From Aestuariivivens insulae (GTDB taxonomy: Bacteria; Bacteroidota; Bacteroidia; Flavobacteriales; Flavobacteriaceae): a DNA stretch of 64,000 bases. The stretch's first letter is position 1. Every line of letters begins with the position of its first letter. The notes under the pieces are model-generated. The model saw only the letters and a list, made by a program, of their open reading frames with translations, had not been told where the DNA came from and did not search any database. The translations under genes and the position numbers were made by a program. Positions 1 to 64,000 of the stretch are shown here, in pieces. The stretch is from NCBI RefSeq assembly GCF_022662195.1, contig NZ_JAKMCS010000001.1, positions 310,001 to 374,000 of the forward strand. Reading direction: 5' to 3'.

Positions 1-631
1 AACGTAAATCAATATGATGGTTTATAATGTGTCTATTAATCATGGCGCTTTCGCCTTCGGGGAGTATATTGTTCCAGAAACTATCTTCCCTAACTAAAAA
101 TGTAACGGGAATGTTTCTGCTGTTTAACATTTCAGCTAGCTCAATACCAATTAATCCCCCTCCAACAATTACAGCTCTTTTACAAGCCTTATTATTGGGA
201 GCATGTGTTTCCAGGTTTTCTAAATCCTGTTTATGGTACATGCCCATAACGCCTTTTAAATCCTGCCCTGGCCATCCAAATTTATTAGGTTTACTGCCTG
301 TAGCGATAATTAGTTTATCGTATTTCATGGTGTCTCCATCAGCCAAATAAAGCATTTTGTTTTTTGTGTCAACTGTTGTTACATAACCATTTTTTAGGTT
401 GATATTGTTTTTTTGCCAAAACCAGTTTTCATAGGGTTGTGTGTGTTCAAATGTCATGTGTCCCATGTATACATACATAATTGCTGTACGGGAGAAAAAA
501 TAATCGGTTTCAGCAGAAATGAGGGTGATTTTTTTACCTGTATTGCCGGCAGACAGGTCGGAAAGTTTTCTTATGTGTCGGGCTGCTGTAACACCAGATA
601 TACCATTTCCAATAATAACAATGTCTTCCAT
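1..631 (-). CDS. NAD(P)/FAD-dependent oxidoreductase, C-terminus beyond window edge
   Basis: About 210 codons are visible on the minus strand; the frame is open to the left edge, so the protein is partial. The N-terminus carries a dinucleotide-binding motif (VIIGNGISGVTAA), the ATG motif of Pyr_redox_2 proteins appears as IIATGSKPN, and a second Rossmann motif reads VIVGGGLIGIE. This order (FAD site, then NAD(P)H site) is that of the class containing nitrite reductase and rubredoxin reductase subunits. Family membership is clear; the substrate or electron partner cannot be told from this fragment. It is divergent from the outer-membrane protein gene at 945. A TAnnTTCG-like element lies upstream of the start but is weak. 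Confidence 0.85.
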   Translation of the reverse strand, partial: MEDIVIIGNGISGVTAARHIRKLSDLSAGNTGKKITLISAETDYFFSRTAIMYVYMGHMTFEHTQPYENWFWQKNNINLKNGYVTTVDTKNKMLYLADGDTMKYDKLIIATGSKPNKFGWPGQDLKGVMGMYHKQDLENLETHAPNNKACKRAVIVGGGLIGIELAEMLNSRNIPVTFLVREDSFWNNILPEGESAMINRHIINHHIDLR

Positions 632-944
632 AATTTTTTTGATTATGTTGTATTATGTCGAAGTTAGAGATAAAAACTTAACTTGATGGGTAAATTTTAA
701 TTGTTTTAATCTTGAAATGTAAGTTAGCTAACATTTAGTACGACCTAGGTTAGGTTACTTTGTAATGGTTAAGGCCAATATGAAACATAAACAAGAGGAA
801 GGTTTTATGAATGTAATGTTTAAATGCAAGGCTTATATAGTTGGTTACTGTGTCCGATTGAAGTGGTGTAAGACTATTGAAAAGGCAATTATTAAACATT
901 ATAATTAAAAAATAGAATCAAATAATTAACTAATATTTAAACGA
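632..944. other. intergenic spacer between divergent genes
   Basis: AT-rich spacer carrying the upstream regions of two divergent genes. A 42-codon plus-strand frame (780-908) is present, but no sign that it is a gene was found. No clear Bacteroidota promoter, palindrome or RNA was recognised. Confidence 0.5.
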
Positions 945-1808
945 ATGAAAAAAAACATATTCATTTTAGCTTTTGCTTTAATAACATTTAATGGCTTTTC
1001 CCAGGACGATCAAGATGAACCAAAGAGCAATATACAAACCTATACACCATCTAAGTTATTAAGTAAAGGGCAATGGGATGTTAAATGGTTTAATAATCTT
1101 TATACCGAAACCATGGCGACTAATGGTGATAGCAAAACTGATATACCAAGAAAAACATTTTTCACCTCGAGCATTGATATTTTTACGGGCGTTTCCAATA
1201 GCAATAGGTTAAATGTAGGCCTATTGGTAGAAGTAAGATCCAATACCATTGCAGGGCGTGGTTCTTTGGATGTGTTTCAATTTGACGGCAATCCGCAAAC
1301 AGCAAGAAGTGGCTTGACATCGTTTGCTCCAGCCATAAAGTTTAACCCCGTAAAAGATGTAGGTAATTTTACGATACAAACCGCATTTCATATTCCTTTA
1401 ATTGATAATGAGACCGAGAATGGCGTGTATTTAGATCAGACCGCTTATACGTTCCAAAACCGATTTTTTTACGATTATACATTTCCAGATGGCGGTTGGC
1501 AATTGTTTACCGAGTTAAATACCGAATATAACTTTGGAGATGAAAACAGTTTCGCTAATAAGACTTTTGTTTTGGTGCCAGGAGTGTTTTTGAGTTATTT
1601 TCCTAACCAAGAGTTTACGGTCTTAGGGTTTTTACAACACCAACAGCGTTATGGCGATTTTAAACAAGATTATACGGCTATTGGAGCTGGAACAAAGTAC
1701 CAATTAACACGCGTGTTAAACCTGGAAATATTGTATAGTAATTTTATTAGAGGGAATGATACTGGCTTAGGACAATCATTTAATATAGGGTTACGTGCTT
1801 TATTTTAA
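945..1808 (+). CDS. predicted outer-membrane beta-barrel protein, unknown function
   Basis: The protein has 287 residues and starts with a Sec signal peptide (MKKNIFILAF...NGFSQ, cleavage after about residue 19). The mature part is rich in alternating polar/aromatic strands, has no hydrophobic helices and ends in phenylalanine (GLRALF), as expected for an outer-membrane barrel. I do not recognise a named family. It ends 37 nt before the GH113-like lipoprotein gene on the same strand, so the two may share a transcript, which would place all three proteins 945-4103 in the envelope. Transporter or porin-like roles are possible but unsupported. Confidence 0.7.
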   Translation: MKKNIFILAFALITFNGFSQDDQDEPKSNIQTYTPSKLLSKGQWDVKWFNNLYTETMATNGDSKTDIPRKTFFTSSIDIFTGVSNSNRLNVGLLVEVRSNTIAGRGSLDVFQFDGNPQTARSGLTSFAPAIKFNPVKDVGNFTIQTAFHIPLIDNETENGVYLDQTAYTFQNRFFYDYTFPDGGWQLFTELNTEYNFGDENSFANKTFVLVPGVFLSYFPNQEFTVLGFLQHQQRYGDFKQDYTAIGAGTKYQLTRVLNLEILYSNFIRGNDTGLGQSFNIGLRALF

Positions 1809-1845
1809 TGATAAATAGTAAATTAGGTGTTTCAATGTTGTTTTA

Positions 1846-2850
1846 ATGAAAATACTTAAAGGCCTAATTGTTTTTATATGCGTTCTAAACCAATCTTGCA
1901 CTGGTCAACCCTCCCAAAAAATTAATGGTGTGAGTTTTGTGGCATCGAATGACGCTATAGATGTATCGCATATCCATCCCGTAATTAATGTTCATGCTAA
2001 TTATGCAGCCATAATGCCTTTTGGTTTTATAAGGAATCTTGAACATCCTGAACTGTCTTTTAATAGCGAACGCCAATGGTTTGGCGAGCGAAAGGAAGGT
2101 GTTAGGCAGTATGTTGAAACTTTTAGGGAAGCAAACATTCAATTGATGATAAAGCCCCAAATTTGGGTGTGGCATGGTGAATTTACCGGGCATATTAAAA
2201 TGCAAACTGAAGCCGATTGGAAAACCCTTGAAACATCGTATGCTAAATTCATTTTGGAATATGCGGCATTGGCTCAAGAGCTGCAAGTTGAATTGTTTTG
2301 TATAGGGACAGAGCTAGAATCTTTTGTTGAAAATAGACCTGATTATTGGAATGATTTAATTCTTGAGGTCAGAAAGATTTATAAAGGTAAGTTGACTTAT
2401 GCGGCCAATTGGAATGAGTTTGAGCATACGCCATTTTGGGATAAACTGGATTTTATTGGTATTGATGCTTATTTTCCAGTAAGCCATAGTAAAACCCCAA
2501 CGGTAGAGGAGTGCTTGGTAGGGTGGGAGAAACATAAACCAAGTATCCAAAACCTTTCGAGGGAATATAATAAATCTGTATTGTTTACTGAGTTTGGTTA
2601 TAGGAGTGTAGATTATTCGGGGAAAGTACCTTGGGAAAGCGATAGGCAAAAAGGATTGGTAAATCTCGAGGCGCAGAACAATACCACCAAGGCATTATTT
2701 GAAATGTTTTGGGAAGAAGAGTGGTTTGTCGGAGGCTTTGTTTGGAAATGGTTTGTTAACCATAACCATGTAGGAGGCGAAAACAATACGATGTTTACCC
2801 CCCAAAATAAACCTGTCGAACAGATTATAAAACAGTATTATAAAAAATGA
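1846..2850 (+). CDS. glycoside hydrolase family 113-like lipoprotein
   Basis: A 334-residue protein with a lipoprotein signal (Cys at residue 18 in LNQSC), so probably anchored to the outer membrane. The rest looks like a TIM barrel of the GH113 beta-mannanase type: a conserved CIGTELE strand places a candidate acid/base Glu near residue 155, and LFTEFGYRS places a candidate nucleophile Glu near residue 248. A WNEFEHTPFWDKLDFIGIDAYF stretch lies between them, and a tryptophan-rich WKWF segment near the C-terminus fits a sugar-binding cleft. The stop overlaps the start of the next gene by 4 nt (ATGA), implying translational coupling. Substrate (mannan or another beta-linked glycan) is inferred from the family. 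Confidence 0.78.
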   Translation: MKILKGLIVFICVLNQSCTGQPSQKINGVSFVASNDAIDVSHIHPVINVHANYAAIMPFGFIRNLEHPELSFNSERQWFGERKEGVRQYVETFREANIQLMIKPQIWVWHGEFTGHIKMQTEADWKTLETSYAKFILEYAALAQELQVELFCIGTELESFVENRPDYWNDLILEVRKIYKGKLTYAANWNEFEHTPFWDKLDFIGIDAYFPVSHSKTPTVEECLVGWEKHKPSIQNLSREYNKSVLFTEFGYRSVDYSGKVPWESDRQKGLVNLEAQNNTTKALFEMFWEEEWFVGGFVWKWFVNHNHVGGENNTMFTPQNKPVEQIIKQYYKK

Positions 2851-4103
2851 GGTGTATTTTACTGTTGTTTATAGGACTTTCATGGCATTCGTTTTCACAG
2901 AGCAATACCGTTGCCGATTTAAAAATTCAAGGTAATGAAAAATTAAAAACGGCTTTTGTAAAAAAGATTTCTTCAATAAAAGCGGGAGCGGTTTTGGACT
3001 CTTCGGTTATTGAACAGGATATTATTAGGCTGAAACGTTTACCATCGGTTTCACATGCGTATTACCAAGTATTCCATTCAGAAGATAATACTTATAATGT
3101 GTTTTATCATATTGAAGAGAACTTTACGCTTATCCCTTCATTAAATATATATACAACGAATAATGATGAATTTGCTTTTCGTTTAGGGCTTTATGAATTT
3201 AATACTTTGGGAAGGAGTATTATTTTTGGAGGCTTTTACCAAAAAGATAATTATAGTAGCTATGCGTTAAACCTAAGAGCGCCTTACTTGTTTACCAATA
3301 CATTAGGGCTTGCGGTTAATTTGCAGAGCCTAACCACTTTAGAGCCTGTGTTTTTTGATGATACCACGGCAGATTATAAGTACAACAATAAATCGGCTGA
3401 ACTTCTAGGGCTGTACGAATTTAATTTTAGCAATAGAGTTGAGCTGGGCGTCAATTATTTTGTTGAGGACTACCAATACCAATTTGGAGCAACAAATCCT
3501 AATGTGCCCCAGGAATTGAATGTACACAAATGGTTGGCCAAATTGATTTACGAATACAATAATTTAGACTATTACTACCAGTATGTATCCGGATTTAAAA
3601 GTCAGTTTAATTTTCAGTATGTCACTTCTACAAGCGATATGTTGCCTGACTTCTTTATTGGGTGGAACGATTTTTTTCTTTTCAAACGTTTAGGGCAAAG
3701 GGGGAATTGGGCCAATAGGGTACGATTGGGACTATCGTCTAATGCCGAAACACCTTTTGCGCCTTTTTCGGTGGATAATAACGTAAACATAAGAGGGGTG
3801 GGCAATACCATAGATAGGGGAACGGGTGTTATTGTGTTAAATACCGAGTTTCGTTATACTTTAATTGAAAAGCATTGGTTTGTTTTACAGAGCAATGCAT
3901 TTGTGGATGCAGGGACCTGGCGAAATCCGGGTGGTGATTTTGGTGATTTTAGTAAATCGGATAACATAAAAGTGTATCCTGGTATAGGGTTTCGGTTAAT
4001 CCATAAAAAGATATATAATGCTATTTTTAGAATCGATTATGGTTATGGGGTCACTAAAGGAGCAACCCAAGGATTGGTTTTTGGTATTGGTCAGTATTTT
4101 TAG
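2847..4103 (+). CDS. BamA/TamA-like outer-membrane protein with one POTRA domain
   Basis: A 418-residue protein with a signal peptide (cleaved near residue 18, SFS-Q). Residues about 22-95 form one POTRA-like domain (VADLKIQGNEKLKTAFV, then an IEQDIIRLKRLPSV segment). The remainder is a surface-antigen (Bac_surface_Ag) barrel, with late barrel segments NVNIRGVGNTIDRGTG and GIGFRLIHKK, ending in a C-terminal aromatic (GIGQYF). Canonical BamA has five POTRA domains, so this is a small Omp85 relative, not the essential assembly factor. The 4-nt overlap with the glycosidase-like lipoprotein suggests it exports, displays or cooperates with that protein; this is inference. Confidence 0.75.
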   Translation: MRCILLLFIGLSWHSFSQSNTVADLKIQGNEKLKTAFVKKISSIKAGAVLDSSVIEQDIIRLKRLPSVSHAYYQVFHSEDNTYNVFYHIEENFTLIPSLNIYTTNNDEFAFRLGLYEFNTLGRSIIFGGFYQKDNYSSYALNLRAPYLFTNTLGLAVNLQSLTTLEPVFFDDTTADYKYNNKSAELLGLYEFNFSNRVELGVNYFVEDYQYQFGATNPNVPQELNVHKWLAKLIYEYNNLDYYYQYVSGFKSQFNFQYVTSTSDMLPDFFIGWNDFFLFKRLGQRGNWANRVRLGLSSNAETPFAPFSVDNNVNIRGVGNTIDRGTGVIVLNTEFRYTLIEKHWFVLQSNAFVDAGTWRNPGGDFGDFSKSDNIKVYPGIGFRLIHKKIYNAIFRIDYGYGVTKGATQGLVFGIGQYF

Positions 4104-4137
4104 CAAGTTTTTATAGGAGCATCACTAAACAATTAAT

Positions 4138-4265
4138 ACCACCTCGTCTTCGGTTTCTGGTATGAAACCGAAGCCACTCCTCCTTGTAAAGGAGGAGAAT
4201 TAAAATAAATTCGTAAACGCAACTCCTTCCCTTAAAAAGGGAAGGTGTCCGAAGGACGGAAGGGT
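4138..4265 (+). repeat. four-hairpin dispersed repeat, copy A
   Basis: A 128-nt non-coding unit made of successive hairpins: CTTCGGTTTC/GAAACCGAAG, CTCCTCCTT/AAGGAGGAG, CTTCCCTT/AAGGGAAG and a short GTCC/GGAC hairpin. The ends (ACCACCTCGTC and GACGGAAGGGT) are imperfect inverted repeats. The reverse complement of 25045-25191 matches it closely through the first three hairpins, then diverges in the fourth. It lies after the Omp85-like gene and may also serve as its terminator. Confidence 0.85.
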
Positions 4266-4284
4266 TTTTATATCTGTTAGATTA

Positions 4285-4314
4285 TTGAAATTTGATGGGG
4301 CTTTTTTAGATTTG
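4285..4314 (+). promoter_or_regulatory. Bacteroidota-type promoter of the metallophosphoesterase gene
   Basis: TTG at 4285-4287, 19 nt, then TAGATTTG at 4307-4314. This matches the TTG/TAnnTTTG pattern of the Bacteroidota primary sigma factor. The start codon follows 17 nt downstream of the -7 element. Confidence 0.7.
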
Positions 4315-4331
4315 CAAAAAAGAAAAGACAT

Positions 4332-5063
4332 ATGCGAACTTTTGCCATTGGTGATATTCATGGGGGATTGAAAGCTTTAATTCAATTGTTGAATAAGTTA
4401 GAAATTAAAGATGGGGATGCCTTAATTTTTATGGGTGATTATGTGGATGGTTGGAGTGAATCGGCCCAAGTAGTTCAGTTCTTAATGGAACTATCACAAA
4501 AGATAACTTGCGTTTTTATAAAGGGCAACCATGATGTTTGGTGTGAAGACTGGCTGCGAGATGGAACTGTATCACCTGTCTGGTATATGCATGGTGGCAA
4601 AGAGACTATGGAGAGTTATGAGCCGTTTTCTGAAGATCAAAAGAAGGTACATTTAGCGTTTTTTGAAAGCATGAAATTGTATCATATCGATAACGCTAAC
4701 CGTTTATTTTTGCATGCTGGATTCACTTCGATGCATGGCGTGGAAAAGGAGGTGTTCCAAGCGGTTTTCTATTTTGATAGAACCCTTTGGGAAATGGTCT
4801 TAACAATGGATAAGCGTATGGAAAAAGATTCAGAATTATACCCAAACCGATTAAAGCACTATGCCGAAATTTATATTGGCCATACGCCTACCATTAATTA
4901 TGATGTGACGGAACCCATGCATGCGGCAAATGTTTGGAATATTGATACGGGGGCTGCTTTTACCGGAAAATTAACGGCTATGGATGTGAATACCAAAGCT
5001 TTTGTCCAGAGTGATGATTTGCCCAGTTTATACCCCAATGAAAAGGGCAGGAACAAAGGATAA
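4332..5063 (+). CDS. metallophosphoesterase, PPP/ApaH type
   Basis: A 243-residue cytoplasmic protein with the three metal-ligand motifs of the calcineurin-like superfamily: GDIHG at 7-11, GDYVDG at 35-40 and GNHD at 65-68, plus a later LFLHAGF motif and IYIGHTP. This order and spacing is that of small PPP-type protein phosphatases and ApaH-like enzymes. It may hydrolyse phosphoprotein, diadenosine polyphosphate or another phosphoester; the sequence does not decide. It stands alone behind its own promoter at 4285-4314. Confidence 0.85.
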   Translation: MRTFAIGDIHGGLKALIQLLNKLEIKDGDALIFMGDYVDGWSESAQVVQFLMELSQKITCVFIKGNHDVWCEDWLRDGTVSPVWYMHGGKETMESYEPFSEDQKKVHLAFFESMKLYHIDNANRLFLHAGFTSMHGVEKEVFQAVFYFDRTLWEMVLTMDKRMEKDSELYPNRLKHYAEIYIGHTPTINYDVTEPMHAANVWNIDTGAAFTGKLTAMDVNTKAFVQSDDLPSLYPNEKGRNKG

Positions 5064-5227
5064 TACCAGTTCTTGTTTAAAAATACCGTTAAAGAAAATG
5101 ATGATTTTTTTCTTTATATGAAGAAGAAAATTTTAGCATAGCCTTAGCTACGGTTTTATTTTATTCTGAAATAGAAAGGAAAAAAGTGCGTTTTATTACG
5201 GTTATTTTAAATGAGAAATGGTATAAC

Positions 5228-5923
5228 CTAGCAAACCTTTTTTTTGTAGTAATAGTAAAGGGTGTCGGCATCTGCGCCTAGCCAGCGTTTAATGTAAATG
5301 CTCCAGTAGTAGTACTGTAATTTCCAAACACCGTGTTTTCTGTACATTCTGGCCGAAGATTTCAGTTTTTTGTTGATTACCACAAACTGTTTTCTTGCGT
5401 ATAGTTCGTTGATTAAAATATTGTCTTCATAAATGGTATAGCGTTCGTCGTATCCGCCAATGGTATCGAAAAGCGTTTTTGTTATAAACAGGCTTTGGTC
5501 GCCCCCTCTGCAGGCTTTCCAATTAAATTTGGTAAACCAGCCGGCTAGTTTTAGCCACCAGTGGTCGCTATCGAATTGCATTCTAAAGCATCCTGCTTCG
5601 TTACCCTGTTGTGTTTCATTAATAATTAGTGCGTCAAATTGTTTGGGAGGAAAGGAATCGGCATGTAAAAAATAAAGAATCGAACCTGTGGCCTTTTTTG
5701 CACCTACATTCATTTGTTTGGCTCTTCCTTGGTCCGAATGGATAAGTGTGATGTTCTTAAATTTTGAAATAATATGAATGGAACCATCGGTACTGCCGCC
5801 ATCAACAACAATTATTTCTGCGATGTTTTTTTTTGAAGAAACCTCCTGTAAATACTCTAGTAATTTGCCAATATGTGTTTTTTCATTTAAAACAGGAATT
5901 ATAATTGAAATGTGATGCTGCAT
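5228..5923 (-). CDS. TIGR04283-type arsenosugar biosynthesis glycosyltransferase
   Basis: A 231-residue GT-A family 2 transferase. The N-terminus reads HISIIIPVLNE, followed by IIVVDGGSTDGS (nucleotide-sugar binding), a DXD-like HADSFPP metal site and a GGDQSLF acceptor-site motif. These features fit the TIGR04283 group (MftF-like), commonly encoded beside ArsM and ArsS. It is the last gene of the block 5228-7684, starting 5 nt after the DUF547 gene ends. The likely job is a glycosyl transfer in arsenosugar assembly; the exact donor is not shown by sequence. Confidence 0.85.
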   Translation of the reverse strand: MQHHISIIIPVLNEKTHIGKLLEYLQEVSSKKNIAEIIVVDGGSTDGSIHIISKFKNITLIHSDQGRAKQMNVGAKKATGSILYFLHADSFPPKQFDALIINETQQGNEAGCFRMQFDSDHWWLKLAGWFTKFNWKACRGGDQSLFITKTLFDTIGGYDERYTIYEDNILINELYARKQFVVINKKLKSSARMYRKHGVWKLQYYYWSIYIKRWLGADADTLYYYYKKKVC

Positions 5924-5928
5924 GATAT

Positions 5929-6693
5929 TTATTCATTTAACGCCCAATTATAATCTTTATATTTTATTTTGGCTTTTTCTGAAATGCTAATTTCTGAATA
6001 TTGGTTTAAAAAATCAATTAAACTTCCAGTTTGTTTAAAATCGTTGGCAAACCATTGAAAGATTTTTGAAAGTTCCAAATGGTTTTCTGAAATAGAATTT
6101 CTTTCGGGATCACTTAAAAATTCTTTGGTGGCATTGGTTAATTGTGCGTCTAATGTTGAAGCGGTAAAGGCTTCGTTCTGTAATTTAGGACAGGAATACG
6201 ACGCGCAAACAATGGCAAAATGAATGCGTGGCTCTTCCATTTTTCTTAGTATTTGATGTTCTATCTCATCTAAATTGTATCGTTTATCTCCCAGTTTCCA
6301 AAGTTTTTGTTTCCAAGGGTCTTTAATGTCCTTAATACTTTTTACGGGGTAATGCCGAAGGATTAAATCAATGGTCATGGCATTATAGGCATTAATCCAA
6401 AAAGCGAGTTTTTCTTGCTTTGTCCAAGAGGTTTTGGGGAGGTTGTCGTTTAGATAGCTGATGTAGCCTTTAAGTGCTTTTTTATTCGAAAGGAAACCTT
6501 TATAGTCAACATGACCACTATTTGAAACATGCTCTTTTAGAAGTTTGTCCCAAAGCTCATGGCTAGGTTTGGTTTGGTTGTATTGATTAATAGTTGCGTT
6601 TCTTGGAAGCACTATCTCTTTATCCAGTGAACCCTGAAAAATAGGGTTGCCCATTAAAGGTAAAATAATGATAAGTATGTTTGAAATTTTCAT
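5929..6693 (-). CDS. DUF547 domain-containing exported protein
   Basis: A 254-residue protein with an N-terminal hydrophobic signal segment (residues 1-20). The DUF547 domain covers roughly residues 75-200 and is recognised by EKLAFWINAYNAMTID, then HYPVKSIKDI and the HFAIVCASYSCPKLQNEAF stretch, whose two cysteines and histidine are typical of the family. The biochemical function of DUF547 is unknown. It lies between the ArsM and TIGR04283 transferase genes (22 nt and 5 nt gaps), so it is probably cotranscribed with them. A role in the arsenosugar pathway is suggested only by position. Confidence 0.85.
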   Translation of the reverse strand: MKISNILIIILPLMGNPIFQGSLDKEIVLPRNATINQYNQTKPSHELWDKLLKEHVSNSGHVDYKGFLSNKKALKGYISYLNDNLPKTSWTKQEKLAFWINAYNAMTIDLILRHYPVKSIKDIKDPWKQKLWKLGDKRYNLDEIEHQILRKMEEPRIHFAIVCASYSCPKLQNEAFTASTLDAQLTNATKEFLSDPERNSISENHLELSKIFQWFANDFKQTGSLIDFLNQYSEISISEKAKIKYKDYNWALNE

Positions 6694-6715
6694 TTGTTGT
6701 GTTGTTTATTTTAAG

Positions 6716-7684
6716 CTAGCAACACCCGCCGCCATCGTAATGAAACGTAGATTCGCTAATAAAAATATCGTCTCTGTTTAAAGAGGCCAGCACATTAGCT
6801 GTTTTATCACATATCGCCAATGGCTGATTTTTTAAAAGGACATGTCCTTTTTTATCATCAAAATAGTCGTTTTCGCCAAAATAGATGGCGGCTTTACCTG
6901 TAAATACACAGGGGCCATCTTCAGGCATAGGATCTTTAATGGCCGCCACTTCAATGGATTCTATATAAATCAATTCGTTGGTAGGATAGTTTTTAGGATC
7001 TAAGATGCGATATGGCTTTCTTGCTCTAATTTCAATGGTGCCAAAACCGGCATCGGTTAGCATCTTTACATAGTCTTTTATGGGTAAGCTACCACTTAGG
7101 CACAGAGCGCGCAAACGGTCGTCGTTGCGTAAGGCGTCGTTCATAGGTTGTTCGCAGGTAGGGTCGCTCATTACCAATCGGCCATAAGGTTTTAAGACGC
7201 GATACATTTCGGCAATGGCCTGTTTTAAATCGTCGGCCTTAAAAATGTTAAACAGGCAGTTTTGAGCAGCAACATCAATGCTATTGTCTTCAACAGGAAG
7301 GCTAAGGGCATCTCCTTTTCTAAGGTCAACAAATTCACTTTTAAACCAAGGATTTAAAATTTCGGATTCTTTAAAGTTTTTTCGGGAGGCCTCTAGCATT
7401 TCATCAACAATATCAACACCAATAACACCGTTTTTTTGGCGTGAGAAATAGGAAAACTGTAGCAGTTCCATACCGCCACCTACACCTACGTAAAGAATTT
7501 TAGGATTGTTGGATAAATCGCGGGGATGGACTGTAGAGCCACAACCATAGTTCATCTCTTGCATGATTTTAGGGATTTTTAATCCGGGCAATTCCCAAAT
7601 GGGGTTGGTGGTGCAGCATAAGCCTATATCTGGGGTTAAAGCGGCTTCTTTGTATAGGTTATGCGTCGTTTCTAGGTAGTTCAT
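6716..7684 (-). CDS. arsM: arsenosugar biosynthesis arsenite methyltransferase
   Basis: A 322-residue class I methyltransferase. The SAM-binding glycine-rich loop is YVGVGGG at about 65-71, followed by IGVDIVDEML. Cysteines that could bind As(III) are at GLCCTT (23-24), NYGCGS (48), QNCLFN and DPTCEQ, and the C-terminus ends GGGCC. The family adds methyl groups to arsenite; the arsenosugar branch feeds dimethylarsenic to the radical SAM enzyme ArsS. It leads the block arsM-DUF547-glycosyltransferase, while arsS lies in a second block starting at 11683. No arsR-type regulator is visible in the window. Confidence 0.87.
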   Translation of the reverse strand: MNYLETTHNLYKEAALTPDIGLCCTTNPIWELPGLKIPKIMQEMNYGCGSTVHPRDLSNNPKILYVGVGGGMELLQFSYFSRQKNGVIGVDIVDEMLEASRKNFKESEILNPWFKSEFVDLRKGDALSLPVEDNSIDVAAQNCLFNIFKADDLKQAIAEMYRVLKPYGRLVMSDPTCEQPMNDALRNDDRLRALCLSGSLPIKDYVKMLTDAGFGTIEIRARKPYRILDPKNYPTNELIYIESIEVAAIKDPMPEDGPCVFTGKAAIYFGENDYFDDKKGHVLLKNQPLAICDKTANVLASLNRDDIFISESTFHYDGGGCC

Positions 7685-7958
7685 ATAGTTTCCATTATTT
7701 TTTTGTTCTCACTAGGTCGTTTTAAAATAATAAAAATAACATGTTTAAAAGTTATATTTTCTAGAAAGTTATCAAACTTATATTTGAAAAAATCTTTTTA
7801 GGAAGAAGATCCGTAGATAAAAGGTAAAGTTGGTTTTTTAATGCCATTCATCGGATAGATTAAATAAAAAACAATAAGATTTATTGCGGTTCGTTAAGAA
7901 AACCAACAATTTAAAATTTTGATTACCCCCAAATTTATTAATATTTAACCGAAAAAGT

Positions 7959-8600
7959 ATGAGAAAGGTTTTTGTGAGTTTATGTTCAATTTTAATAGGA
8001 AGTTCTGTATTTGCTCAAAATATCAAAAATGATAGTTCTTGGGTATTTGAAGCAGGTATCAATGCTGTAGATGTTTATCCAGTTGGGAAGGATTCGCCAC
8101 AAGGCGCATATTTTGAAGAGTTTTTTAATGCAACAGACCATTGGAATTTTGGTATTCCAACGGTTAAAGTTGCAAGATATATCAATGAAGCTGTTTTTTT
8201 AAGTGTGAGGGCTACTTTTAATAAGATATCGAAATGGGGCGAATTGCCGGGACAATCTAGGGCAGAAGTAGATCGCCTTAATTACCTTGGGCTTGATGCC
8301 ATGCTAAATAAAAATCTTAAAAATATTTTTCATTCAGAGAAATTCGAACCTTTTATTGGTATAGGTTTAGGTTACACTTGGATTGAAGAAGGTCCTTATA
8401 ATTCAAATGCCAATGGGATTGATGATTTGGTGGGCGCAGGTACATTAAATGGTGTTTTAGGTGTTAAATATTGGATTTCAAAAAATATAGGTGTTAATAT
8501 TGAAACAGCATATAAGCATACTTTTGAATCGTATCTTACGAGACATTGGCAACATAGCTTGGGAGTTATTTTTAAACTAGAAAAATGTGTGTGTTACTAA
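7959..8600 (+). CDS. outer-membrane beta-barrel protein, stand-alone OmpA-type barrel
   Basis: A 213-residue protein with a signal peptide (cleavage after SSVFA, about residue 19). The mature part resembles the N-terminal barrel of flavobacterial OmpA/P60-like proteins: WVFEAGINAVDVYPVG, HWNFGIPTVKVARYIN, KFEPFIGIGLGYTWIEEG and a final HWQHSLGVIFKL strand. In the full-length relatives a calcium-binding TSP3 linker and peptidoglycan-binding OmpA domain would follow; here a stop comes 7 residues after that strand. It is the only plus-strand gene inside the arsenosugar region and separates its two blocks. Confidence 0.7.
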   Translation: MRKVFVSLCSILIGSSVFAQNIKNDSSWVFEAGINAVDVYPVGKDSPQGAYFEEFFNATDHWNFGIPTVKVARYINEAVFLSVRATFNKISKWGELPGQSRAEVDRLNYLGLDAMLNKNLKNIFHSEKFEPFIGIGLGYTWIEEGPYNSNANGIDDLVGAGTLNGVLGVKYWISKNIGVNIETAYKHTFESYLTRHWQHSLGVIFKLEKCVCY

Positions 8601-8646
8601 CTTTTAAAAGCTGTTTTTCTTTGTTCCAAAATTGATAAAAACCTGG

Positions 8647-9459
8647 TTATAATGTCTTAATTAGTTCTTTAAACAAAATTACCATATTGGGCTCGGCTTT
8701 AGCGGCCATGGCAATAATTTCAGCTATATCTATGGGTGCAAGGTTGTCTGGATCACACTCATCTGTTAAAACTGATACCGCTGCTGCTTTTAAATTTAAG
8801 TGATTGGCCACAATAATTTCTGGAACGGTACTCATGCCAACTGCATCGGCACCAATTAATTTTAGCATACGATACTCGGCTCTGGTTTCCAATTGCGGAC
8901 CAACCACACTTGCATAAACCCCTTCGTGTAATATTATGTTATGGGTTTTGGCGATAGTTTTGAATGTTTTATTAATCTGTGTGTCGTAAGGAGCGCTCAT
9001 GTCAGCAAAGCGTTCGCCCAGTAGGTCTACGCTTTTAAACGCTAAGGGAGAACTGCCCTGAAGGTTGATATGGTCTTCAATAAGCATGAGCTCCCCTTTT
9101 TTGTAATTTAGGTTTATGGCCCCAGCAGCATTGGATACCAATAAGGTTTTGATGCCTAAATTTTCCATAATGCGAACCGGAAAGGTAATGTCTTGCAGTG
9201 TATAGCCTTCATACAGATGAAAGCGTCCCTGCATGACCACCACTTTTTTGCCTACTAATTCACCAAAAATGAGCTTGCCTTTATGGAACTCTACCGTTGC
9301 AGTGGGAAAGTTGGGGATATGATTATAACTTATTTCTTTAATAATGCTTATTTCATTAATAAGCTGGCCTAAACCTGTACCTAAAATAATGCCGACCTCT
9401 GGATTTTCAAAGCCTTTTTCTTTGAGGTAATCTGCAGTTTCTTCGATGTGCTTAATCAT
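8647..9459 (-). CDS. purine-nucleoside phosphorylase, trimeric type
   Basis: A 270-residue enzyme that cleaves purine nucleosides with phosphate. The phosphate-binding loop is ILGTGLG (about 25-31), HFHL-type segment appears as QGRFHLYEG, SNAAGA is intact, and the base-binding region GMSTVPEIIVANH matches class I (PunA/PNP1) enzymes. Length fits the family. Its start overlaps the end of the CofC-like transferase gene by 8 nt. In arsenosugar clusters such a phosphorylase is proposed to remove adenine from the 5'-deoxy-5'-dimethylarsinoyl-adenosine made by ArsS; general purine salvage is the alternative. Confidence 0.9.
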   Translation of the reverse strand: MIKHIEETADYLKEKGFENPEVGIILGTGLGQLINEISIIKEISYNHIPNFPTATVEFHKGKLIFGELVGKKVVVMQGRFHLYEGYTLQDITFPVRIMENLGIKTLLVSNAAGAINLNYKKGELMLIEDHINLQGSSPLAFKSVDLLGERFADMSAPYDTQINKTFKTIAKTHNIILHEGVYASVVGPQLETRAEYRMLKLIGADAVGMSTVPEIIVANHLNLKAAAVSVLTDECDPDNLAPIDIAEIIAMAAKAEPNMVILFKELIKTL

Positions 9460-10081
9460 GTAGTTGTTTTATTTTTTCTTGTAATTTTAAGTTTGATTTA
9501 TAAAATTTTGAAGCCTTTAAATCTTCAAAAGTGTCTATGTCATTTAGGGGTTCAAGTAGTTTGTAAGCTATGTTATTTCGCTTTAACTCCAAAAGGGTGT
9601 CGTCTAATAAATGGGATGTGCTCCAAGGTTTGTCAATAAAAACGTTGGGGTGTAATTCTGAAAGTCCAACCAAATAATAACCACCATCTTCTGCTGGGCC
9701 AAAAGTAACATTGACTTCCTGTAATGCAGCAAAGGCGTTCTTTATGTGGGTTTCACTTATATCGGGCAAATCGGAGCCAATTAATACAATGCGCTCATAA
9801 CCCTCTTCAAACCCTTTTTTAAAGGCATTTAGCATACGCTCGCCTAAATCTTTTCCTTGTTGAATGGCTTTAAACTCATTTTTCCATTGGGTTTTAATAA
9901 TGGCGTCAGAAAAATAAATACGCTTGTCTATTGCTAGGGTTTGGGTTGCTCGTTCAGTTAGTTTAACCAACTCGGCATAAACTTCAAAGGCAGCTTGGTC
10001 GCCAATGGTTTTTGCAAGTCGGGTCTTTACCTTGCCTAATTTTAGGTTTTTTACAAAGACGATAAGTAAATCTTTAGTCAT
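9452..10081 (-). CDS. TIGR04282-type arsenosugar biosynthesis glycosyltransferase (CofC-like)
   Basis: A 209-residue protein with a CofC/DUF2064 nucleotidyltransferase-like fold. The N-terminus FVKNLKLGKVKTRLAKTIG carries the basic nucleotide-binding region, IVLIGSDLPDIS holds the metal-binding Asp residues, and FGPAEDGGYYLVGL is the signature of the family. TIGR04282 proteins co-occur with ArsM and ArsS. Start and stop overlap both neighbours by 8 nt, showing tight translational coupling in the order arsS, rhodanese, this gene, phosphorylase. Activity is inferred from the family. Confidence 0.87.
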   Translation of the reverse strand: MTKDLLIVFVKNLKLGKVKTRLAKTIGDQAAFEVYAELVKLTERATQTLAIDKRIYFSDAIIKTQWKNEFKAIQQGKDLGERMLNAFKKGFEEGYERIVLIGSDLPDISETHIKNAFAALQEVNVTFGPAEDGGYYLVGLSELHPNVFIDKPWSTSHLLDDTLLELKRNNIAYKLLEPLNDIDTFEDLKASKFYKSNLKLQEKIKQLHD

Positions 10082-10616
10082 AAACTTTTGTACCTTTGGT
10101 TAGCCATTTACTCCATTCTTGTGAAAAGATGTGTATGCTATCGGTTTCTTTTTCTTTTGTATTATAAACTGGGAAATTATTGTTTTTCCATTCAAAAATA
10201 CCACCATATAGGTTTTCAACGTTTGTGTAGCCCACTTTTTTAAGTTGTTCTGCAATATCTTCAGACCGAATTCCCAATGAGCAATATACCACAATGTTTG
10301 ATTTTTTATCGGGTAGTTTTAGTTGTAAGGAATCAAGGTTAAATAAATCATAACCTACATGAATGGCATCCTTTATATGGCTCACTTGAAATTCTTTAGC
10401 TTCCCTAGCATCAAGTATTACTGCTTTTGTTTTAGGCATGGCTAATTCTTGAACGGTAATATATGGTATGCTCCTATCGTTAAACGTCTGTAATAATTCT
10501 GAAAGTGTCTCTTGGGGGTAGAATTTAAAAGGTGTTAATAGTACCCCAAGTATAATGAGATATCTTGTTGTGTTGAAAAGCAATATAATATGAAAACGAT
10601 TAAGGTTCATTTGCAT
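10074..10616 (-). CDS. rhodanese-like domain protein, membrane-anchored or exported
   Basis: I chose the ATG at 10616 (MQMNLNRFHII), which gives about 180 residues and avoids a 22-nt overlap into arsS; 10610 and 10649 are alternatives. A hydrophobic segment follows the start (about residues 6-30), so the protein is exported or anchored. The rhodanese domain has AVILDAREAKEF and an active-site loop VVYCSLGIRSEDIA with the catalytic Cys. It ends IFEWKNNNFPVYN, typical for single-domain rhodaneses. Its place inside the arsenosugar operon suggests sulfur or arsenic-thiol chemistry; this is inference. Confidence 0.85.
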   Translation of the reverse strand: MQMNLNRFHIILLFNTTRYLIILGVLLTPFKFYPQETLSELLQTFNDRSIPYITVQELAMPKTKAVILDAREAKEFQVSHIKDAIHVGYDLFNLDSLQLKLPDKKSNIVVYCSLGIRSEDIAEQLKKVGYTNVENLYGGIFEWKNNNFPVYNTKEKETDSIHIFSQEWSKWLTKGTKVYD

Positions 10617-10627
10617 AAAAATACTAA

Positions 10628-11683
10628 TTAAGCTACAGAGCCTTGACAACTACTTCCTGCACCTGCTGTACAGCCATAACAATGTTGGGAAATCGCAATG
10701 GTTCTGCCTTCAAGAAGTGTTTCGTTGTATTCTGAAATATGTTTTGCTTTACTGTTTATAGGTAATCCAAGCATTTGATTAAAATCACAATCGAATAGGT
10801 AACCATCCCAGCTTACCGATAGCGTATTGGTGCACATTACATTTTGTACAGCAACAGGATTAAAGGCGTCTACCAATTGGTACATATAATCTTCGTAATT
10901 TTCTGAGGCAATCAAATAATCTAAAAACCTACTTATGGGTAGGTTGGTGATGGCAAACAAGTTATGAAAATGAATGCCAAAATCGTCTAAGAGAGCTTTT
11001 TTAAAATCTTTTTCCATTGCACTTTGGTCTGCTGGTAAAAAAGCACCAGACGGATTATAGACCAAATCTAATCTTAAAATGCTTTCTGGTTTGCCATAGC
11101 CTATGTTGTTTAGCATTTTTAACGCTTCAATAGAGGTGTCAAAAACACCATTGCCTCGTTGTTTATCGGTTTTGCCTTTGGTCCAATGTGGCATGGAGCT
11201 TATCACGTGAATGTTGTGTCTTTTGAAAAATTCAGGTAGGTCATGATACTTTTTATTGGCTAACATTATGGTTAGGTTGGAACGCACGATAAAATCTTTG
11301 ATGCCTGCTTTGGCTGCTTCTTCTACAAACCAACGGAAATCGGGATTCATTTCTGGGGCACCACCAGTTAAATCCAAAGTATGTGCTCCAGTATTTTTTA
11401 TCACCTCTAGGCATTGTTGCATGGTGTCCCTTGTCATGATTTCCTTTCGGTCTGGGCCTGCATCTACATGGCAATGTTCGCAAACCTGGTTGCACATATA
11501 CCCCACATTAATTTGGAGGATTTCAAGCTTTTTGGCTTTAAGTGGAAACTGCCCTGTTTCAGAAATTTTAGATTTAAAGGTGGGTAATTCACCATTTTGG
11601 AATATACTGTTGGATAAAATTTCCAACTGCCTTTTGCTATTGGCCAATTCGCTGTGTCGTTTATGTAAAGAAGTTGTAATCAA
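10628..11683 (-). CDS. arsS: arsenosugar biosynthesis radical SAM protein
   Basis: A 351-residue radical SAM enzyme. The cluster-binding motif CNQVCEHC has Cys 64, 68 and 71 (CX3CX2C). LDLTGGAPEMNP is the GGE-like SAM-binding strand. The C-terminal region is Cys-rich (QHCYGCTAGAGSSC), as in the radical SAM/Cys-rich (TIGR04167, DUF3641) family. ArsS joins a 5'-deoxyadenosyl group to dimethylarsenite. It heads the downstream overlapping genes rhodanese, CofC-like transferase and nucleoside phosphorylase, and follows the AhpD-like gene by 60 nt. Confidence 0.92.
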   Translation of the reverse strand: MITTSLHKRHSELANSKRQLEILSNSIFQNGELPTFKSKISETGQFPLKAKKLEILQINVGYMCNQVCEHCHVDAGPDRKEIMTRDTMQQCLEVIKNTGAHTLDLTGGAPEMNPDFRWFVEEAAKAGIKDFIVRSNLTIMLANKKYHDLPEFFKRHNIHVISSMPHWTKGKTDKQRGNGVFDTSIEALKMLNNIGYGKPESILRLDLVYNPSGAFLPADQSAMEKDFKKALLDDFGIHFHNLFAITNLPISRFLDYLIASENYEDYMYQLVDAFNPVAVQNVMCTNTLSVSWDGYLFDCDFNQMLGLPINSKAKHISEYNETLLEGRTIAISQHCYGCTAGAGSSCQGSVA

Positions 11684-11743
11684 TTTTTGAATATTAATTT
11701 GAGATGTAAGTAATCATTAATAAGACGTTTAAAATTTTGAAAC

Positions 11744-12079
11744 TTACATGTCCAGCTTATTAACCTTATTCATCATTTGTACCCCATGTACTAAGGTGGC
11801 GCCACTTTTAATGGCCGCACCAACGTGAATGGCTTCCATCATTTCTTCTTTGGTAACACCACGCTGCAGGGTGTCTTTAGTATAAGCATCGATGCAGTAA
11901 GGGCATTGTTCGGTATGGGATACAGCTAGTGCGATTAAAGCTTTTTCGCGAGCGGTGAGGGCGCCTTCTTCAAATACTTTGTTGTAATATTCAAAAAACT
12001 TGTTGCCAAGTTCTTCATCCCATTCCGTAATGTTTCCAAATTTCCTTAAATCAGCAGGGTCGTAGTATGTCTTTTGCAT
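11744..12079 (-). CDS. arsenosugar biosynthesis-associated peroxidase-like protein (AhpD family)
   Basis: A 111-residue carboxymuconolactone decarboxylase/AhpD-fold protein. The redox motif CPYC is at residues 59-62, preceded by EKALIALAVSHTEQ and followed by the helix containing EAIHVGAAIKSGATLVHG. This subgroup is usually found next to arsS, here 60 nt upstream of it. A disulfide-reducing or peroxide-removing role at the arsenic step is likely from family and position. The original start ATG at 12079 is preceded by an AT-rich leader. Confidence 0.88.
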   Translation of the reverse strand: MQKTYYDPADLRKFGNITEWDEELGNKFFEYYNKVFEEGALTAREKALIALAVSHTEQCPYCIDAYTKDTLQRGVTKEEMMEAIHVGAAIKSGATLVHGVQMMNKVNKLDM

Positions 12080-12192
12080 TAGATTTTGTTTTTCAATAAA
12101 GATATGAATCTAATGCTTGTAGTCGAAAAAAAAGCCAGTTCTTAACATAAAATTTCTTTAGAAAAGGAACATGTCGTAACTGTTTGGCATGC

Positions 12193-12226
12193 AAAAAAAT
12201 ACCCTATCCAAAATCTGAATAGGGTA
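12193..12226 (-). terminator. intrinsic terminator of acs
   Basis: On the minus strand a perfect 8-bp stem TACCCTAT/ATAGGGTA with an 11-nt loop is followed by seven T. It lies about 30 nt after the acs stop codon. Confidence 0.85.
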
Positions 12227-12254
12227 AACTTTCATTTAAAAGTAAGATTAAATT

Positions 12255-14168
12255 TTATAGCTCTTTAGCACCTTCAATAATGCTTTCTACAATTTCTGGA
12301 TTAAGCAAAGTGCTTGTATCGCCTAAATTGCTGGTGTCGTTATGGGCAATTTTACGTAAAATACGTCTCATGATTTTTCCTGAACGTGTTTTTGGCAAGC
12401 CTTCGGTAAATTGAATTTTGTCCAGTTTGGCAATAGGGCCTATATGTTCGGTGATAATTTGGTTGATCTCTTTTCTTAGGTTGTTTTGGTCCCTGGTTTC
12501 TCCAACATCCTTTAAAATAACATAACCATAGAGTGCATTGCCTTTTACATCGTGAGGGAAGCCAACGATGGCCGATTCGGCTACTGCTGGGTGCTCGTTA
12601 ATGGCATCTTCGATAGGAGCTGTACCTAAATTGTGACCAGAAACTATAATAACATCATCGACACGACCGGTAATTCTATAGTAGCCTACTTCGTCCCTTA
12701 GGGCACCGTCTCCAGTGAAATATTTATTTTCAAATGCCGAAAAATAAGTGTCTTTATAACGTTGGTGATCGCCCCAAATGGTTCTGGCTATACTCGGCCA
12801 TGGGAACTTAATGCATAATCTACCGTTTACTTGGTTGCCTTTAAGCTCATCGCCATTTTCATCCATTAATGCGGGTTGTATGCCAATAAAAGGCAAAGTG
12901 GCATAAGTTGGTTTTGTTGGTGTTACAAATGGTATTGGACTAACCATGATACCTCCAGTTTCGGTTTGCCACCAGGTGTCTACTATTGGGCTTTGCTTTT
13001 TGCCAACATTATCGTTGTACCAGTGCCAAGCTTCTTCATTAATAGGTTCGCCTACAGAGCCTAATACTTTTATTGATGATAGGTCGTACTTGTCAACCAA
13101 TTCAGTGCCCTGTTTTGCTAAAGCACGTATAGCTGTTGGTGCTGTGTAAAACTGATTGACTTTATGTTTTTCTACAATTTCCCAGAACCGTCCAAAATCG
13201 GGATAGCTAGGAACACCTTCAAACATAACGGAAGTAGCGCCGTTGGCCAATGGGCCATAGACGATGTAACTGTGTCCGGTAATCCAACCTATATCCGCTG
13301 TGCACCAGTACACATCGTCTTCTCTATACTGAAAAATGTTTTTGAACGTATATGCGGTATATACCATGTAACCTGCTGTGGTATGGACCATCCCTTTAGG
13401 CTTTCCTGTAGATCCAGAAGTATATAAAATGAATAAGGGGTCTTCGGCATTCATGATTTCAGCCTTGCAATCGGCAGACGCTTCATCTAATAGAGGCTGT
13501 AGCCATTGGTCCCTACCTGCTTTCATGTCGATATCTGAATGGATGCGTTTGGCTACCAATACCGTTTTTACATTAGGGCAGCTTTCTAAAGCTTCATCAA
13601 CAATCCCTTTTAGGTTTATGGTTTTTGCACCTCTGTAAGAACCGTCACTGGTAATGACCATCTTGCAGTCACAATCATTAATTCTTGTCGATAATGCGGT
13701 TGATGAGAACCCGGCAAAGACAACAGAATGTATGGCGCCTATACGTGCACAGGCTAAAACAGCTACGGCCAGCTCAGGAATCATAGGTAAATAAATGCAT
13801 ATCCTATCGCCTTTCTGTACGCCTTGGCTTTTTAACACATTGGCAAACTTGTTAACCCGTTCGTGCAATTGGTTGTATGTAATATGTTCGGCCGGTTCAT
13901 TAGGGGCGTTTGGTTCAAATAAAATGGCGGTTTTATTGCCTCGAGTAGGGAGGTGCCTGTCTATACAGTTTTCCGTAATGTTTAATTGGGCACCTTCAAA
14001 CCATTTAATTTCTGGCTTTGAGAAATCCCAATTTAAGACCTTGTCCCATTTTTTATGCCACATAAAATGTTCTTCGGCTACTTCTTCCCAAAAATTTTCT
14101 GGTTCTCTTACCGATTTTCTGTAAACTTGATAGTACTCCTCTAAATGTTTTATGTGATAATTACTCAT
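12255..14168 (-). CDS. acs: acetate--CoA ligase (acetyl-CoA synthetase)
   Basis: A 637-residue AMP-forming synthetase converting acetate, ATP and CoA to acetyl-CoA in the cytoplasm. The P-loop LYTSGSTGKPKGMVHT, the WWQTETGG adenine-binding motif and the ITGRVDDVIIVSGH hinge are intact. The C-terminal GLPKTRSGKIMRRILRK carries the conserved lysine that is reversibly acetylated in characterised homologues. Length is normal. The gene has its own terminator at 12193-12226, so it is separate from the arsenosugar block that follows it. Confidence 0.95.
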   Translation of the reverse strand: MSNYHIKHLEEYYQVYRKSVREPENFWEEVAEEHFMWHKKWDKVLNWDFSKPEIKWFEGAQLNITENCIDRHLPTRGNKTAILFEPNAPNEPAEHITYNQLHERVNKFANVLKSQGVQKGDRICIYLPMIPELAVAVLACARIGAIHSVVFAGFSSTALSTRINDCDCKMVITSDGSYRGAKTINLKGIVDEALESCPNVKTVLVAKRIHSDIDMKAGRDQWLQPLLDEASADCKAEIMNAEDPLFILYTSGSTGKPKGMVHTTAGYMVYTAYTFKNIFQYREDDVYWCTADIGWITGHSYIVYGPLANGATSVMFEGVPSYPDFGRFWEIVEKHKVNQFYTAPTAIRALAKQGTELVDKYDLSSIKVLGSVGEPINEEAWHWYNDNVGKKQSPIVDTWWQTETGGIMVSPIPFVTPTKPTYATLPFIGIQPALMDENGDELKGNQVNGRLCIKFPWPSIARTIWGDHQRYKDTYFSAFENKYFTGDGALRDEVGYYRITGRVDDVIIVSGHNLGTAPIEDAINEHPAVAESAIVGFPHDVKGNALYGYVILKDVGETRDQNNLRKEINQIITEHIGPIAKLDKIQFTEGLPKTRSGKIMRRILRKIAHNDTSNLGDTSTLLNPEIVESIIEGAKEL

Positions 14169-14323
14169 TAGTTATTGTTTTTGACTTATTTAGTTTAGAT
14201 TAAGAAAAGTACAATTTTACTAAAATTTTATTAAAATAACCTTTGAAAGGTCTAAGGGAATCAAAATTATGGTAGAAATTGTGAAATAAATAACGTTTAC
14301 AGGAAAGCGGTATGAATAATGAA

Positions 14324-14354
14324 AAATTCGCGCTCTTTTCCTATCTTAGATTTG
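14324..14354 (+). promoter_or_regulatory. probable promoter of the OsmC gene
   Basis: TAGATTTG at 14347-14354 is a perfect TAnnTTTG element. A TTC at 14327-14329 sits 17 nt upstream, one mismatch from the TTG consensus. The OsmC start codon is 24 nt downstream. Confidence 0.5.
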
Positions 14355-14378
14355 CAATAATTTAAACCGTGAACACTA

Positions 14379-14885
14379 ATGAAAGCCAACGAACTAAAAA
14401 AGATACAGGCCCCTTTAAAAGAAAAATACCGTAACGATTCTGGTTCAGCATTAATAACTTTGGAAGCCAGTGGTCAAATTGGGGAGGGGATTTCATGTAA
14501 AGTAGATACCGGGAAAGCTATAGTGGAGGCAGGGCTTCATCCTGCTACGGGAGGAACAGGACTGCAGGCATGTTCGGGGGATTTACTGCTTGAAGCGTTG
14601 GTAGCCTGTGCTGGCGTTACCCTTAGTGCTGTTGCTACAGCTATAGAGTTCGACTTTGAAGGAGGTATTGTAAAGGCAGAAGGCGATTTGGATTTTCGAG
14701 GAACCCTTGGTGTTGATAAAGACACGAAAGTTGGTTTTAAAAATGTACGTTTAAATTTTCAACTGAACACTTCCGAAAGTAAAGAAAGGATAGAAACGCT
14801 GCTAAAATTAACCGAGAGGTATTGTGTGGTTTACCAAACTTTGGTGTCTGCGACAGCTGTGGTGGCAACAATTGATGTGGCATAA
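14379..14885 (+). CDS. OsmC family peroxiredoxin-like protein
   Basis: A 168-residue OsmC/Ohr-fold protein. The two redox cysteines of the family are at 65 (LQACSGD) and 77 (LVACAGV), on the central helix, and a further Cys lies in TERYCVVYQTL. OsmC proteins reduce organic hydroperoxides through such thiols. The gene stands between acs (divergent) and an AraC-type regulator 74 nt downstream on the same strand; the regulator could control it, but nothing in the sequence proves this. Confidence 0.88.
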   Translation: MKANELKKIQAPLKEKYRNDSGSALITLEASGQIGEGISCKVDTGKAIVEAGLHPATGGTGLQACSGDLLLEALVACAGVTLSAVATAIEFDFEGGIVKAEGDLDFRGTLGVDKDTKVGFKNVRLNFQLNTSESKERIETLLKLTERYCVVYQTLVSATAVVATIDVA

Positions 14886-14959
14886 AAGTGAAACTTTTTA
14901 TAAGTGCAGATGTTAGCATTTTCTTGTAGATTCATATAAATAAAAGCGAATTTTATAAT

Positions 14960-15748
14960 ATGGTAGAGATTAAAGAAATAGAAAACATTTCTGACTTTAC
15001 TCCCAAGAGGATTAAAAAATACCTCTTTTTGTGGTGTAGTGAAGGGCATGTTTCTATTATGGTAGATAATAAACACCTAACACTATCACAACATCAAGTA
15101 CTTACCATCACTTCAGGGCAATATCATGGCTTTAAAAATGTTCACGACGGGAAAGGCTATTTGCTCAGTTTTACGCTTGATTATATCTGCAAAACCGAAA
15201 AAGATATTGAGCTCATCTTTCAAAACAGTCTTTTTTGTCATTTTGATTACAACGAAATCATTTCTATTAACAATCCTTTAGAAATAGAACGACATCTCCA
15301 AAAAATTGAGGAAGAGCTTAGCAACAAACCATTTCAATATCTGGAATCCATACACTCCCGTATTGAATTACTGCTGTTTGAAGTGAATCGTTCAAAGATT
15401 GAAAATGGTGGAGAGATTTGGAAACCGGAAGCGCTTTTTTTACGGTTTCTCGAGTTTGTACGCAACAATTTTGAAAATAACTACACTCTTAAAGATATAG
15501 CGCTTCGATTGCAAACCACAGAATTGAGATTGAATGAGTTGGCAAAACAACATGCAGGAAAGACAGCACAAAATGTTATTTATGGATTGGTTGTTTCTGA
15601 AGCCCAACGCAAATTACAGTATGAGGAGAAAAGCATCAAAGTAGTGGCTTTTGATTTGGGTTTCAGGGACCCTTACTACTTTTCCAAGTTTTTTAAGAAT
15701 CATACAAAAATGTCACCCACTGAATTTCAAAATAGCTTGAAAAACTAA
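14960..15748 (+). CDS. AraC family transcriptional regulator
   Basis: A 262-residue protein with an N-terminal cupin-like sensing domain (residues about 20-95, including HQVLTITSGQYHGF) and a C-terminal double helix-turn-helix (about 165-260). The second helix pair ends with VVAFDLGFRDPYYFSKFFKNHTKMSPTEF, the AraC signature. It probably responds to a small molecule and acts on neighbouring genes, such as OsmC upstream or the broken DJ-1-like gene and cupin downstream. Confidence 0.88.
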   Translation: MVEIKEIENISDFTPKRIKKYLFLWCSEGHVSIMVDNKHLTLSQHQVLTITSGQYHGFKNVHDGKGYLLSFTLDYICKTEKDIELIFQNSLFCHFDYNEIISINNPLEIERHLQKIEEELSNKPFQYLESIHSRIELLLFEVNRSKIENGGEIWKPEALFLRFLEFVRNNFENNYTLKDIALRLQTTELRLNELAKQHAGKTAQNVIYGLVVSEAQRKLQYEEKSIKVVAFDLGFRDPYYFSKFFKNHTKMSPTEFQNSLKN

Positions 15749-15827
15749 ATTGTACATCAAATACTCAAGATTTTCCATTTTTTAGGGAGTTACTAATTCT
15801 CAACTTTGTTTCATTAATTTTTTAATT

Positions 15828-16119
15828 ATGAAATCAATAATAATAGGGCTATTACACTTGTCTTTTCTTGCTTGGGGAAACTGGAGTGGCCGATGGAAAA
15901 CAAATTGTGACCTATTGTGGTGGAAGTGATGAACTTCAAAATAATTATTACAGGTTCAGGATGATAGCATAAATACTGTTGTGGCTGATGGAAAGATTAT
16001 TTCTTCTAACGGAAATTTGGTGAGCTATTTGGCATCGTTGGAATTATTGGAGAAAATGGTAGGAAAAGAACAAAGGCAAGACGTTGATAACGAATTATTA
16101 ATAAATAAATTACATTAAA
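15828..16119 (+). pseudogene. remnant of a DJ-1/PfpI-like gene
   Basis: No single frame runs through. An ATG at 15828 opens a signal-like start (MKSIIIGLLHLSFLAWG). A second frame gives GVADGKQIVTYCGG, and a third, ending with TAA just before the cupin, gives TVVADGKIISSNGN followed by LVSYLASLELLEKMVG. The last piece resembles the C-terminal helix of DJ-1/PfpI class I amidotransferase-like proteins. At least two frameshifts and a large missing core make it non-functional. The parent family is my best reading, not proven. Confidence 0.6.
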
Positions 16120-16479
16120 ATGAACATTAAAGATTTTATTACGAAAAGCAAAAACAAAAGCTGGGAACCATTAATTGAAAATGGAATTCATTATGAAGGA
16201 ATCTCTGTTAAATCCTTGTATTTTGACAAGGCTACAAATCGTTCAAAATCCATTTTATTAAAATTCCAAAAAGGAGCATCCTATCCTTATCACATCCATC
16301 CAGCGGGAGAAGAAATTCTAGTTTTGGATGGTAGTTGTGAGGTGTTTGGTGAAACCCTTAACGAAGGAGACTATTTATATACCCCGCCAACAGGCAAGCA
16401 TAGTGTCGCTACTAGCACGGGTTGTGTGTTGTTTTTGTCTATACCCGAAGAAGTTATTTTAATACGGGAAGATGAATAA
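16120..16479 (+). CDS. cupin domain protein, ChrR-like
   Basis: A 119-residue single-domain cupin. Motif 1 is visible as YPYHIHPAGEEILVLDG (two His and Glu as metal ligands) and motif 2 as GDYLYTPPTGKHSV (His). Proteins of this shape bind Zn, Fe or Mn; some act as sensors of oxidative stress (ChrR C-terminal domain) and others as small oxygenases. It follows the DJ-1-like remnant directly and may have been cotranscribed with it and the AraC regulator. Confidence 0.85.
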   Translation: MNIKDFITKSKNKSWEPLIENGIHYEGISVKSLYFDKATNRSKSILLKFQKGASYPYHIHPAGEEILVLDGSCEVFGETLNEGDYLYTPPTGKHSVATSTGCVLFLSIPEEVILIREDE

Positions 16480-16534
16480 GGCAAAAATCTGTGCAACTGG
16501 CGGCGCAAAATATACGAATTAGCACCCCAAAAAA

Positions 16535-16572
16535 CAAAAAATCCCGTAAACAAAATGTTTCGGGATTTTTTT
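16535..16572 (-). terminator. intrinsic terminator of tRNA-Phe
   Basis: On the minus strand the stem AATCCCG-x-AAAC / GTTT-CGGGATT is followed by a T-rich run, directly after the tRNA 3' end. The A/T symmetry could also let it work for the convergent cupin gene. Confidence 0.8.
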
Positions 16573-16573
16573 G

Positions 16574-16646
16574 TGGTACCTCCAGGAATCGAACCAGGGA
16601 CACAAGGATTTTCAGTCCTTTGCTCTACCAACTGAGCTAAGGTACC
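16574..16646 (-). tRNA. tRNA-Phe (GAA)
   Basis: A 73-nt cloverleaf on the minus strand: acceptor stem GGTACCT paired with its 3' partner AGGTACC plus discriminator A, D-loop AGCTCAGTTGGTAGAGC, anticodon loop CTGAAAA with anticodon GAA, and T-arm GGTTCGATTCC. CCA is not encoded. It is a single gene with its own promoter and terminator. Confidence 0.97.
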
Positions 16647-16661
16647 TCGCCAAAGCGGATG

Positions 16662-16690
16662 CAAATATATTCATTTTTGTGATTTGCCAA
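16662..16690 (-). promoter_or_regulatory. promoter of tRNA-Phe
   Basis: On the minus strand TTG (16688-16690), 18 nt, TATATTTG (16662-16669). Both elements match the Bacteroidota consensus exactly, and the tRNA begins 15 nt downstream. Confidence 0.85.
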
Positions 16691-16806
16691 AAGAAAAATT
16701 TAAAAAAAGAATATTTTAATTCCTTTAATAATAATTATGAGATATTTAAGATTTAAATTCTGCTCGTTTTGTAGTTTTATGCGGTCGTTAAATTTAACCT
16801 TTTGGC

Positions 16807-17535
16807 ATGAACTTAATAATAGATGTAGGGAATTCTTTTGTAAAGCTTGCTGTTTTCAGCCAAGATGAATTACTGTTGAAGGAAGTTGTTGAGCAACGTC
16901 TTTTTATGGATATAATCAATGCCATAACAAAAAAATATCCTGCTATTGAAAACGCCATTGTCTCTTCGGTGTCTAAATTGGATGAGGGATATAAAGAAAT
17001 ATTAAAACAGAGGTTTGTGCTCCTTGAAGTTAACCACAAAACTAAGCTGCCGTTTAAAAATTGCTATAAAACGCCCAAAACTTTGGGAGTGGATAGGGTG
17101 GCATTAATAAGTGCCTCTGTTTATAATTTTCCTCAAACTAATGTGCTTGTTATAGATGCGGGGACCTGTGTTACTTTCGATTTTGTTACAACAAAAAAGG
17201 AGTATTTGGGAGGAGCCATTTCACCTGGTATTAGAATGCGCTATCTTGCTCTTAATCATTTTACGGCCAGTTTACCGCTGTTAGACACAGAATTACCAGA
17301 AAACCTTATTGGGCACTCTACCAGTTCTTCAATTCACTCGGGAGTTGTTAACGGGCTTATAAACGAAATTGATGGTGTGATTAACACCTATAAGCAAAAA
17401 TATTTAGATTTAACAGTAATTTTAACAGGAGGAGATGCTAAATTCTTGTCTAAACAATTAAAAAGTAGCATATTTGCCAACTCTAATTTTCTTTTAGAGG
17501 GACTAAACTATATTTTACAATATAATTCAAATTGA
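16807..17535 (+). CDS. coaX: type III pantothenate kinase
   Basis: A 242-residue ASKHA-fold kinase, first step of coenzyme A synthesis. Motifs: IIDVGNSFVKLAVF (phosphate 1, residues 4-17), LGVDRVAL (about 98-105), VIDAGTCVTFDFV (about 116-128) and GGAISPGIRMR. These four mark CoaX and separate it from CoaA and PanK-II. Its stop overlaps the ATG of the next gene by one base (TGATG), so translation is coupled. It begins the series of envelope genes through 24787, an order I associate with Flavobacteriaceae. Confidence 0.93.
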   Translation: MNLIIDVGNSFVKLAVFSQDELLLKEVVEQRLFMDIINAITKKYPAIENAIVSSVSKLDEGYKEILKQRFVLLEVNHKTKLPFKNCYKTPKTLGVDRVALISASVYNFPQTNVLVIDAGTCVTFDFVTTKKEYLGGAISPGIRMRYLALNHFTASLPLLDTELPENLIGHSTSSSIHSGVVNGLINEIDGVINTYKQKYLDLTVILTGGDAKFLSKQLKSSIFANSNFLLEGLNYILQYNSN

Positions 17536-18842
17536 TGATAAAAAAACTTGTAGTAGTTTTTATTGCCGTTTTCGCAATTCAAAGTTATTCCCAAGAAGGT
17601 ACAGCGTCACCTTATTCTTTTTATGGTATTGGTAGCTTAAAATTTAAAGGTACCGTAGAGAATAGGAGTATGGGTGGTTTAAGTGTATATACAGATAGTA
17701 TTCATGTTAACCTTAGGAATCCAGCTTCTTATGCAGGTAATAATTTAGAAATTTGGGGAAACGAAAGTAGGCCCGTTAAATTTACGGTAGGAGGGAGTTA
17801 TTCCAGTATAAATTTAAAAAGTGATACCAGTAAAGGTAAAACCTCGTCTACAACATTCGATTATTTGGCATTATCTGTTCCTGTTGGTAAATTTGGATTA
17901 GGATTTGGATTGATGCCTTATACAGCAGTAGGCTATAAATTGGAAGCGCTTAATGCAAATGGTGATTTAGAAAATAGATTTAGGGGAGAAGGCGGACTAA
18001 ATAAAGCTTTTCTGGGATTTGCTTATCAAGTAAGTAAAGGCTTAAGCATAGGTGTTGATGCACATTATAATTTTGGAAATACCCAAAATAGTATTGTTGA
18101 ATTTCAATACGATGGGCAAAATGTACCGTTGCAATATCAAACTCGTGAAAATAATAGGTCGGACCTAAGTGGTATAAACTTTAACTTTGGGCTTACTTAT
18201 AAGACTATGTTCACTAAAAAGTTAGAGCTTATTTCCAGTCTTACCATTACACCAAAAAGTAATTTAACCTCGCAGAATGAACGTTCTATTGCTACAATTA
18301 GGACAAATTCGAATGGAGATGAGTTGGTGGTAAACCAGATAGATACAGATTTGGAGGCCTTAGGCTTATTGGAAACAGAATTAACCTTGCCAACCAAGGT
18401 GTCCTTTGGAGCGGGGATAGGGCAACCTAGAAAATGGTTTATAGGAACCGAGTATACGTCGCAAAACACCAGCAGTTTTTCCAATCCATTATACACTAAT
18501 GGGACGGCCTACGAAAATGCATCAACATTATCTGTAGGAGGGTTCTATATTCCACAATATAATGCGTTTAATAACTATTTAAAAAGAGTGGTTTATAGAG
18601 CGGGGATGCGATTTGAAAAAACAGGATTACTTTTAAATGATGAGTCAATAAAAGAGTTTGGCATATCTTTTGGGGTAGGTTTACCTGTAGGAGAATTGGG
18701 AGGCTTGTCTAACGCTAATTTAGGGTTCGAAATAGGTAAACGTGGCACAACTAATAACAATCTTGTACAAGAGAATTTTATTAATTTCAGATTAAGCTTA
18801 TCTTTGAACGATAGATGGTTTATGAAACGAAAATATAACTAA
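17535..18842 (+). CDS. outer-membrane protein, probable beta-barrel, unknown function
   Basis: About 435 residues. I use the ATG at 17535; a TTG one codon upstream is also in frame. A signal peptide ends near residue 19 (IQSYS-Q). The mature part starts SPYSFYGIGSLKFKGTVENRSMGGLSVY, a pattern seen in flavobacterial outer-membrane proteins with FadL-like barrel folds, and consists of repeated amphipathic strands with glycine-aromatic turns. No enzymatic motif is seen. It is coupled to coaX and 12 nt from the TPR protein gene. Confidence 0.75.
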   Translation: MIKKLVVVFIAVFAIQSYSQEGTASPYSFYGIGSLKFKGTVENRSMGGLSVYTDSIHVNLRNPASYAGNNLEIWGNESRPVKFTVGGSYSSINLKSDTSKGKTSSTTFDYLALSVPVGKFGLGFGLMPYTAVGYKLEALNANGDLENRFRGEGGLNKAFLGFAYQVSKGLSIGVDAHYNFGNTQNSIVEFQYDGQNVPLQYQTRENNRSDLSGINFNFGLTYKTMFTKKLELISSLTITPKSNLTSQNERSIATIRTNSNGDELVVNQIDTDLEALGLLETELTLPTKVSFGAGIGQPRKWFIGTEYTSQNTSSFSNPLYTNGTAYENASTLSVGGFYIPQYNAFNNYLKRVVYRAGMRFEKTGLLLNDESIKEFGISFGVGLPVGELGGLSNANLGFEIGKRGTTNNNLVQENFINFRLSLSLNDRWFMKRKYN

Positions 18843-18854
18843 CAGTTGAATATC

Positions 18855-20234
18855 ATGAAGACGAAAATTACTTTACTAGCACTATTGCTTTTTGCATTGA
18901 ACATAAGTTTTGCACAGCAAGACGAAGAATGTATGACCAAGCTTTCCATATTCCATGAATATGTAAAAGCTAAAAATTTTGATGCGGCTTATGAACCATG
19001 GATGGCAGTACGAAATAAATGTCCAAAGTTTAATACGGCCATATATATAGATGGGGAAAAAATACTGGAGGATAAAATCGAGAAATCATCTGGAGCAGAT
19101 AAGGTAGCTTACATTAATGATTTGTTGAAGCTATGGGAAGAGCGAGGTACACACTTTGCAAGCAAAACACCTAAAGGAAAATATGCAGCACAAGCATGCC
19201 AATTGATGTATGACAATCGGAAAGAATTAAATAAAACCGATCTGGAACTGTATGAATGTTTTGATGCAGCTTATAAATTAGATAAGGCAACATTTACACA
19301 TCCACAAAGTTTATATACCTATTTTTCTTTAATGGTTGATTTGTATGATGCTAAGAAAAAACCAGCGGCCGATTTATTCAATAAATATGATGATGTTGTT
19401 GAAAAGGTAGAAGATGAGGTTAAAAACTATTCAGGGAAGTTAAATAAACTTATTGAAAAAGAAGATGCTGGAACCGCCTTAACCAGTAAGGAGAAAAAAT
19501 ATAAGAAATATTATGAGCAAGTATTAGGAGCTTATGATAAGATATCTTCAGGTATAGACCAAAAGCTAGGTGAAAGAGCAAACTGTGAAAACTTAATCCC
19601 GCTATACCAAAAAGACTTTGAGGAAAATAAAGCTGATGCGGTATGGTTAAAACGTGCTGTTAGCAGAATGTTCCATAAGGAATGTACAGAGGATCCGTTG
19701 TATGAAAAATTGGTAAAGGCATATGATGAAACAGCTCCTTCTGCAGATACAAAATACTTTGTTGCTACTATATTGTTGAAGAATGGAAAGACATCTGAAG
19801 CGGAAAAATACCTTAAAGAGTCTTACGATTTGGAAACAGATACTTTTAAGAAATCTAAACTGGCTAATAGAATTGGTTTAATCCTTAAGAAAAAAGGAAG
19901 GTATGGACAGGCTAGAGGTTACTTTAGAGATGCGCTTAAGCTTAACCCAGCTAATGGACGTCCACATTTGTCAATTGCAGCAATGTATGCAGCTAGTGCT
20001 AAAGATTGTGGAGATACCAATTTTAATAAAAGAGCCGTATATTGGTTGGCAGCAGACGAAGCGGCCAAAGCAGCTAGGGTAGATCCAACCTTAAAAAAGG
20101 CAGCAGCACAATCTGTAGCTAACTATAAGGCTAAAGCACCAAATAAATCTGAGATATTTGAATGTGCTTGCTCCGGCAAAGTGATTAAAATAAGCTGTTG
20201 GATTGGAGCTTCGGTAACAGTACCTAAAGTGTAA
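18855..20234 (+). CDS. exported tetratricopeptide repeat protein
   Basis: About 459 residues from the ATG at 18855 (MKTKITLLALLLF); an in-frame TTG three codons earlier is less likely. A signal peptide ends at SFA-Q. The protein is helical and lysine-rich, with degenerate TPR-like pairs in the N-terminal half and clear ones near the C-terminus (AEKYLKESYDLETDTFKKSK, YGQARGYFRDALKLNPANG). It probably acts as a periplasmic scaffold. The gene ends one base into the lptC frame (TAATG). Confidence 0.85.
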   Translation: MKTKITLLALLLFALNISFAQQDEECMTKLSIFHEYVKAKNFDAAYEPWMAVRNKCPKFNTAIYIDGEKILEDKIEKSSGADKVAYINDLLKLWEERGTHFASKTPKGKYAAQACQLMYDNRKELNKTDLELYECFDAAYKLDKATFTHPQSLYTYFSLMVDLYDAKKKPAADLFNKYDDVVEKVEDEVKNYSGKLNKLIEKEDAGTALTSKEKKYKKYYEQVLGAYDKISSGIDQKLGERANCENLIPLYQKDFEENKADAVWLKRAVSRMFHKECTEDPLYEKLVKAYDETAPSADTKYFVATILLKNGKTSEAEKYLKESYDLETDTFKKSKLANRIGLILKKKGRYGQARGYFRDALKLNPANGRPHLSIAAMYAASAKDCGDTNFNKRAVYWLAADEAAKAARVDPTLKKAAAQSVANYKAKAPNKSEIFECACSGKVIKISCWIGASVTVPKV

Positions 20235-20902
20235 TGCATCAAAAAAAAACATATCAATTACTAAACATAGTCACCATAAATGTGGTGGCTATGTTTTTTT
20301 CATGTTATAATTTTATTCTGCTTTTTAAGAGACCTACCTGTCTATCTGTAGTAAGGAGGTGTAATTCATATAAACGATTTCTTGTATTAGGTGTGCTTCT
20401 ATCAATGCTTATGTCATGTAAAGATAACTTTAATGATGTGCAGAATATTGGAGTGTCGGAGAATGAGCCTATAGGGGTTGCAGAAAATATCAATTTAAAA
20501 CATACCGATTCGGGTAGAATAAAAGCTGTTCTTATAAGTCCGAAAATGCTGGATTATTCCAATAGAGAATTCGATTATTATGAATTTCCAGAGGGCATAA
20601 CACTTGATATATTTGATGAAAACAACAATAAAAGTGTTGTTGTTGCAGACTATGCCATTAACTATGGAAAAACGAACCTAATCGATTTGCGTGGTAATGT
20701 GCGTATAACAACCCATAAAAAGGATACTTTATTTGCTGAACAACTGTATTTCGATTCCGATAAAGATTGGATATTTACCAATAAACCAGTGACTTTTAAA
20801 ACGGAAACCGACATTATACATGGCAATATTTTCGATTCTGATACAGATTTTAAAAAGGCCAATGTCCTTGAGCCAACAGGGAATATTACTGTTGAAGACT
20901 AA
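20234..20902 (+). CDS. lptC: LPS export protein LptC, lipoprotein with doubled signal region
   Basis: About 222 residues. The C-terminal two thirds form an LptC/LptA-like beta-jellyroll: ENEPIGVAENINL, DSGRIKAVLISPKMLDYS and EFPEGITLDIFDENNNK are characteristic of Bacteroidota LptC, which passes LPS from the inner membrane to LptA. The N-terminus is unusual. A first lipobox-like region (VVAMFFSC, Cys about 24) is followed 40 residues later by a second (VLLSMLMSC). The first resembles the usual flavobacterial LptC leader. A terminator-like hairpin overlaps codons 11-22, so the true start could be further downstream; no good ATG marks it. Confidence 0.8.
   Translation: MHQKKTYQLLNIVTINVVAMFFSCYNFILLFKRPTCLSVVRRCNSYKRFLVLGVLLSMLMSCKDNFNDVQNIGVSENEPIGVAENINLKHTDSGRIKAVLISPKMLDYSNREFDYYEFPEGITLDIFDENNNKSVVVADYAINYGKTNLIDLRGNVRITTHKKDTLFAEQLYFDSDKDWIFTNKPVTFKTETDIIHGNIFDSDTDFKKANVLEPTGNITVED
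20265..20300 (+). terminator. terminator-like hairpin inside the lptC 5' region
   Basis: ACATAG-T-CACC pairs with GGTG-G-CTATGT across an 8-nt loop and is followed by seven T. It would be a good intrinsic terminator for the TPR gene, yet lies in the lptC frame. It may attenuate lptC or show that lptC starts later. Confidence 0.55.
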
Positions 20903-20989
20903 TTTTAGTGCATTACAGATTTCTACTTTCTTATTTTAAGTATCTTTACAACGTATTATTTTTTTTAACTGTTTTAGATTCATTTGTCT

Positions 20990-21178
20990 ATGAAATATTC
21001 AAAGATTTTTCAATATGCCTATCTGGTTTTCGCAGCACTATTTATATATGATGCCATTTCAAGATATGTGAATACAAGCGAATTGTATTATCCGTCAATT
21101 CTATTGGGGGCTTTAGCTATTTTTATGTTTTTCTTTAGGCGCAGATTTGCTAGAAAAATGCATAATAAAGATCAATAG
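20990..21178 (+). CDS. small membrane protein, unknown function
   Basis: A 62-residue protein from the ATG at 20990 (MKYSKIFQYAYLV); an in-frame TTG lies two codons upstream. Two hydrophobic helices (about 7-22 and 36-50) are separated by a short polar loop and followed by a basic tail (RRRFARKMHNK), predicting a cytoplasmic C-terminus. It lies 4 nt before the CNNM gene and is likely cotranscribed. I do not recognise a characterised family. Confidence 0.7.
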   Translation: MKYSKIFQYAYLVFAALFIYDAISRYVNTSELYYPSILLGALAIFMFFFRRRFARKMHNKDQ

Positions 21179-21182
21179 TTAA

Positions 21183-22472
21183 ATGGGTGCAGAACTTGTT
21201 GTCATAATTATTTCCTTATTGTTATCGGCTTTTTTCTCAGGGATGGAGATAGCCTATGTGTCTTCGAACAAGATACATATCGAGATTGAAAAAAAGCAAG
21301 AAGGACTATTGGCAACCATATTGGGTAAACTCACAACCAAACCATCTAAGTTTATTGCAACTATGCTAATAGGTAATAATATTGCATTGGTGGTTTATGG
21401 GCTTTTTATGGGCGATATGTTGGTGGCTTGGTTTCAAACAATGTTGCCAACGCAATCAGGTTTTTTAAACTATATGTTTACCGAATTAAGTTTGCTGTCC
21501 CAAACCATTATTTCTACCATAGTAATATTAATTACGGCCGAATTTTTACCTAAGGTATTCTTTCAAGTTTATGCTAATACTTTAATTAAGGCATTGGCAG
21601 TTCCAGCTTATATATTCTATGTGATGTTTACTTATATTTCAGATTTTGTGATATGGATTTCCGATACCGTTTTAAGAACCTTTTTTAAAACCGAAGGCGA
21701 TCAAATTCAACTGGCATTTACAAAAGTGGAGTTGGGTAATTATATAAGCGAACAAATGGAATCGGTTGAAGAACATGATGAAGTAGATTCCGAAATTCAA
21801 ATTTTTCAAAATGCATTGGAATTTTCAGAGGTAAAGGCGCGAGAAGTTATGGTGCCCCGTACCGAAATTATTGCTGTAGAAATTAATGAAACGATAAAGT
21901 CGTTAAATGCGCTTTTCACCGAAACGGGCTGCACTAAAATATTGGTTTATAAAGATACCATAGATGAAATTTTAGGCTATGTACATTCTTTCGAACTGTT
22001 TAAAAAGCCTAAAACCATAAAATCGGTGATGTTACCTGTGGAGTTTGTGCCAGAAACGGTGCTTATCAAAGATGTGTTGGGCGTACTTACCAAAAAGCGT
22101 AAGAGTATAGCTGTGGTACTTGACGAATACGGTGGGACATCGGGTATTATGACGGTAGAAGATATCGTAGAAGAGTTGTTTGGAGAGATAGAGGACGAGC
22201 ACGATACGGCCGTTTTAATAGAAGAACGTATTGATGACGATACATTCAAATTTTCTGCGCGAATGGAGGTCGATCAAATTAATGAGACCTATAAGTTAAA
22301 TCTTCCAGAAAATGAAAATTATGAAACTTTAGGAGGGTTAATTGTAAACCATACCGAAGAAATTCCAGAGCAGAACGAGGTAGTTACCATCAATACATTT
22401 CAGTTTACTATTTTAGAGGTTTCAAATACCAAAATCGATTTGGTAGAACTCAAGCTATTGGAAGAAGATTAG
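21183..22472 (+). CDS. CNNM/CBS domain membrane protein (HlyC/CorC family)
   Basis: A 429-residue inner-membrane protein. Residues about 1-190 form the DUF21/CNNM transmembrane domain (LLLSAFFSGMEIAYVSSN at the start). A pair of CBS domains follows at about 215-335 (EVMVPRTEIIAVEINET, VVLDEYGGTSGIMTVEDIVEELFGEIEDEHD). The C-terminal CorC_HlyC domain covers about 350-425. Homologues are implicated in magnesium or cobalt efflux, and GldE of gliding motility is related, but no gld partner is nearby. Confidence 0.9.
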   Translation: MGAELVVIIISLLLSAFFSGMEIAYVSSNKIHIEIEKKQEGLLATILGKLTTKPSKFIATMLIGNNIALVVYGLFMGDMLVAWFQTMLPTQSGFLNYMFTELSLLSQTIISTIVILITAEFLPKVFFQVYANTLIKALAVPAYIFYVMFTYISDFVIWISDTVLRTFFKTEGDQIQLAFTKVELGNYISEQMESVEEHDEVDSEIQIFQNALEFSEVKAREVMVPRTEIIAVEINETIKSLNALFTETGCTKILVYKDTIDEILGYVHSFELFKKPKTIKSVMLPVEFVPETVLIKDVLGVLTKKRKSIAVVLDEYGGTSGIMTVEDIVEELFGEIEDEHDTAVLIEERIDDDTFKFSARMEVDQINETYKLNLPENENYETLGGLIVNHTEEIPEQNEVVTINTFQFTILEVSNTKIDLVELKLLEED

Positions 22473-22627
22473 CTAGGCTTAAAGTTTGGTCAATAATTGC
22501 AGCTATCTTCTTTTATTATTAAATAGAAAATGGTATTTTCGCGCACGATATTTTTTGCCAAATGGGCATATACCAATAGTTAACAAGAAAATTCCAGTGT
22601 TACTGGTTTAAAAAATAAAATTTCAAG

Positions 22628-24787
22628 ATGGCAGTTTTAAATAAGATTAGACAACAAAAGTTTATACTAATTGCGTTAATAGCTTTAGGTCTATTAGCTT
22701 TTGTAATATCGGTTCCGGATATTTTAAACATGACCGATAGTAGTGGCGCTAAACAAAGTTATGTGGGCAGTGTTAATGGGATAGATATTAGTCGTGAAGA
22801 TTTTTTGCAAAAGGTAGAGGTTGCCCAAAGGCAAGCTGGTCCTAGTGCAACAAATACCCAAGTGGCTAATCGTGTTTGGGAACAAGAGGTTAGAAAAGCG
22901 GTAATGGAATCCCAGTTTGAAGAATTGGGAATCTCTGTAGAGCAAGATAAGATGCGCGACCTAATAAAAACGTCGTTGGCAACCAACCCACAGTTCTTAA
23001 ATGAAGCTGGTCTGTTTGATGAAAATAAGTTGAATGAGTTTGTCGCTAACCTTAAGGAATTAGCACCACAACCAGGGTTTTTTAACGGACAGCCTATTAC
23101 ATATGCCGATTGGACAAACTACGAGAAAAATGTTGCTTCTGGAGCCTTGCAACAAAACTATTATAATTTAGTAAAGGCTGGTTTAACAGGAACTTTGGCC
23201 GAAGGTGAATTAGACCATAAATTAGAAGGCAACAAAGTAGATATTAAATACGTACAAGTGCCTTATACGTCTATTCCAGATAGTACGATTAGTGTTTCAA
23301 AATCTGACATTTCAGCATACATCAAGGATCATAAAAATCAGTTTGAGGTAGAAGAGACTAGAGATATTCGTTATGTGGAATTCAAGGAAGAAGCTACTTT
23401 GGAAGACGAGGAAGCTATTAAAGCAGAACTTAGAGTTTATTTGAATGGACGTTTGGTTGACGAAACAGGAAGAAAAGACACTATAATAGCATTTTCAAAA
23501 GTTAAGAATAATGCCGATTATATTAATTTGATTGCAAACTCTAATGTGAAGTTTGATGACCGATTTGTGTTTAAAAACAGTTTGCCTACCGAATTTGCCG
23601 ATAGTATTTACAATTTAAATGTAGGTGAGGTCTTTGGACCGTATAAGCACGATGGAAACTTTAAGTTAACTAAGGTTATTGCAGAAAAGAATATACCAGA
23701 CTCAGCTAAAGTAAGACACATATTAATTCCGTTTTTAGGAGCTAGAAGTGCGACTCCAGAAGTAACACAAACAGAAGCAGAAGCTAAAACGACTGCCGAT
23801 AGCTTATTGGCCATTCTTAAGAGAGACCGTTCTAAATTTCCGGAATTTGTAAAAGAGTTCTCTTCAGATCAAGGGAGCGCAGCAAACGAGGGACGTTACG
23901 ATTGGCATCCATACAACACCATGGTTCCAGAGTTTAACGACTTTGAGTTTGAAGGTGAAGTAGGTGACCTAGGTGTGGTAAAAACAATTTTTGGATTCCA
24001 TATTATTGAAATTGAAGGTCAAAAAGATAAAAAGCGTGCTGTAAAAGTAGGTACAATTTCTAGAAAGATTGAGCCTTCAGAAGCAACAATAAATAAAGTG
24101 TTTAGGGATGCTTCTAAGTTTGAAGTCGATGTAGATAAAAAAGATTTTCAGGAAGTAGCGACCGAAAGTAAATATAACGTTCGTCCTATTAATGGAATTA
24201 AAGTATTGGACGAAAATATTACAGGAATTGGAAGCCAAAGGCAAATTGTACGTTGGGCTTTTAATGAAGAAACAGAAGTAGGAGCAATTAGTCGATTTAC
24301 CATTCCTTCTGGCTATGCAATAGTTCAATTGGTGGCGAAGCATGATAAGGGGCTTATGTCTGTTGAGGATGCTTCGGCAACTGTATTGCCTAAAATACGT
24401 AAGGCGAAAAAAGCACAACTAATTAAAGAGCGCATAACAGCTACCACTTTAGAAGATCTAGCGGCTGCCGAGAATACTTCCGTAAGATCGGCTTCAGCCA
24501 TTACCATGAAGTCACCAACCATTTCAGGAGCTGGTAGAGAGCCAATGGTTGTAGGTGCTGCTTTTGGATTGGAAGAAGGAGAAACTTCAGACTTGATTGA
24601 AGGTGAAAGAGGTGTGTATATGGTACAGGTAACAAAAGTTACTCCGGCGGTAGAATTAGATAATTACCAAGCTGCTGCCAATAGAGTGGAACAACGTAAA
24701 ACTGGAGCTGTGGCTTCAAAAGTATACAATGCATTAAAAGCTGCTGCCGAAATTGAAGATGATAGAGCAGAGACGCAAGTACAATAA
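22628..24787 (+). CDS. PpiD/SurA-like periplasmic peptidyl-prolyl isomerase
   Basis: A 719-residue foldase. The N-terminus MAVLNKIRQQKFILIALIAL has a single membrane anchor (about 12-30), as in PpiD. A SurA_N-type chaperone region follows. A parvulin PPIC domain lies at about 355-460 (DSAKVRHILIPFLG, EGRYDWHPYNTMVPEF, VVKTIFGFHIIEIEG). It would help fold outer-membrane and secreted proteins after Sec export. A terminator follows at 24812. Confidence 0.9.
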   Translation: MAVLNKIRQQKFILIALIALGLLAFVISVPDILNMTDSSGAKQSYVGSVNGIDISREDFLQKVEVAQRQAGPSATNTQVANRVWEQEVRKAVMESQFEELGISVEQDKMRDLIKTSLATNPQFLNEAGLFDENKLNEFVANLKELAPQPGFFNGQPITYADWTNYEKNVASGALQQNYYNLVKAGLTGTLAEGELDHKLEGNKVDIKYVQVPYTSIPDSTISVSKSDISAYIKDHKNQFEVEETRDIRYVEFKEEATLEDEEAIKAELRVYLNGRLVDETGRKDTIIAFSKVKNNADYINLIANSNVKFDDRFVFKNSLPTEFADSIYNLNVGEVFGPYKHDGNFKLTKVIAEKNIPDSAKVRHILIPFLGARSATPEVTQTEAEAKTTADSLLAILKRDRSKFPEFVKEFSSDQGSAANEGRYDWHPYNTMVPEFNDFEFEGEVGDLGVVKTIFGFHIIEIEGQKDKKRAVKVGTISRKIEPSEATINKVFRDASKFEVDVDKKDFQEVATESKYNVRPINGIKVLDENITGIGSQRQIVRWAFNEETEVGAISRFTIPSGYAIVQLVAKHDKGLMSVEDASATVLPKIRKAKKAQLIKERITATTLEDLAAAENTSVRSASAITMKSPTISGAGREPMVVGAAFGLEEGETSDLIEGERGVYMVQVTKVTPAVELDNYQAAANRVEQRKTGAVASKVYNALKAAAEIEDDRAETQVQ

Positions 24788-24811
24788 GAATAGTTATATA
24801 ATAATAAGTTT

Positions 24812-24843
24812 GAAAAATGCTCCATATTGTTGGAGCATTTTTT
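24812..24843 (+). terminator. intrinsic terminator after the ppiD-like gene
   Basis: AAAAATGCTCC pairs with GGAGCATTTTT around an 8-nt loop and ends in seven T, 25 nt after the stop codon. Confidence 0.9.
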
Positions 24844-24966
24844 ATTTAATAATATTAGTCTATAACAATATGTGTTTGATAAGGTTAAATGCTATAATGT
24901 TTACCATTTCACATAAGTGCTAAGGTTTTCAATGTGTTAGCGGAATCCATTGGTTGGATGGCGGTC

Positions 24967-24994
24967 GTTGCGAGGAGTAAAACGACTAGGCAAC
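24967..24994. repeat. REP-like palindrome, GTTGC/GCAAC type
   Basis: GTTGC at 24967-24971 pairs with GCAAC at 24990-24994, enclosing GAGGAGTAAAACGA and CTAG. The layout (stem, GAGGAG, CGA, stem) resembles a widespread bacterial intergenic repeat known to me. It lies in a 448-nt spacer with the terminator and the four-hairpin repeat copy B, and no gene. Confidence 0.6.
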
Positions 24995-25044
24995 CTGTAA
25001 ATAAACAACGGTTTACTTAATAAACTAAATCAGGAATTAATATT

Positions 25045-25191
25045 ACCCTTTCGGCTTTAAACTCCTATTTGAGTTTAAAGCCACCTTCCCTTTTAAAGGG
25101 AAGGAATTGTGTTTACTGAATTATTTTAATTCTCCTCCTTTATAAGGAAGAGTGGCTCCGGTTTCTGATATGAAACCGAAGACGAGGTGGT
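25045..25191 (-). repeat. four-hairpin dispersed repeat, copy B (inverted)
   Basis: This is the inverted counterpart of 4138-4265. Read on the minus strand it starts ACCACCTCGTCTTCGGTTTC and carries the same three hairpins with compensating or tolerated changes. The fourth hairpin is different: GGCTTTAAACTC/GAGTTTAAAGCC instead of GTCC/GGAC. Both copies end CGRAAGGGT. It lies 45 nt beyond the 3' end of the nuclease-kinase fusion. Confidence 0.85.
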
Positions 25192-25235
25192 TTTAATTAT
25201 AACTAAGATTATTTAGGATGTAGTTAAATGGAATT

Positions 25236-26504
25236 TCAGATTTTAATTAATTCAGAATAATTAATAATTGTTGTATAGCCTTTACGTTCAAAATAGCCTC
25301 TAGGGTTCTCTTGGGAAGCTACTAAAATAAAATCGCCTCCCCAAGCCCCTAAACTTTTAATGCTGCCCTTAAAATCATGAAACAAGCGTTCTTTAATAGG
25401 GGTTTGTTTGGTCGCTTTAGAAATGATTCTTTCATGTTCTTGCATTAAGACTTCAAATGTTTTTAATGAATCACAACTAACCATCTCATGTGTAATTCTT
25501 GTAATGCTTTCGATATCCTGTTTCGAAACAGATGCATTGCTTTTGTAAAGCGCAATACCCTCTCGGCTATTTTGTTTCTTATTGAGATATACAAAGTATA
25601 AATGATCTTTAAATAACGGGTTAAAACCGACTTCTAAAACTTCGGGTTGGGCGTTTTTTAGTTGGTAAGTTATTGGTGTGTTGTATTGTGCACAGGCAAT
25701 GTCGTAACCACTGCCTCCAAAGGTAAGTTTTAAGAGTTTGTAAGCATCAATATTGGCCCATTGCGCTACATTATTGATTAAGGTAGATGATGTGCCTAAA
25801 CCCCAATTTCTTGGGAATGATAATTTGGTGGTCACATTAAAACCATGGTTGTCATTAATAAAATTTGGATTAATGGTTTTGGTGGCTTGTAATATTTCAA
25901 TTAACCTGTTAGAAATACTATTGTCAATGAGGGTGGCGCTAGAAATCCCATTATCAACAATTTCAAAGGTGTCTTCAAACCAAATATTGCCATTTTCATC
26001 TAAGCTCTTCCAAATAATTTTACCACTTCCTGTCTCTTCAACAGTTAACGATTGTCCTAGTGTGGTTGCAAGCGCGAGAGCCTTGGCACCATCTAAAACA
26101 ACATATTCTCCGGTAAGTAGTAGTTTGCCGTTGGAATAGTAGGTTGTTTCGGTGCCTGAGGCCCTCGAAGGCACCATGTTGTTAGGGATTGATATTTTAG
26201 AAATGTTCGAAGCCTCCTTGTCACGAAAGGCCATTGATAGCTCAGGAAGTTTATTAAAGTTGCCTTTAATCAAAGCCTTTTTTTTCTCCCTGTTCCAGCC
26301 TTGTATTTGCTTTTCCCTGTAAAAAGCATCATCTATTCTTTGGAACTCTTCGGCATAAACTAATCGTATAGGTAATCTTTTCTTAGTGTGATTAGCTCCT
26401 TGACCGCTCTGATGCTCTTCTAATCGTTTGTCTAAATGGGTGGTGCTTCCAGTATAAAAACTGCCATCTGAACATTCTAATATGTAAACATAGCCTTTAG
26501 GCAT
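25236..26504 (-). CDS. GIY-YIG endonuclease fused in frame to GYDIA-type GHMP kinase
   Basis: One open frame of 422 codons holds two unrelated proteins. Residues 1-82 are a complete small GIY-YIG (UPF0213-type) nuclease: YVYIL at 5-9, FYTGS at 16-20, Arg 27 in DKRLEEH and Glu 64 in YREKQIQGW. Residues 83-109 are a polar tail. From about 120 a GHMP kinase begins (YYSNGKLLLTGEYVVLDGA), with the ATP loop GLGTSS at 235-240 and the family-naming GGSGYDIACA at 263-272. Such kinases belong to mevalonate-type metabolism, consistent with the HMG-CoA reductase gene upstream. Separate kinase translation could begin at the ATG at 26177 (residue 110), which abuts a palindrome. Whether the long fusion protein is made is unknown. 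Confidence 0.88.
   Translation of the reverse strand: MPKGYVYILECSDGSFYTGSTTHLDKRLEEHQSGQGANHTKKRLPIRLVYAEEFQRIDDAFYREKQIQGWNREKKKALIKGNFNKLPELSMAFRDKEASNISKISIPNNMVPSRASGTETTYYSNGKLLLTGEYVVLDGAKALALATTLGQSLTVEETGSGKIIWKSLDENGNIWFEDTFEIVDNGISSATLIDNSISNRLIEILQATKTINPNFINDNHGFNVTTKLSFPRNWGLGTSSTLINNVAQWANIDAYKLLKLTFGGSGYDIACAQYNTPITYQLKNAQPEVLEVGFNPLFKDHLYFVYLNKKQNSREGIALYKSNASVSKQDIESITRITHEMVSCDSLKTFEVLMQEHERIISKATKQTPIKERLFHDFKGSIKSLGAWGGDFILVASQENPRGYFERKGYTTIINYSELIKI
26151..26175. repeat. REP-like palindrome at the nuclease/kinase junction
   Basis: A 25-nt imperfect palindrome: GGTGCCT and AGGCACC form a 7-bp stem around a core beginning GAG and ending CGA. It lies inside the fused frame and encodes residues of the linker VPSRASGT. 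Its reverse complement differs from 26597-26621 at one position. Confidence 0.9.
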
Positions 26505-26596
26505 TTTGTATTTGTTTTTTTAAAGGCGATATGGCCACAGTGTAACTCGAAGTGTCCTAAAAGCCTTAATTTTGAGTTATGTTCTTATTCTTTCGT

Positions 26597-26621
26597 GGTG
26601 CCTTCGAGAGCCTCAGGCACC
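26597..26621. repeat. REP-like palindrome at the reductase/nuclease junction
   Basis: A 25-nt palindrome with the same GGTGCCT/AGGCACC stem, inverted relative to 26151-26175 and identical at 24 of 25 positions. It contains the stop codon of the HMG-CoA reductase gene (26613-26615). Between it and the nuclease start lies a 92-nt leader with a decayed CTCGAAGTG-type element near 26547-26555. Confidence 0.9.
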
Positions 26622-27938
26622 AGTTGATCTTAATTTATTCAAAGCTTCCGAAACCGCATTATGCGATACGGTATGTGACTTGAAATGTTCTGTTAGCACT
26701 TGTTTTTCATCATCATTGGCACCAAATTGATTTAAGATATTCATTAAGTGCATTTTCATGTGCCCTTGTTGTATGCCAGTAGTGGTAAGTGAACGTAAGG
26801 CAGCAAAATTCTGTGCCAATCCTGCGACGGCAACAATTTGCATTAACTCTTTAGCTGATGGATGGTGTAGTAGTTCTAAGGCTAATTTTACCAAAGGATG
26901 AAGTTTGGTAAGTCCCCCAACAGTCCCTAGCGCTAATGGAATTTCAATCCAAAATTTAAATTTGCCATCTTCAACAGAAGCATGAGTTAAACTACTGTAG
27001 CGCCCTTTTCGTGAGGCATAGGCATGTACACCGGCTTCAATGGCCCTAAAGTCATTTCCAGTGGCTAAGACCACTGCGTCTATGCCATTCATAATGCCCT
27101 TGTTGTGGGTTACGGCACGATACGGTTCTATCTCGGCAATGTTAACGGCCTGTACAAATTTATGTGCAAAGGCTTCTCCCGAAATCGTTTGGCTTTCGCT
27201 TAAATCTTCAACATTACAGCTCACTTCTGCCCGAACCAAACAATCTGGAACATAGTTGGATAAAATGCTCATCACAATTTCAATTTGTTTTTCTTCTTCT
27301 GAAAATAAGTTGAATGTCTGGGCCTCATTCTTAAAAGTTTTGGCAAATTGTTCTAAACAGGAATTGATGAAATTTGCACCCATAGCATCCAAAGTCTCAA
27401 AAGAAACATGCAATTGGTAGTATCCTGAAATGTCATTGGTCTTATCGCGTAACTCAATAGCTGTAATACCGCCACCACGACTTTCCATGTTTTTGGTTAT
27501 GGAGGCAGTGTCACTAAAAAGCTTTGGTTTTACCTGTTCAAAAAAGGTTTTAAGTTTATTGAAATCGCCACGGTACATAAAGTGTACCTGACCTATTTTA
27601 GTAGTGGAAATAACTTCGGTTTTAAAACCACCTCGGTCCAACCAAAATTTAGCTGCTTTACTTGCGGCGGCTACTACCGAACTTTCTTCAATAGCCATAG
27701 GGATGGTGTGTAACTTGCCGTTAATAAGGAAGTTTGGAGCGACGCCTAAGGGTAAATAATAGTTGGTAATGGTGTTTTCAATAAATTCATCATGCAATTG
27801 TTGGATTTTTTCATCGGTATTCCAATATTGCTTAATAATGGTTTTAGCTTCTTCAGAATTTGAGAAATAGGTATCAACAATCCAATCAATTTTTTTTGCC
27901 TTGGATAATTTTGAAAAACCAGAAATAGATTTGCTCAT
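26613..27938 (-). CDS. hydroxymethylglutaryl-CoA reductase, class II (degradative type)
   Basis: A 441-residue class II HMG-CoA reductase. The N-terminal substrate region includes LPLGVAPNFLINGKLHTIPMA and AIEESSVVAAASKAAKFW; the later KGIMNGIDAVVLATGNDFRAIEAGVHAYA segment holds catalytic Lys and Asp residues; GTVGGLTKLHP lies near the C-terminal third. In Bacteroidota class II enzymes may serve mevalonate synthesis, and the GHMP kinase gene next door supports that here. The protein ends LNKLRSTGA; the last residues and stop lie in the palindrome at 26597. A TATCTTTG element at 27958-27965 is a candidate -7 box, without a good -33 match. Confidence 0.92.
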   Translation of the reverse strand: MSKSISGFSKLSKAKKIDWIVDTYFSNSEEAKTIIKQYWNTDEKIQQLHDEFIENTITNYYLPLGVAPNFLINGKLHTIPMAIEESSVVAAASKAAKFWLDRGGFKTEVISTTKIGQVHFMYRGDFNKLKTFFEQVKPKLFSDTASITKNMESRGGGITAIELRDKTNDISGYYQLHVSFETLDAMGANFINSCLEQFAKTFKNEAQTFNLFSEEEKQIEIVMSILSNYVPDCLVRAEVSCNVEDLSESQTISGEAFAHKFVQAVNIAEIEPYRAVTHNKGIMNGIDAVVLATGNDFRAIEAGVHAYASRKGRYSSLTHASVEDGKFKFWIEIPLALGTVGGLTKLHPLVKLALELLHHPSAKELMQIVAVAGLAQNFAALRSLTTTGIQQGHMKMHLMNILNQFGANDDEKQVLTEHFKSHTVSHNAVSEALNKLRSTGA

Positions 27939-28288
27939 GTGTTAGTCGATTTCAGCACAAAGATACTACTCTTGATACGAATTTTGGATATCTCACTGTC
28001 CAGCCCATTATTTATGTGTTAATAATTACGGTTTTTGCATAATTTTTAGTAAACTTGACCTCGTTTTAAGAAATAGATATTTTTTTCTTTAAATTATCCA
28101 TGATTTGTAATTTGCTCTGTGCAAAAAGATATTGCAGCTATGATATTTAAAGATGATAAAGACCAGTAACTTACGGATGAAACATCCATTATTAATTTTT
28201 TAATAATACAACAAAATGATAATTTGGATGTTACATGCCTGCGCTGAGCCAGTCGAAGCGCGACCTTTGAAGAAAAGTATATAAACGC
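27939..28288. other. 350-nt spacer between divergent reductase and peptidase genes
   Basis: It holds the upstream regions of both divergent genes. Visible items are the TATCTTTG candidate -7 box for the reductase and the palindrome at 28241-28261, whose right arm ends 27 nt before the peptidase start codon. Nothing else was recognised in the AT-rich middle. Confidence 0.55.
28241..28261. repeat. REP-like palindrome upstream of the S9 peptidase gene
   Basis: A 5-bp GCGCT/AGCGC stem encloses GAGCCAGTCGA. The stem sequence differs from those at 26151 and 39146, but the core has the same GAG...CGA ends. Confidence 0.85.
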
Positions 28289-30529
28289 ATGAAATATTTT
28301 AGATTTTCCCTAATCATCTGCTTTTTCCTAACTACAATTTTATCGGCTCAAAATAAAACCATAGATATTAAGGATATATGGAATGGAACGTTTAGAACAG
28401 AAGGTATGGATGTCCTGCATTCCATGAAAAATGGACAACAATATTCGGTATTGAATTTTGATAGGGCGACACGCAGCACATCGGTTGATATTTATGATTA
28501 TAAAACTTTAAGTAAGGAAAAAACCTTGGTTAGTTCAAGAGCTATTGAGCAGCTACAGTATTTTACGGATTATACATTTAGCGAAGACGAATCGAAAGTA
28601 TTATTGGCCACAAACCAAGAAGCGATTTACAGGCGTTCAACACTTGGGGATTATTTTGTTTATAACATAGCCACCAAATCGGTTACAAAGGTTTCAGAAG
28701 AAAGGATTCAGGAACCCACCTTTTCACCAGACGGTACTAAAGTGGCTTATGGTTTAAATAATAACCTGTACGTTAAAGATTTGCTATCGGAAGAAACCAT
28801 TCAAATAACATTCGATGGGGAAAAGAATAAAATTATTAATGGTATGACCGATTGGGTCTATGAAGAAGAGTTTGCCTTTGTACGTGCCTTTGAATGGAAT
28901 GCCAGTGGCGATAAGATTGCCTTTATTAGGTTTGATGAGACCAATGTTCCCGAGTTTTCAATGGATATTTATGGAACAGGCTTGTACCCCACAGAAGATA
29001 CTTTTAAATACCCTAAAGCAGGAGAAGCAAATTCTATGGTGTCACTTCATATTTATGATGTGGAAACTAAGCATACTGAAGAAGTAAAGTTAGATAAACC
29101 TTATGCCGATTTTTACATTCCGCGTATAAAATGGACAAGCCGCCCAGATATTTTAAGTGCGCAGTACATGAACAGGCACCAAAGCGAATTGGATTTATGG
29201 TTTATTGATGCAAAAAAGAATAACGCTAAACTTATTTTAAGTGAAACTGATAAGGCTTATGTGGATATAACCGATAACCTTACTTTTTTAAAGGATAATA
29301 GTTTTATTTGGACTAGTGAAAAGGATGGTTACAACCATATTTATCATTACGACCAAAATGGAAAACTTATTAATCAGGTAACCAAAGGAAACTGGGAAGT
29401 CACCGATTATTATGGTTATGATGAGGCAAACAATATCATTTTTTATCAGTCTGTAGAAAATGGTTCAATTAATAGGGATGTCTATGCCATACAATTAAAT
29501 GGTCGGGATAAAAAACGATTGACTAAAAGTGAAGGTACCAATAGCGCATCCTTTAGTGCAGATTTCTCCTATTTTATCAATTCCTTTTCCAGTGCTACTA
29601 CACCCCCAGAATATTCACTTAACAGCGCAGCATCGGGAAATTTAATAAAGAGCATTGTAGATAACGATTTGCTGTCGTTAAAACTTTCAGATTATAAAAC
29701 ATCGAAAAAAGAATTTAGTACCATTCATGTTAACGGTAACGATTTAAACATGTGGATGATTAAACCGGCCAATTTTGATGACACCAAGGAATATCCGTTG
29801 TTAATGTATCAATACTCTGGTCCAGGGTCACAAGAAGTGGCAAACCAGTGGAATGGAGCTAACGATTATTGGTTTCAGCATTTAGCACAAGAAGGCTATG
29901 TTATTGCTTGTGTAGATGGGCGTGGCACAGGGTTTAAAGGAGCGGCGTTTAAAAAGATAACCCAAAACGAATTGGGTAAATACGAAGTTGAAGATCAAAT
30001 AGCAGCGGCCAAAAAGTTAGGTGAACTACCATATATTGATGCCTCTAGGATAGGTATTTGGGGGTGGAGCTTTGGTGGTTTTATGAGCAGTAATTGTTTA
30101 TTTAAAGGCAATGATGTGTTTAAAATGGCCATTGCGGTGGCCCCGGTTACCAGTTGGCGATTTTACGACACGATCTATACCGAACGTTATATGACTACGC
30201 CTCAAGAGAACCCAAGCGGTTATGACGATAATTCGCCATTAAGCCATATTGATAAGCTAAAAGGTGATTTTTTGTTGGTTCATGGATCGGCAGACGATAA
30301 TGTGCATTTACAAAATACCATGCGTTTGGCAGAAGCCTTAATACAAGCCGATAAACCATTCGATTGGGCCGTATACCCAGACGATAACCACGGTATTTAT
30401 GGTGGCAATACCAGATTGCATTTGTATAAAAAAATGACCCGTTTTATCCATGAAACTTTAGGAGATAAAAGGGAGCAACAGAAAGAGGAAGAAAAAGAGA
30501 AAAAGGAAAAATTAAAGATACAAGGATAA
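28289..30529 (+). CDS. S9 family prolyl peptidase, dipeptidyl peptidase IV type
   Basis: A 746-residue exported serine peptidase with a signal peptide (ending near SAQ, residue 21). The N-terminal beta-propeller (DPPIV_N) spans to about residue 480 and includes the DWVYEEEFAF motif, whose Glu pair binds the substrate N-terminus. The C-terminal alpha/beta-hydrolase has the nucleophile Ser in GWSFGG (about 594), Asp in GSADDNVH and His in DDNHGIYGG. It removes Xaa-Pro or Xaa-Ala dipeptides. Two POT transporters follow, so the three likely form a peptide-use module. The C-terminal tail is a charged E/K run. Confidence 0.93.
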   Translation: MKYFRFSLIICFFLTTILSAQNKTIDIKDIWNGTFRTEGMDVLHSMKNGQQYSVLNFDRATRSTSVDIYDYKTLSKEKTLVSSRAIEQLQYFTDYTFSEDESKVLLATNQEAIYRRSTLGDYFVYNIATKSVTKVSEERIQEPTFSPDGTKVAYGLNNNLYVKDLLSEETIQITFDGEKNKIINGMTDWVYEEEFAFVRAFEWNASGDKIAFIRFDETNVPEFSMDIYGTGLYPTEDTFKYPKAGEANSMVSLHIYDVETKHTEEVKLDKPYADFYIPRIKWTSRPDILSAQYMNRHQSELDLWFIDAKKNNAKLILSETDKAYVDITDNLTFLKDNSFIWTSEKDGYNHIYHYDQNGKLINQVTKGNWEVTDYYGYDEANNIIFYQSVENGSINRDVYAIQLNGRDKKRLTKSEGTNSASFSADFSYFINSFSSATTPPEYSLNSAASGNLIKSIVDNDLLSLKLSDYKTSKKEFSTIHVNGNDLNMWMIKPANFDDTKEYPLLMYQYSGPGSQEVANQWNGANDYWFQHLAQEGYVIACVDGRGTGFKGAAFKKITQNELGKYEVEDQIAAAKKLGELPYIDASRIGIWGWSFGGFMSSNCLFKGNDVFKMAIAVAPVTSWRFYDTIYTERYMTTPQENPSGYDDNSPLSHIDKLKGDFLLVHGSADDNVHLQNTMRLAEALIQADKPFDWAVYPDDNHGIYGGNTRLHLYKKMTRFIHETLGDKREQQKEEEKEKKEKLKIQG

Positions 30530-30644
30530 TGGTTTGGAAATGAGGTAGCTCAATACAGCTTTAATTGAAGGAAAAGAGTTAATCATTTTTATCATAAAGA
30601 ATAAAGACAATAGCAATAAATAAAAACACTTTAATAGGACACAT

Positions 30645-32213
30645 ATGGATTTTGTATTAGGATTACTTATTGTAGGATGGGTTTTTTGCCTCATTTGGAT
30701 ACCACTAGTTATAAAGGCAAATTGGAAAACACACCCCAGAGCCCTTTTTGTTTGCTTCTTTGCCGAAATGTGGGAGCGTTTTTCTTATTATGGTATGCGG
30801 GCCTTGCTTACTCTATACATGGTAAAGGTTGTTTTTCAACAAATTTCCAGTGGTGAAGCCGATGTTAAATCCCTTGCTATTTATGGTTCTTATACAGCAT
30901 CTATCTATTTAGGCCCTATTATTGGTGGCATGATGGCCGATAAATTTTTAGGGTTTAGAAAAGCGATCCTGTTGGGAGGTATTCTTATTAGTATTGGGCA
31001 TATTGTTCTGGCAGCCCAAGGCTTGATTGCCGAAACTAATGAGACCTTCTTTTTTATAGCCTTATCCTTTATTGTAGTAGGAACAGGGTATTTTAAACCC
31101 AATATATCAAGTTTTTTAGGAAAGTTTTATGAACAAGACGACCCACGAAAGGATTCTGCCTTTAACATTTTTTATATGGGTATTAATGTAGGTGCTTTTC
31201 TTTCGGCACTAACCTGTGGTTATTTAGGTGAAGAAGTTGGATGGCACTGGGGATTTGGTCTAGCAGGTATAGGGATGATTGTAGGGCTCATTGTTTTTTG
31301 GTTTAACTTAAAACACTTTGGAGACGAAGGTCATGTCCCTGATAAAAAGCATGATCAAGAATCTGTTTTTGCAGGGATTAGCCTTAATAACATAATCATA
31401 CTGTTAAGTTTTATTGCTGTGCCTTTATGGGCCTTATTGTTTAATTATGATATGGTATTTAAATACGGGTTAACAGGAATTACCATAGCCGCATTGGCCT
31501 ATCTTATATACCTAAGCACACAATATGAAAATGGGTCTCGACTTTTAGTAGTTTTAATACTTTTTATATTCCATGCCATGTTCTGGGCCCTGTTTGAACA
31601 GGCAGGAGGATCACTTACTTTAATTACCGATCGTTTTGTGGACCGATCTATGGGGAATTCCGAGATACCAGCATCCCAATTTCAAGCCCTAAATGCATTT
31701 TTCATTATTATTTTTGCACCAGCCTATTCCTGGCTTTGGATTAAGCTTAATAAACTTAAAAAGGAACCAAGTACGCCTTTAAAGTTTGTTTATTCTTTGC
31801 TGCTTTTGGCTGTTGGCTTTTTGATTATTGTTTTGGGTGCCAAATTCGCGATGGAGTCAGGACAAAAAATAATAGTTTGGGTCATTATATTTATGTATTT
31901 ATTCCATACGCTGGGTGAGTTATGCTTGTCTCCAGTAGGTCTATCCATGATCACTAAATTATCACCACAACATATTGTAGGATTTACTATGGGCGTTTGG
32001 TTTTTGTCTTATTCCGTAGGAAATAAAGTAGCAACCGAAATAGGGAAGTTGATAAGTGTTGGCGATTTAAAGGAAGATGCCACTATGGCCGAACAAATTA
32101 GTCCATATGTTGATGTTTACCTGCAATGGGGAGTTTATGTTGTATTAGGATGTGCGCTCGTACTTCTATGTTTGGTGCCACTATTAAAGAGGCAAATGAA
32201 AGGAATACACTAA
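30645..32213 (+). CDS. POT/PTR family peptide MFS transporter (first of tandem pair)
   Basis: A 522-residue inner-membrane transporter with about 12-14 helices. Family motifs: FFAEMWERFSYYGMRALL at the first conserved helix (ExxERFxYY), GPIIGGMMADKFLGFRKAI on the helix 2-3 loop and FNIFYMGINVGAFLSAL for the PTR2 signature. POT proteins take up di- and tripeptides with protons. It is 115 nt after the DPP-IV-like peptidase gene. The second transporter (32288) shares these motifs nearly residue for residue, so the pair arose by duplication. Confidence 0.93.
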   Translation: MDFVLGLLIVGWVFCLIWIPLVIKANWKTHPRALFVCFFAEMWERFSYYGMRALLTLYMVKVVFQQISSGEADVKSLAIYGSYTASIYLGPIIGGMMADKFLGFRKAILLGGILISIGHIVLAAQGLIAETNETFFFIALSFIVVGTGYFKPNISSFLGKFYEQDDPRKDSAFNIFYMGINVGAFLSALTCGYLGEEVGWHWGFGLAGIGMIVGLIVFWFNLKHFGDEGHVPDKKHDQESVFAGISLNNIIILLSFIAVPLWALLFNYDMVFKYGLTGITIAALAYLIYLSTQYENGSRLLVVLILFIFHAMFWALFEQAGGSLTLITDRFVDRSMGNSEIPASQFQALNAFFIIIFAPAYSWLWIKLNKLKKEPSTPLKFVYSLLLLAVGFLIIVLGAKFAMESGQKIIVWVIIFMYLFHTLGELCLSPVGLSMITKLSPQHIVGFTMGVWFLSYSVGNKVATEIGKLISVGDLKEDATMAEQISPYVDVYLQWGVYVVLGCALVLLCLVPLLKRQMKGIH

Positions 32214-32287
32214 GAAGAATGTTTCTAAGGCATAGATTAATCATTTTAAAATAGAAGTTGAGAAGACATAATTAAATCGACAATTAT

Positions 32288-34063
32288 ATGAATACAGACA
32301 TTGAAAGTTTATTTAAAGATAAAGTTTTAGGACATCCAGCAGGGCTGTTTGTTTTGTTTTTTACCGAAATGTGGGAGCGTTTTTCTTACTATGGCATGCG
32401 TGCCTTACTTATCCTATTCTTTACAGCTTCCATAATGGAAGAAGGAGGGTGGGGTTGGCCTAAGGAATGGGCTTATGCCATTTTTGGAACCTATACGTCA
32501 TTGGTTTATCTATCTACCATGTTAGGCGGATACTTTGCAGATAATATAATAGGGATTAGAAAGGCTGTTGTTGTTGGAGCTTTATTAATGACACTGGGGC
32601 ATGCGTGTATGGCTCTTGAAACAACATTCTTTATCTATTTAGGCTTAACGCTGTTGGTATTTGGTAGTGGGTTTTTCAAGCCTAATATGACCTCTATTAT
32701 TTCTGAAATGTACAAAGAGAAACCAGAAAAAAAAGATGGTGCTTATACTATTTTCTACATGGGAGTAAATGCAGGAGCGTTTCTTGGTATTTTATTATGC
32801 GGTTATTTAGGTGAAAAAGTAGGATGGTCTTGGGGATTTGGAATAGCAGGGATTTTTATGCTGTTTGGTCTATTGCAGTTTTGGTTTGCCCAAGGGATTT
32901 TTGGAAGTATTGCACTCAAGCCTAAAAAAGAAAATGAAGATGTGGTTGATATAGTAATGGATACTTCTCCAGACTATGAGACTTCAGAAGAAAGAAGAAA
33001 CCCTTTTACGCAAGTGCAAAGAATAATGATTGTAATTGCAGCAACTCTGGGCTTAGCTTGGATTTTAAATGATCCTATATCTAAAATATCGGAGGGAGAA
33101 TATAATCTGTTTAATTTTGAAATGTTTGGCCTGTCAGGATCTACAGTAACCATTTTATTTGCGCTAGCTCTATTTGTCCTTTTATTGGTTATTAGAATTC
33201 CTAGATATGTGAAAACAACCCGGGAGAAAATGATAGCAATTATTTTCTTTGCGTTTGTAACAATGTTCTTTTGGGCAATCTTTGAACAATCACCAAGTTC
33301 GTTAACAGTATTTGCAAGAGACTATACACAACGAACATTGGAAGGTAATGCAGGATTAACATTTAAAATAGTAAATTCTCTAATGACCATTATTCCATTA
33401 GGAGTGATTTCATGGGTGTTGGCAATGCTATTTAAAAAGACTTTTGCGAAGTATTCGTTATCTAATATTTTCTTGACCTTGAGTTTTCTTATTGTTTGGG
33501 GAATAGCGATATGGATGTTGTCTACTGAATTTCAGAAAGATCAAACAGAAGTGCCTGCATCATGGTTCTCGGTATTAAACTCATTGTTTATAATTACCTT
33601 GGCTCCGCTATTTTCTAAATGGTGGGAAAGCAAGTATAATCCAAATGCCAATATGAAGTGGGCCATTGGCATGGGCCTTTTAGGATTGGGAATGGCTTGT
33701 GTTGCGTTTGGAGCTGGAGGTATTGAACCAGGGGCGAAAACAGCCCAAGTGAGCATGGTATGGTTAATATTAGTTTATTTGTTCCATACTATGGGAGAGC
33801 TTTGTATTTCCCCAGTAGGATTGTCTTATGTGAGTAAGTTAGTTCCTGCACGTATGATAGCAACTATGTTTGGTATATGGTACTTAGCTATAGCTATAGG
33901 AATGAAACTGGCAGGGATGTTTGCAGAGTCTTCGGAGTCTATTGCCCAAGAACATGGAATAAGTTATTTCTTCTGGATACTAACGGGGGTATCGTTAGCT
34001 CTTGCGGTGTTGTCTGCAATCTTATATCCAGTAATCAAAAAACTCATGCACGGTGTGCGATAA
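32288..34063 (+). CDS. POT/PTR family peptide MFS transporter (second of tandem pair)
   Basis: A 591-residue paralogue of the preceding transporter. It has FFTEMWERFSYYGMRALL, LGGYFADNIIGIRKAV and YTIFYMGVNAGAFLGIL, plus the conserved FWAIFEQSPSSLT helix and HTMGELCISPVGLSYVSKL. It is longer by about 70 residues, mainly through a polar insertion after helix 6 (KPKKENEDVVDIVMDTSPDY) of unknown role. A strong terminator follows at 34089, closing the peptidase-transporter group. Confidence 0.93.
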   Translation: MNTDIESLFKDKVLGHPAGLFVLFFTEMWERFSYYGMRALLILFFTASIMEEGGWGWPKEWAYAIFGTYTSLVYLSTMLGGYFADNIIGIRKAVVVGALLMTLGHACMALETTFFIYLGLTLLVFGSGFFKPNMTSIISEMYKEKPEKKDGAYTIFYMGVNAGAFLGILLCGYLGEKVGWSWGFGIAGIFMLFGLLQFWFAQGIFGSIALKPKKENEDVVDIVMDTSPDYETSEERRNPFTQVQRIMIVIAATLGLAWILNDPISKISEGEYNLFNFEMFGLSGSTVTILFALALFVLLLVIRIPRYVKTTREKMIAIIFFAFVTMFFWAIFEQSPSSLTVFARDYTQRTLEGNAGLTFKIVNSLMTIIPLGVISWVLAMLFKKTFAKYSLSNIFLTLSFLIVWGIAIWMLSTEFQKDQTEVPASWFSVLNSLFIITLAPLFSKWWESKYNPNANMKWAIGMGLLGLGMACVAFGAGGIEPGAKTAQVSMVWLILVYLFHTMGELCISPVGLSYVSKLVPARMIATMFGIWYLAIAIGMKLAGMFAESSESIAQEHGISYFFWILTGVSLALAVLSAILYPVIKKLMHGVR

Positions 34064-34088
34064 TCGAATAAAACGTTAAAATCAACTC

Positions 34089-34116
34089 AAAAAGCCCCTG
34101 TTTAGGGGCTTTTTTT
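34089..34116 (+). terminator. intrinsic terminator after the POT genes
   Basis: AAAAAGCCCCT pairs with AGGGGCTTTTT across a GTTT loop and ends in seven T. Confidence 0.95.
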
Positions 34117-34175
34117 GTAAGTTAGGAATGGATTTTGAAACTAAGCATTACATTTGTAATGAAAAAGATAAATAC

Positions 34176-34637
34176 ATGAAACGAATTTTATTTACCGCAT
34201 TGTTAACCGTTTTTATATCAACCATAAGTGTTGCCCAGGAACTGGTCTGGCATACCGATATGACCAAAGCTTCAGAATTAGCCATAAAAGAGAATAAACC
34301 AGTGATGATGTTTTTTACGGGATCCGATTGGTGTGGATGGTGCAAACGGCTTCAAAAGGAAGTATTTCAAACCCAGGATTTCAAAACATGGGCTAAAGAT
34401 AATGTGGTATTAATGGAATTGGATTTTCCAAGAAGAACACCATTAGATCAAACAACCCAAGCACAAAATTATCAGTTGCAGCAAATATTCAATGTTAGGG
34501 GCTATCCAACGGTGTTTTTTGTGAACCCTGAAAAAAAGCCCGATGGCAAAATGAACTTAAATAGCTTGGGAAAAACAGGATATGTTAGGGGCGGTGCCCA
34601 GGAATGGTTGACCGTAGCTAAAAATTTTATTAAGTAA
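34176..34637 (+). CDS. exported thioredoxin-family protein (CGWC)
   Basis: About 153 residues from the ATG at 34176 (MKRILFTALLTVF), which begins a signal peptide ending at SVA-Q; an upstream in-frame ATG at 34128 would bury that signal and is rejected. The thioredoxin-like domain has CGWC at 53-56 and a cis-Pro region GYPTVFFV. A TACATTTG element at 34149-34156 could be the -7 box. It is 5 nt from a second thioredoxin. Both would act in the periplasm, probably in disulfide reduction. Confidence 0.88.
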   Translation: MKRILFTALLTVFISTISVAQELVWHTDMTKASELAIKENKPVMMFFTGSDWCGWCKRLQKEVFQTQDFKTWAKDNVVLMELDFPRRTPLDQTTQAQNYQLQQIFNVRGYPTVFFVNPEKKPDGKMNLNSLGKTGYVRGGAQEWLTVAKNFIK

Positions 34638-34642
34638 AAAAC

Positions 34643-35194
34643 ATGGTTAAAAATATTATACTTTCAATAGTTGTTTTTGGGTGTTTGACCTTAAGTTCAG
34701 TGGCCCAGGAAATTAATTGGTTGACGTTGGACGAGGCTTTGGCACTTCAAAAGAAAACACCTAAAAAGATAATGATGGATGTCTATACCAATTGGTGTGG
34801 GCCTTGTAAGCTGTTGGATAAGAATACATTTCATAATAAAGATGTTGCGGACTATGTGAACAAACATTATTATGCGGTAAAATTTAATGGTGAAGGCAAC
34901 GAAGTCGTGACCTTCGATAATAAAACTTTTGAAAACCCTAATTACAATCCCGCAAATGCCAATAGACGCAATGCGGCACATCAGTTAACAAGCTATTTGC
35001 AAGTTAGTGCCTATCCCACAATTGTGTTTTTGGATGAGAAAGGACAGCTTATTTTTCCGTTAAGGGGCTACAAAACACCAACGCAATTGGAATTGTATTT
35101 AAAGATGTTTAAAACAGACGACTATAAAGCTTTGGATACCCAAGAAAAGTTTAATAACTATTATAAAGCATTTAAACCAGAGTTTGAAGGTTAA
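34643..35194 (+). CDS. exported thioredoxin-family protein (CGPC)
   Basis: A 183-residue protein with a signal peptide (ending SVA-Q, residue 21) and a thioredoxin fold: WCGPCK at 51-56 and AYPTIVFLDEKG with the cis-proline. It follows the CGWC paralogue by 5 nt. An insertion between active site and cis-Pro (about 75-110, NKTFENPNYNPANANRR) makes it longer than a classical thioredoxin. Its terminator lies inside the 3' end of the convergent comEC gene. Confidence 0.88.
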   Translation: MVKNIILSIVVFGCLTLSSVAQEINWLTLDEALALQKKTPKKIMMDVYTNWCGPCKLLDKNTFHNKDVADYVNKHYYAVKFNGEGNEVVTFDNKTFENPNYNPANANRRNAAHQLTSYLQVSAYPTIVFLDEKGQLIFPLRGYKTPTQLELYLKMFKTDDYKALDTQEKFNNYYKAFKPEFEG

Positions 35195-35200
35195 TAGTTT

Positions 35201-37237
35201 CTAGTAATCGATTATAAAAGCTCCCATAGTATTAGTATAATGAAATGGGAGCTTTCTTTTTTCGCAAATGGTTTTCCAATGGGCAACATACGATTTATAG
35301 TTGCTGCCGTCTGCAATAATTTGTTGGGGTTGAAGGGAATCGATTAAACGGTTGAGGTTGAGTTTGGGCGATTGTCGCAGCAGCACATAATCAGGTTTAA
35401 AAGATTTTATATGATATACGCCAATACTATCAACCACCAAAAGTATCTTTTTATTTAGTAGGTAAACAGACCGCAGCGTGTCTCCTTTAATGGCGTTTAT
35501 GTGGTTGCCTATCACATAGTTTGTTATAATGTTATTTTCAGTTGGCTGCTTTTCTTTCAAATCGTGTGCTACCACTATGGTGTTCTTTGCAACATGACCA
35601 ATAAGCGTGTGTCTGCTTTTGTGGAATATAACTAGTCTGTTAGTGGGTTTTAAGTAGTCTGTAACAATAACTGATAATTGGATGAAGAGTAAGGCGATCA
35701 AGACCAGCCTAAGCGTGTTGTAATTCCGTTTTATATAAAAGCGCACAAGGGTAATGATGAAAATGTAAGCTGCCATAACGTATAGCAAGTTAAAAGGGAG
35801 GTCTGTAAATAAAAATTCTTCATGCTTTGCTATCCAATCCACAAAACGATTCATCTGGGTAATAATGCCTCCATAAAAATTAACAAATACAGATGGTAAA
35901 ATGTTTAGAAGGGACAGAATCATAACAAGTATACCTAAACCAAGAATTAATCCCAATACAGGAATGATTACTAAATTGGAAATAAAAAATAGACCAGGAA
36001 ATTGATGAAAATAAAATAGGCTTATTGGTAAAATTCCAAACTGGGCAGCAATTGTAACGGTTAGGGTGTGCCATAGTTTGTCCAATAGCCAATATTTGGG
36101 TTGGTATAGTTTATATAGCAAAGGGTCTATAGCTACAATTCCAAGAACCGCCAAATAACTTAATTGAAAACCTACATCGAACAAAAACAACGGTTTAAAA
36201 AGGAGTAAAATAAATACGCTTACGGCCAATGTATTGTAGATGTTTGTTGGGCGCTTTAGGTTAACGGCAATGGCAACAACACTAAACATGGTAACGGCTC
36301 GAGTTACAGAAGCCGAAAGACCTGCAATAATAGCGAACCCCCATAGTAAGCCAATGAGCAATACCATTTTAATGGGTTTACCGTGTTTAAAATGTTCAAT
36401 AGGTTTCAATAGAGCACTAAAAAGTAATAGTATAATGCCCACATGTAAACCAGAAACAGCCAGAATATGGATGGCTCCTGCATTGGCATAGTTCGAATAG
36501 GTTTCTTTATTGATGTCTTGGCGTTGTCCTAATAAAAGCGCTTTAATGATGCTAAGTTCATTTGGGGTGAAATTGTAGCTTTTTAGCTTAAGTATAATGT
36601 GGTTTCTAATCTTTTCAGCTAGACCAAAAAGAGTAAGGCGACGCTGTTGGGTTTTAAAAAGTAGTGGTCTGCTACAGGTAATTTGGTGGTAAATGTATTG
36701 CTTCTTTAAATAGGATTTGTAATCAAACTGATTGGGATTAAGTGGTTTGGGTACCTCTTTAAAAAGGACATTGCTTTTATAAATGCCATCAACTGTTAAG
36801 GCAGGTAATGAATCTTTTTCGAGGTTTAAAAGTAATTTCCCCTTAACGCTCTTGTTGTTTACATCTATAATATTTACAATGTATTTATTGTGATACTGGC
36901 TAGGTTTTAAAACTTCCCGAATGCTAAAGGTTATAGGTGTAAGTGATTCGATATGCTCATTGATATAATGGGAATAGTGTGTTGGAAATTGTTTTTGGTT
37001 ATGGCATGAAACAGTAAAAATACCTATAGCTATAAAAGATAAGTAGCCAATAAGGCCAAACCCCATAGTGTTTCTTAATGGTTTATTGGTTGCTAACAGA
37101 AGTACAGATAACCAAAGTGTAAGTACAATTGCACTGGTAGTGCTAACTTTGAAATCAGTAGGGTGGAAATAGCCAATACTTATGCCTATAATCAAGCAAA
37201 ACATAAGTTTTATTATGATAAAGTTAATGGGGCGCAT
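35201..37237 (-). CDS. ComEC/Rec2-type competence protein
   Basis: A 678-residue polytopic membrane protein. The N-terminal third has hydrophobic helices and an OB-like DUF4131 region, then the Competence domain with ALLLGQRQDINKETYSNYANAGAIHILAVSGLHVG, which is the signature, and further helices. The C-terminal part (about 520-678) is a beta-rich region without the full metallo-beta-lactamase HxHxDH motif, as in shorter ComEC proteins. It forms the DNA-uptake channel in transformable bacteria; in Flavobacteriaceae competence is often untested. The last codons are also part of the convergent terminator. Confidence 0.88.
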   Translation of the reverse strand: MRPINFIIIKLMFCLIIGISIGYFHPTDFKVSTTSAIVLTLWLSVLLLATNKPLRNTMGFGLIGYLSFIAIGIFTVSCHNQKQFPTHYSHYINEHIESLTPITFSIREVLKPSQYHNKYIVNIIDVNNKSVKGKLLLNLEKDSLPALTVDGIYKSNVLFKEVPKPLNPNQFDYKSYLKKQYIYHQITCSRPLLFKTQQRRLTLFGLAEKIRNHIILKLKSYNFTPNELSIIKALLLGQRQDINKETYSNYANAGAIHILAVSGLHVGIILLLFSALLKPIEHFKHGKPIKMVLLIGLLWGFAIIAGLSASVTRAVTMFSVVAIAVNLKRPTNIYNTLAVSVFILLLFKPLFLFDVGFQLSYLAVLGIVAIDPLLYKLYQPKYWLLDKLWHTLTVTIAAQFGILPISLFYFHQFPGLFFISNLVIIPVLGLILGLGILVMILSLLNILPSVFVNFYGGIITQMNRFVDWIAKHEEFLFTDLPFNLLYVMAAYIFIITLVRFYIKRNYNTLRLVLIALLFIQLSVIVTDYLKPTNRLVIFHKSRHTLIGHVAKNTIVVAHDLKEKQPTENNIITNYVIGNHINAIKGDTLRSVYLLNKKILLVVDSIGVYHIKSFKPDYVLLRQSPKLNLNRLIDSLQPQQIIADGSNYKSYVAHWKTICEKRKLPFHYTNTMGAFIIDY
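35217..35262 (+). terminator. terminator of the thioredoxin pair, inside the comEC 3' end
   Basis: AAAGCTCCCAT pairs with ATGGGAGCTTT around a 17-nt loop and runs into CTTTTTT. It is oriented for the plus-strand thioredoxin gene but occupies the last comEC codons. Confidence 0.75.
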
Positions 37238-37371
37238 ATTGTATAAATATAGGAAAAAGCTTATGTTTTAGTTCTTAACCTTATGAAATTTTGATGGTTA
37301 CGGTAATTATTTGTTTGTTGGCATTGGTGTGCGATTGGGGTAGAAGGGAGATTAAAGAGAGATTGAAATGT

Positions 37372-37448
37372 GATTGATTGGAGATTGATATTGGGTTGGT
37401 ATTAAGTTGACTGTTTTCAATTTTAAGCCTTAAACCTTGAACTTTAAA
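37372..37448. repeat. spacer repeat, inverted match to 47114-47225
   Basis: Two 17-nt blocks, GATTGATTGGAGATTGA (37372-37388) and AAACCTTGAACTTTAAA (37432-37448), have exact reverse complements in the same inverted order at 47209-47225 and 47114-47130. The surroundings are rich in AGATTGA-like units. The spacer 37238-37463 contains no gene. Confidence 0.75.
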
Positions 37449-37463
37449 TGTTAAACCATGAAC

Positions 37464-38012
37464 CTAATCTATATAACGCCGTGCTTCAAAAAAAGCATTT
37501 TTCCAATAGGTTTCGGAAAGAAGAGAAGAAATGACACCTTTTCTGGTGGTAGCATGAATAAATGCAATGTCTTTATTTGTTACTTCAATAACTAGACCTA
37601 CATGATTTATGGCGTTTCGTTTACTCCTGCCAGTTTTAAAAAAAAGAAGGTCCCCTTTTGCAATATCTTTTAGTTTAATTCTAGAACCCTTTTTAGCCAT
37701 GTCTCTTGAGATTCTTGGCAAAAAAATATGATGGGTCCTAAACGATTCGAATACCAAACCAGAACAATCCATTCCAGACGAGGTGGTGCCGCCCCATTTG
37801 TACTTAACCCCCTTGAAGGTTTTGGCATAGTTGGTAATGCTGTCCTGTAAGGTGATTACTTTAAGTGGTTCTAGTGTGTTTTTGCTTATATTGGGTTGAG
37901 GTATTTTAACTGCTGATTTTGAAGTTTCTGTTCTGGAAGTTTTTGCACGTTTTGTAGATTTACAACTACTAAAACAGGCTGTTATGAGAAGAATAACTAA
38001 AATTTCTCGCAT
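37464..38012 (-). CDS. NlpC/P60 (C40) peptidase, lipoprotein
   Basis: A 182-residue lipoprotein with a lipobox at ITACFSSC (Cys 13 or 17). The C40 domain has the catalytic Cys 83 in MDCSGLVF, His 137 in NAINHVGLVIE and a downstream polar residue in AFIHATTRKGV. These enzymes cleave D-gamma-glutamyl-diaminopimelate bonds of peptidoglycan peptides. It lies 8 nt before lpxB ends, in the run comEC-C40-lpxB-surE, and is probably cotranscribed with lpxB. Confidence 0.92.
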   Translation of the reverse strand: MREILVILLITACFSSCKSTKRAKTSRTETSKSAVKIPQPNISKNTLEPLKVITLQDSITNYAKTFKGVKYKWGGTTSSGMDCSGLVFESFRTHHIFLPRISRDMAKKGSRIKLKDIAKGDLLFFKTGRSKRNAINHVGLVIEVTNKDIAFIHATTRKGVISSLLSETYWKNAFFEARRYID

Positions 38013-38020
38013 ATTAATTC

Positions 38021-39133
38021 TTAAGCTTTTAATGATTTAAAAATTAAATCGGCTGTTTTGTCGCTGGCGCCTTTACCACCCAATTTTAATTCCAAGTCAT
38101 AATAGTCTAAAAAGAATTTAGTACGTTCGTAATCATCTAAAATAATATCCAATTCTTTTTTAAGCTGTTTACTGTTAAAATCGTTTTGGATCAATTCGGT
38201 AACCACTTTTTTGTCCATAATCAAATTTACCAAAGAAATATACTTTAGGGTAATAATGCGCTTAGCAATTTGATAGGAAATGTTACTGCCTCTGTAACAT
38301 ACTACTTGGGGAACTTTAAATAGGGCAGTTTCCAAAGTCGCTGTGCCCGAGGTAACCAAAGCAGCTGTAGACACACTTAAGAGGTCGTAAGTTTTATTAT
38401 TTACAAACCCCACATTAGGGTTGTTGATGAAGGGACTATAAAATTCGAAATCCTGACTGGGGGCACCTGCAATAACAAATTGATATTTAGGGTACTCGTC
38501 AACCAAGCTAAGCATAACCGACAGTGTTTTTGTTATCTCTTGCTTTCTGCTTCCCGGTAACAAAGCTATTATGGGCTTATCGTTTAGAAGGTGTTGTTTT
38601 CTGAATTCATACTCATCAACCTGTTTCCGATCTGAAATAGCATCAATTAAGGGGTGCCCAACAAAAGTAACGTCGTAATCAAAAGTTTTATAAAACGCTT
38701 TTTCAAAAGGCAAAATCACGTACATGGCATCGATATCCCTTTTTATGGCATGTACTCGTTTGGCGCGGGAGGCCCAAACTTGTGGCGAGATATAATAATT
38801 GGTTCTAAAACCTTGTTGTTTGGCCCATTTGGCAATACGTAAATTAAACCCAGAATTGTCAATAAAAATGAGGGCATCAGGATGATAACTGATAATATCG
38901 TTTTTGCACAGCGAGATGTCCTTGAAGATTTTCGGTAAGTTTTTAAGTACTTCAACAAATCCCATAAAGGAACGTTCCTTATAGTGTTTTACCAAAGTGC
39001 CTCCAACGGCTTGCATCAAATCACCGCCCCAAAACCTAAAATCGGCATTGACATCTTTTTTTAACAATGCCTTCATAAGATTGGAGCCATGCAAATCTCC
39101 CGAAGCTTCACCTGCTATAATATAGTATTTCAT
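38021..39133 (-). CDS. lpxB: lipid-A-disaccharide synthase
   Basis: A 370-residue GT19 enzyme that joins UDP-2,3-diacylglucosamine and lipid X to make the lipid A disaccharide at the inner membrane face. It starts YYIIAGEASGDLHGSNL, the hallmark substrate loop. FIDNSGFNLRIAKWAKQ, YYISPQVWASR, LLPGSRKQEI and VTSGTATLETALF are the expected family motifs. Length fits. It is close to the C40 peptidase gene and separated from the surE pair by 72 nt containing the palindrome at 39146. Confidence 0.95.
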   Translation of the reverse strand: MKYYIIAGEASGDLHGSNLMKALLKKDVNADFRFWGGDLMQAVGGTLVKHYKERSFMGFVEVLKNLPKIFKDISLCKNDIISYHPDALIFIDNSGFNLRIAKWAKQQGFRTNYYISPQVWASRAKRVHAIKRDIDAMYVILPFEKAFYKTFDYDVTFVGHPLIDAISDRKQVDEYEFRKQHLLNDKPIIALLPGSRKQEITKTLSVMLSLVDEYPKYQFVIAGAPSQDFEFYSPFINNPNVGFVNNKTYDLLSVSTAALVTSGTATLETALFKVPQVVCYRGSNISYQIAKRIITLKYISLVNLIMDKKVVTELIQNDFNSKQLKKELDIILDDYERTKFFLDYYDLELKLGGKGASDKTADLIFKSLKA

Positions 39134-39145
39134 ATGTTAGTTGTC

Positions 39146-39167
39146 AGGTCGAGCGCAGTCGAGACCT
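39146..39167. repeat. REP-like palindrome between lpxB and the small membrane gene
   Basis: A 5-bp AGGTC/GACCT stem encloses GAGCGCAGTCGA. The core has the GAG...CGA ends shared with 26151, 26597, 28241 and 53544. Confidence 0.88.
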
Positions 39168-39205
39168 TTGTAAGGAACAGAAAGCGCTCAGGTTTTTAGA
39201 TCAAT

Positions 39206-39487
39206 TTAAAATAATTTAAAGACAAATGTAAATACCGCTATAAAAACTGTTATTAACAGTACACCACGGGCTCGGTAATCTTGTTTTTTCTTAATGAAAA
39301 TAAAAAACGCAATTAAGTTCAATATGGCGCCAAGGCTAATAAGTTTTCCTAAAAAGCCCTCGTTAGCTGCGGCTTTAATAACCTTAGTGAAATCGTCGCC
39401 TTGACCTAGCAGTGTAGCCGCTAAAAATAGGCCAATGGCATTTGAAACCAAGCCAACAAATATGCCAATAAATAGATCTTTCTTCAT
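39206..39487 (-). CDS. small membrane protein, unknown function
   Basis: About 93 residues from the ATG at 39487 (MKKDLFIGIFVGLVSNAIG); a longer frame starting at 39538 would overlap surE and is less likely. Three hydrophobic helices (about 5-28, 47-62 and 72-92) are visible and no catalytic motif. It starts 17 nt after the surE stop, so the two probably share a transcript. I do not recognise a named family. Confidence 0.75.
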   Translation of the reverse strand: MKKDLFIGIFVGLVSNAIGLFLAATLLGQGDDFTKVIKAAANEGFLGKLISLGAILNLIAFFIFIKKKQDYRARGVLLITVFIAVFTFVFKLF

Positions 39488-39503
39488 GTACAATCCAGTG
39501 TTT

Positions 39504-40280
39504 TTATAGTTTGAAATTCCAGTTTTTAATGTTTTCAATATGCTGATGCGCGGTTAAATCGAATTGCACGGGAACCAACGAAACATAATTGTTTTCCAAC
39601 GCCCATTCATCGGTGTCTTCACCGCCATCTAAATTCACAAATTTACCAGTTAGCCAATAATAGTCCTTTCCTTGTGGATTGATGCGTTTGTCGAATTCTT
39701 CAACCCAATTGGCACGTGCTTGTCTGCATATTTTAATGCCCTTAATATCTTTTTCTTCGATATCGGGAATATTAACATTTAGAACAACGCCACTAGGTAA
39801 ACCATTAGCTAAAACATTTTCTGTGATGGTTTTTACGAAAGGAATACAGGCGTCGAATTGCGCATTCCACTTATAGTTAAGAAGCGAAAAACCAATAGCA
39901 GGAATACCTTCTATCCCAGCTTCAATGGCCGCACTCATCGTACCAGAATAAATAACATTAATCGAGGAATTTGAACCGTGGTTAATCCCAGATACACACA
40001 AATCTGGTTTTCTGTGCAAAAGTTCCCTTATGGCCAATTTAACACAATCGGCAGGTGTGCCAGAGCAACTATATTCTTTATGGTCGCCTTCCTTATAATG
40101 AAGTTCTTCGGCATAAAGTGTAGAGTCTAAAGTAATGGCATGACCCATGCCACTTTGTGGACTGTCTGGAGCCACAACAATAACGTCGCCAATGGTTTTC
40201 ATTATAGTAATTAAAGTGCGAATGCCAGTAGCATTTATGCCATCGTCGTTGGTGACTAAAATTAGAGGCCTCTTGCTCAT
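39504..40280 (-). CDS. surE: 5'/3'-nucleotidase SurE
   Basis: A 258-residue metal-dependent nucleotidase. The N-terminal LVTNDDGINATGI contains the TNDDG metal site (10-14). VVAPDSPQSGMGHAIT and YSCSGTPADCVKLA are the substrate loop, and CVSGINHGSNSSINVIYSGTM holds the second metal and nucleotide residues. It dephosphorylates nucleoside monophosphates. It leads a short minus-strand unit with the small membrane protein and is divergent from the S41 protease gene. Confidence 0.95.
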   Translation of the reverse strand: MSKRPLILVTNDDGINATGIRTLITIMKTIGDVIVVAPDSPQSGMGHAITLDSTLYAEELHYKEGDHKEYSCSGTPADCVKLAIRELLHRKPDLCVSGINHGSNSSINVIYSGTMSAAIEAGIEGIPAIGFSLLNYKWNAQFDACIPFVKTITENVLANGLPSGVVLNVNIPDIEEKDIKGIKICRQARANWVEEFDKRINPQGKDYYWLTGKFVNLDGGEDTDEWALENNYVSLVPVQFDLTAHQHIENIKNWNFKL

Positions 40281-40441
40281 TATTGTTAATTTTTATATCG
40301 CTAAAATACATAATTTCCTATGTAAACACTTTATTTCTTTGGTTTAACAAAAAATTAGTGTCAATAAAAACCATTGGCATAGTTTTTTCTTTATTTTAGT
40401 GGAAAATATGTTGCTATTTACATAAAAGAACGGAAGATTAA

Positions 40442-42610
40442 ATGATGAAAAAAATGATGAAAAGGAACTATAAGGTTTTATTGTTAGTATTATTATTGGC
40501 GTTTGCATCCTGCAGTTTTACAGCAAAAACGTTCGACGATCCCAATAAAGATAAATTATTGGTTCGCATTATAAGCTATGTATTACAGCAGGGCCATTTC
40601 GATCCTATTGAGATGGATGATGATTTTTCAGTAGAATTATTTGAAGACTATATTGAAACTGTCGATCCCTTTAAACGCTACTTCTACGAATCGGATATTA
40701 AGGATTTTGAACGGTATAAGTGGAGTTTGGACGATCAGTTAAAATCGGTAGATATCACCTTTTTTAATGTGGTACACGAACGTTTGATACAGCGTATTGC
40801 TGAAGCAAAGGAAATTTACAAGGAAGTGCTTTCCACACCATTCGATTATACCATAGACGAGACCTTCGAAACCAATTCTGATAATGTAGGATTCGTAAAA
40901 AACAAAAAGCAAATGAAGGATCGTTGGAGAAAGCAACTCAAATTCTCTGCGCTTAATAATTACGATGATTTGCTATTGGAAGAGAAAGCAAAAAAGAAAA
41001 AAGACCCAGCTTATGTTGTAAAAACAGATACTGAAATTGAACAAAAGGCTAGAGAATCAACGTTAAATTCCATTGAAGTTTTATTTAATGATTATATCGA
41101 CGATAGAACCCGAGAAGAATGGTTTTCTATATATGTAGATGCTATTGTTGGGGAATTCGATCCACATACCTATTATTTGGCGCCCAAGAACAAAGAGAAT
41201 TTCGATGAGCGCATGTCTGGAAAGCTCGAAGGGATTGGAGCGCGATTGCAAAAGCGTATGGACTATATTAAAATAGTTGAATTAATTTCTGGTGGCCCAG
41301 CTTGGCGAAGTAATGAACTGGAAGTTGAGGATGTTATCATAAAAGTAAAGCAGGAAGACGAAGATGTGCCAGTTAATATTGTTGGCATGCGTATAAACGA
41401 TGCTATTAAGTATATTAAAGGGCCAAAGGGAACCAAGGTAACTTTAACCATAAAAAAGATAGACGGTACCATAAAAGAAGTGACCTTAGTAAGGGATATT
41501 ATTGAGATAGGAGAAACTTATGCTAAAGCCTCTGTGGTAGAGAAGGATAGCCAAAAGTTTGGAGTGATTAACTTACCCTCTTTTTATGTGGATTTTCAAA
41601 ATTATAAGACCCTTAATGCTGCCAAAGACGTAAAACTTGAAATAGAACGCTTAAAAGCCGAAGGCATGAAAGGCCTTGTTTTGGATTTAAGGGATAATGG
41701 TGGCGGATCTTTACCTGCTGTGGTAGATATGGCTGGATTGTTTATTAAGGATGGTCCAGTTGTGCAAGTGCGTTCTTCAGGGAAATCAAAAGAGGTGTTA
41801 AGCGATAGGGATAAGTCTATAGTATGGGACGGGCCTTTAGTGATTTTGGTAAATGAAATATCGGCTTCTGCTTCAGAAATTATGGCAGCAGCGATGCAGG
41901 ATTATAAAAGGGCAATTATTATTGGTAGTAAACAAACCTATGGCAAAGGAACCGTGCAAAATGTAATTAACCTTAACAATATAGTGAGTAATAATACTCA
42001 AGGCGATTTAGGGGCATTAGCTTTAACCACCCAAAAGTACTATAGGATTAATGGGGGTTCTGTACAGTTGGAAGGTGTTAAGAGCGATGTCAAGGTGCCA
42101 GGCCGCTTTAGTTTTATAGAAGTGGGTGAAAAGGATAAAGACAACCCATTGCCATATGATGAAATAGATCCGGCCGATTATAAGGTTTGGGACCATTATT
42201 TCGATTACGATGAAGCCATTAGCAAGAGCAATGAGCGTATGAAGGATAATGAGCAATTAAGGCTTATTGAAGAAAATGCCAAATGGGTAAAAAGTAAGAT
42301 TGATGAAACGGTTTTTTCTTTAAACTATAAAACATACAAAGAGCAGTTGGAGCAAAACGAACAAGAAGCGAAAAAGTTTGATGCTATTGGAGATTATAAG
42401 ACCAACTTAAGTTTTGAGTCGTTGCCTTACGAAAAGGCTTTGTTTGCATCAGATACAACTAATTTAAAGGAAAAACGTGAGCGTTGGCACCAAAGCTTAA
42501 GTCAAGATGTATATATTGAAGAAGCACTAAACGTGCTTGAAGACTTAAACCGTTCTTTAGGTGTAAAGCGCGTGGTATCTGCTGCATCAGATAATAAAAT
42601 AAAGAATTAA
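40442..42610 (+). CDS. C-terminal processing protease (Prc/Tsp type, S41)
   Basis: A 722-residue envelope protease with a lipoprotein-like N-terminus (LLLAFASCSFTAK). A TSP N-terminal domain (about 40-240) is followed by a PDZ domain (about 255-345, GKLEGIGARLQKRMDYIKI) and the S41 catalytic domain. The Ser lies in NEISASASEIMAAAM (about 473-476) and the Lys in QTYGKGTVQN (about 502). A DUF3340-like C-terminal region follows. It degrades or trims proteins at their C-termini. The oligopeptide-type permease follows 7 nt downstream. Confidence 0.93.
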   Translation: MMKKMMKRNYKVLLLVLLLAFASCSFTAKTFDDPNKDKLLVRIISYVLQQGHFDPIEMDDDFSVELFEDYIETVDPFKRYFYESDIKDFERYKWSLDDQLKSVDITFFNVVHERLIQRIAEAKEIYKEVLSTPFDYTIDETFETNSDNVGFVKNKKQMKDRWRKQLKFSALNNYDDLLLEEKAKKKKDPAYVVKTDTEIEQKARESTLNSIEVLFNDYIDDRTREEWFSIYVDAIVGEFDPHTYYLAPKNKENFDERMSGKLEGIGARLQKRMDYIKIVELISGGPAWRSNELEVEDVIIKVKQEDEDVPVNIVGMRINDAIKYIKGPKGTKVTLTIKKIDGTIKEVTLVRDIIEIGETYAKASVVEKDSQKFGVINLPSFYVDFQNYKTLNAAKDVKLEIERLKAEGMKGLVLDLRDNGGGSLPAVVDMAGLFIKDGPVVQVRSSGKSKEVLSDRDKSIVWDGPLVILVNEISASASEIMAAAMQDYKRAIIIGSKQTYGKGTVQNVINLNNIVSNNTQGDLGALALTTQKYYRINGGSVQLEGVKSDVKVPGRFSFIEVGEKDKDNPLPYDEIDPADYKVWDHYFDYDEAISKSNERMKDNEQLRLIEENAKWVKSKIDETVFSLNYKTYKEQLEQNEQEAKKFDAIGDYKTNLSFESLPYEKALFASDTTNLKEKRERWHQSLSQDVYIEEALNVLEDLNRSLGVKRVVSAASDNKIKN

Positions 42611-42617
42611 AATATGT

Positions 42618-43712
42618 ATGAGTCATAAGTCGCACTCATTAAAACAATTGGCGCTCCAGAAGTTTAAAGCAAACTTTTGGGGCGTTTTTAGTTTTTACTT
42701 TATTGTTGCTGTTGGGATTGTCTCTATTTTGGCTTATGTGTTGGCGCCAGATAATTCTCAACACGCTAACCAGATGCATTTATCTATCCATTCCAAACAG
42801 CCAGGGTTTAATGTGTTGATGCTAAGCATACCTTCCCAGTCTAAAGCAGAACAAAACATATTAAGTAAACTGTTTTTAGGTGCAAAGCATGTCAATACCG
42901 AAGTGCCCATTTCCAATTATAGTGTTAAGGAAGGTGTTTTAACCTACACCGAATATGCTTCAGATGGATTAAAAGGGGTAGAAAAGGCTATCGATTTAAA
43001 TGCATTTCCAAATCAATCAGTCGATGGATTTATTAAAGAAAGAACCTTTTTGTTTGGTACCGATAAGTATGGAAGGGATTTGTTGAGCAGGGTGCTAGTG
43101 GGCGCTAGAATCTCATTTTTTATAGGTTTTGTAGCGGTGTTCATTTCTTTGGTTATAGGCGTGTTTATGGGCAGTGTAGCAGGCTATTTTGGCGGTAAGG
43201 TAGATGCACTTATTATGTGGGTAATTAACGTGACATGGTCCATTCCTACGTTGTTATTGGTCATTGCTATAACCTTGGCTTTAGGGAAAGGCTTTTGGCA
43301 AGTGTTTATCGCTGTGGGATTAACTATGTGGGTTGAGGTTGCTAGGGTAGTACGGGGGCAAATTATTAGTGTTAAGGAGATGCAATATGTTACCGCAGCA
43401 AGAGCCTTGGGATTTAACGACTTTAGAATTATAACAAAGCATATTCTACCTAACATTATGGCGCCGGTTATTGTAATTTCGGCAGCAAATTTTGCTGCTG
43501 CTATTTTAATAGAAAGTGGTCTTAGCTTTTTGGGTATTGGAGCGCAACCGCCCATGGCCAGTTGGGGTGCCATGATTAAAGACCATTACAATTACATTAT
43601 TTTGGGGAAGCCTTATCTGGCTATCATCCCAGGCTTGTGTATTATGAGTTTGGTCATGGCCTTTATGCTTATGGGGAATGCCTTAAGGGATGCCATGGAT
43701 GTGAAAGGGTAA
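42618..43712 (+). CDS. ABC transporter permease, OppC/DppC type
   Basis: A 364-residue inner-membrane permease. The first helix is at about 17-42, then comes a long extracytoplasmic segment of about 100 residues, then FLFGTDKYGRDLLSRVLVGARISF, the standard OppC entry. The EAA loop that contacts the ATPase is visible as AARALGFNDFRIITKHILPNIM. No OppB, ATPase or binding-protein gene is in the window, so its partners must be encoded elsewhere. The 7-nt spacing suggests cotranscription with the S41 protease gene. Confidence 0.9.
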   Translation: MSHKSHSLKQLALQKFKANFWGVFSFYFIVAVGIVSILAYVLAPDNSQHANQMHLSIHSKQPGFNVLMLSIPSQSKAEQNILSKLFLGAKHVNTEVPISNYSVKEGVLTYTEYASDGLKGVEKAIDLNAFPNQSVDGFIKERTFLFGTDKYGRDLLSRVLVGARISFFIGFVAVFISLVIGVFMGSVAGYFGGKVDALIMWVINVTWSIPTLLLVIAITLALGKGFWQVFIAVGLTMWVEVARVVRGQIISVKEMQYVTAARALGFNDFRIITKHILPNIMAPVIVISAANFAAAILIESGLSFLGIGAQPPMASWGAMIKDHYNYIILGKPYLAIIPGLCIMSLVMAFMLMGNALRDAMDVKG

Positions 43713-43901
43713 ATCTTGTTCGGCTGCTCTTAATTAGATCAATATTAAATGTTATGCTTTGATAATTTTAATCTGTTTGGGCATCCAGAATTTAATAATG
43801 AGGGAATACGCTGTGGGTAGTTAGTCCACAAATAAGTAGGTTTCACTAACTTATATTTAACTCATCGGTAATATATCTGTAAGATTTCAATCCTTATTGT
43901 T

Positions 43902-44618
43902 TTAATTAATTGGCTTTATTTTCGAAAATAAAGGTTCTTTAAATGTTCTTCCTATTGGGATTTTTTCCTTTCGGTCTATATAGGCTATATTTCCTGTTAC
44001 TTTTTCAATATATTCTATATTTATGATGTATGATTTATGTACTTGAATAAATTTGCTATCGCACAAAATATCTCCCCATTTTTTTAGTGTATCTATAAAT
44101 GAAAAATTGATTTGTTTTGTAGATATGGTAACATAGTTTCTATCGGATTGTACATAGCGTATATCTTCTAATTTTATTTTATGTAATGTTTTGTCTACGT
44201 TTATAAATATTGATTCAGAATCCTGTGTGACTTCAGATTGTTGTACTTGAATATTGTTAAAAGGTTTATTAATCGATTCAGCTTTATTAATAGCTTTTAG
44301 AAACCTTTCAAAACTAATGGGTTTCACTAAATAGTCGATAATAGCATCTTGTTCAAAACTTTCTACTGCATAGTTTGAATACGCTGTTGTCATTATAACG
44401 CTTGGCGGATTTGAAAGTGATTTTAAAAAGCTTAGCCCAGAGATATTGGGTAAATTAATATCTAAAAAAATAAGGTCTACTTTTTTTGTGCTTAAGATGT
44501 CTTGGGATTTTAACGGAGAATTAAATACACCTATTAACTCTAAGCTGTCAATTTTTTTAATGTAGCTTGTTAAGATGTCTTGTGCAGGAACTTCATCCTC
44601 TATAATAATACAGTTCAT
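43902..44618 (-). CDS. LytTR-type response regulator
   Basis: A 238-residue regulator. The receiver domain occupies about 1-120, with acidic pocket EDE (7-9), phospho-acceptor Asp 53 in FLDINLPN, Thr in MTTAYSNYA and Lys in YLVKPISF. The LytTR DNA-binding domain is at about 133-236 (DIRYVQSDRNYVTI, FIQVHKSYIINIEYIEKV). Its start overlaps the sensor kinase stop by 4 nt, making it the partner of that kinase. Targets cannot be deduced. Confidence 0.93.
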   Translation of the reverse strand: MNCIIIEDEVPAQDILTSYIKKIDSLELIGVFNSPLKSQDILSTKKVDLIFLDINLPNISGLSFLKSLSNPPSVIMTTAYSNYAVESFEQDAIIDYLVKPISFERFLKAINKAESINKPFNNIQVQQSEVTQDSESIFINVDKTLHKIKLEDIRYVQSDRNYVTISTKQINFSFIDTLKKWGDILCDSKFIQVHKSYIINIEYIEKVTGNIAYIDRKEKIPIGRTFKEPLFSKIKPIN

Positions 44619-45616
44619 AGTAATTCTATTTTTAAGTTTGCAATAAAGACATCATCTTCTTGAGATGTTGTAAACTCATACTTGTCTTTGTAAATCAGGT
44701 CTAATCGTTTTCTTAAATTAACTAATCCTATTTGTGAGTTCTTATCGGTTTTTATGCTACTTTTTAATGGATTACATTCATTCTTGCAAATAAAGTGGAG
44801 GAGTCCGTCTTTTACAGATAAAGTTATAGTTATATCACATAAATCATCTTCTTTGAACTTACCGTGCTTAAAGGCATTTTCAACGAGACCAATAAGCAAT
44901 AGAGGAGCAATGTTGTAATTGAAGGAATCGATGTTTTTTGTATAAGTAATTCTATTTATTCCTTGTGTGCGCAGTTGTTCGAATTCCAAATAATTATCTA
45001 TAAAATCGACTTCTTTTTCCAGTCCAACTAAATTACTATCGCTTTGGTATAGAACATATTTTAAATTTTCGGAAAGCTTTAAAATCATTTCAGCAACATC
45101 ATCTTCGTTTTTAAGGGCTTCGGCGTATATCGTGTTTAGATTGTTGAATAAAACGTGTGGGTTTATCTGCGATTTAAGGTATTTAAGTTCCATTTCCAAC
45201 CGTTCTTTATTTGTTTTTTCAAGTTCTTTTTGGTGATCAAAAAGACGTAACAACACCCATATAAAGGATAAAAAGACAATTGGCAGTAATATTTTCCAAA
45301 AGTTATCCGATAAACAGATGGTATAGCTACAAGAACATTCTACAATTTTATAACAATAAAATATAGTTGCTATAAAAAGCAACGCAGTTATAGCCAATGC
45401 ATAGTATAAATACTTTTTGCTGTTAAACAGTTTGGGCAGCAAAAATAAATCGTTAAAATAGGTAACTCCCAAAACCAAAGATAATAAGCGGAAATCTATG
45501 GTATGGTGCCAGCCCATATGCTTGCCATGGGTTGGGCCTAGATAGAACACAACAAAAATATAGAACGCCCAAAAAAGAAAATGTATTATAAATTTTATGG
45601 AAAGATTAAACTTCAT
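44615..45616 (-). CDS. sensor histidine kinase, LytS/His_kinase type
   Basis: A 333-residue membrane kinase. Four hydrophobic helices lie in the first 125 residues (about 8-27, 44-62, 70-88, 108-125) with a short Cys-rich loop (VECSCSYTIC) between the third and fourth. The His_kinase domain has the phospho-acceptor His 154 in SQINPHVLFNNLN and an ATPase N-box LVENAFKHGKF. No periplasmic sensor domain is visible. The 4-nt overlap with the LytTR regulator shows a two-component pair. Confidence 0.92.
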   Translation of the reverse strand: MKFNLSIKFIIHFLFWAFYIFVVFYLGPTHGKHMGWHHTIDFRLLSLVLGVTYFNDLFLLPKLFNSKKYLYYALAITALLFIATIFYCYKIVECSCSYTICLSDNFWKILLPIVFLSFIWVLLRLFDHQKELEKTNKERLEMELKYLKSQINPHVLFNNLNTIYAEALKNEDDVAEMILKLSENLKYVLYQSDSNLVGLEKEVDFIDNYLEFEQLRTQGINRITYTKNIDSFNYNIAPLLLIGLVENAFKHGKFKEDDLCDITITLSVKDGLLHFICKNECNPLKSSIKTDKNSQIGLVNLRKRLDLIYKDKYEFTTSQEDDVFIANLKIELL

Positions 45617-46015
45617 TGAGTACTTGGGGTATTATTACTGCACAAATATATCTGTTTTGATTTTAGTTGTTAAAGTATGTGTAGGAACAGCTTTATTGAA
45701 GGTACAAACTGCTCGATTTGAAGGATGAACGTATTTAGTGCCTATTTTAAGGGTATTAAATATGTCTTTTTTTGAAAAAAAGGACTTGTAAAATAGCAAG
45801 TAGGGTTGTAAACAGTTTTTATTATTTTAAAATTAAAAATAGCCCCATAATAATTAGTATTAAAATTAATGCCAACTATAATATAAAAGCAACTTTGCAC
45901 AAACACCCACTATAGTTTCACTAATACAGCAAAATTTCTTATAACAATAAAGAGGCGAGGTTTTTTATTACAATTAAGATGTAATAAGCAAAAGAGGTAT
46001 TGAATACTCTTCATG
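45617..46015. other. 399-nt spacer between sensor kinase and NTF2-like genes
   Basis: Upstream region of the two-component operon. A TATATTTG on the minus strand at 45643-45650 is a plausible -7 element for the kinase, about 30 nt from its start, without a good TTG upstream. The rest is AT-rich; no palindrome, RNA or gene was recognised. Confidence 0.5.
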
Positions 46016-46396
46016 TTACTGCTCATTCAAGCGTTCTACTAATTTTCGGGTGATGGCCGTGTCGTATATTATCTTTAGGGTTTTGATTTTGTTTTTTGCG
46101 CTGAACTCAATAATGTCAACAACATCAAATGTAACGGTCTCATTGTTTTTTAAAGTCCATATGTAGGTGAAATAAAGCGCTATAGTATTGGAGTTTATTT
46201 GTTCAAATATACCCTTAAGATTAAGTTTGGAAGCCGAGGTGTCGTTGTTTAAAGTATTATAAAACACGCTTGTACTTTTTGTGCCATAGAGGGGTGACTC
46301 AACAATACCATCTTCATCAAACAGCGCAATAATTTGTTCGATGTTTCCATTTTCAAGGTACTTTAAATAGCTGTTGGCGACTTCTGTTCTATTCAT
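46016..46396 (-). CDS. NTF2-like / SnoaL-like protein
   Basis: A 126-residue protein with the small cone-shaped NTF2 fold suggested by the pattern NSYLKYLENGNIEQIIALFDEDGIVESPLYGTKS, where a helical pair precedes the strands, and by VVDIIEFSAKNKIKTLKIIYD near the end. These domains occur in enzymes (steroid isomerases, polyketide cyclases) and in ligand-binding proteins. Substrate is unknown. It stands alone between the kinase and engB. Confidence 0.78.
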   Translation of the reverse strand: MNRTEVANSYLKYLENGNIEQIIALFDEDGIVESPLYGTKSTSVFYNTLNNDTSASKLNLKGIFEQINSNTIALYFTYIWTLKNNETVTFDVVDIIEFSAKNKIKTLKIIYDTAITRKLVERLNEQ

Positions 46397-46475
46397 TTTA
46401 AATACGGAATCGTTAAATTGTTCTGCTTTTGGGGAACAGGCTTTACCGTAAATTTAAGGAATTTTACTGTGTAAA

Positions 46476-47087
46476 TTAATTAGAAATTAAATCCATATTC
46501 CTGTTCAATTCATCAATATAATTTAAGACTTCTTCTTTTCCAATGTCTTTTGAAGACGAGGTAATAAAGTAGTTGGGCATGGCTTCCCAGGTTTCCAAAA
46601 GCACATTTTTATAATCTTCTACATGTCTTATACTGGCATTGGGTTTTAGCTTATCGGCTTTGGTAAATATTATGGAGAAGGGAATGCCGTTTTCGCCTAG
46701 CCATTGCATAAATTCTAAATCTATTGTTTGTGGTTGGTGCCGTATGTCTACCAATACAAAAGCGGTTACCAATTGTTCACGCAAGGCAAAATATTGGGTA
46801 ATGAATTTTTGGAAGGTCTTTTTTGCTGTTTTAGATACGCGAGCATAACCATAGCCTGGCAAGTCAACCAAATGCCAATTCTTATTGATTAAAAAATGGT
46901 TAATAAGCTGTGTTTTTCCAGGTCTTCCCGAAGTCTTGGCCAAACTTTTTCTGCCGGTTAGCATATTAATTAGCGACGACTTGCCTACATTGCTTCTGCC
47001 AATAAAAGCATATTCGGGGAGCATGCTTTTGGGGCATTTAGCAACATCGGAATTGCTCATTACAAATTCGGCAGATTTTATTTGCAT
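46476..47087 (-). CDS. engB: ribosome biogenesis GTP-binding protein EngB (YsxC/YihA)
   Basis: A 203-residue single-domain GTPase. G1 is GRSNVGKSS (30-38), G3 is DLPGYGYARV and G4 is FTKADK; ITSSSKDIGKEEV fits the G5 region. EngB assists 50S subunit assembly. Length and motif spacing are normal. Confidence 0.96.
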   Translation of the reverse strand: MQIKSAEFVMSNSDVAKCPKSMLPEYAFIGRSNVGKSSLINMLTGRKSLAKTSGRPGKTQLINHFLINKNWHLVDLPGYGYARVSKTAKKTFQKFITQYFALREQLVTAFVLVDIRHQPQTIDLEFMQWLGENGIPFSIIFTKADKLKPNASIRHVEDYKNVLLETWEAMPNYFITSSSKDIGKEEVLNYIDELNRNMDLISN

Positions 47088-47113
47088 GGTGTTGTGAGTT
47101 CTTGGTTTGCTGG

Positions 47114-47225
47114 TTTAAAGTTCAAGGTTTGGGATTCAAGGTTACAAAGTAAAGCTGTTTCAAACAATCTTCTAGTAAATATCTGGTCAATCTACAATTA
47201 ATCCCTAGTCAATCTCCAATCAATC
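47114..47225. repeat. spacer repeat, inverted match to 37372-37448
   Basis: TTTAAAGTTCAAGGTTT (47114-47130) and TCAATCTCCAATCAATC (47209-47225) are exact reverse complements of blocks at 37432 and 37372, in inverted order. The intervening DNA has diverged or expanded. The spacer 47088-47293 contains no gene. Confidence 0.75.
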
Positions 47226-47293
47226 TAATAAAAAGGGTCACAAAACACTGCGACTGAATACTGAGACTAGATACCACGACGGTTAACTTCAAG

Positions 47294-48058
47294 TTAAAAC
47301 CCTCGCTCCTGTAACCAGCCATCTAGTATATTGTTGAATTCGTCTGGATGTTCCATCATGGCAGCGTGGCCACACTTGTCTATCCAATACAAATCAGAGT
47401 CCGGTAACAAGTCATTAAACTCTTCGGCAACTTCAGGAGGGGTTACATTATCGTTTTTTCCCCAAATAATACAGGTAGGCGTTTGCATATTAGGCAAATC
47501 TTTAGCCATATTATGGCGTATGGCACTTTTGGCAATGGCCAAGGTTTTTATAAGCTTGTTTCGGTCGTTTACAGTTTCGAATACTTCGTCTACAATTTCT
47601 TTTGTAGCTACCTCAGGATCGTAAAACACCTCCTGGGCTTTCTTTTTAATTACTTCATAATCACTGCGTTTGGTGTAACCACCGCCCATGGCACTTTCGT
47701 ATAGTCCAGAGCTTCCAGTAATCACAAGTGCCTTTACTTTTTCGGGATAGTGCTTGGTGTGGTAAAGCCCAATATGGCCACCTAGCGAATTACCCAGTAA
47801 AATAACTTCTTTATAACCTTTAAACTCAATAAATTCCTGTAGGTATTTAGCAAAGCTTTTTACATTGGTCTTGAGTAAAGACATGGTGTAAATGGGGAGC
47901 TCGGGAATGATAACTTTATAGTTCTTGGTACTAAAAAAATCTAAGACAGAACTAAAATTGCTTAATCCCCCCATAAGCCCATGTAGCACTATAATGGGAG
48001 TGCCTTCGCCTGCTTCTATATAACTGTAATTTTTTTCCTTTTTTAAACGGTGCGTCAT
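47294..48058 (-). CDS. alpha/beta hydrolase
   Basis: A 254-residue serine hydrolase. The oxyanion region is VLHGLMGGLSNF, the nucleophile Ser 91 is in LLGNSLGGHIG, the acid is in IIWGKNDNVTPPEV and the His in DKCGHAAMMEHP. This is the complete catalytic triad of the family. Close groups include esterases, lactonases and C-C hydrolases, and substrate cannot be chosen. A strong promoter lies at 48085-48113. Confidence 0.9.
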   Translation of the reverse strand: MTHRLKKEKNYSYIEAGEGTPIIVLHGLMGGLSNFSSVLDFFSTKNYKVIIPELPIYTMSLLKTNVKSFAKYLQEFIEFKGYKEVILLGNSLGGHIGLYHTKHYPEKVKALVITGSSGLYESAMGGGYTKRSDYEVIKKKAQEVFYDPEVATKEIVDEVFETVNDRNKLIKTLAIAKSAIRHNMAKDLPNMQTPTCIIWGKNDNVTPPEVAEEFNDLLPDSDLYWIDKCGHAAMMEHPDEFNNILDGWLQERGF

Positions 48059-48084
48059 TAATCAGTTGGTCATTACGTTAAAAA

Positions 48085-48113
48085 CAAATATAGTTAAATC
48101 ATTCATATTTCAA
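48085..48113 (-). promoter_or_regulatory. promoter of the alpha/beta hydrolase gene
   Basis: On the minus strand TTG (48111-48113), 18 nt, TATATTTG (48085-48092). Both elements fit the Bacteroidota consensus; the start codon is 26 nt downstream. Confidence 0.8.
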
Positions 48114-48273
48114 TCATTTTAATTTATTATCAAAAAATAAATAAGGCAATCAAGATGTTAACAACGGTTTGGTTTTTTCTATGAAATTCTTAATGCTTTG
48201 ATAATGAGTGGGAGTGGTCTATTAGGTTGTGGAAAATCAGTTTTAATGTGCATTTAAGCGAAAATTTATCAAC

Positions 48274-48300
48274 AAAGTGGTATAATGTGGTAAAATGTGG
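48274..48300 (+). promoter_or_regulatory. predicted MraZ operator (three direct repeats)
   Basis: Three 7-mers AAAGTGG (48274), AATGTGG (48284) and AATGTGG (48294) repeat with an exact 10-bp period, one helical turn. Such boxes upstream of mraZ are the known binding pattern of MraZ in other bacteria (AAAGTG-like or TGGG-like repeats). The third overlaps the expected -33 region of the promoter at 48313. Confidence 0.8.
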
Positions 48301-48312
48301 TAAAATTTTCAA

Positions 48313-48320
48313 TATATTTG
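48313..48320 (+). promoter_or_regulatory. -7 element of the dcw promoter
   Basis: TATATTTG, a perfect TAnnTTTG. The -33 position (near 48292) falls within the third MraZ-like box and has no TTG. The mraZ start is 32 nt downstream. Confidence 0.65.
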
Positions 48321-48352
48321 AAACTTAAACACCAAAACATTAGCCAACCTCA

Positions 48353-48823
48353 TTGGATTCATTAATAGGGACATACGAATGTAAAGTCGATGCGAAAGGA
48401 CGATTAATGATGCCTGTTGCGTTGAAAAAGCAACTTACTCCTGTCTTGCAGGAGGGTTTTGTGTTGCGACGTTCGGTATTTCAAAAGTGTCTCGAGCTGT
48501 ATCCTATGCAAGAGTGGCAAAACCTTATGCAGAAGGTGAATAAGCTTAATCGCTTCAAAAAAAAGAACAACGATTTTATTCGTCGGTTTACTGCAGGTGT
48601 TAAAATGGTTGAGGTTGATGTTAATGGGCGTTTATTGATTCCAAAGGATTTAACGGTTTTTGCAAATATTTCGAAACATATTGTTGTGGCTTCGGCTATT
48701 AACATTGTGGAGATATGGGATAAAGACCTATACGAGCAGGCTATAAGCGATGCGGCTTTAGATTTTGCCGATTTGGCAGAAGAGGTAATGGGACAAGACG
48801 ATGACGACTATGGAATATCATAA
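48353..48823 (+). CDS. mraZ: transcriptional regulator / division protein MraZ
   Basis: A 156-residue DNA-binding protein with two AbrB-like halves: GTYECKVDAKGRLMMPVALKKQL (about 5-27) and VKMVEVDVNGRLLIPKDL (about 82-99). The frame requires a TTG start (TTG GAT TCA); no in-frame ATG precedes the conserved region, and the TTG-initiated protein has the length expected at the N-terminus. MraZ regulates its own dcw operon by binding repeats upstream, which are present at 48274-48300. The 3' end overlaps rsmH by up to 23 nt. Confidence 0.93.
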   Translation: MDSLIGTYECKVDAKGRLMMPVALKKQLTPVLQEGFVLRRSVFQKCLELYPMQEWQNLMQKVNKLNRFKKKNNDFIRRFTAGVKMVEVDVNGRLLIPKDLTVFANISKHIVVASAINIVEIWDKDLYEQAISDAALDFADLAEEVMGQDDDDYGIS

Positions 48824-49706
48824 CCCTGTACTGTTACAGGAAACGGTTGATGGATTAAATATAAAACCAGATGGTGTTTATGTTGATGTGACTTTTGGAG
48901 GTGGAGGTCATAGTAAGGAAATATTAAATAGGCTAGGTGATAAAGGGAGGTTGTTTGCTTTCGATCAAGATCAAGACGCTCTTAAGAATATAATTGAGGA
49001 CCCCAGGTTTACGTTCATTAGCGAAAATTTTAGATATATAAAACGCTTTTTGCGGTTTCATGGGGTTAAAAAAGTAGATGGGATTTTGGCCGATTTTGGG
49101 GTGTCATCCCATCAGTTTGATGTTGCCGAACGAGGCTTTTCAACACGTTTTGAGGCCGACTTGGATATGCGGATGAACCAGAAAGATGAGCTCTCGGCTT
49201 ATCATGTGGTTAATACCTATGAAGAAGAGCGGTTAAAACAAGTGTTCTGGCAATATGGCGAATTACGGGCGGCACCGGCAATGGCAAGATTGATTGTGGC
49301 GTATAGAGAGCAGGAGCCTATTGTGACGAGCAGTCAGTTAAAGCAGGTGTTGAAAAAGTTTTTGCCACCAAGACATGAAAATAAAGTGTTGGCGCAAATA
49401 TATCAGGCTATTAGGATAGAGGTGAACCAGGAAATTGAAGCGCTTAAAGAGTTTTTGATGCAAACTCCAGAACTGTTAAATGTGGGAGGGCGTTTAAGTT
49501 TAATCTCTTATCACTCCTTAGAGGATAGGCTTGTAAAGCGTTTTATAAGAAATGGTTTGTTTGAAGGAGAGCCAGAACGTGATGTTTTTGGAAATTTTGA
49601 AGTACCTCTTAAAAAAGTTAACGGCCTTATTGTGCCAACCAAAGAGGAAATAGCATTAAATAATAGAGCGAGGAGTGCCAAGTTGCGTATCGCTGAAAAG
49701 ATATAA
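48801..49706 (+). CDS. rsmH: 16S rRNA (cytosine(1402)-N(4))-methyltransferase
   Basis: A 301-residue SAM methyltransferase that modifies C1402 of 16S rRNA. It starts at ATG 48801, or at ATG 48810 (MEYHNPVLLQETVDGL), which is the usual family N-terminus. DVTFGGGGHSKEIL is the SAM-binding loop, ADFGVSSHQFD the following motif, and SYHSLEDRLVKRF the conserved C-terminal signature. It overlaps mraZ and is followed at once by ftsL, as in most dcw clusters. Confidence 0.95.
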   Translation: MTTMEYHNPVLLQETVDGLNIKPDGVYVDVTFGGGGHSKEILNRLGDKGRLFAFDQDQDALKNIIEDPRFTFISENFRYIKRFLRFHGVKKVDGILADFGVSSHQFDVAERGFSTRFEADLDMRMNQKDELSAYHVVNTYEEERLKQVFWQYGELRAAPAMARLIVAYREQEPIVTSSQLKQVLKKFLPPRHENKVLAQIYQAIRIEVNQEIEALKEFLMQTPELLNVGGRLSLISYHSLEDRLVKRFIRNGLFEGEPERDVFGNFEVPLKKVNGLIVPTKEEIALNNRARSAKLRIAEKI

Positions 49707-50024
49707 ATGAAGAAAAAGATCTATAGCATATTAAAAGGAACATTTTTGGTGAGTGATGACTCCTTTAAAAATTGGAGGTCTATTATTTTCATTTCTGTTT
49801 TGGCTATAGTAATGATTGCGAGCTCGCATAGTGCCGATAAAAAAGTGTATGAAATCGCAAGGTTGAATAATGAAGTAAAGGAGCTGCGCTCTAAATTTTT
49901 GGATGGGCGCTCCAGGCTTATGCAGCTTAAAATGGAATCGGCAGTAGCATTAAAAATGAAAGAAAAAGGGTTGGCGCCGTCCTTGATCCCGCCCCAAAAG
50001 ATAAAAGTTAAATCTCAAAAGTAG
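49707..50024 (+). CDS. ftsL: FtsL-like cell division protein
   Basis: A 105-residue bitopic membrane protein: cytoplasmic N-terminus, one helix at about 24-42 (WRSIIFISVLAIVMIASS) and a periplasmic coiled coil (EIARLNNEVKELRSKFLDGRSRL). These features and the place between rsmH and ftsI identify FtsL, which links FtsQ and FtsB-like proteins to the septal synthase. Sequence conservation in this family is low, so position is a large part of the evidence. It starts directly at the rsmH stop. Confidence 0.85.
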   Translation: MKKKIYSILKGTFLVSDDSFKNWRSIIFISVLAIVMIASSHSADKKVYEIARLNNEVKELRSKFLDGRSRLMQLKMESAVALKMKEKGLAPSLIPPQKIKVKSQK

Positions 50025-50033
50025 CTAGTTAAA

Positions 50034-52040
50034 TTGGCAGTAAACGAGAAAAACATATTGAACCGATTGTATTTTGTAGCAGGATGTATGTTCGTCTTCG
50101 GGCTTGCTGTGGTGTTTAAATTGGCAAGTGTACAGTTTCTTCAAGGCGATAAATATAAAAATCTGGCAGAAAAACAAGCTGTCAAAAATGTAACCATTCC
50201 GGCCAATCGTGGGAATGTGTATGCCGATGATGGGAGTTTGTTGGCAACATCCATTCCTAAGTACAACATTGCAATAGATGCTGTAGTGTCTTCAGCAAAG
50301 CTTTTTGAAGCTCACATAAAAGGATTGTGTGATTCACTATCGGGCTATTCCGGAAAATCTTCAGCCTATTACGAAAAGTTAATAAGAAAGGCGCGTGCCA
50401 ATAAAGATCAATATCTGTTGTTGATTAAAGATATTGGGTATTCCGATTATATCCGTTTTAGGAATTTTCCATTGTTGAATAAAGGTGCTATTCCTGGTGG
50501 GCTGATTGTAGAACAGAATACCAAGCGGGAGTTCCCTATGGGGAGCATTGCCCGCAGAACTATTGGTTATGAGCATATCGACGACTATGGTAATGTAACA
50601 CGCCCCGGAATTGATGGTGCTTTTGGTGTGAAATATTTAAGAGGTACCGATGGCAAACGCTTAAAACAAAAAATAGGCAAAGGTAAATGGAAACCTTTAA
50701 CCGATGCTAATCAAATTGAACCTAAAGATGGGTATGATGTTTACACAACAATTGATGTTAACATACAAGATATTGCACATCACGCCCTTTTGGAGCAGTT
50801 GGAAAAATATAAAGCTGGTCATGGCTGTGTGGTGGTTATGGAAACCAAAACAGGTGAGGTTAAAGCAATCTCCAACTTAGGAAGAAGTTCAAAAGGGACG
50901 TATTATGAGCGTTTGAATTATGCTGTTGGTGAAAGCCATGAGCCTGGGTCTACGTTTAAATTAATGGCTTTAATGGTGGCTTTGGAGGATAGAGTGATTG
51001 ATACATCTACTATGGTGGATACAAAAAATGGATATAAGAGATTTTATGGTAGGGCGATAACGGATACTAGGGGGCATGGTGAAATATCTGTAGCAAGAAC
51101 TTTTGAGTTGTCATCGAATATAGGTTTGGCTACCATTGTAGATGATAATTATTCTAAGAGTCCAAAGAGATTTATAGAAAGATTGAAAGAATGGGGTTTG
51201 CACAATACTTTGGGTTTACCAATTTTAGGAGAAGGGAAGCCGATCATTCCTAGTCCAGGGGATAAAATCTGGAGTAGGAATGCACTACCTTCAATGGCTT
51301 ATGGGTATAATCTACAAATGACTCCATTGCAAACCTTAACATTTTATAACGCTGTAGCTAATAATGGCGAAATGGTGAAGCCTCAATTTTTAAAAGAGGT
51401 AAAGGAATTCGATAAGGTTATTGTGCCTTTTAAAAAAGAGGTTATCAATAAGCAAATATGTTCTAAGGAGACTATTTCTAAGGCTCAAGAAATGTTGAAA
51501 AATGTTGTGGTGCGTGGAACTGGAAGAAGGTTGTATTCTGAAAATTTTTCCATGGCTGGAAAAACTGGGACTGCTAGGGTAGATTATGCAATGCCTGATT
51601 GGAAAGAAAATCCAAGGTACATCTCGTCTTTTGTGGGGTATTTTCCAGCTGAAAACCCAAAGTATTCCTGTATCGTGGTTATTCATAAGCCTAGTACGAA
51701 GGTTGGTTTTTACGGAGCGGATGTGTCTGGTCCGGTATTTAAAAAAATAGCCCAGAAAATATTTACAGATACACCAATTATCGATGAGGTTAAAACCTTA
51801 GAGGTGCAAAGCCAATTAGCCGAAAAGGAATTTGAAAACTATTACGAGTTGGCTAAAAAGTATAAAACCGTAATGCCTAATGTGGTGGGTTTACCAGCAA
51901 TGGATGCACTAGCACTATTAGAGAATATGCAGGTTAAAGTTAAGGTGAAGTTGCAGGGTAATGGTGTTGTGAAAAAGCAATCGGTAAAAGAACATAATAA
52001 GTTGAGTGATAATCAAACCATAGTATTAACGGCTTCATGA
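50034..52040 (+). CDS. ftsI: penicillin-binding protein, FtsI type with PASTA domain
   Basis: A 668-residue class B transpeptidase for septal peptidoglycan. A TTG start gives MAVNEKNILNRLYFVAG, matching the usual N-terminus; there is no ATG in that position. One membrane helix (about 11-30) is followed by the dimerisation domain and the transpeptidase domain: SxxK at STFK (about 307), SSN in ELSSNIGLA, and KTG in MAGKTGTAR. A PASTA domain ends the protein (VMPNVVGLPAMDALALLENMQVKV). The stop overlaps murE by 4 nt. Confidence 0.94.
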   Translation: MAVNEKNILNRLYFVAGCMFVFGLAVVFKLASVQFLQGDKYKNLAEKQAVKNVTIPANRGNVYADDGSLLATSIPKYNIAIDAVVSSAKLFEAHIKGLCDSLSGYSGKSSAYYEKLIRKARANKDQYLLLIKDIGYSDYIRFRNFPLLNKGAIPGGLIVEQNTKREFPMGSIARRTIGYEHIDDYGNVTRPGIDGAFGVKYLRGTDGKRLKQKIGKGKWKPLTDANQIEPKDGYDVYTTIDVNIQDIAHHALLEQLEKYKAGHGCVVVMETKTGEVKAISNLGRSSKGTYYERLNYAVGESHEPGSTFKLMALMVALEDRVIDTSTMVDTKNGYKRFYGRAITDTRGHGEISVARTFELSSNIGLATIVDDNYSKSPKRFIERLKEWGLHNTLGLPILGEGKPIIPSPGDKIWSRNALPSMAYGYNLQMTPLQTLTFYNAVANNGEMVKPQFLKEVKEFDKVIVPFKKEVINKQICSKETISKAQEMLKNVVVRGTGRRLYSENFSMAGKTGTARVDYAMPDWKENPRYISSFVGYFPAENPKYSCIVVIHKPSTKVGFYGADVSGPVFKKIAQKIFTDTPIIDEVKTLEVQSQLAEKEFENYYELAKKYKTVMPNVVGLPAMDALALLENMQVKVKVKLQGNGVVKKQSVKEHNKLSDNQTIVLTAS

Positions 52041-53500
52041 TGGCGCTTAAAGACATATTGTATAGGGTTTCCATAAATGCCGTGGTGGGAGATACGGGTG
52101 TTGTTGTTAATGCCCTGGAATTCGATTCCCGTAAGATCCAGCAAGGCGATGTGTTTATTGCGGTTCGGGGACATGTTGCCGATGGGCATGAGTATATTAA
52201 TAAGGCCTTAGAGCAAGGCGCTGTGGCAATTATTTGTGAAGCATTGCCCCAAAACCTGATAAAAGAGGTGACTTATGTAGAGGTGGGCAATTCCAATGAA
52301 GCCTTGGCGATTATGGCATCCAATTTTTATGGGGTGCCTTCAGAGAATCTGAAGTTGGTAGGTGTAACGGGAACCAATGGAAAGACTACCGTTGCCAGTT
52401 TGTTATATCAGCTGTTTAAAAAGGCGGGCTATAAGGTGGGCTTATTGTCTACTGTAAAAATTATGGTAGATAATAAAGAATATAAAGCCACGCATACTAC
52501 GCCAGATTCCATTGCCATTAATAAGTATTTGAAAGCAATGAACGATGTTGGGGTGGAATTCTGTTTTATGGAAGTAAGCTCACATGGCATTCACCAAAAG
52601 CGGACGGAAGGCTTGCGTTTTGAAGGGGGTATTTTCACTAACCTTAGCCATGATCATTTGGATTATCATAACACCTTTGCGGAATATAGGGATGTAAAAA
52701 AACAATTCTTTGATGCTTTGTCATCCCAAGCTTTTGCATTGGTAAATGTAGATGATAAAAATGGGCTGTTCATGTTGCAAAATACCAAAGCGAGAAAATC
52801 TACCTATGCCCTAAAAGGTTATGCCGATTACAAAGCCCAAATATTGGAAAATCAGTTTGGGGGGCTGTTGCTTAAACTAAATGATAGTGAATTGTGGACT
52901 AGACTTATAGGTAGTTTTAATGCCTATAACGTATTGGCAATTTATGCTACAGCAGAATTATTAGGGCTCGAAAAAGTGGAGGTGCTGCGCTTAATAAGTG
53001 AGTTGGAAAGTGTTAGTGGGCGTTTTCAGTATTTAATTTCAGATGAAAACATTACGGCTATTGTCGATTATGCCCATACTCCAGATGCTTTGAAAAATGT
53101 GTTGGAAACCATCAATAGCATCAGAACCAAAAATGAAGAATTGATTACCGTAGTGGGCTGTGGGGGCGATCGGGATAAAACCAAACGTCCTAAAATGGGA
53201 CATATTGCTTCGGCACTAAGTACAAAAGTAATTTTTACTAGTGACAATCCCCGAAGTGAAATTCCCGAAGCCATCATTGAAGATATAGAAAAAGGTGTGG
53301 AGCCGCAGCATTTTAAGAAAGTGGTTTCGATAACCGATAGGCGACAAGCTATAAAAACGGCCTGTCAAATGGCAAAAGCAAACGATATCATTTTAATAGC
53401 TGGAAAGGGGCACGAAACCTATCAGGAGATTAAAGGAGAGCGCTTTGATTTTGATGATTTTAAAATTGTGCAAGAATATTTAAAGCTTTTACAGAAATAG
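52037..53500 (+). CDS. murE: UDP-N-acetylmuramoyl-L-alanyl-D-glutamate ligase
   Basis: A 487-residue Mur ligase. The P-loop GVTGTNGKTTVASLLYQ, the ATP-binding VDYAHTPDALKN, the substrate region ATHTTPDS and the C-terminal FTSDNPRSEIPEAI are visible. The DNPR motif marks enzymes adding meso-diaminopimelate, so the cell wall is predicted to be mDAP type. It starts ATGATG, overlapping the ftsI stop; the second ATG would be equally good. An 87-nt spacer with the palindrome at 53544 follows. Confidence 0.95.
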   Translation: MMALKDILYRVSINAVVGDTGVVVNALEFDSRKIQQGDVFIAVRGHVADGHEYINKALEQGAVAIICEALPQNLIKEVTYVEVGNSNEALAIMASNFYGVPSENLKLVGVTGTNGKTTVASLLYQLFKKAGYKVGLLSTVKIMVDNKEYKATHTTPDSIAINKYLKAMNDVGVEFCFMEVSSHGIHQKRTEGLRFEGGIFTNLSHDHLDYHNTFAEYRDVKKQFFDALSSQAFALVNVDDKNGLFMLQNTKARKSTYALKGYADYKAQILENQFGGLLLKLNDSELWTRLIGSFNAYNVLAIYATAELLGLEKVEVLRLISELESVSGRFQYLISDENITAIVDYAHTPDALKNVLETINSIRTKNEELITVVGCGGDRDKTKRPKMGHIASALSTKVIFTSDNPRSEIPEAIIEDIEKGVEPQHFKKVVSITDRRQAIKTACQMAKANDIILIAGKGHETYQEIKGERFDFDDFKIVQEYLKLLQK

Positions 53501-53543
53501 GTGTTAAGAAGAAAATATTCTAAAATATTAAAAACAAAATGTT

Positions 53544-53565
53544 ACCTCGAGCGTAGCCGAGAGGT
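53544..53565. repeat. REP-like palindrome between murE and mraY
   Basis: A 5-bp ACCTC/GAGGT stem encloses GAGCGTAGCCGA. Same core type as the palindromes at 28241 and 39146, with a different, self-complementary stem. It splits an otherwise tight gene run. Confidence 0.88.
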
Positions 53566-53587
53566 TTTAAAATTTAAATAAGAGTCG

Positions 53588-54829
53588 ATGTTATATTATC
53601 TATTCGAATACTTAGAAAAACAGTTCCAGTTTCCAGGAGCTTCCCTTTTTGGTTTTATAACCTTCAGGGCAGCTTTTGCCATAATTTTATCACTGTTAAT
53701 CTCTACTATTTATGGTAAGCGCATTATTAGGTTTTTATTGAAAAAGCAAATGGGCGAAACCATTAGGGATCTAGGTTTGGAAGGTCAGCAGGAAAAGGCC
53801 GGAACACCAACCATGGGTGGTATTATTATCATTTTGGCGACACTTATACCGGTCTTTTTATTGGCAAAACTTGATAATATATACATCATTCTTTTGGTGG
53901 TTACCACGCTGTGGATGGGAACCATTGGTTTTGTGGACGATTATTTAAAGAAGTTCAAGAATGATAAAGAAGGGCTTAAGGGTAGGTTTAAGGTGATGGG
54001 GCAGGTAGGACTGGGTTTGATTGTGGGGCTGACCTTGTTTTTTAATTCAGATGTTACCATAAAAGAAAAATTGCCTGAGGAACAACTGCAGGAATTACTA
54101 GCGGAGAACCCAAACATTTCACCTTCAAAATTATTTCAAGACGAAGCTAAGTCAACTAAAACCACCATCCCTTTTGTGAAAGGCAATGAATTTGATTATG
54201 CGTCTTTAATCACTTGGATTAGCCCAGATTTGAAGAAATACGCTTGGGTCATTTTTATACTGGTATCTATTATCATTATAACAGCAGTATCCAATGGAGC
54301 TAATCTTACCGATGGAATAGACGGTCTGGCGGCAGGGACTTCGGCTATAATAGTACTTACGCTGGGCATATTTGCATGGGTGTCGAGTAATATCATTTTT
54401 TCAGATTATCTCAACATTATGTACATCCCAGGAGTTCAAGAAATAACCATTTATATCGCCGCTTTTGTTGGGGCTTTAATAGGGTTCTTGTGGTATAATA
54501 CCTATCCGGCACAAGTGTTTATGGGGGATACGGGAAGTTTGACCATTGGCGGAATCATCGCGGTAATAGCTATTGCGGTACGTAAGGAATGGCTAATTCC
54601 GGTATTGTGTGGCATCTTTTTGGCCGAAAATTTATCGGTGATCATGCAGGTGGGCTGGTTTAAATATACCAAAAAGAAATATGGGGAAGGCAGGCGCATT
54701 TTTAAAATGTCGCCATTGCATCACCATTATCAAAAGTCTGGGTATCATGAAAGTAAGATTGTTACGCGCTTTTGGATTATAGGCATTTTACTGGCCATAA
54801 TAAGTTTGGTGACATTGAAAATTAGATAA
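53588..54829 (+). CDS. mraY: phospho-N-acetylmuramoyl-pentapeptide transferase
   Basis: A 413-residue polytopic inner-membrane enzyme with about 10 helices that makes lipid I. Signatures: [21 protein letters not shown] (Asp pair), [15 protein letters not shown] (Mg/uridine site), [12 protein letters not shown] and the basic loop [19 protein letters not shown] polar insertion in the middle (about 155-200) is longer than in E. coli, as is common in Bacteroidota. The stop TAA shares its last base with the murD ATG. Confidence 0.96.
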
Positions 54830-56172
54830 TGTCGAAGATGACAAAGCGCTTAGTCATATTAGGAGGAGGAGAAAGTGGTGTGGGAACGGCACTTTTGGCA
54901 AGGGCAAAAGGTTACGACGTTTTTGTTTCCGATAGGGGTAAAATGAAAGAAGAATATAAACAAGTTCTTATACATAATGAGATTGAATGGGAGGACGAAA
55001 AACATTCTGAGGCGAAGATTTTAAATGCCGATTTGGTGATGAAAAGTCCTGGTATTCCCAATAAGGTACCGATAGTAAGTCGGTTAATAGCAGCCAATAT
55101 TCCCGTGATTTCCGAAATAGAGTTTGCTTCAAAATTTACTGAAGCAACTATTGTGGGAATCACGGGAAGTAATGGCAAAACCACTACGGCTACGCTCACG
55201 CATCATTTGCTAATGCGAGATTTAAGTGTTGGCTTGGCGGGAAATATTGGGGATAGTTTTGCTAAACAGATTTTGGAACATGATTACGGGCATTATGTGC
55301 TTGAGATTAGTAGCTTTCAGTTGGATGATATCGCCGATTTTAAACCAAAAATAGCGGTGATCACCAATATTACACCCGATCATTTGGATCGATATGATTA
55401 TCAGTTCGAAAATTATGTTGCTTCAAAATTTAGGATTGCCATGAATCAAACAGCTGATGATTATTTGATTTACGACGCCGATGATGATGTTATCGTCAAT
55501 CATTTAAAAAACAATCCAGTTCAATCTACATTATTGCCATTTTCATTAACGAAGACTATTGAAAATGGTGCGTATTACGAAAATAACAACATAATAATAA
55601 CAATAGATAACGATAAAATTACTATGCCAACAACAAACTTAACCTTAGAAGGGAAGCACAACGTGAAAAATGCGATGGCAGCTTCAACAGTTGCTCATTT
55701 ATTGAAAATTAGAAAGCAGACCATTCGTGAAAGTTTGGAAAACTTTCAAGCGGTAGAGCACCGTTTAGAGCATGTGCTTAAGATTAACAAGGTGCAATAT
55801 ATAAACGATTCTAAGGCAACAAACGTTAATGCAACATATTATGCTTTAGAAAGTATGGATGCGCCAACGGTGTGGATTGTAGGTGGACAGGATAAAGGCA
55901 ATAATTATACAGAGCTTTATTCGTTTATAAATGAAAAGGTAAAGGCTATTATTTGTTTGGGTGTAGACAACAGTAAAATTATTGAAGCCTTTAATGGTAT
56001 GGTCGATGTTATGGTGGAAACACAATATATGAGCGAAGCGGTTAAGATTGCTTATAAAATAGCTGAGGCGGGAGATAATGTGTTGTTGTCGCCAGCATGT
56101 GCTAGTTTCGACCTGTTTGAAAATTACGAAGACAGGGGTAGGCAGTTTAAGGACGCGGTTAGGAATTTATAG
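54829..56172 (+). CDS. murD: UDP-N-acetylmuramoylalanine--D-glutamate ligase
   Basis: A 447-residue Mur ligase. It has a Rossmann-like N-terminus (RLVILGGGESGVGTALLA), the P-loop GITGSNGKTTTATLTHH, LEISSFQLDDI typical of MurD, NITPDHLDRYD with the metal-binding His/Asp and YINDSKATNVNATYYAL. It adds D-Glu to UDP-MurNAc-L-Ala in the cytoplasm. It is translationally coupled to mraY. A 106-nt spacer with a palindrome follows. Confidence 0.96.
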   Translation: MSKMTKRLVILGGGESGVGTALLARAKGYDVFVSDRGKMKEEYKQVLIHNEIEWEDEKHSEAKILNADLVMKSPGIPNKVPIVSRLIAANIPVISEIEFASKFTEATIVGITGSNGKTTTATLTHHLLMRDLSVGLAGNIGDSFAKQILEHDYGHYVLEISSFQLDDIADFKPKIAVITNITPDHLDRYDYQFENYVASKFRIAMNQTADDYLIYDADDDVIVNHLKNNPVQSTLLPFSLTKTIENGAYYENNNIIITIDNDKITMPTTNLTLEGKHNVKNAMAASTVAHLLKIRKQTIRESLENFQAVEHRLEHVLKINKVQYINDSKATNVNATYYALESMDAPTVWIVGGQDKGNNYTELYSFINEKVKAIICLGVDNSKIIEAFNGMVDVMVETQYMSEAVKIAYKIAEAGDNVLLSPACASFDLFENYEDRGRQFKDAVRNL

Positions 56173-56224
56173 AACCATTCGTTGAGTTTAAGTATAAAAA
56201 ATATCCAAATGTTTATTCTGGTGA

Positions 56225-56242
56225 TCTCGATAACTATCGGGA
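56225..56242. repeat. short palindrome between murD and ftsW
   Basis: TCTCGATA and TATCGGGA form an 8-bp stem (one G-T wobble) around AC. It resembles a CCCGATAG/CTATCGGG palindrome that I recall from Bacteroidota spacers and differs from the GAG...CGA family. Confidence 0.65.
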
Positions 56243-56278
56243 TTGTATCGAAAACATTTTAAATTAATATTAAACTAA

Positions 56279-57472
56279 GTGCAGCAACTTTTTAAAAATA
56301 TAAAAGGTGATCGGTTAATTTGGGCAATTGTGGCGTTGTTGGCTATTGTGTCCTTTTTGCCTGTTTATAGTTCTGCAAGTAATTTGGCTTATAAAGGGGG
56401 AGATGGCAATACATTCGCCTTTTTTGTAAAGCATTTTATGCACTTGTTTTTAGGTTTTGTTATCATGTATGGGGTGCATAAAATACCCTATCGCTATTTT
56501 AGGGGGTTATCGCTAATCATGATTCCTGTCGTGTTAGTGCTTTTGGGACTTACTATGGTGCAGGGGACAACTATTGGTGGGGCTAGTGCCAGTAGATGGA
56601 TACAAATACCATTTGTGGGGGTGTCGTTTCAAACCTCTACGTTGGCATCGGTGGTTTTAATGGTTTATGTGGCCCGTTATATGTCTAAAATCAAGGACAA
56701 GCACATCACGTTTAAAGAGTCGATTTTGCCACTTTGGATGCCTGTTTTTTTGGTATTGGCTCTTATTTTGCCTTCTAACTTTTCAACGGCGGCCATTATA
56801 TTTCTAATGGTGTCTATTTTGGTGTTCATAGGTGGTTATCCCATTCGTTATCTGGGAACTATTCTAGGTTTAGGTGTTGTTGCTTTGGCGTTGTTCATCA
56901 TGTTTGCAAAACTGACTTCAGGGCCATTGCATGTTAAGGTGTCTACATGGGAGAATAGAATTAAGAATTATTCCAATGGCGAAGACACCGAGGCCGACTA
57001 TCAAATACAAAAAGCAAAAATAGCTATTGCTTCTGGAGGAATAAAGGGTGTGGGGCCGGGTAAGAGTATTCAAAAGAACTTTTTGCCACAGTCGTCGTCC
57101 GATTTTATTTTTGCCATCATTATTGAAGAATATGGTTTGTTGGGTGGCTTTTTTATCATGATCCTATACCTCTGGTTGTTGTTTAGGATTGTAATTGTTT
57201 CCCAAAAGAGCGATACCGTTTTTGGGAAGCTTTTGGTATTGGGGGTTGGGTTGCCTATCATATTTCAAGCGCTTATAAATATGGCGGTAGCCGTAGAATT
57301 ATTTCCTGTTACCGGGCAAACATTGCCACTAATTAGTAGTGGTGGTACTTCCATTTGGATGACTTGTTTGGCTATAGGTATTATTTTAAGTGTAAGTGCG
57401 CAAAGACAGGATGTTATAGAACAGGAAAGCAGTGAGGATAATCCGTTGGAAATTTTATCGGAAACCATATAA
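56279..57472 (+). CDS. ftsW: septal glycosyltransferase FtsW (SEDS)
   Basis: A 397-residue SEDS membrane protein with about 10 helices. A GTG start gives MQQLFKNIKGDRLIWAIVAL. Motifs: ASRWIQIPFVGVSFQTSTLA (SEDS active-site region), KIAIASGGIKGVGPGKSIQKNFLPQSSSDFIFAIIIEEYG and PVTGQTLPLISSGGTS. It polymerises glycan strands at the septum together with FtsI. A 73-nt spacer with tandem repeats separates it from murG. Confidence 0.95.
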   Translation: MQQLFKNIKGDRLIWAIVALLAIVSFLPVYSSASNLAYKGGDGNTFAFFVKHFMHLFLGFVIMYGVHKIPYRYFRGLSLIMIPVVLVLLGLTMVQGTTIGGASASRWIQIPFVGVSFQTSTLASVVLMVYVARYMSKIKDKHITFKESILPLWMPVFLVLALILPSNFSTAAIIFLMVSILVFIGGYPIRYLGTILGLGVVALALFIMFAKLTSGPLHVKVSTWENRIKNYSNGEDTEADYQIQKAKIAIASGGIKGVGPGKSIQKNFLPQSSSDFIFAIIIEEYGLLGGFFIMILYLWLLFRIVIVSQKSDTVFGKLLVLGVGLPIIFQALINMAVAVELFPVTGQTLPLISSGGTSIWMTCLAIGIILSVSAQRQDVIEQESSEDNPLEILSETI

Positions 57473-57484
57473 GTTAATAGTTTT

Positions 57485-57524
57485 TAAAGTTATAAGTGTC
57501 TAAAGTTATAAGTACTTAAAGTTA
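57485..57524. repeat. short tandem repeat between ftsW and murG
   Basis: TAAAGTTATAAGT occurs at 57485 and 57501, and a partial TAAAGTTA at 57517, a period of 16 bp. It is non-coding. Confidence 0.7.
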
Positions 57525-57545
57525 AGGAAGGTAAAAATTGAATTA

Positions 57546-58649
57546 GTGGCAAAGGAAAAAACATATAAAATTATTCTCTCGGGAGGTGGTACAGGAGGAC
57601 ATATCTATCCTGCCATTGCTATTGCTAATGAATTAAAACGGCGTTTTCCTGATGCGGAATTTTTATTTGTAGGTGCTAAGGATAGAATGGAGATGGAAAA
57701 AGTGCCGCAGGCCGGTTATGGGATAAAGGGGCTTTGGATATCTGGTATTCAGCGTAAACTCACTTTAAAGAACCTCATGTTTCCATTTAAATTAATAAGT
57801 AGTTTATGGAAATCGAGGCAGATTGTAAACAGGTTTAAGCCTGATGTTGTTATAGGAACTGGTGGTTTTGCAAGTGGTCCTTTGTTGTATGTGGCATCAT
57901 CTAAAAGGATTCCGAGTTTAATTCAGGAGCAGAATTCCTATCCGGGGATTACCAATAAGCTATTGGCTAAAAAAGTTCAGAAAATATGTGTAGCCTATGA
58001 TGGTTTGGAACGGTTTTTTCCGAAGGATAAAATTATTAAAACCGGTAATCCGGTGAGGCAGGGCCTTTTGGATATAGAGTCTAAAACAGTAGAGGCTAAA
58101 AACAATTTTAATTTAAAGCATGGTAAGAACACCTTGCTTGTTTTAGGAGGTAGTTTAGGTGCTAGGCGAGTTAATGTGCTGATAGAGCAGAAACTCGATT
58201 TTTTGGATGCCCAGAATGTTCAAATCATTTGGCAATGTGGAAAATTGTACTATCAGCAGTATAAAATATATAACAACACCACCGGTGTGCAGGTACATGA
58301 GTTTTTGAATGATATGGATTTGGCCTATGCGGCTGCCGATGTTATTATATCCCGCGCGGGGGCAAGTTCGGTATCCGAATTATGTATTGTTGGAAAACCG
58401 GTCTTGTTTATTCCATCGCCTAATGTGGCTGAAGACCATCAAACCAAAAACGCTATGGCTATTGTTAATGAAGATGCAGCCATGCTAATAAAGGAAGAGG
58501 ATTTGGATGTGGATTTTGAGAATAAATTCAGTCAGTTGTTGGCATCGCCCGAAAAGCAAAAACAACTAAGTCAAAATATTAAGAAGATGGCACTTGTGAA
58601 TGCTACCAAGCAAATTGCAGACGAAGTGGAAAAATTGTTAAAAGTATAA
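57546..58649 (+). CDS. murG: UDP-N-acetylglucosamine--lipid I transferase MurG
   Basis: A 367-residue GT28 enzyme making lipid II at the inner membrane. A GTG start gives [26 protein letters not shown], with the GGTGGH loop near residue 14. [43 protein letters not shown] and [24 protein letters not shown] are the expected nucleotide and acceptor motifs. Its last base is the first base of murC's ATG. Confidence 0.96.
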
Positions 58650-60001
58650 TGGATTTAAACCAAGTACATAACGTTTATTTTATCGGTATAGGAGGTATTG
58701 GTATGAGTGCCCTGGCGCGCTATTTTATGGCCAATAATAAGCGTGTTGCTGGGTATGATAAAACACCAACTAACATAACCAATGGATTATTGGAGTTAGG
58801 TATTGATATCCATTTTGATGATACTATTGAAAGTGTCGATACTTCATTTTTAGACAAAGACAAAACGTTGGTGGTTTATACACCGGCTGTGCCATCTGCA
58901 CATAGCGAGTTAAGTTATTTCATAGCCAATGGCTATCGTGTTTATAAGCGCTCGAAGGTCTTGGGGTTAATCACCGAAAACACCTTTTGTTTAGCAGTGG
59001 CTGGTACTCATGGAAAAACAACAACTACTAGCATCTTGGGGCATTTGTTATATGAATGCAATGTACCGTTAACCGCTTTTCTTGGTGGGATAAGTGAAAA
59101 TTACAACTCGAATTTTATCAGTAAAGGAACAGAGGTTACTGTTGTGGAGGCAGATGAGTTCGATCGTTCGTTTTTAACCTTAAGGCCTAATATGGCTTGC
59201 ATTACTTCAATGGATGCCGATCATTTGGATATCTATGGTGAAGCCGAATCACTCAAGGATTCCTTTAGGGCTTTCGCTGAATGTTTAAAACCAAAAGGAA
59301 CATTATTTGTTAAAAACGGATTGCCAATACAGGGGATAACCTATGGTATAGAAGATGCGTCTGATTACAGTATTCAAAATATTAAAATAGATAACGGAAC
59401 TTATGTTTTTGATGTTTTAACACCAAAAACCATTCTGAAAAATTTAAAATTTAACCTACCAGGTAGACATAATTTGTCGAATGCATTGATAGCCTTGGCG
59501 ATGGCTGTGGAGTATGGTTGCCCTCACCAGCAGCTCGCCAAGGCTTTGGCATCTTATAAGGGGGTTAAACGTCGTTTTACCTATCATATAAAAACGGAGC
59601 GTTTGGTTTATGTTGATGATTATGCCCATCATCCAGAAGAAATTAATGCCGTTTACCAAGCGGTAAAGGAGATGTACCCCGATAAAAAAGTGTTGGCTAT
59701 TTTTCAGCCACATTTATATAGTAGAACACGTGACTTTGCAGACGATTTCGCCAAAAGCTTATCGCAATTCGATGCGGTGATGCTATTGGATGTTTATCCC
59801 GCAAGGGAGCTGCCAATAGAAGGTATTACTTCGGCATGGTTGCTGGATAAAATAGCATTAAAGGATAAGCAATTGGTTGGTAAGAACGAGTTGATTTCCA
59901 AAATTCGAGAAACTAATGCTCAAGTGGTTTTGACGCTTGGTGCAGGAGATATAGGAGAAGAAGTAAAACGAATTAAAAAGGAATTTAGCATTGCGAGTTA
60001 A
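58649..60001 (+). CDS. murC: UDP-N-acetylmuramate--L-alanine ligase
   Basis: A 450-residue Mur ligase that starts the pentapeptide. The N-terminus reads YFIGIGGIGMSALARYF, followed by the P-loop VAGTHGKTTTTSIL (residues about 112-125), LGGISENYNSNF, VVEADEFDRSF, DADHLDIYG and VDDYAHHPEEI. All are characteristic of MurC. It is coupled to murG, and its 3' end overlaps the ftsQ start by 11 nt. Confidence 0.96.
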   Translation: MDLNQVHNVYFIGIGGIGMSALARYFMANNKRVAGYDKTPTNITNGLLELGIDIHFDDTIESVDTSFLDKDKTLVVYTPAVPSAHSELSYFIANGYRVYKRSKVLGLITENTFCLAVAGTHGKTTTTSILGHLLYECNVPLTAFLGGISENYNSNFISKGTEVTVVEADEFDRSFLTLRPNMACITSMDADHLDIYGEAESLKDSFRAFAECLKPKGTLFVKNGLPIQGITYGIEDASDYSIQNIKIDNGTYVFDVLTPKTILKNLKFNLPGRHNLSNALIALAMAVEYGCPHQQLAKALASYKGVKRRFTYHIKTERLVYVDDYAHHPEEINAVYQAVKEMYPDKKVLAIFQPHLYSRTRDFADDFAKSLSQFDAVMLLDVYPARELPIEGITSAWLLDKIALKDKQLVGKNELISKIRETNAQVVLTLGAGDIGEEVKRIKKEFSIAS

Positions 60002-60710
60002 TTGGAATTTTATAAAAATGGTGTTGCTATTTAGTATAGTGGTATTTCTTTTTGCATTTGCTTCGGTAAGAAATACAACTAGGCAAGTTTCGCAGCCAAA
60101 CATAAAATTTATAGGGGAGAACAACCTGTTTATCACCAACCAAACTGTTAGTAAATTGTTAATACAAAAACAGCAGGGTGTTAAAAATGTGCTTAAAGAA
60201 ACTTTAGATTTGAATGAATTAGAAGTGTCCCTAAAATCTAACCCCATGATTAAATCGGCAGAAGTGTATGTGTCTGTAAACGGTACACTTAATGCCGAAA
60301 TAGAGCAGAAAACACCAATAGCGCGGGTGAGCACTAATGCATCGTATTATGTAGATGATCAAGGTGCGTTTATGCCTTTGTCTGGTAATTACTCGGCAAG
60401 AGTGCCATTGGTTACAGGAAATATTGAAAAAAATAACCTAAAAAATATATACCAAGTAGCTAAAAAAGTTGGGGAAGATGAATTTTTAAAAAAGAATGTT
60501 ATTGAAATTCATCAAAGTGACAAAAGGGAGATTTTTTTAAGGTTAAGACGTTGCAATTTTGTTGTGAAACTGGGGACAACAGAGTTTTTGGATAAAAAGA
60601 TTAATAACCTAAAAGTGTTTTATAAAAAGAACCTAAAAGAAAAGACACTTGATAGGTATAGTAAGGTTAATTTACAATTTGATAATCAAGTGGTCTGTAC
60701 CAAAATTTAG
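59991..60710 (+). CDS. ftsQ: cell division protein FtsQ
   Basis: A 239-residue bitopic division protein. A TTG start gives MRVNWNFIKMVLLFSIVVFL, the typical Bacteroidota FtsQ N-terminus with one membrane helix (about 8-26). A POTRA domain follows (about 35-105, PNIKFIGENNLFITNQTV, then ELEVSLKSNPMIKSAEVYVSVNGTL), then the beta region ending in a short tail. FtsQ joins FtsL and related proteins in the divisome. The gene overlaps murC by 11 nt and lies 3 nt before ftsA. Confidence 0.9.
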   Translation: MRVNWNFIKMVLLFSIVVFLFAFASVRNTTRQVSQPNIKFIGENNLFITNQTVSKLLIQKQQGVKNVLKETLDLNELEVSLKSNPMIKSAEVYVSVNGTLNAEIEQKTPIARVSTNASYYVDDQGAFMPLSGNYSARVPLVTGNIEKNNLKNIYQVAKKVGEDEFLKKNVIEIHQSDKREIFLRLRRCNFVVKLGTTEFLDKKINNLKVFYKKNLKEKTLDRYSKVNLQFDNQVVCTKI

Positions 60711-60713
60711 AAC

Positions 60714-62024
60714 ATGGAACATAATTTAGCAGTAGGTTTAGACATAGGAACCACAAAAATAGTGGCCATGATTGGTCGTAAGAACGAATACGGCAAAGTA
60801 GAAATTTTAGGTATTGGACGATCTAAAAGTCTGGGGGTTCATCGTGGTGTTGTAAACAATATTACGCAAACTATCCAATCTATCCAGCAGGCAGTACAAG
60901 AAGCAGAAGTTTCGGCAGATATGAAGATTGATGGCGTAACGGTTGGTATTGCAGGGCAGCATATCCGTAGTTTACAACATAGCGATTATATCACAAGACC
61001 AAATTCAGAAAATGTAATAGACGACGATGATATCGATAGGCTCATAAACCAAGTGCATAAATTGGTGATGTTGCCTGGCGAAGAGATCATTCATGTGCTG
61101 CCACAAGAGTATAAAGTAGATGGCCAAGGCGAAATAAAAGAACCCATAGGAATGTATGGGGGACGATTGGAAGCTAATTTTCATGTGGTTGTGGGGCAAG
61201 TATCCTCAATACGCAATATTGGTCGTTGTGTACAAAGTTCTGGATTAAGCTTAGAAGGTATCACCTTAGAGCCGTTAGCTTCAGCCAATGCGGTATTGAG
61301 CCAAGAAGAAAAAGAAGCTGGTGTGGCATTGATTGATATAGGTGGTGGAACTACCGATTTGGCCATTTTTAGGGATGGTATTATTAGGCATACGGCTGTA
61401 ATCCCTTTTGGAGGTAATGTGATTACCGAGGATATTAAGGAGGGCTGTTCCATAATAGAAAAGCAAGCTGAATTGTTAAAAATAAAGTTTGGATCGGCGT
61501 GGCCGGGAGAAAACAAAGACAATGAAATTGTTTCGATACCTGGGCTAAGAGGTCGGGAACCAAAAGAAATTACACTAAAGAACCTCTCAAAAATTATACA
61601 TGCCCGTGTGATAGAGATTGTTGAGCAAGTATATGTTGAAATTAAAAACTACGGTCACGAAGAGCAAAAGAAAAAATTAATAGCCGGTATTGTTTTAACA
61701 GGGGGCGGTAGCCAACTAAAGCATTTAAAACAGTTAGTTGAATATATCACAGGTATGGATACCAGAATAGGCTACCCAAACGAACACCTTGCCGGCGATA
61801 GCGATGAGGATATAACAAGTCCGTTGTATGCAACAGCAGTAGGATTGGTTTTAGACGGGTTAAAGCGCCAGGAGCGAAAAAAGACAGAAGCCAAGCAAAT
61901 TGAAGAAGAGGAAAACGCTATTGCAGAAGAAACGGAACACAAAGAACCTCCTGTTAAACAGAGACGTTCGTTTTTAGATAAATTAACCGAGCGGGTTAAA
62001 GATTTTTTAGATAACGCAGAGTAG
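60714..62024 (+). CDS. ftsA: cell division protein FtsA
   Basis: A 436-residue actin-like ATPase that tethers FtsZ to the membrane. Motifs: AVGLDIGTTKIVAMIG (phosphate 1, about 5-20), VALIDIGGGTTDLAIF (phosphate 2) and GIVLTGGGSQLKHL (adenosine). The SHS2 domain starts after GVHRGVVNNI. The C-terminus ends with a charged linker and a predicted amphipathic helix (RSFLDKLTERVKDFLDNAE), the membrane target sequence. It is 67 nt upstream of ftsZ. Confidence 0.96.
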   Translation: MEHNLAVGLDIGTTKIVAMIGRKNEYGKVEILGIGRSKSLGVHRGVVNNITQTIQSIQQAVQEAEVSADMKIDGVTVGIAGQHIRSLQHSDYITRPNSENVIDDDDIDRLINQVHKLVMLPGEEIIHVLPQEYKVDGQGEIKEPIGMYGGRLEANFHVVVGQVSSIRNIGRCVQSSGLSLEGITLEPLASANAVLSQEEKEAGVALIDIGGGTTDLAIFRDGIIRHTAVIPFGGNVITEDIKEGCSIIEKQAELLKIKFGSAWPGENKDNEIVSIPGLRGREPKEITLKNLSKIIHARVIEIVEQVYVEIKNYGHEEQKKKLIAGIVLTGGGSQLKHLKQLVEYITGMDTRIGYPNEHLAGDSDEDITSPLYATAVGLVLDGLKRQERKKTEAKQIEEEENAIAEETEHKEPPVKQRRSFLDKLTERVKDFLDNAE

Positions 62025-62091
62025 CATAAAGCAATCCATTGAATAAAATTAAAGTAAAATATTAAGTAAAAATACCAGTAAACTAGAATTT

Positions 62092-64000
62092 ATGAGCAGC
62101 AAAAAAGAATTCGAAAGCATTGCATTTGATTTGCCAAAAAACCAGTCAAATGTCATTAAAGTTATTGGTGTTGGCGGTGGTGGCAGTAATGCCATTAACC
62201 ACATGTTCCAACAAGGTATTAAAGGTGTCGATTTTTACATCTGTAATACCGATGCACAGGCACTTCAAAACAGTGGCGTGCCCAACAAAATCCAATTAGG
62301 CGTTCACTTAACCGAAGGGTTGGGTGCAGGTGCAAATCCAGAAATAGGAGAGCAGTCTGCAGTAGAAAGCTTTGAGGAAATCTCGCGTATGTTGGATACC
62401 AATACCAAAATGGTTTTTATTACCGCAGGAATGGGCGGAGGTACCGGAACGGGTGCTGCACCTATTATTGCTAAAATGGCTAAGGATTTAGACATTTTAA
62501 CGGTTGGTATAGTAACGATGCCTTTTCAGTTTGAAGGGAAAATGCGTTTGGAGCAATCGCAAAAAGGTATTGAGAAATTAAGGGATGTTGTCGATTCGTT
62601 AATAGTGATCAACAACAACAAGCTTCGTGAGGTATATGGAAACCTTGGTTTTAAAGCAGGTTTTTCAAAAGCAGACGAAGTGCTATCTACAGCTGCTCGG
62701 GGAATAGCCGAAGTTATTACACATCACTACACTCAAAACATCGATTTACGTGATGCGAAAACTGTTTTAAGTAATAGTGGTACTGCCATTATGGGGTCTG
62801 CAATGGCATCGGGACAAAATCGTGCTCACGATGCTATTAGAAAGGCATTGGATTCGCCATTACTTAACGATAATAAAATTACTGGTGCCAAAAACGTATT
62901 GCTGCTTATTGTTTCAGGATCCCACGAGATTACCATTGATGAAATAGGTGAAATAAATGACCATATTCAAGATGAAGCAGGTCATGGCGCCAATATCATT
63001 ATGGGAGTTGGAGAAGACGACTCGTTGGAAGAATCTATTGCAGTAACCATTATAGCTACAGGGTTTAACGTAGAGCAACAAGATGAAATTTCTAATACCG
63101 AAACAAAGAAGGTAGTGCATTCTCTGGAAGAAGAACAGGAGGTGTTGGCAGCCGATCGTGAGCCTGTGATTATTACGCCGGTAATAGAAATGGAGGAGAA
63201 GAAAGAAAAGAAAGAGCCACCTATCGTTCGCCATACCTTAGAGTTGGATGAGGAAGAGACAGAAGTTAAGCAAACTCAAGAAAAGCCAGTTGAAAAGCAA
63301 CAGCCTAAGAAGGTTACCATTTCAAACGATGGTGATATAAACCTAATACCAACCTCAGAGCTTATTAAGAATATTAATGTTGAGTACGAAGAGGTCAATG
63401 CTAAGGTCCAGGAAGAAGACGATTTTATTATCAAACCAATAACCGTAGTTTCAGAGGAAAAAGAGGATGTAGTAGAAGAAGATCAACAAATAACCTTAAC
63501 ATTCGATTTGCCATTATCATCAAATAGCAATGAAAAAGAAGAGGAGCCTCTTGAGCCTGTTATTGACGAAAAGGTAAAAAAGATTCCAGTTAAAGACTAT
63601 ATCGAACTAATAACGGTTACCGAGGCTAATGAAGATGGTGAGGTGCGTTATGCGTTGGATGATTATATAGAGTTGGAGTCTGCTATGAATGTTAAGAAGG
63701 AAAAGAAACAAGAAGCTGTTGAAGAGGTAGATGATGATATTGTTTTTGAAAAGAAAGTTATTGTTGAAGATGTTGTGGAAGAAGAAGTGGTGTCAGATGA
63801 AATTGATCCAATGAACACCCCAATATCACAAATGCTTAAAGAGCGAGCAGAAGAACGTAAGCGCAAAATGAAGGACTTTAACTATAAGTTTAATAATGCA
63901 AAAATAGACGATATAGAAAAAGTGCCAGCTTACAAAAGACAAGGGGTCGATTTAAGTGATGTTAAACATTCTTCAGAGACCGATATGTCCAGAACCAGTA
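62092..64000 (+). CDS. ftsZ: cell division protein FtsZ, C-terminus beyond window edge
   Basis: At least 636 codons are visible; the stop lies beyond the right edge. The tubulin-like GTPase (about 1-325) has the nucleotide loop [25 protein letters not shown] (tubulin signature) and the T7 loop [14 protein letters not shown]. After about residue 327 comes an unusually long, acidic, low-complexity linker of more than 300 residues, rich in Glu, Lys and Val (for example [13 protein letters not shown]). Long linkers are usual in Bacteroidota FtsZ. The expected C-terminal peptide that binds FtsA is outside the window. Confidence 0.96.

Follow-up and report, generated by a model that had tools for sequence, protein, structure and literature searches.

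Introduction

The closest described systems are the REPtrons, in which RAYT enzymes of the Y1 type go together with GTAG-tagged REPs and REPINs. Free-standing GIY-YIG homing endonucleases offer another parallel, as here too an enzyme is tied to the spread of its own gene; they differ in that they target the uninterrupted allele, and we know of none that is bracketed by hairpins of matching type. Slx1 (of Slx1-Slx4) likewise has the GIY-YIG fold, and the titles of its structure entries name branched DNA substrates. It is, however, a larger protein that has a partner, and we know of no mobility associated with it.

A further group of REPs carries a CGTC tag and includes dRS3 of Neisseria and RPE-4 and RPE-6 of Rickettsia (Di Nocera 2013, PMC3733652). 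The accessible part of that survey presents the CGTC REPs as being without a dedicated transposase (PMC3733652). A literature search, which covered few subscription papers and no preprints, found no link between GIY-YIG genes and REP palindromes among the papers listed.

Here we describe a segment within a 64,000-nt stretch of Aestuariivivens insulae DNA (the window) in which a small GIY-YIG nuclease gene lies between inverted hairpins. The segment is probably a copy of a mobile unit in which the nuclease targets the hairpin of that unit, and it is apparently one member of a large, undescribed class.

Results

The original prediction placed a GIY-YIG unit bounded by inverted palindromes at the junction of HMG-CoA reductase and GHMP kinase genes. 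The inverted pair at 26151..26621 is confirmed, with arms of 26 nt each (26151-26176 and 26596-26621) that are 96% complementary and spaced by 419 nt, and the Pfam and NCBIfam matches bear out the position of the unit (Table 1). The nuclease had also been called small and complete. The domain is present, whereas the complete frame is not: the reading frame starts at 26504 on the minus strand, has no stop codon of its own and continues across palindrome 1 (26151-26176) as far as the end of the kinase. An ATG that borders this palindrome (26177-26175) is, judging from its position, a possible start for the kinase itself. As in a REPtron, a gene is bracketed here by inverted copies of a dispersed palindrome.

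Table 1. Features at and near the GIY-YIG unit of the window. Tag and stem positions of palindrome 1 were set from an alignment of 201 palindromes.
Feature	Position	Strand	Remarks
Palindrome 1 (kinase side)	26150..26176	+	tag CG 26150-26151, stem GTGCC/GGCAC, core TGAGGCCCTCGAA 26157-26169
Palindrome 2 (reductase side), inverted	26596..26621	-	reductase stop codon inside
Clade A GIY-YIG nuclease, 95 aa	26220..26504	-	Pfam GIY-YIG at residues 3-75, E 1.4e-16; Y7, Y17, R27, H31, E64 all present
Single open frame, 422 aa, nuclease in frame with GYDIA-family GHMP kinase	25236..26504	-	
GYDIA GHMP kinase	25236..26177	-	NCBIfam NF040656 E 5.1e-130
HMG-CoA reductase	26613..27938	-	end inside palindrome 2
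Solo palindrome of the window class, without nuclease gene	28237..28265	+	CGC-TGAGCCAGTCGAA-GCG; upstream of ORF at 28289

When up to 3 mismatches are allowed, the pattern GTGCCTGAGNNNNTCGAAGGCAC matches the window at the two arms alone, and no match occurs in 100 dinucleotide shuffles of the window. Across the 4.23-Mb genome (G000) there are 13 matches, compared to 0 for the reversed control pattern, and 11 of the 13 lie away from the genome's nuclease matches. One inverted pair has no gene in between (C30:185364 and 185417, spanning 185364-185439). A search for perfect hairpins around the genome's nucleases returned one only, because hairpins of this type carry a GA bulge.

A palindrome of the window class also lies in frame within a coding gene (L027:1501-1523, i.e. 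C1:36437-36459, residues MVSSRTSDT). It occupies a loop of variable length, with an apparent decayed remnant in genome G001 and no hairpin in G003, and for these reasons its support is weak.

We scanned a species-genome collection for relatives of the window nuclease and kept the best 80 of at least 539 confirmed stretches, which are 52-77% identical to the query; this set is referred to as clade A, and all clade A counts below are drawn from these best 80 of at least 539. The record titles name Bacteroidota, Chloroflexi, Cyanobacteria, Spirochaetes, Proteobacteria, Actinobacteria and others, with many metagenome-assembled genomes among them. A bracketing inverted repeat with a score of at least 14 is found at 40 of 79 clade A loci, compared to 16 of 1582 control positions taken from these loci. 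Most of these repeats share the core TGAG-N4-6-TCGAA. A hairpin with this core lies within 400 nt of the gene at 66 of 80 loci, and among 79 loci the motif is found on both sides in 47, on one side in 18 and on neither in 14. Its density is 6.2/kb within 150 nt of the gene, but only 0.06-0.08/kb beyond 1.4 kb.

The stems of the 201 distinct clade A palindromes covary. The five outer pairs are Watson-Crick in 191, 178, 182, 144 and 104 palindromes, compared to shuffle means of 131, 73, 85, 86 and 63, respectively, and several pair types are used. The stem follows an unpaired 5′ tag with the sequence YG, and position 6 is G in 180 of the 201. The hairpins show an orientation bias of only about 2:1 in clade A (75/113) as well as in clade B (64/103; see below).

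A comparison of 100 family genomes gives a higher TGAG motif count for those that have a clade A nuclease (median 6.5 vs. 2, p 1e-5), with a moderate correlation between motif abundance and nuclease (rho 0.47, compared to 0.21 for a control pattern). A clade A match is found in 13 of the 16 genomes with a clear TGAG excess and is absent from the other 3.

A second set, clade B, was obtained by searching 118 genomes of the phylum with another small nuclease of the window's genome, which gave matches in 63. The loci examined comprise 30 from the search and 40 picked by hand from its list, and L200-L202 are not part of the set. Bracketing inverted repeats scoring at least 14 are found at 26 of 68 clade B loci, compared to 6 of 527 control positions, and they fit [CT]GTC-AT...AT-C[CT], the form of the CGTC REPs as given in the accessible part of the 2013 survey (PMC3733652). 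The rule for calling a CGTC hairpin was loosened after the clade B loci had been viewed, whereby the count rose from 18/65 under the strict rule to 26/74 and then to 58/75. The final set of 75 includes L002-L004, which have no CGTC hairpin and group with clade A on the nuclease tree; without them the count is 58/72.

Since the loose rule was chosen after looking, records from a plasmid collection, Y1 transposase loci and the clade A loci serve as its checks. Applied unchanged to 16 of the 33 plasmid-collection records, the remainder being apparent near-duplicates judging by their listing, it finds a CGTC hairpin in 13 and on both sides of the gene in 10, at a density of 3.5/kb near the gene vs. 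0.5/kb far from it. The 3 records of the 16 without a CGTC hairpin are L320, L328 and L330; L320 and L328 represent another 2 and 7 records like them, respectively, while the Sphingobium locus with a hairpin also stands for several. The hosts of these clade B records include Sinorhizobium meliloti, Azospirillum lipoferum, Neisseria and Sphingobium, the last being presumably the genus of the 'S. chlorophenolicum' of the 2013 survey. The other three are among the CGTC REP hosts named in the accessible part of that survey (PMC3733652).

Each clade is thus paired with a palindrome class of its own, in line with the check that the original prediction had set for nuclease clades and their stems: TGAG hairpins at 66/80 clade A loci (best 80 of at least 539) and CGTC hairpins at 58/72 clade B loci, with few crossings. 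CGTC hairpins occur at 3 of the 80 clade A loci, and TGAG hairpins at 6 of 75 clade B loci as scored, or 3 of 72 without L002-L004. At 30 Y1 transposase loci from the same phylum genomes, there are 0 TGAG and 2 CGTC hairpins within 400 nt. On a tree of 154 nucleases, from which L012 and L172 are omitted, the hairpin label changes only twice, compared to a shuffle mean of 40 (0/500 as low), when the 27 rows with neither hairpin and the 5 with both are set aside to leave 122. The association of each nuclease clade with its own hairpin class is therefore very strong.

A finer correspondence is seen within each clade, in data that include related hosts and several loci per genome. The stem words of clade B track the tree (28 changes vs. 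36 in shuffles, 0/2000 as low; in a thinned set, 27 vs. 33.8), with a Mantel r of -0.26 (0/2000). The loop class of clade A does so as well (20 changes vs. 28.7; in a thinned set, 19 vs. 26.4, 2/2000; from the best 80 of at least 539).

Several other small nucleases of the window's genome sit amid different palindromes. Among its seven other GIY-YIG loci, a TGAG match is found at one (L007) and a CGTC hairpin at none. At L007 (1434-1824; C11:601 kb), a small GIY-YIG gene is flanked by direct repeats of 26 nt that are 88% alike and seem to copy the start of a downstream gene, epimerase-like by eye. Three other units are of a different type. The first (L014:1428-1842, C27) has the intact tRNA-Leu(caa) gene on one side and, on the other, 24 nt that duplicate the 5′ end of this gene; the second (L010:1-567, C32) adjoins tRNA-Leu(gag), with a 20-nt copy of the tRNA end and a 135-nt repeated stretch; and the third (L015:1-512, C5) has a 157-nt repeated stretch and no called tRNA. 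None of the three has palindromes of the window or CGTC type, and they look like homing-type insertions that regenerate their target.

In the window's genome, L005 and L006 are 92% identical over 413 nt, from TGTCATT to AATGACA, beyond which just one further palindrome aligns. In G090, L304/L308 and L307/L308 are 83-84% identical and stop at the tags or no more than 2 nt from them, and in G077, L309 and L310, which lie about 6.4 kb apart, are 99% identical over 420 nt and end within 2 nt of the tags. In one comparison of same-genome pairs with at least 75% identity, 3 of 11 end at the tags on both sides and 8 do not: L304/L307 and the pair of G056 run beyond them (for L304/L307, 92% identical, by about 40 nt past the upstream tag), those of G069 are tandem arrays, and others stop short. 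In the upstream flanks of L005 and L006, a TGAG-type palindrome is nested within the loop of CGTC palindromes, an arrangement that looks like the insertion of one hairpin into another.

The prediction of empty sites holds for clade B units too, in Azospirillum and Sphingobium. In A. lipoferum, a unit lies between sufB and sufC, which are without it in A. ramasamyi, A. oryzae and strain B510 (flanks 96.3, 95.5 and 94.7% identical); by eye, no palindrome of this kind is present at the empty site in these three sisters. In Sphingobium, fnrL and a response regulator gene flank the full stretch in seven records, two of which were examined. At the same site, TomTYG74 has no unit and an apparent lone palindrome, while TomTYG72 and TomTYG65 have neither. 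No target-site duplication was seen by eye in the copies or in the Azospirillum and Sphingobium site comparisons, where the flanks have diverged. We conclude that the unit is likely mobile.

Empty sites were likewise foreseen at the junction in the window, and two of three genus-mates have the reductase and kinase genes nearly adjacent, with gaps of 15 nt (G001) and 12 nt (G002) between the reductase stop and the kinase match. The third, G003, carries a nuclease at the same junction that is 72% identical, with decayed palindromes and K in place of E64. In the wider family, a nuclease lies just upstream of the GYDIA kinase at 13 of 40 loci, a biased sample in which 5 of the 13 occupied loci entered via the nuclease search and L291 was chosen for its long frame; the remaining 27 have none. 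The kinase search on its own yielded 30 loci, of which 5 (L049, L263, L271, L276 and L282) are occupied. Gaps measure 4-24 nt at 21 of 25 empty junctions. At L054, L056, L060 and L091, the motifs used recognised the kinase side alone.

Occupancy is unclustered on the kinase tree, with 10 changes (152/500 shuffles as low). This tree excludes L051, an empty locus, and L294, as neither matched the kinase motif, and also L053, which shares a contig with L291. Supported sister pairs are discordant, namely G362 (occupied) and G139 (empty; support 99), and Bizionia (occupied) and G375 (empty; support 98). The stems of the occupied copies differ yet remain self-complementary, e.g. GTGCC/GGCAC, GTGTC/GACAC and GTGGC/GCCAC. 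The scattered occupancy, the discordant pairs and the differing stems thus indicate that the unit has been gained or lost repeatedly at this junction, which would reflect either preferred targeting or an old insertion followed by loss. As the nuclease lies upstream of the kinase at 13 of 40 loci in the biased sample, the window copy need not stem from a recent random hop; it may go back to an old insertion or mark a preferred target. With this caveat and that of the in-frame kinase fusion, the proposed layout of a minimal mobile unit is supported.

The window nuclease has both the domain match and the Y, Y, R, H and E residues of the GIY-YIG superfamily, which we take to be the catalytic ones. 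Y7, Y17, R27 and H31 are invariant among 35 aligned sequences and E64 is present in 34, the G003 copy being the one with K. By profile, the closest solved structures are the UPF0213 proteins 1zg2 (E 2e-22) and 1ywl (E 7e-18), both catalogued as hypothetical proteins. The structure model (mean pLDDT 90.9) also has two UPF0213 proteins as its nearest folds, followed by Slx1 (TM 0.60, rmsd 1.8-1.9 Å over 72-73 columns, E 0.007-0.02). Given its nearness to this branched-DNA nuclease, the modelled fold would fit an enzyme that sees hairpins or cruciforms. The window protein has no match in the PADLOC search for defence systems or in PHROGs; L008 has weak matches in the former and one weak homing-endonuclease match in the latter.

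Discussion

The clade-specific pairing, the covarying stems, the same-genome copies, some of which end at tags, the empty sites and the dispersed solo hairpins are all seen directly. We propose a minimal mobile element with the order tag, hairpin, small GIY-YIG nuclease, inverted hairpin, tag. The nuclease would meet its own hairpin as an extruded cruciform or folded on single-stranded lagging-strand DNA, would recognize it by the unpaired 5′ tag and the asymmetric stem, and would make a nick or a cut at the tag. As GIY-YIG enzymes work by hydrolysis of DNA and are not known to go through a covalent intermediate, we invoke host repair or ligation, which would copy or move the whole unit, or the hairpins alone, to a new site. 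The nuclease is a plausible agent; its agency, the position of the cut and the rejoining of the ends are inferred. On balance, we favor a widespread kind of element that has two large branches (TGAG..TCGAA and CGTC) and depends on a stand-alone GIY-YIG nuclease to move the hairpin to which that nuclease is dedicated.

If the nuclease were a homing endonuclease that enters palindrome dimers already in place, with the hairpins as a landing site that spreads otherwise, this would account for the gene-free inverted dimer on C30, for the lone palindrome that apparently marks the unit-less site in Sphingobium TomTYG74, and for the resemblance of other small GIY-YIG units of the window's genome to homing insertions at tRNA genes. 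We consider it unlikely, as most empty sites have no dimer: the gaps at the empty reductase/kinase junctions are mostly short, and by eye the three Azospirillum sisters have no such palindrome between sufB and sufC. In addition, some units end at their outer tags, and Y1 transposases are not associated with the hairpins.

Similarly doubtful is a structure-specific enzyme that serves the host by trimming or policing extruded hairpins, the hairpins themselves spreading by slippage or recombination. Such an enzyme would hardly be expected to occur as near-identical copies at separate places in one genome, to be present or absent between sisters, or to be 52-77% identical to the query across many phyla (by record titles, best 80 of at least 539), even though the fold is nearest to Slx1 after UPF0213 and the G003 copy has retained its site despite the E64 to K change.

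In their size, tags and dimer layout the hairpins are REP-like, and a Y1 match is found in 79 of the 118 phylum genomes, so that the hairpins could in principle be ordinary REPs moved by Y1 (RAYT) transposases, with the nuclease as a passenger. We rejected this very improbable idea because the Y1 loci have almost none of these hairpins (0/30 TGAG, 2/30 CGTC) and the window's genome has one broken Y1 match and one inside a 511-aa frame; furthermore, the accessible part of the 2013 survey reports no CGTC hairpins at tyrosine transposases (PMC3733652). That the gene is inherited vertically and the hairpins only terminate or stabilise its mRNA is scarcely credible. Their density does peak within 150 nt of the gene (best 80 of at least 539), but 11 of the 13 copies in the window's genome lie away from nuclease matches, one is inside a coding frame (L027) and termination needs no sequence-specific pairing with a clade.

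On the reading that we prefer, the unit is mobile and its nuclease targets the hairpin of that unit. Such a unit resembles the REPtrons in having a small enzyme gene between inverted tagged hairpins, solo hairpins and dimers that are dispersed, and enzyme clades matched to hairpin types, a likeness drawn in part from the accessible portion of the 2013 survey (PMC3733652). It differs in the enzyme, which is HUH/Y1 in REPtrons, whereas the window frame is GIY-YIG with no Y1_Tnp match in Pfam; in the tag, which is GTAG there but YG (clade A) or [CT]GTC (clade B) here; and in that some whole-unit copies here end at the tags. With the CGTC REPs, as far as the survey is accessible (PMC3733652), clade B hairpins share the CGTC/TGTC tag, the AT stem foot and the CC(A) tail, partly by design of the rule; in contrast to those REPs, they bracket a GIY-YIG gene. 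The window hairpin is of the other class, with a CG tag and a TGAG..TCGAA core (CG-GTGCC-TGAG), and the window holds one CGTC-rule match only, at 32552.

The clade B GIY-YIG nuclease is thus a candidate for the missing mobiliser of the CGTC REPs, which would include Neisseria dRS3 and, putatively, the Rickettsia RPEs. If this is true, it would constitute a second, unrelated solution to the RAYT/REP problem, a hydrolytic nuclease would join the enzymes thought to spread palindromic repeats, and many genes annotated as 'GIY-YIG nuclease family protein' would acquire a role. Nuclease clade predicts hairpin class in organisms named in the survey and in many others, and the open question of the CGTC REPs thereby becomes testable with a small enzyme and an oligonucleotide. 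As a separate observation, the GYDIA kinase frame of L292 (G284) contains an extra in-frame stretch, SAISRQARNDKRT, which by eye is like a translated CGTC-type palindrome.
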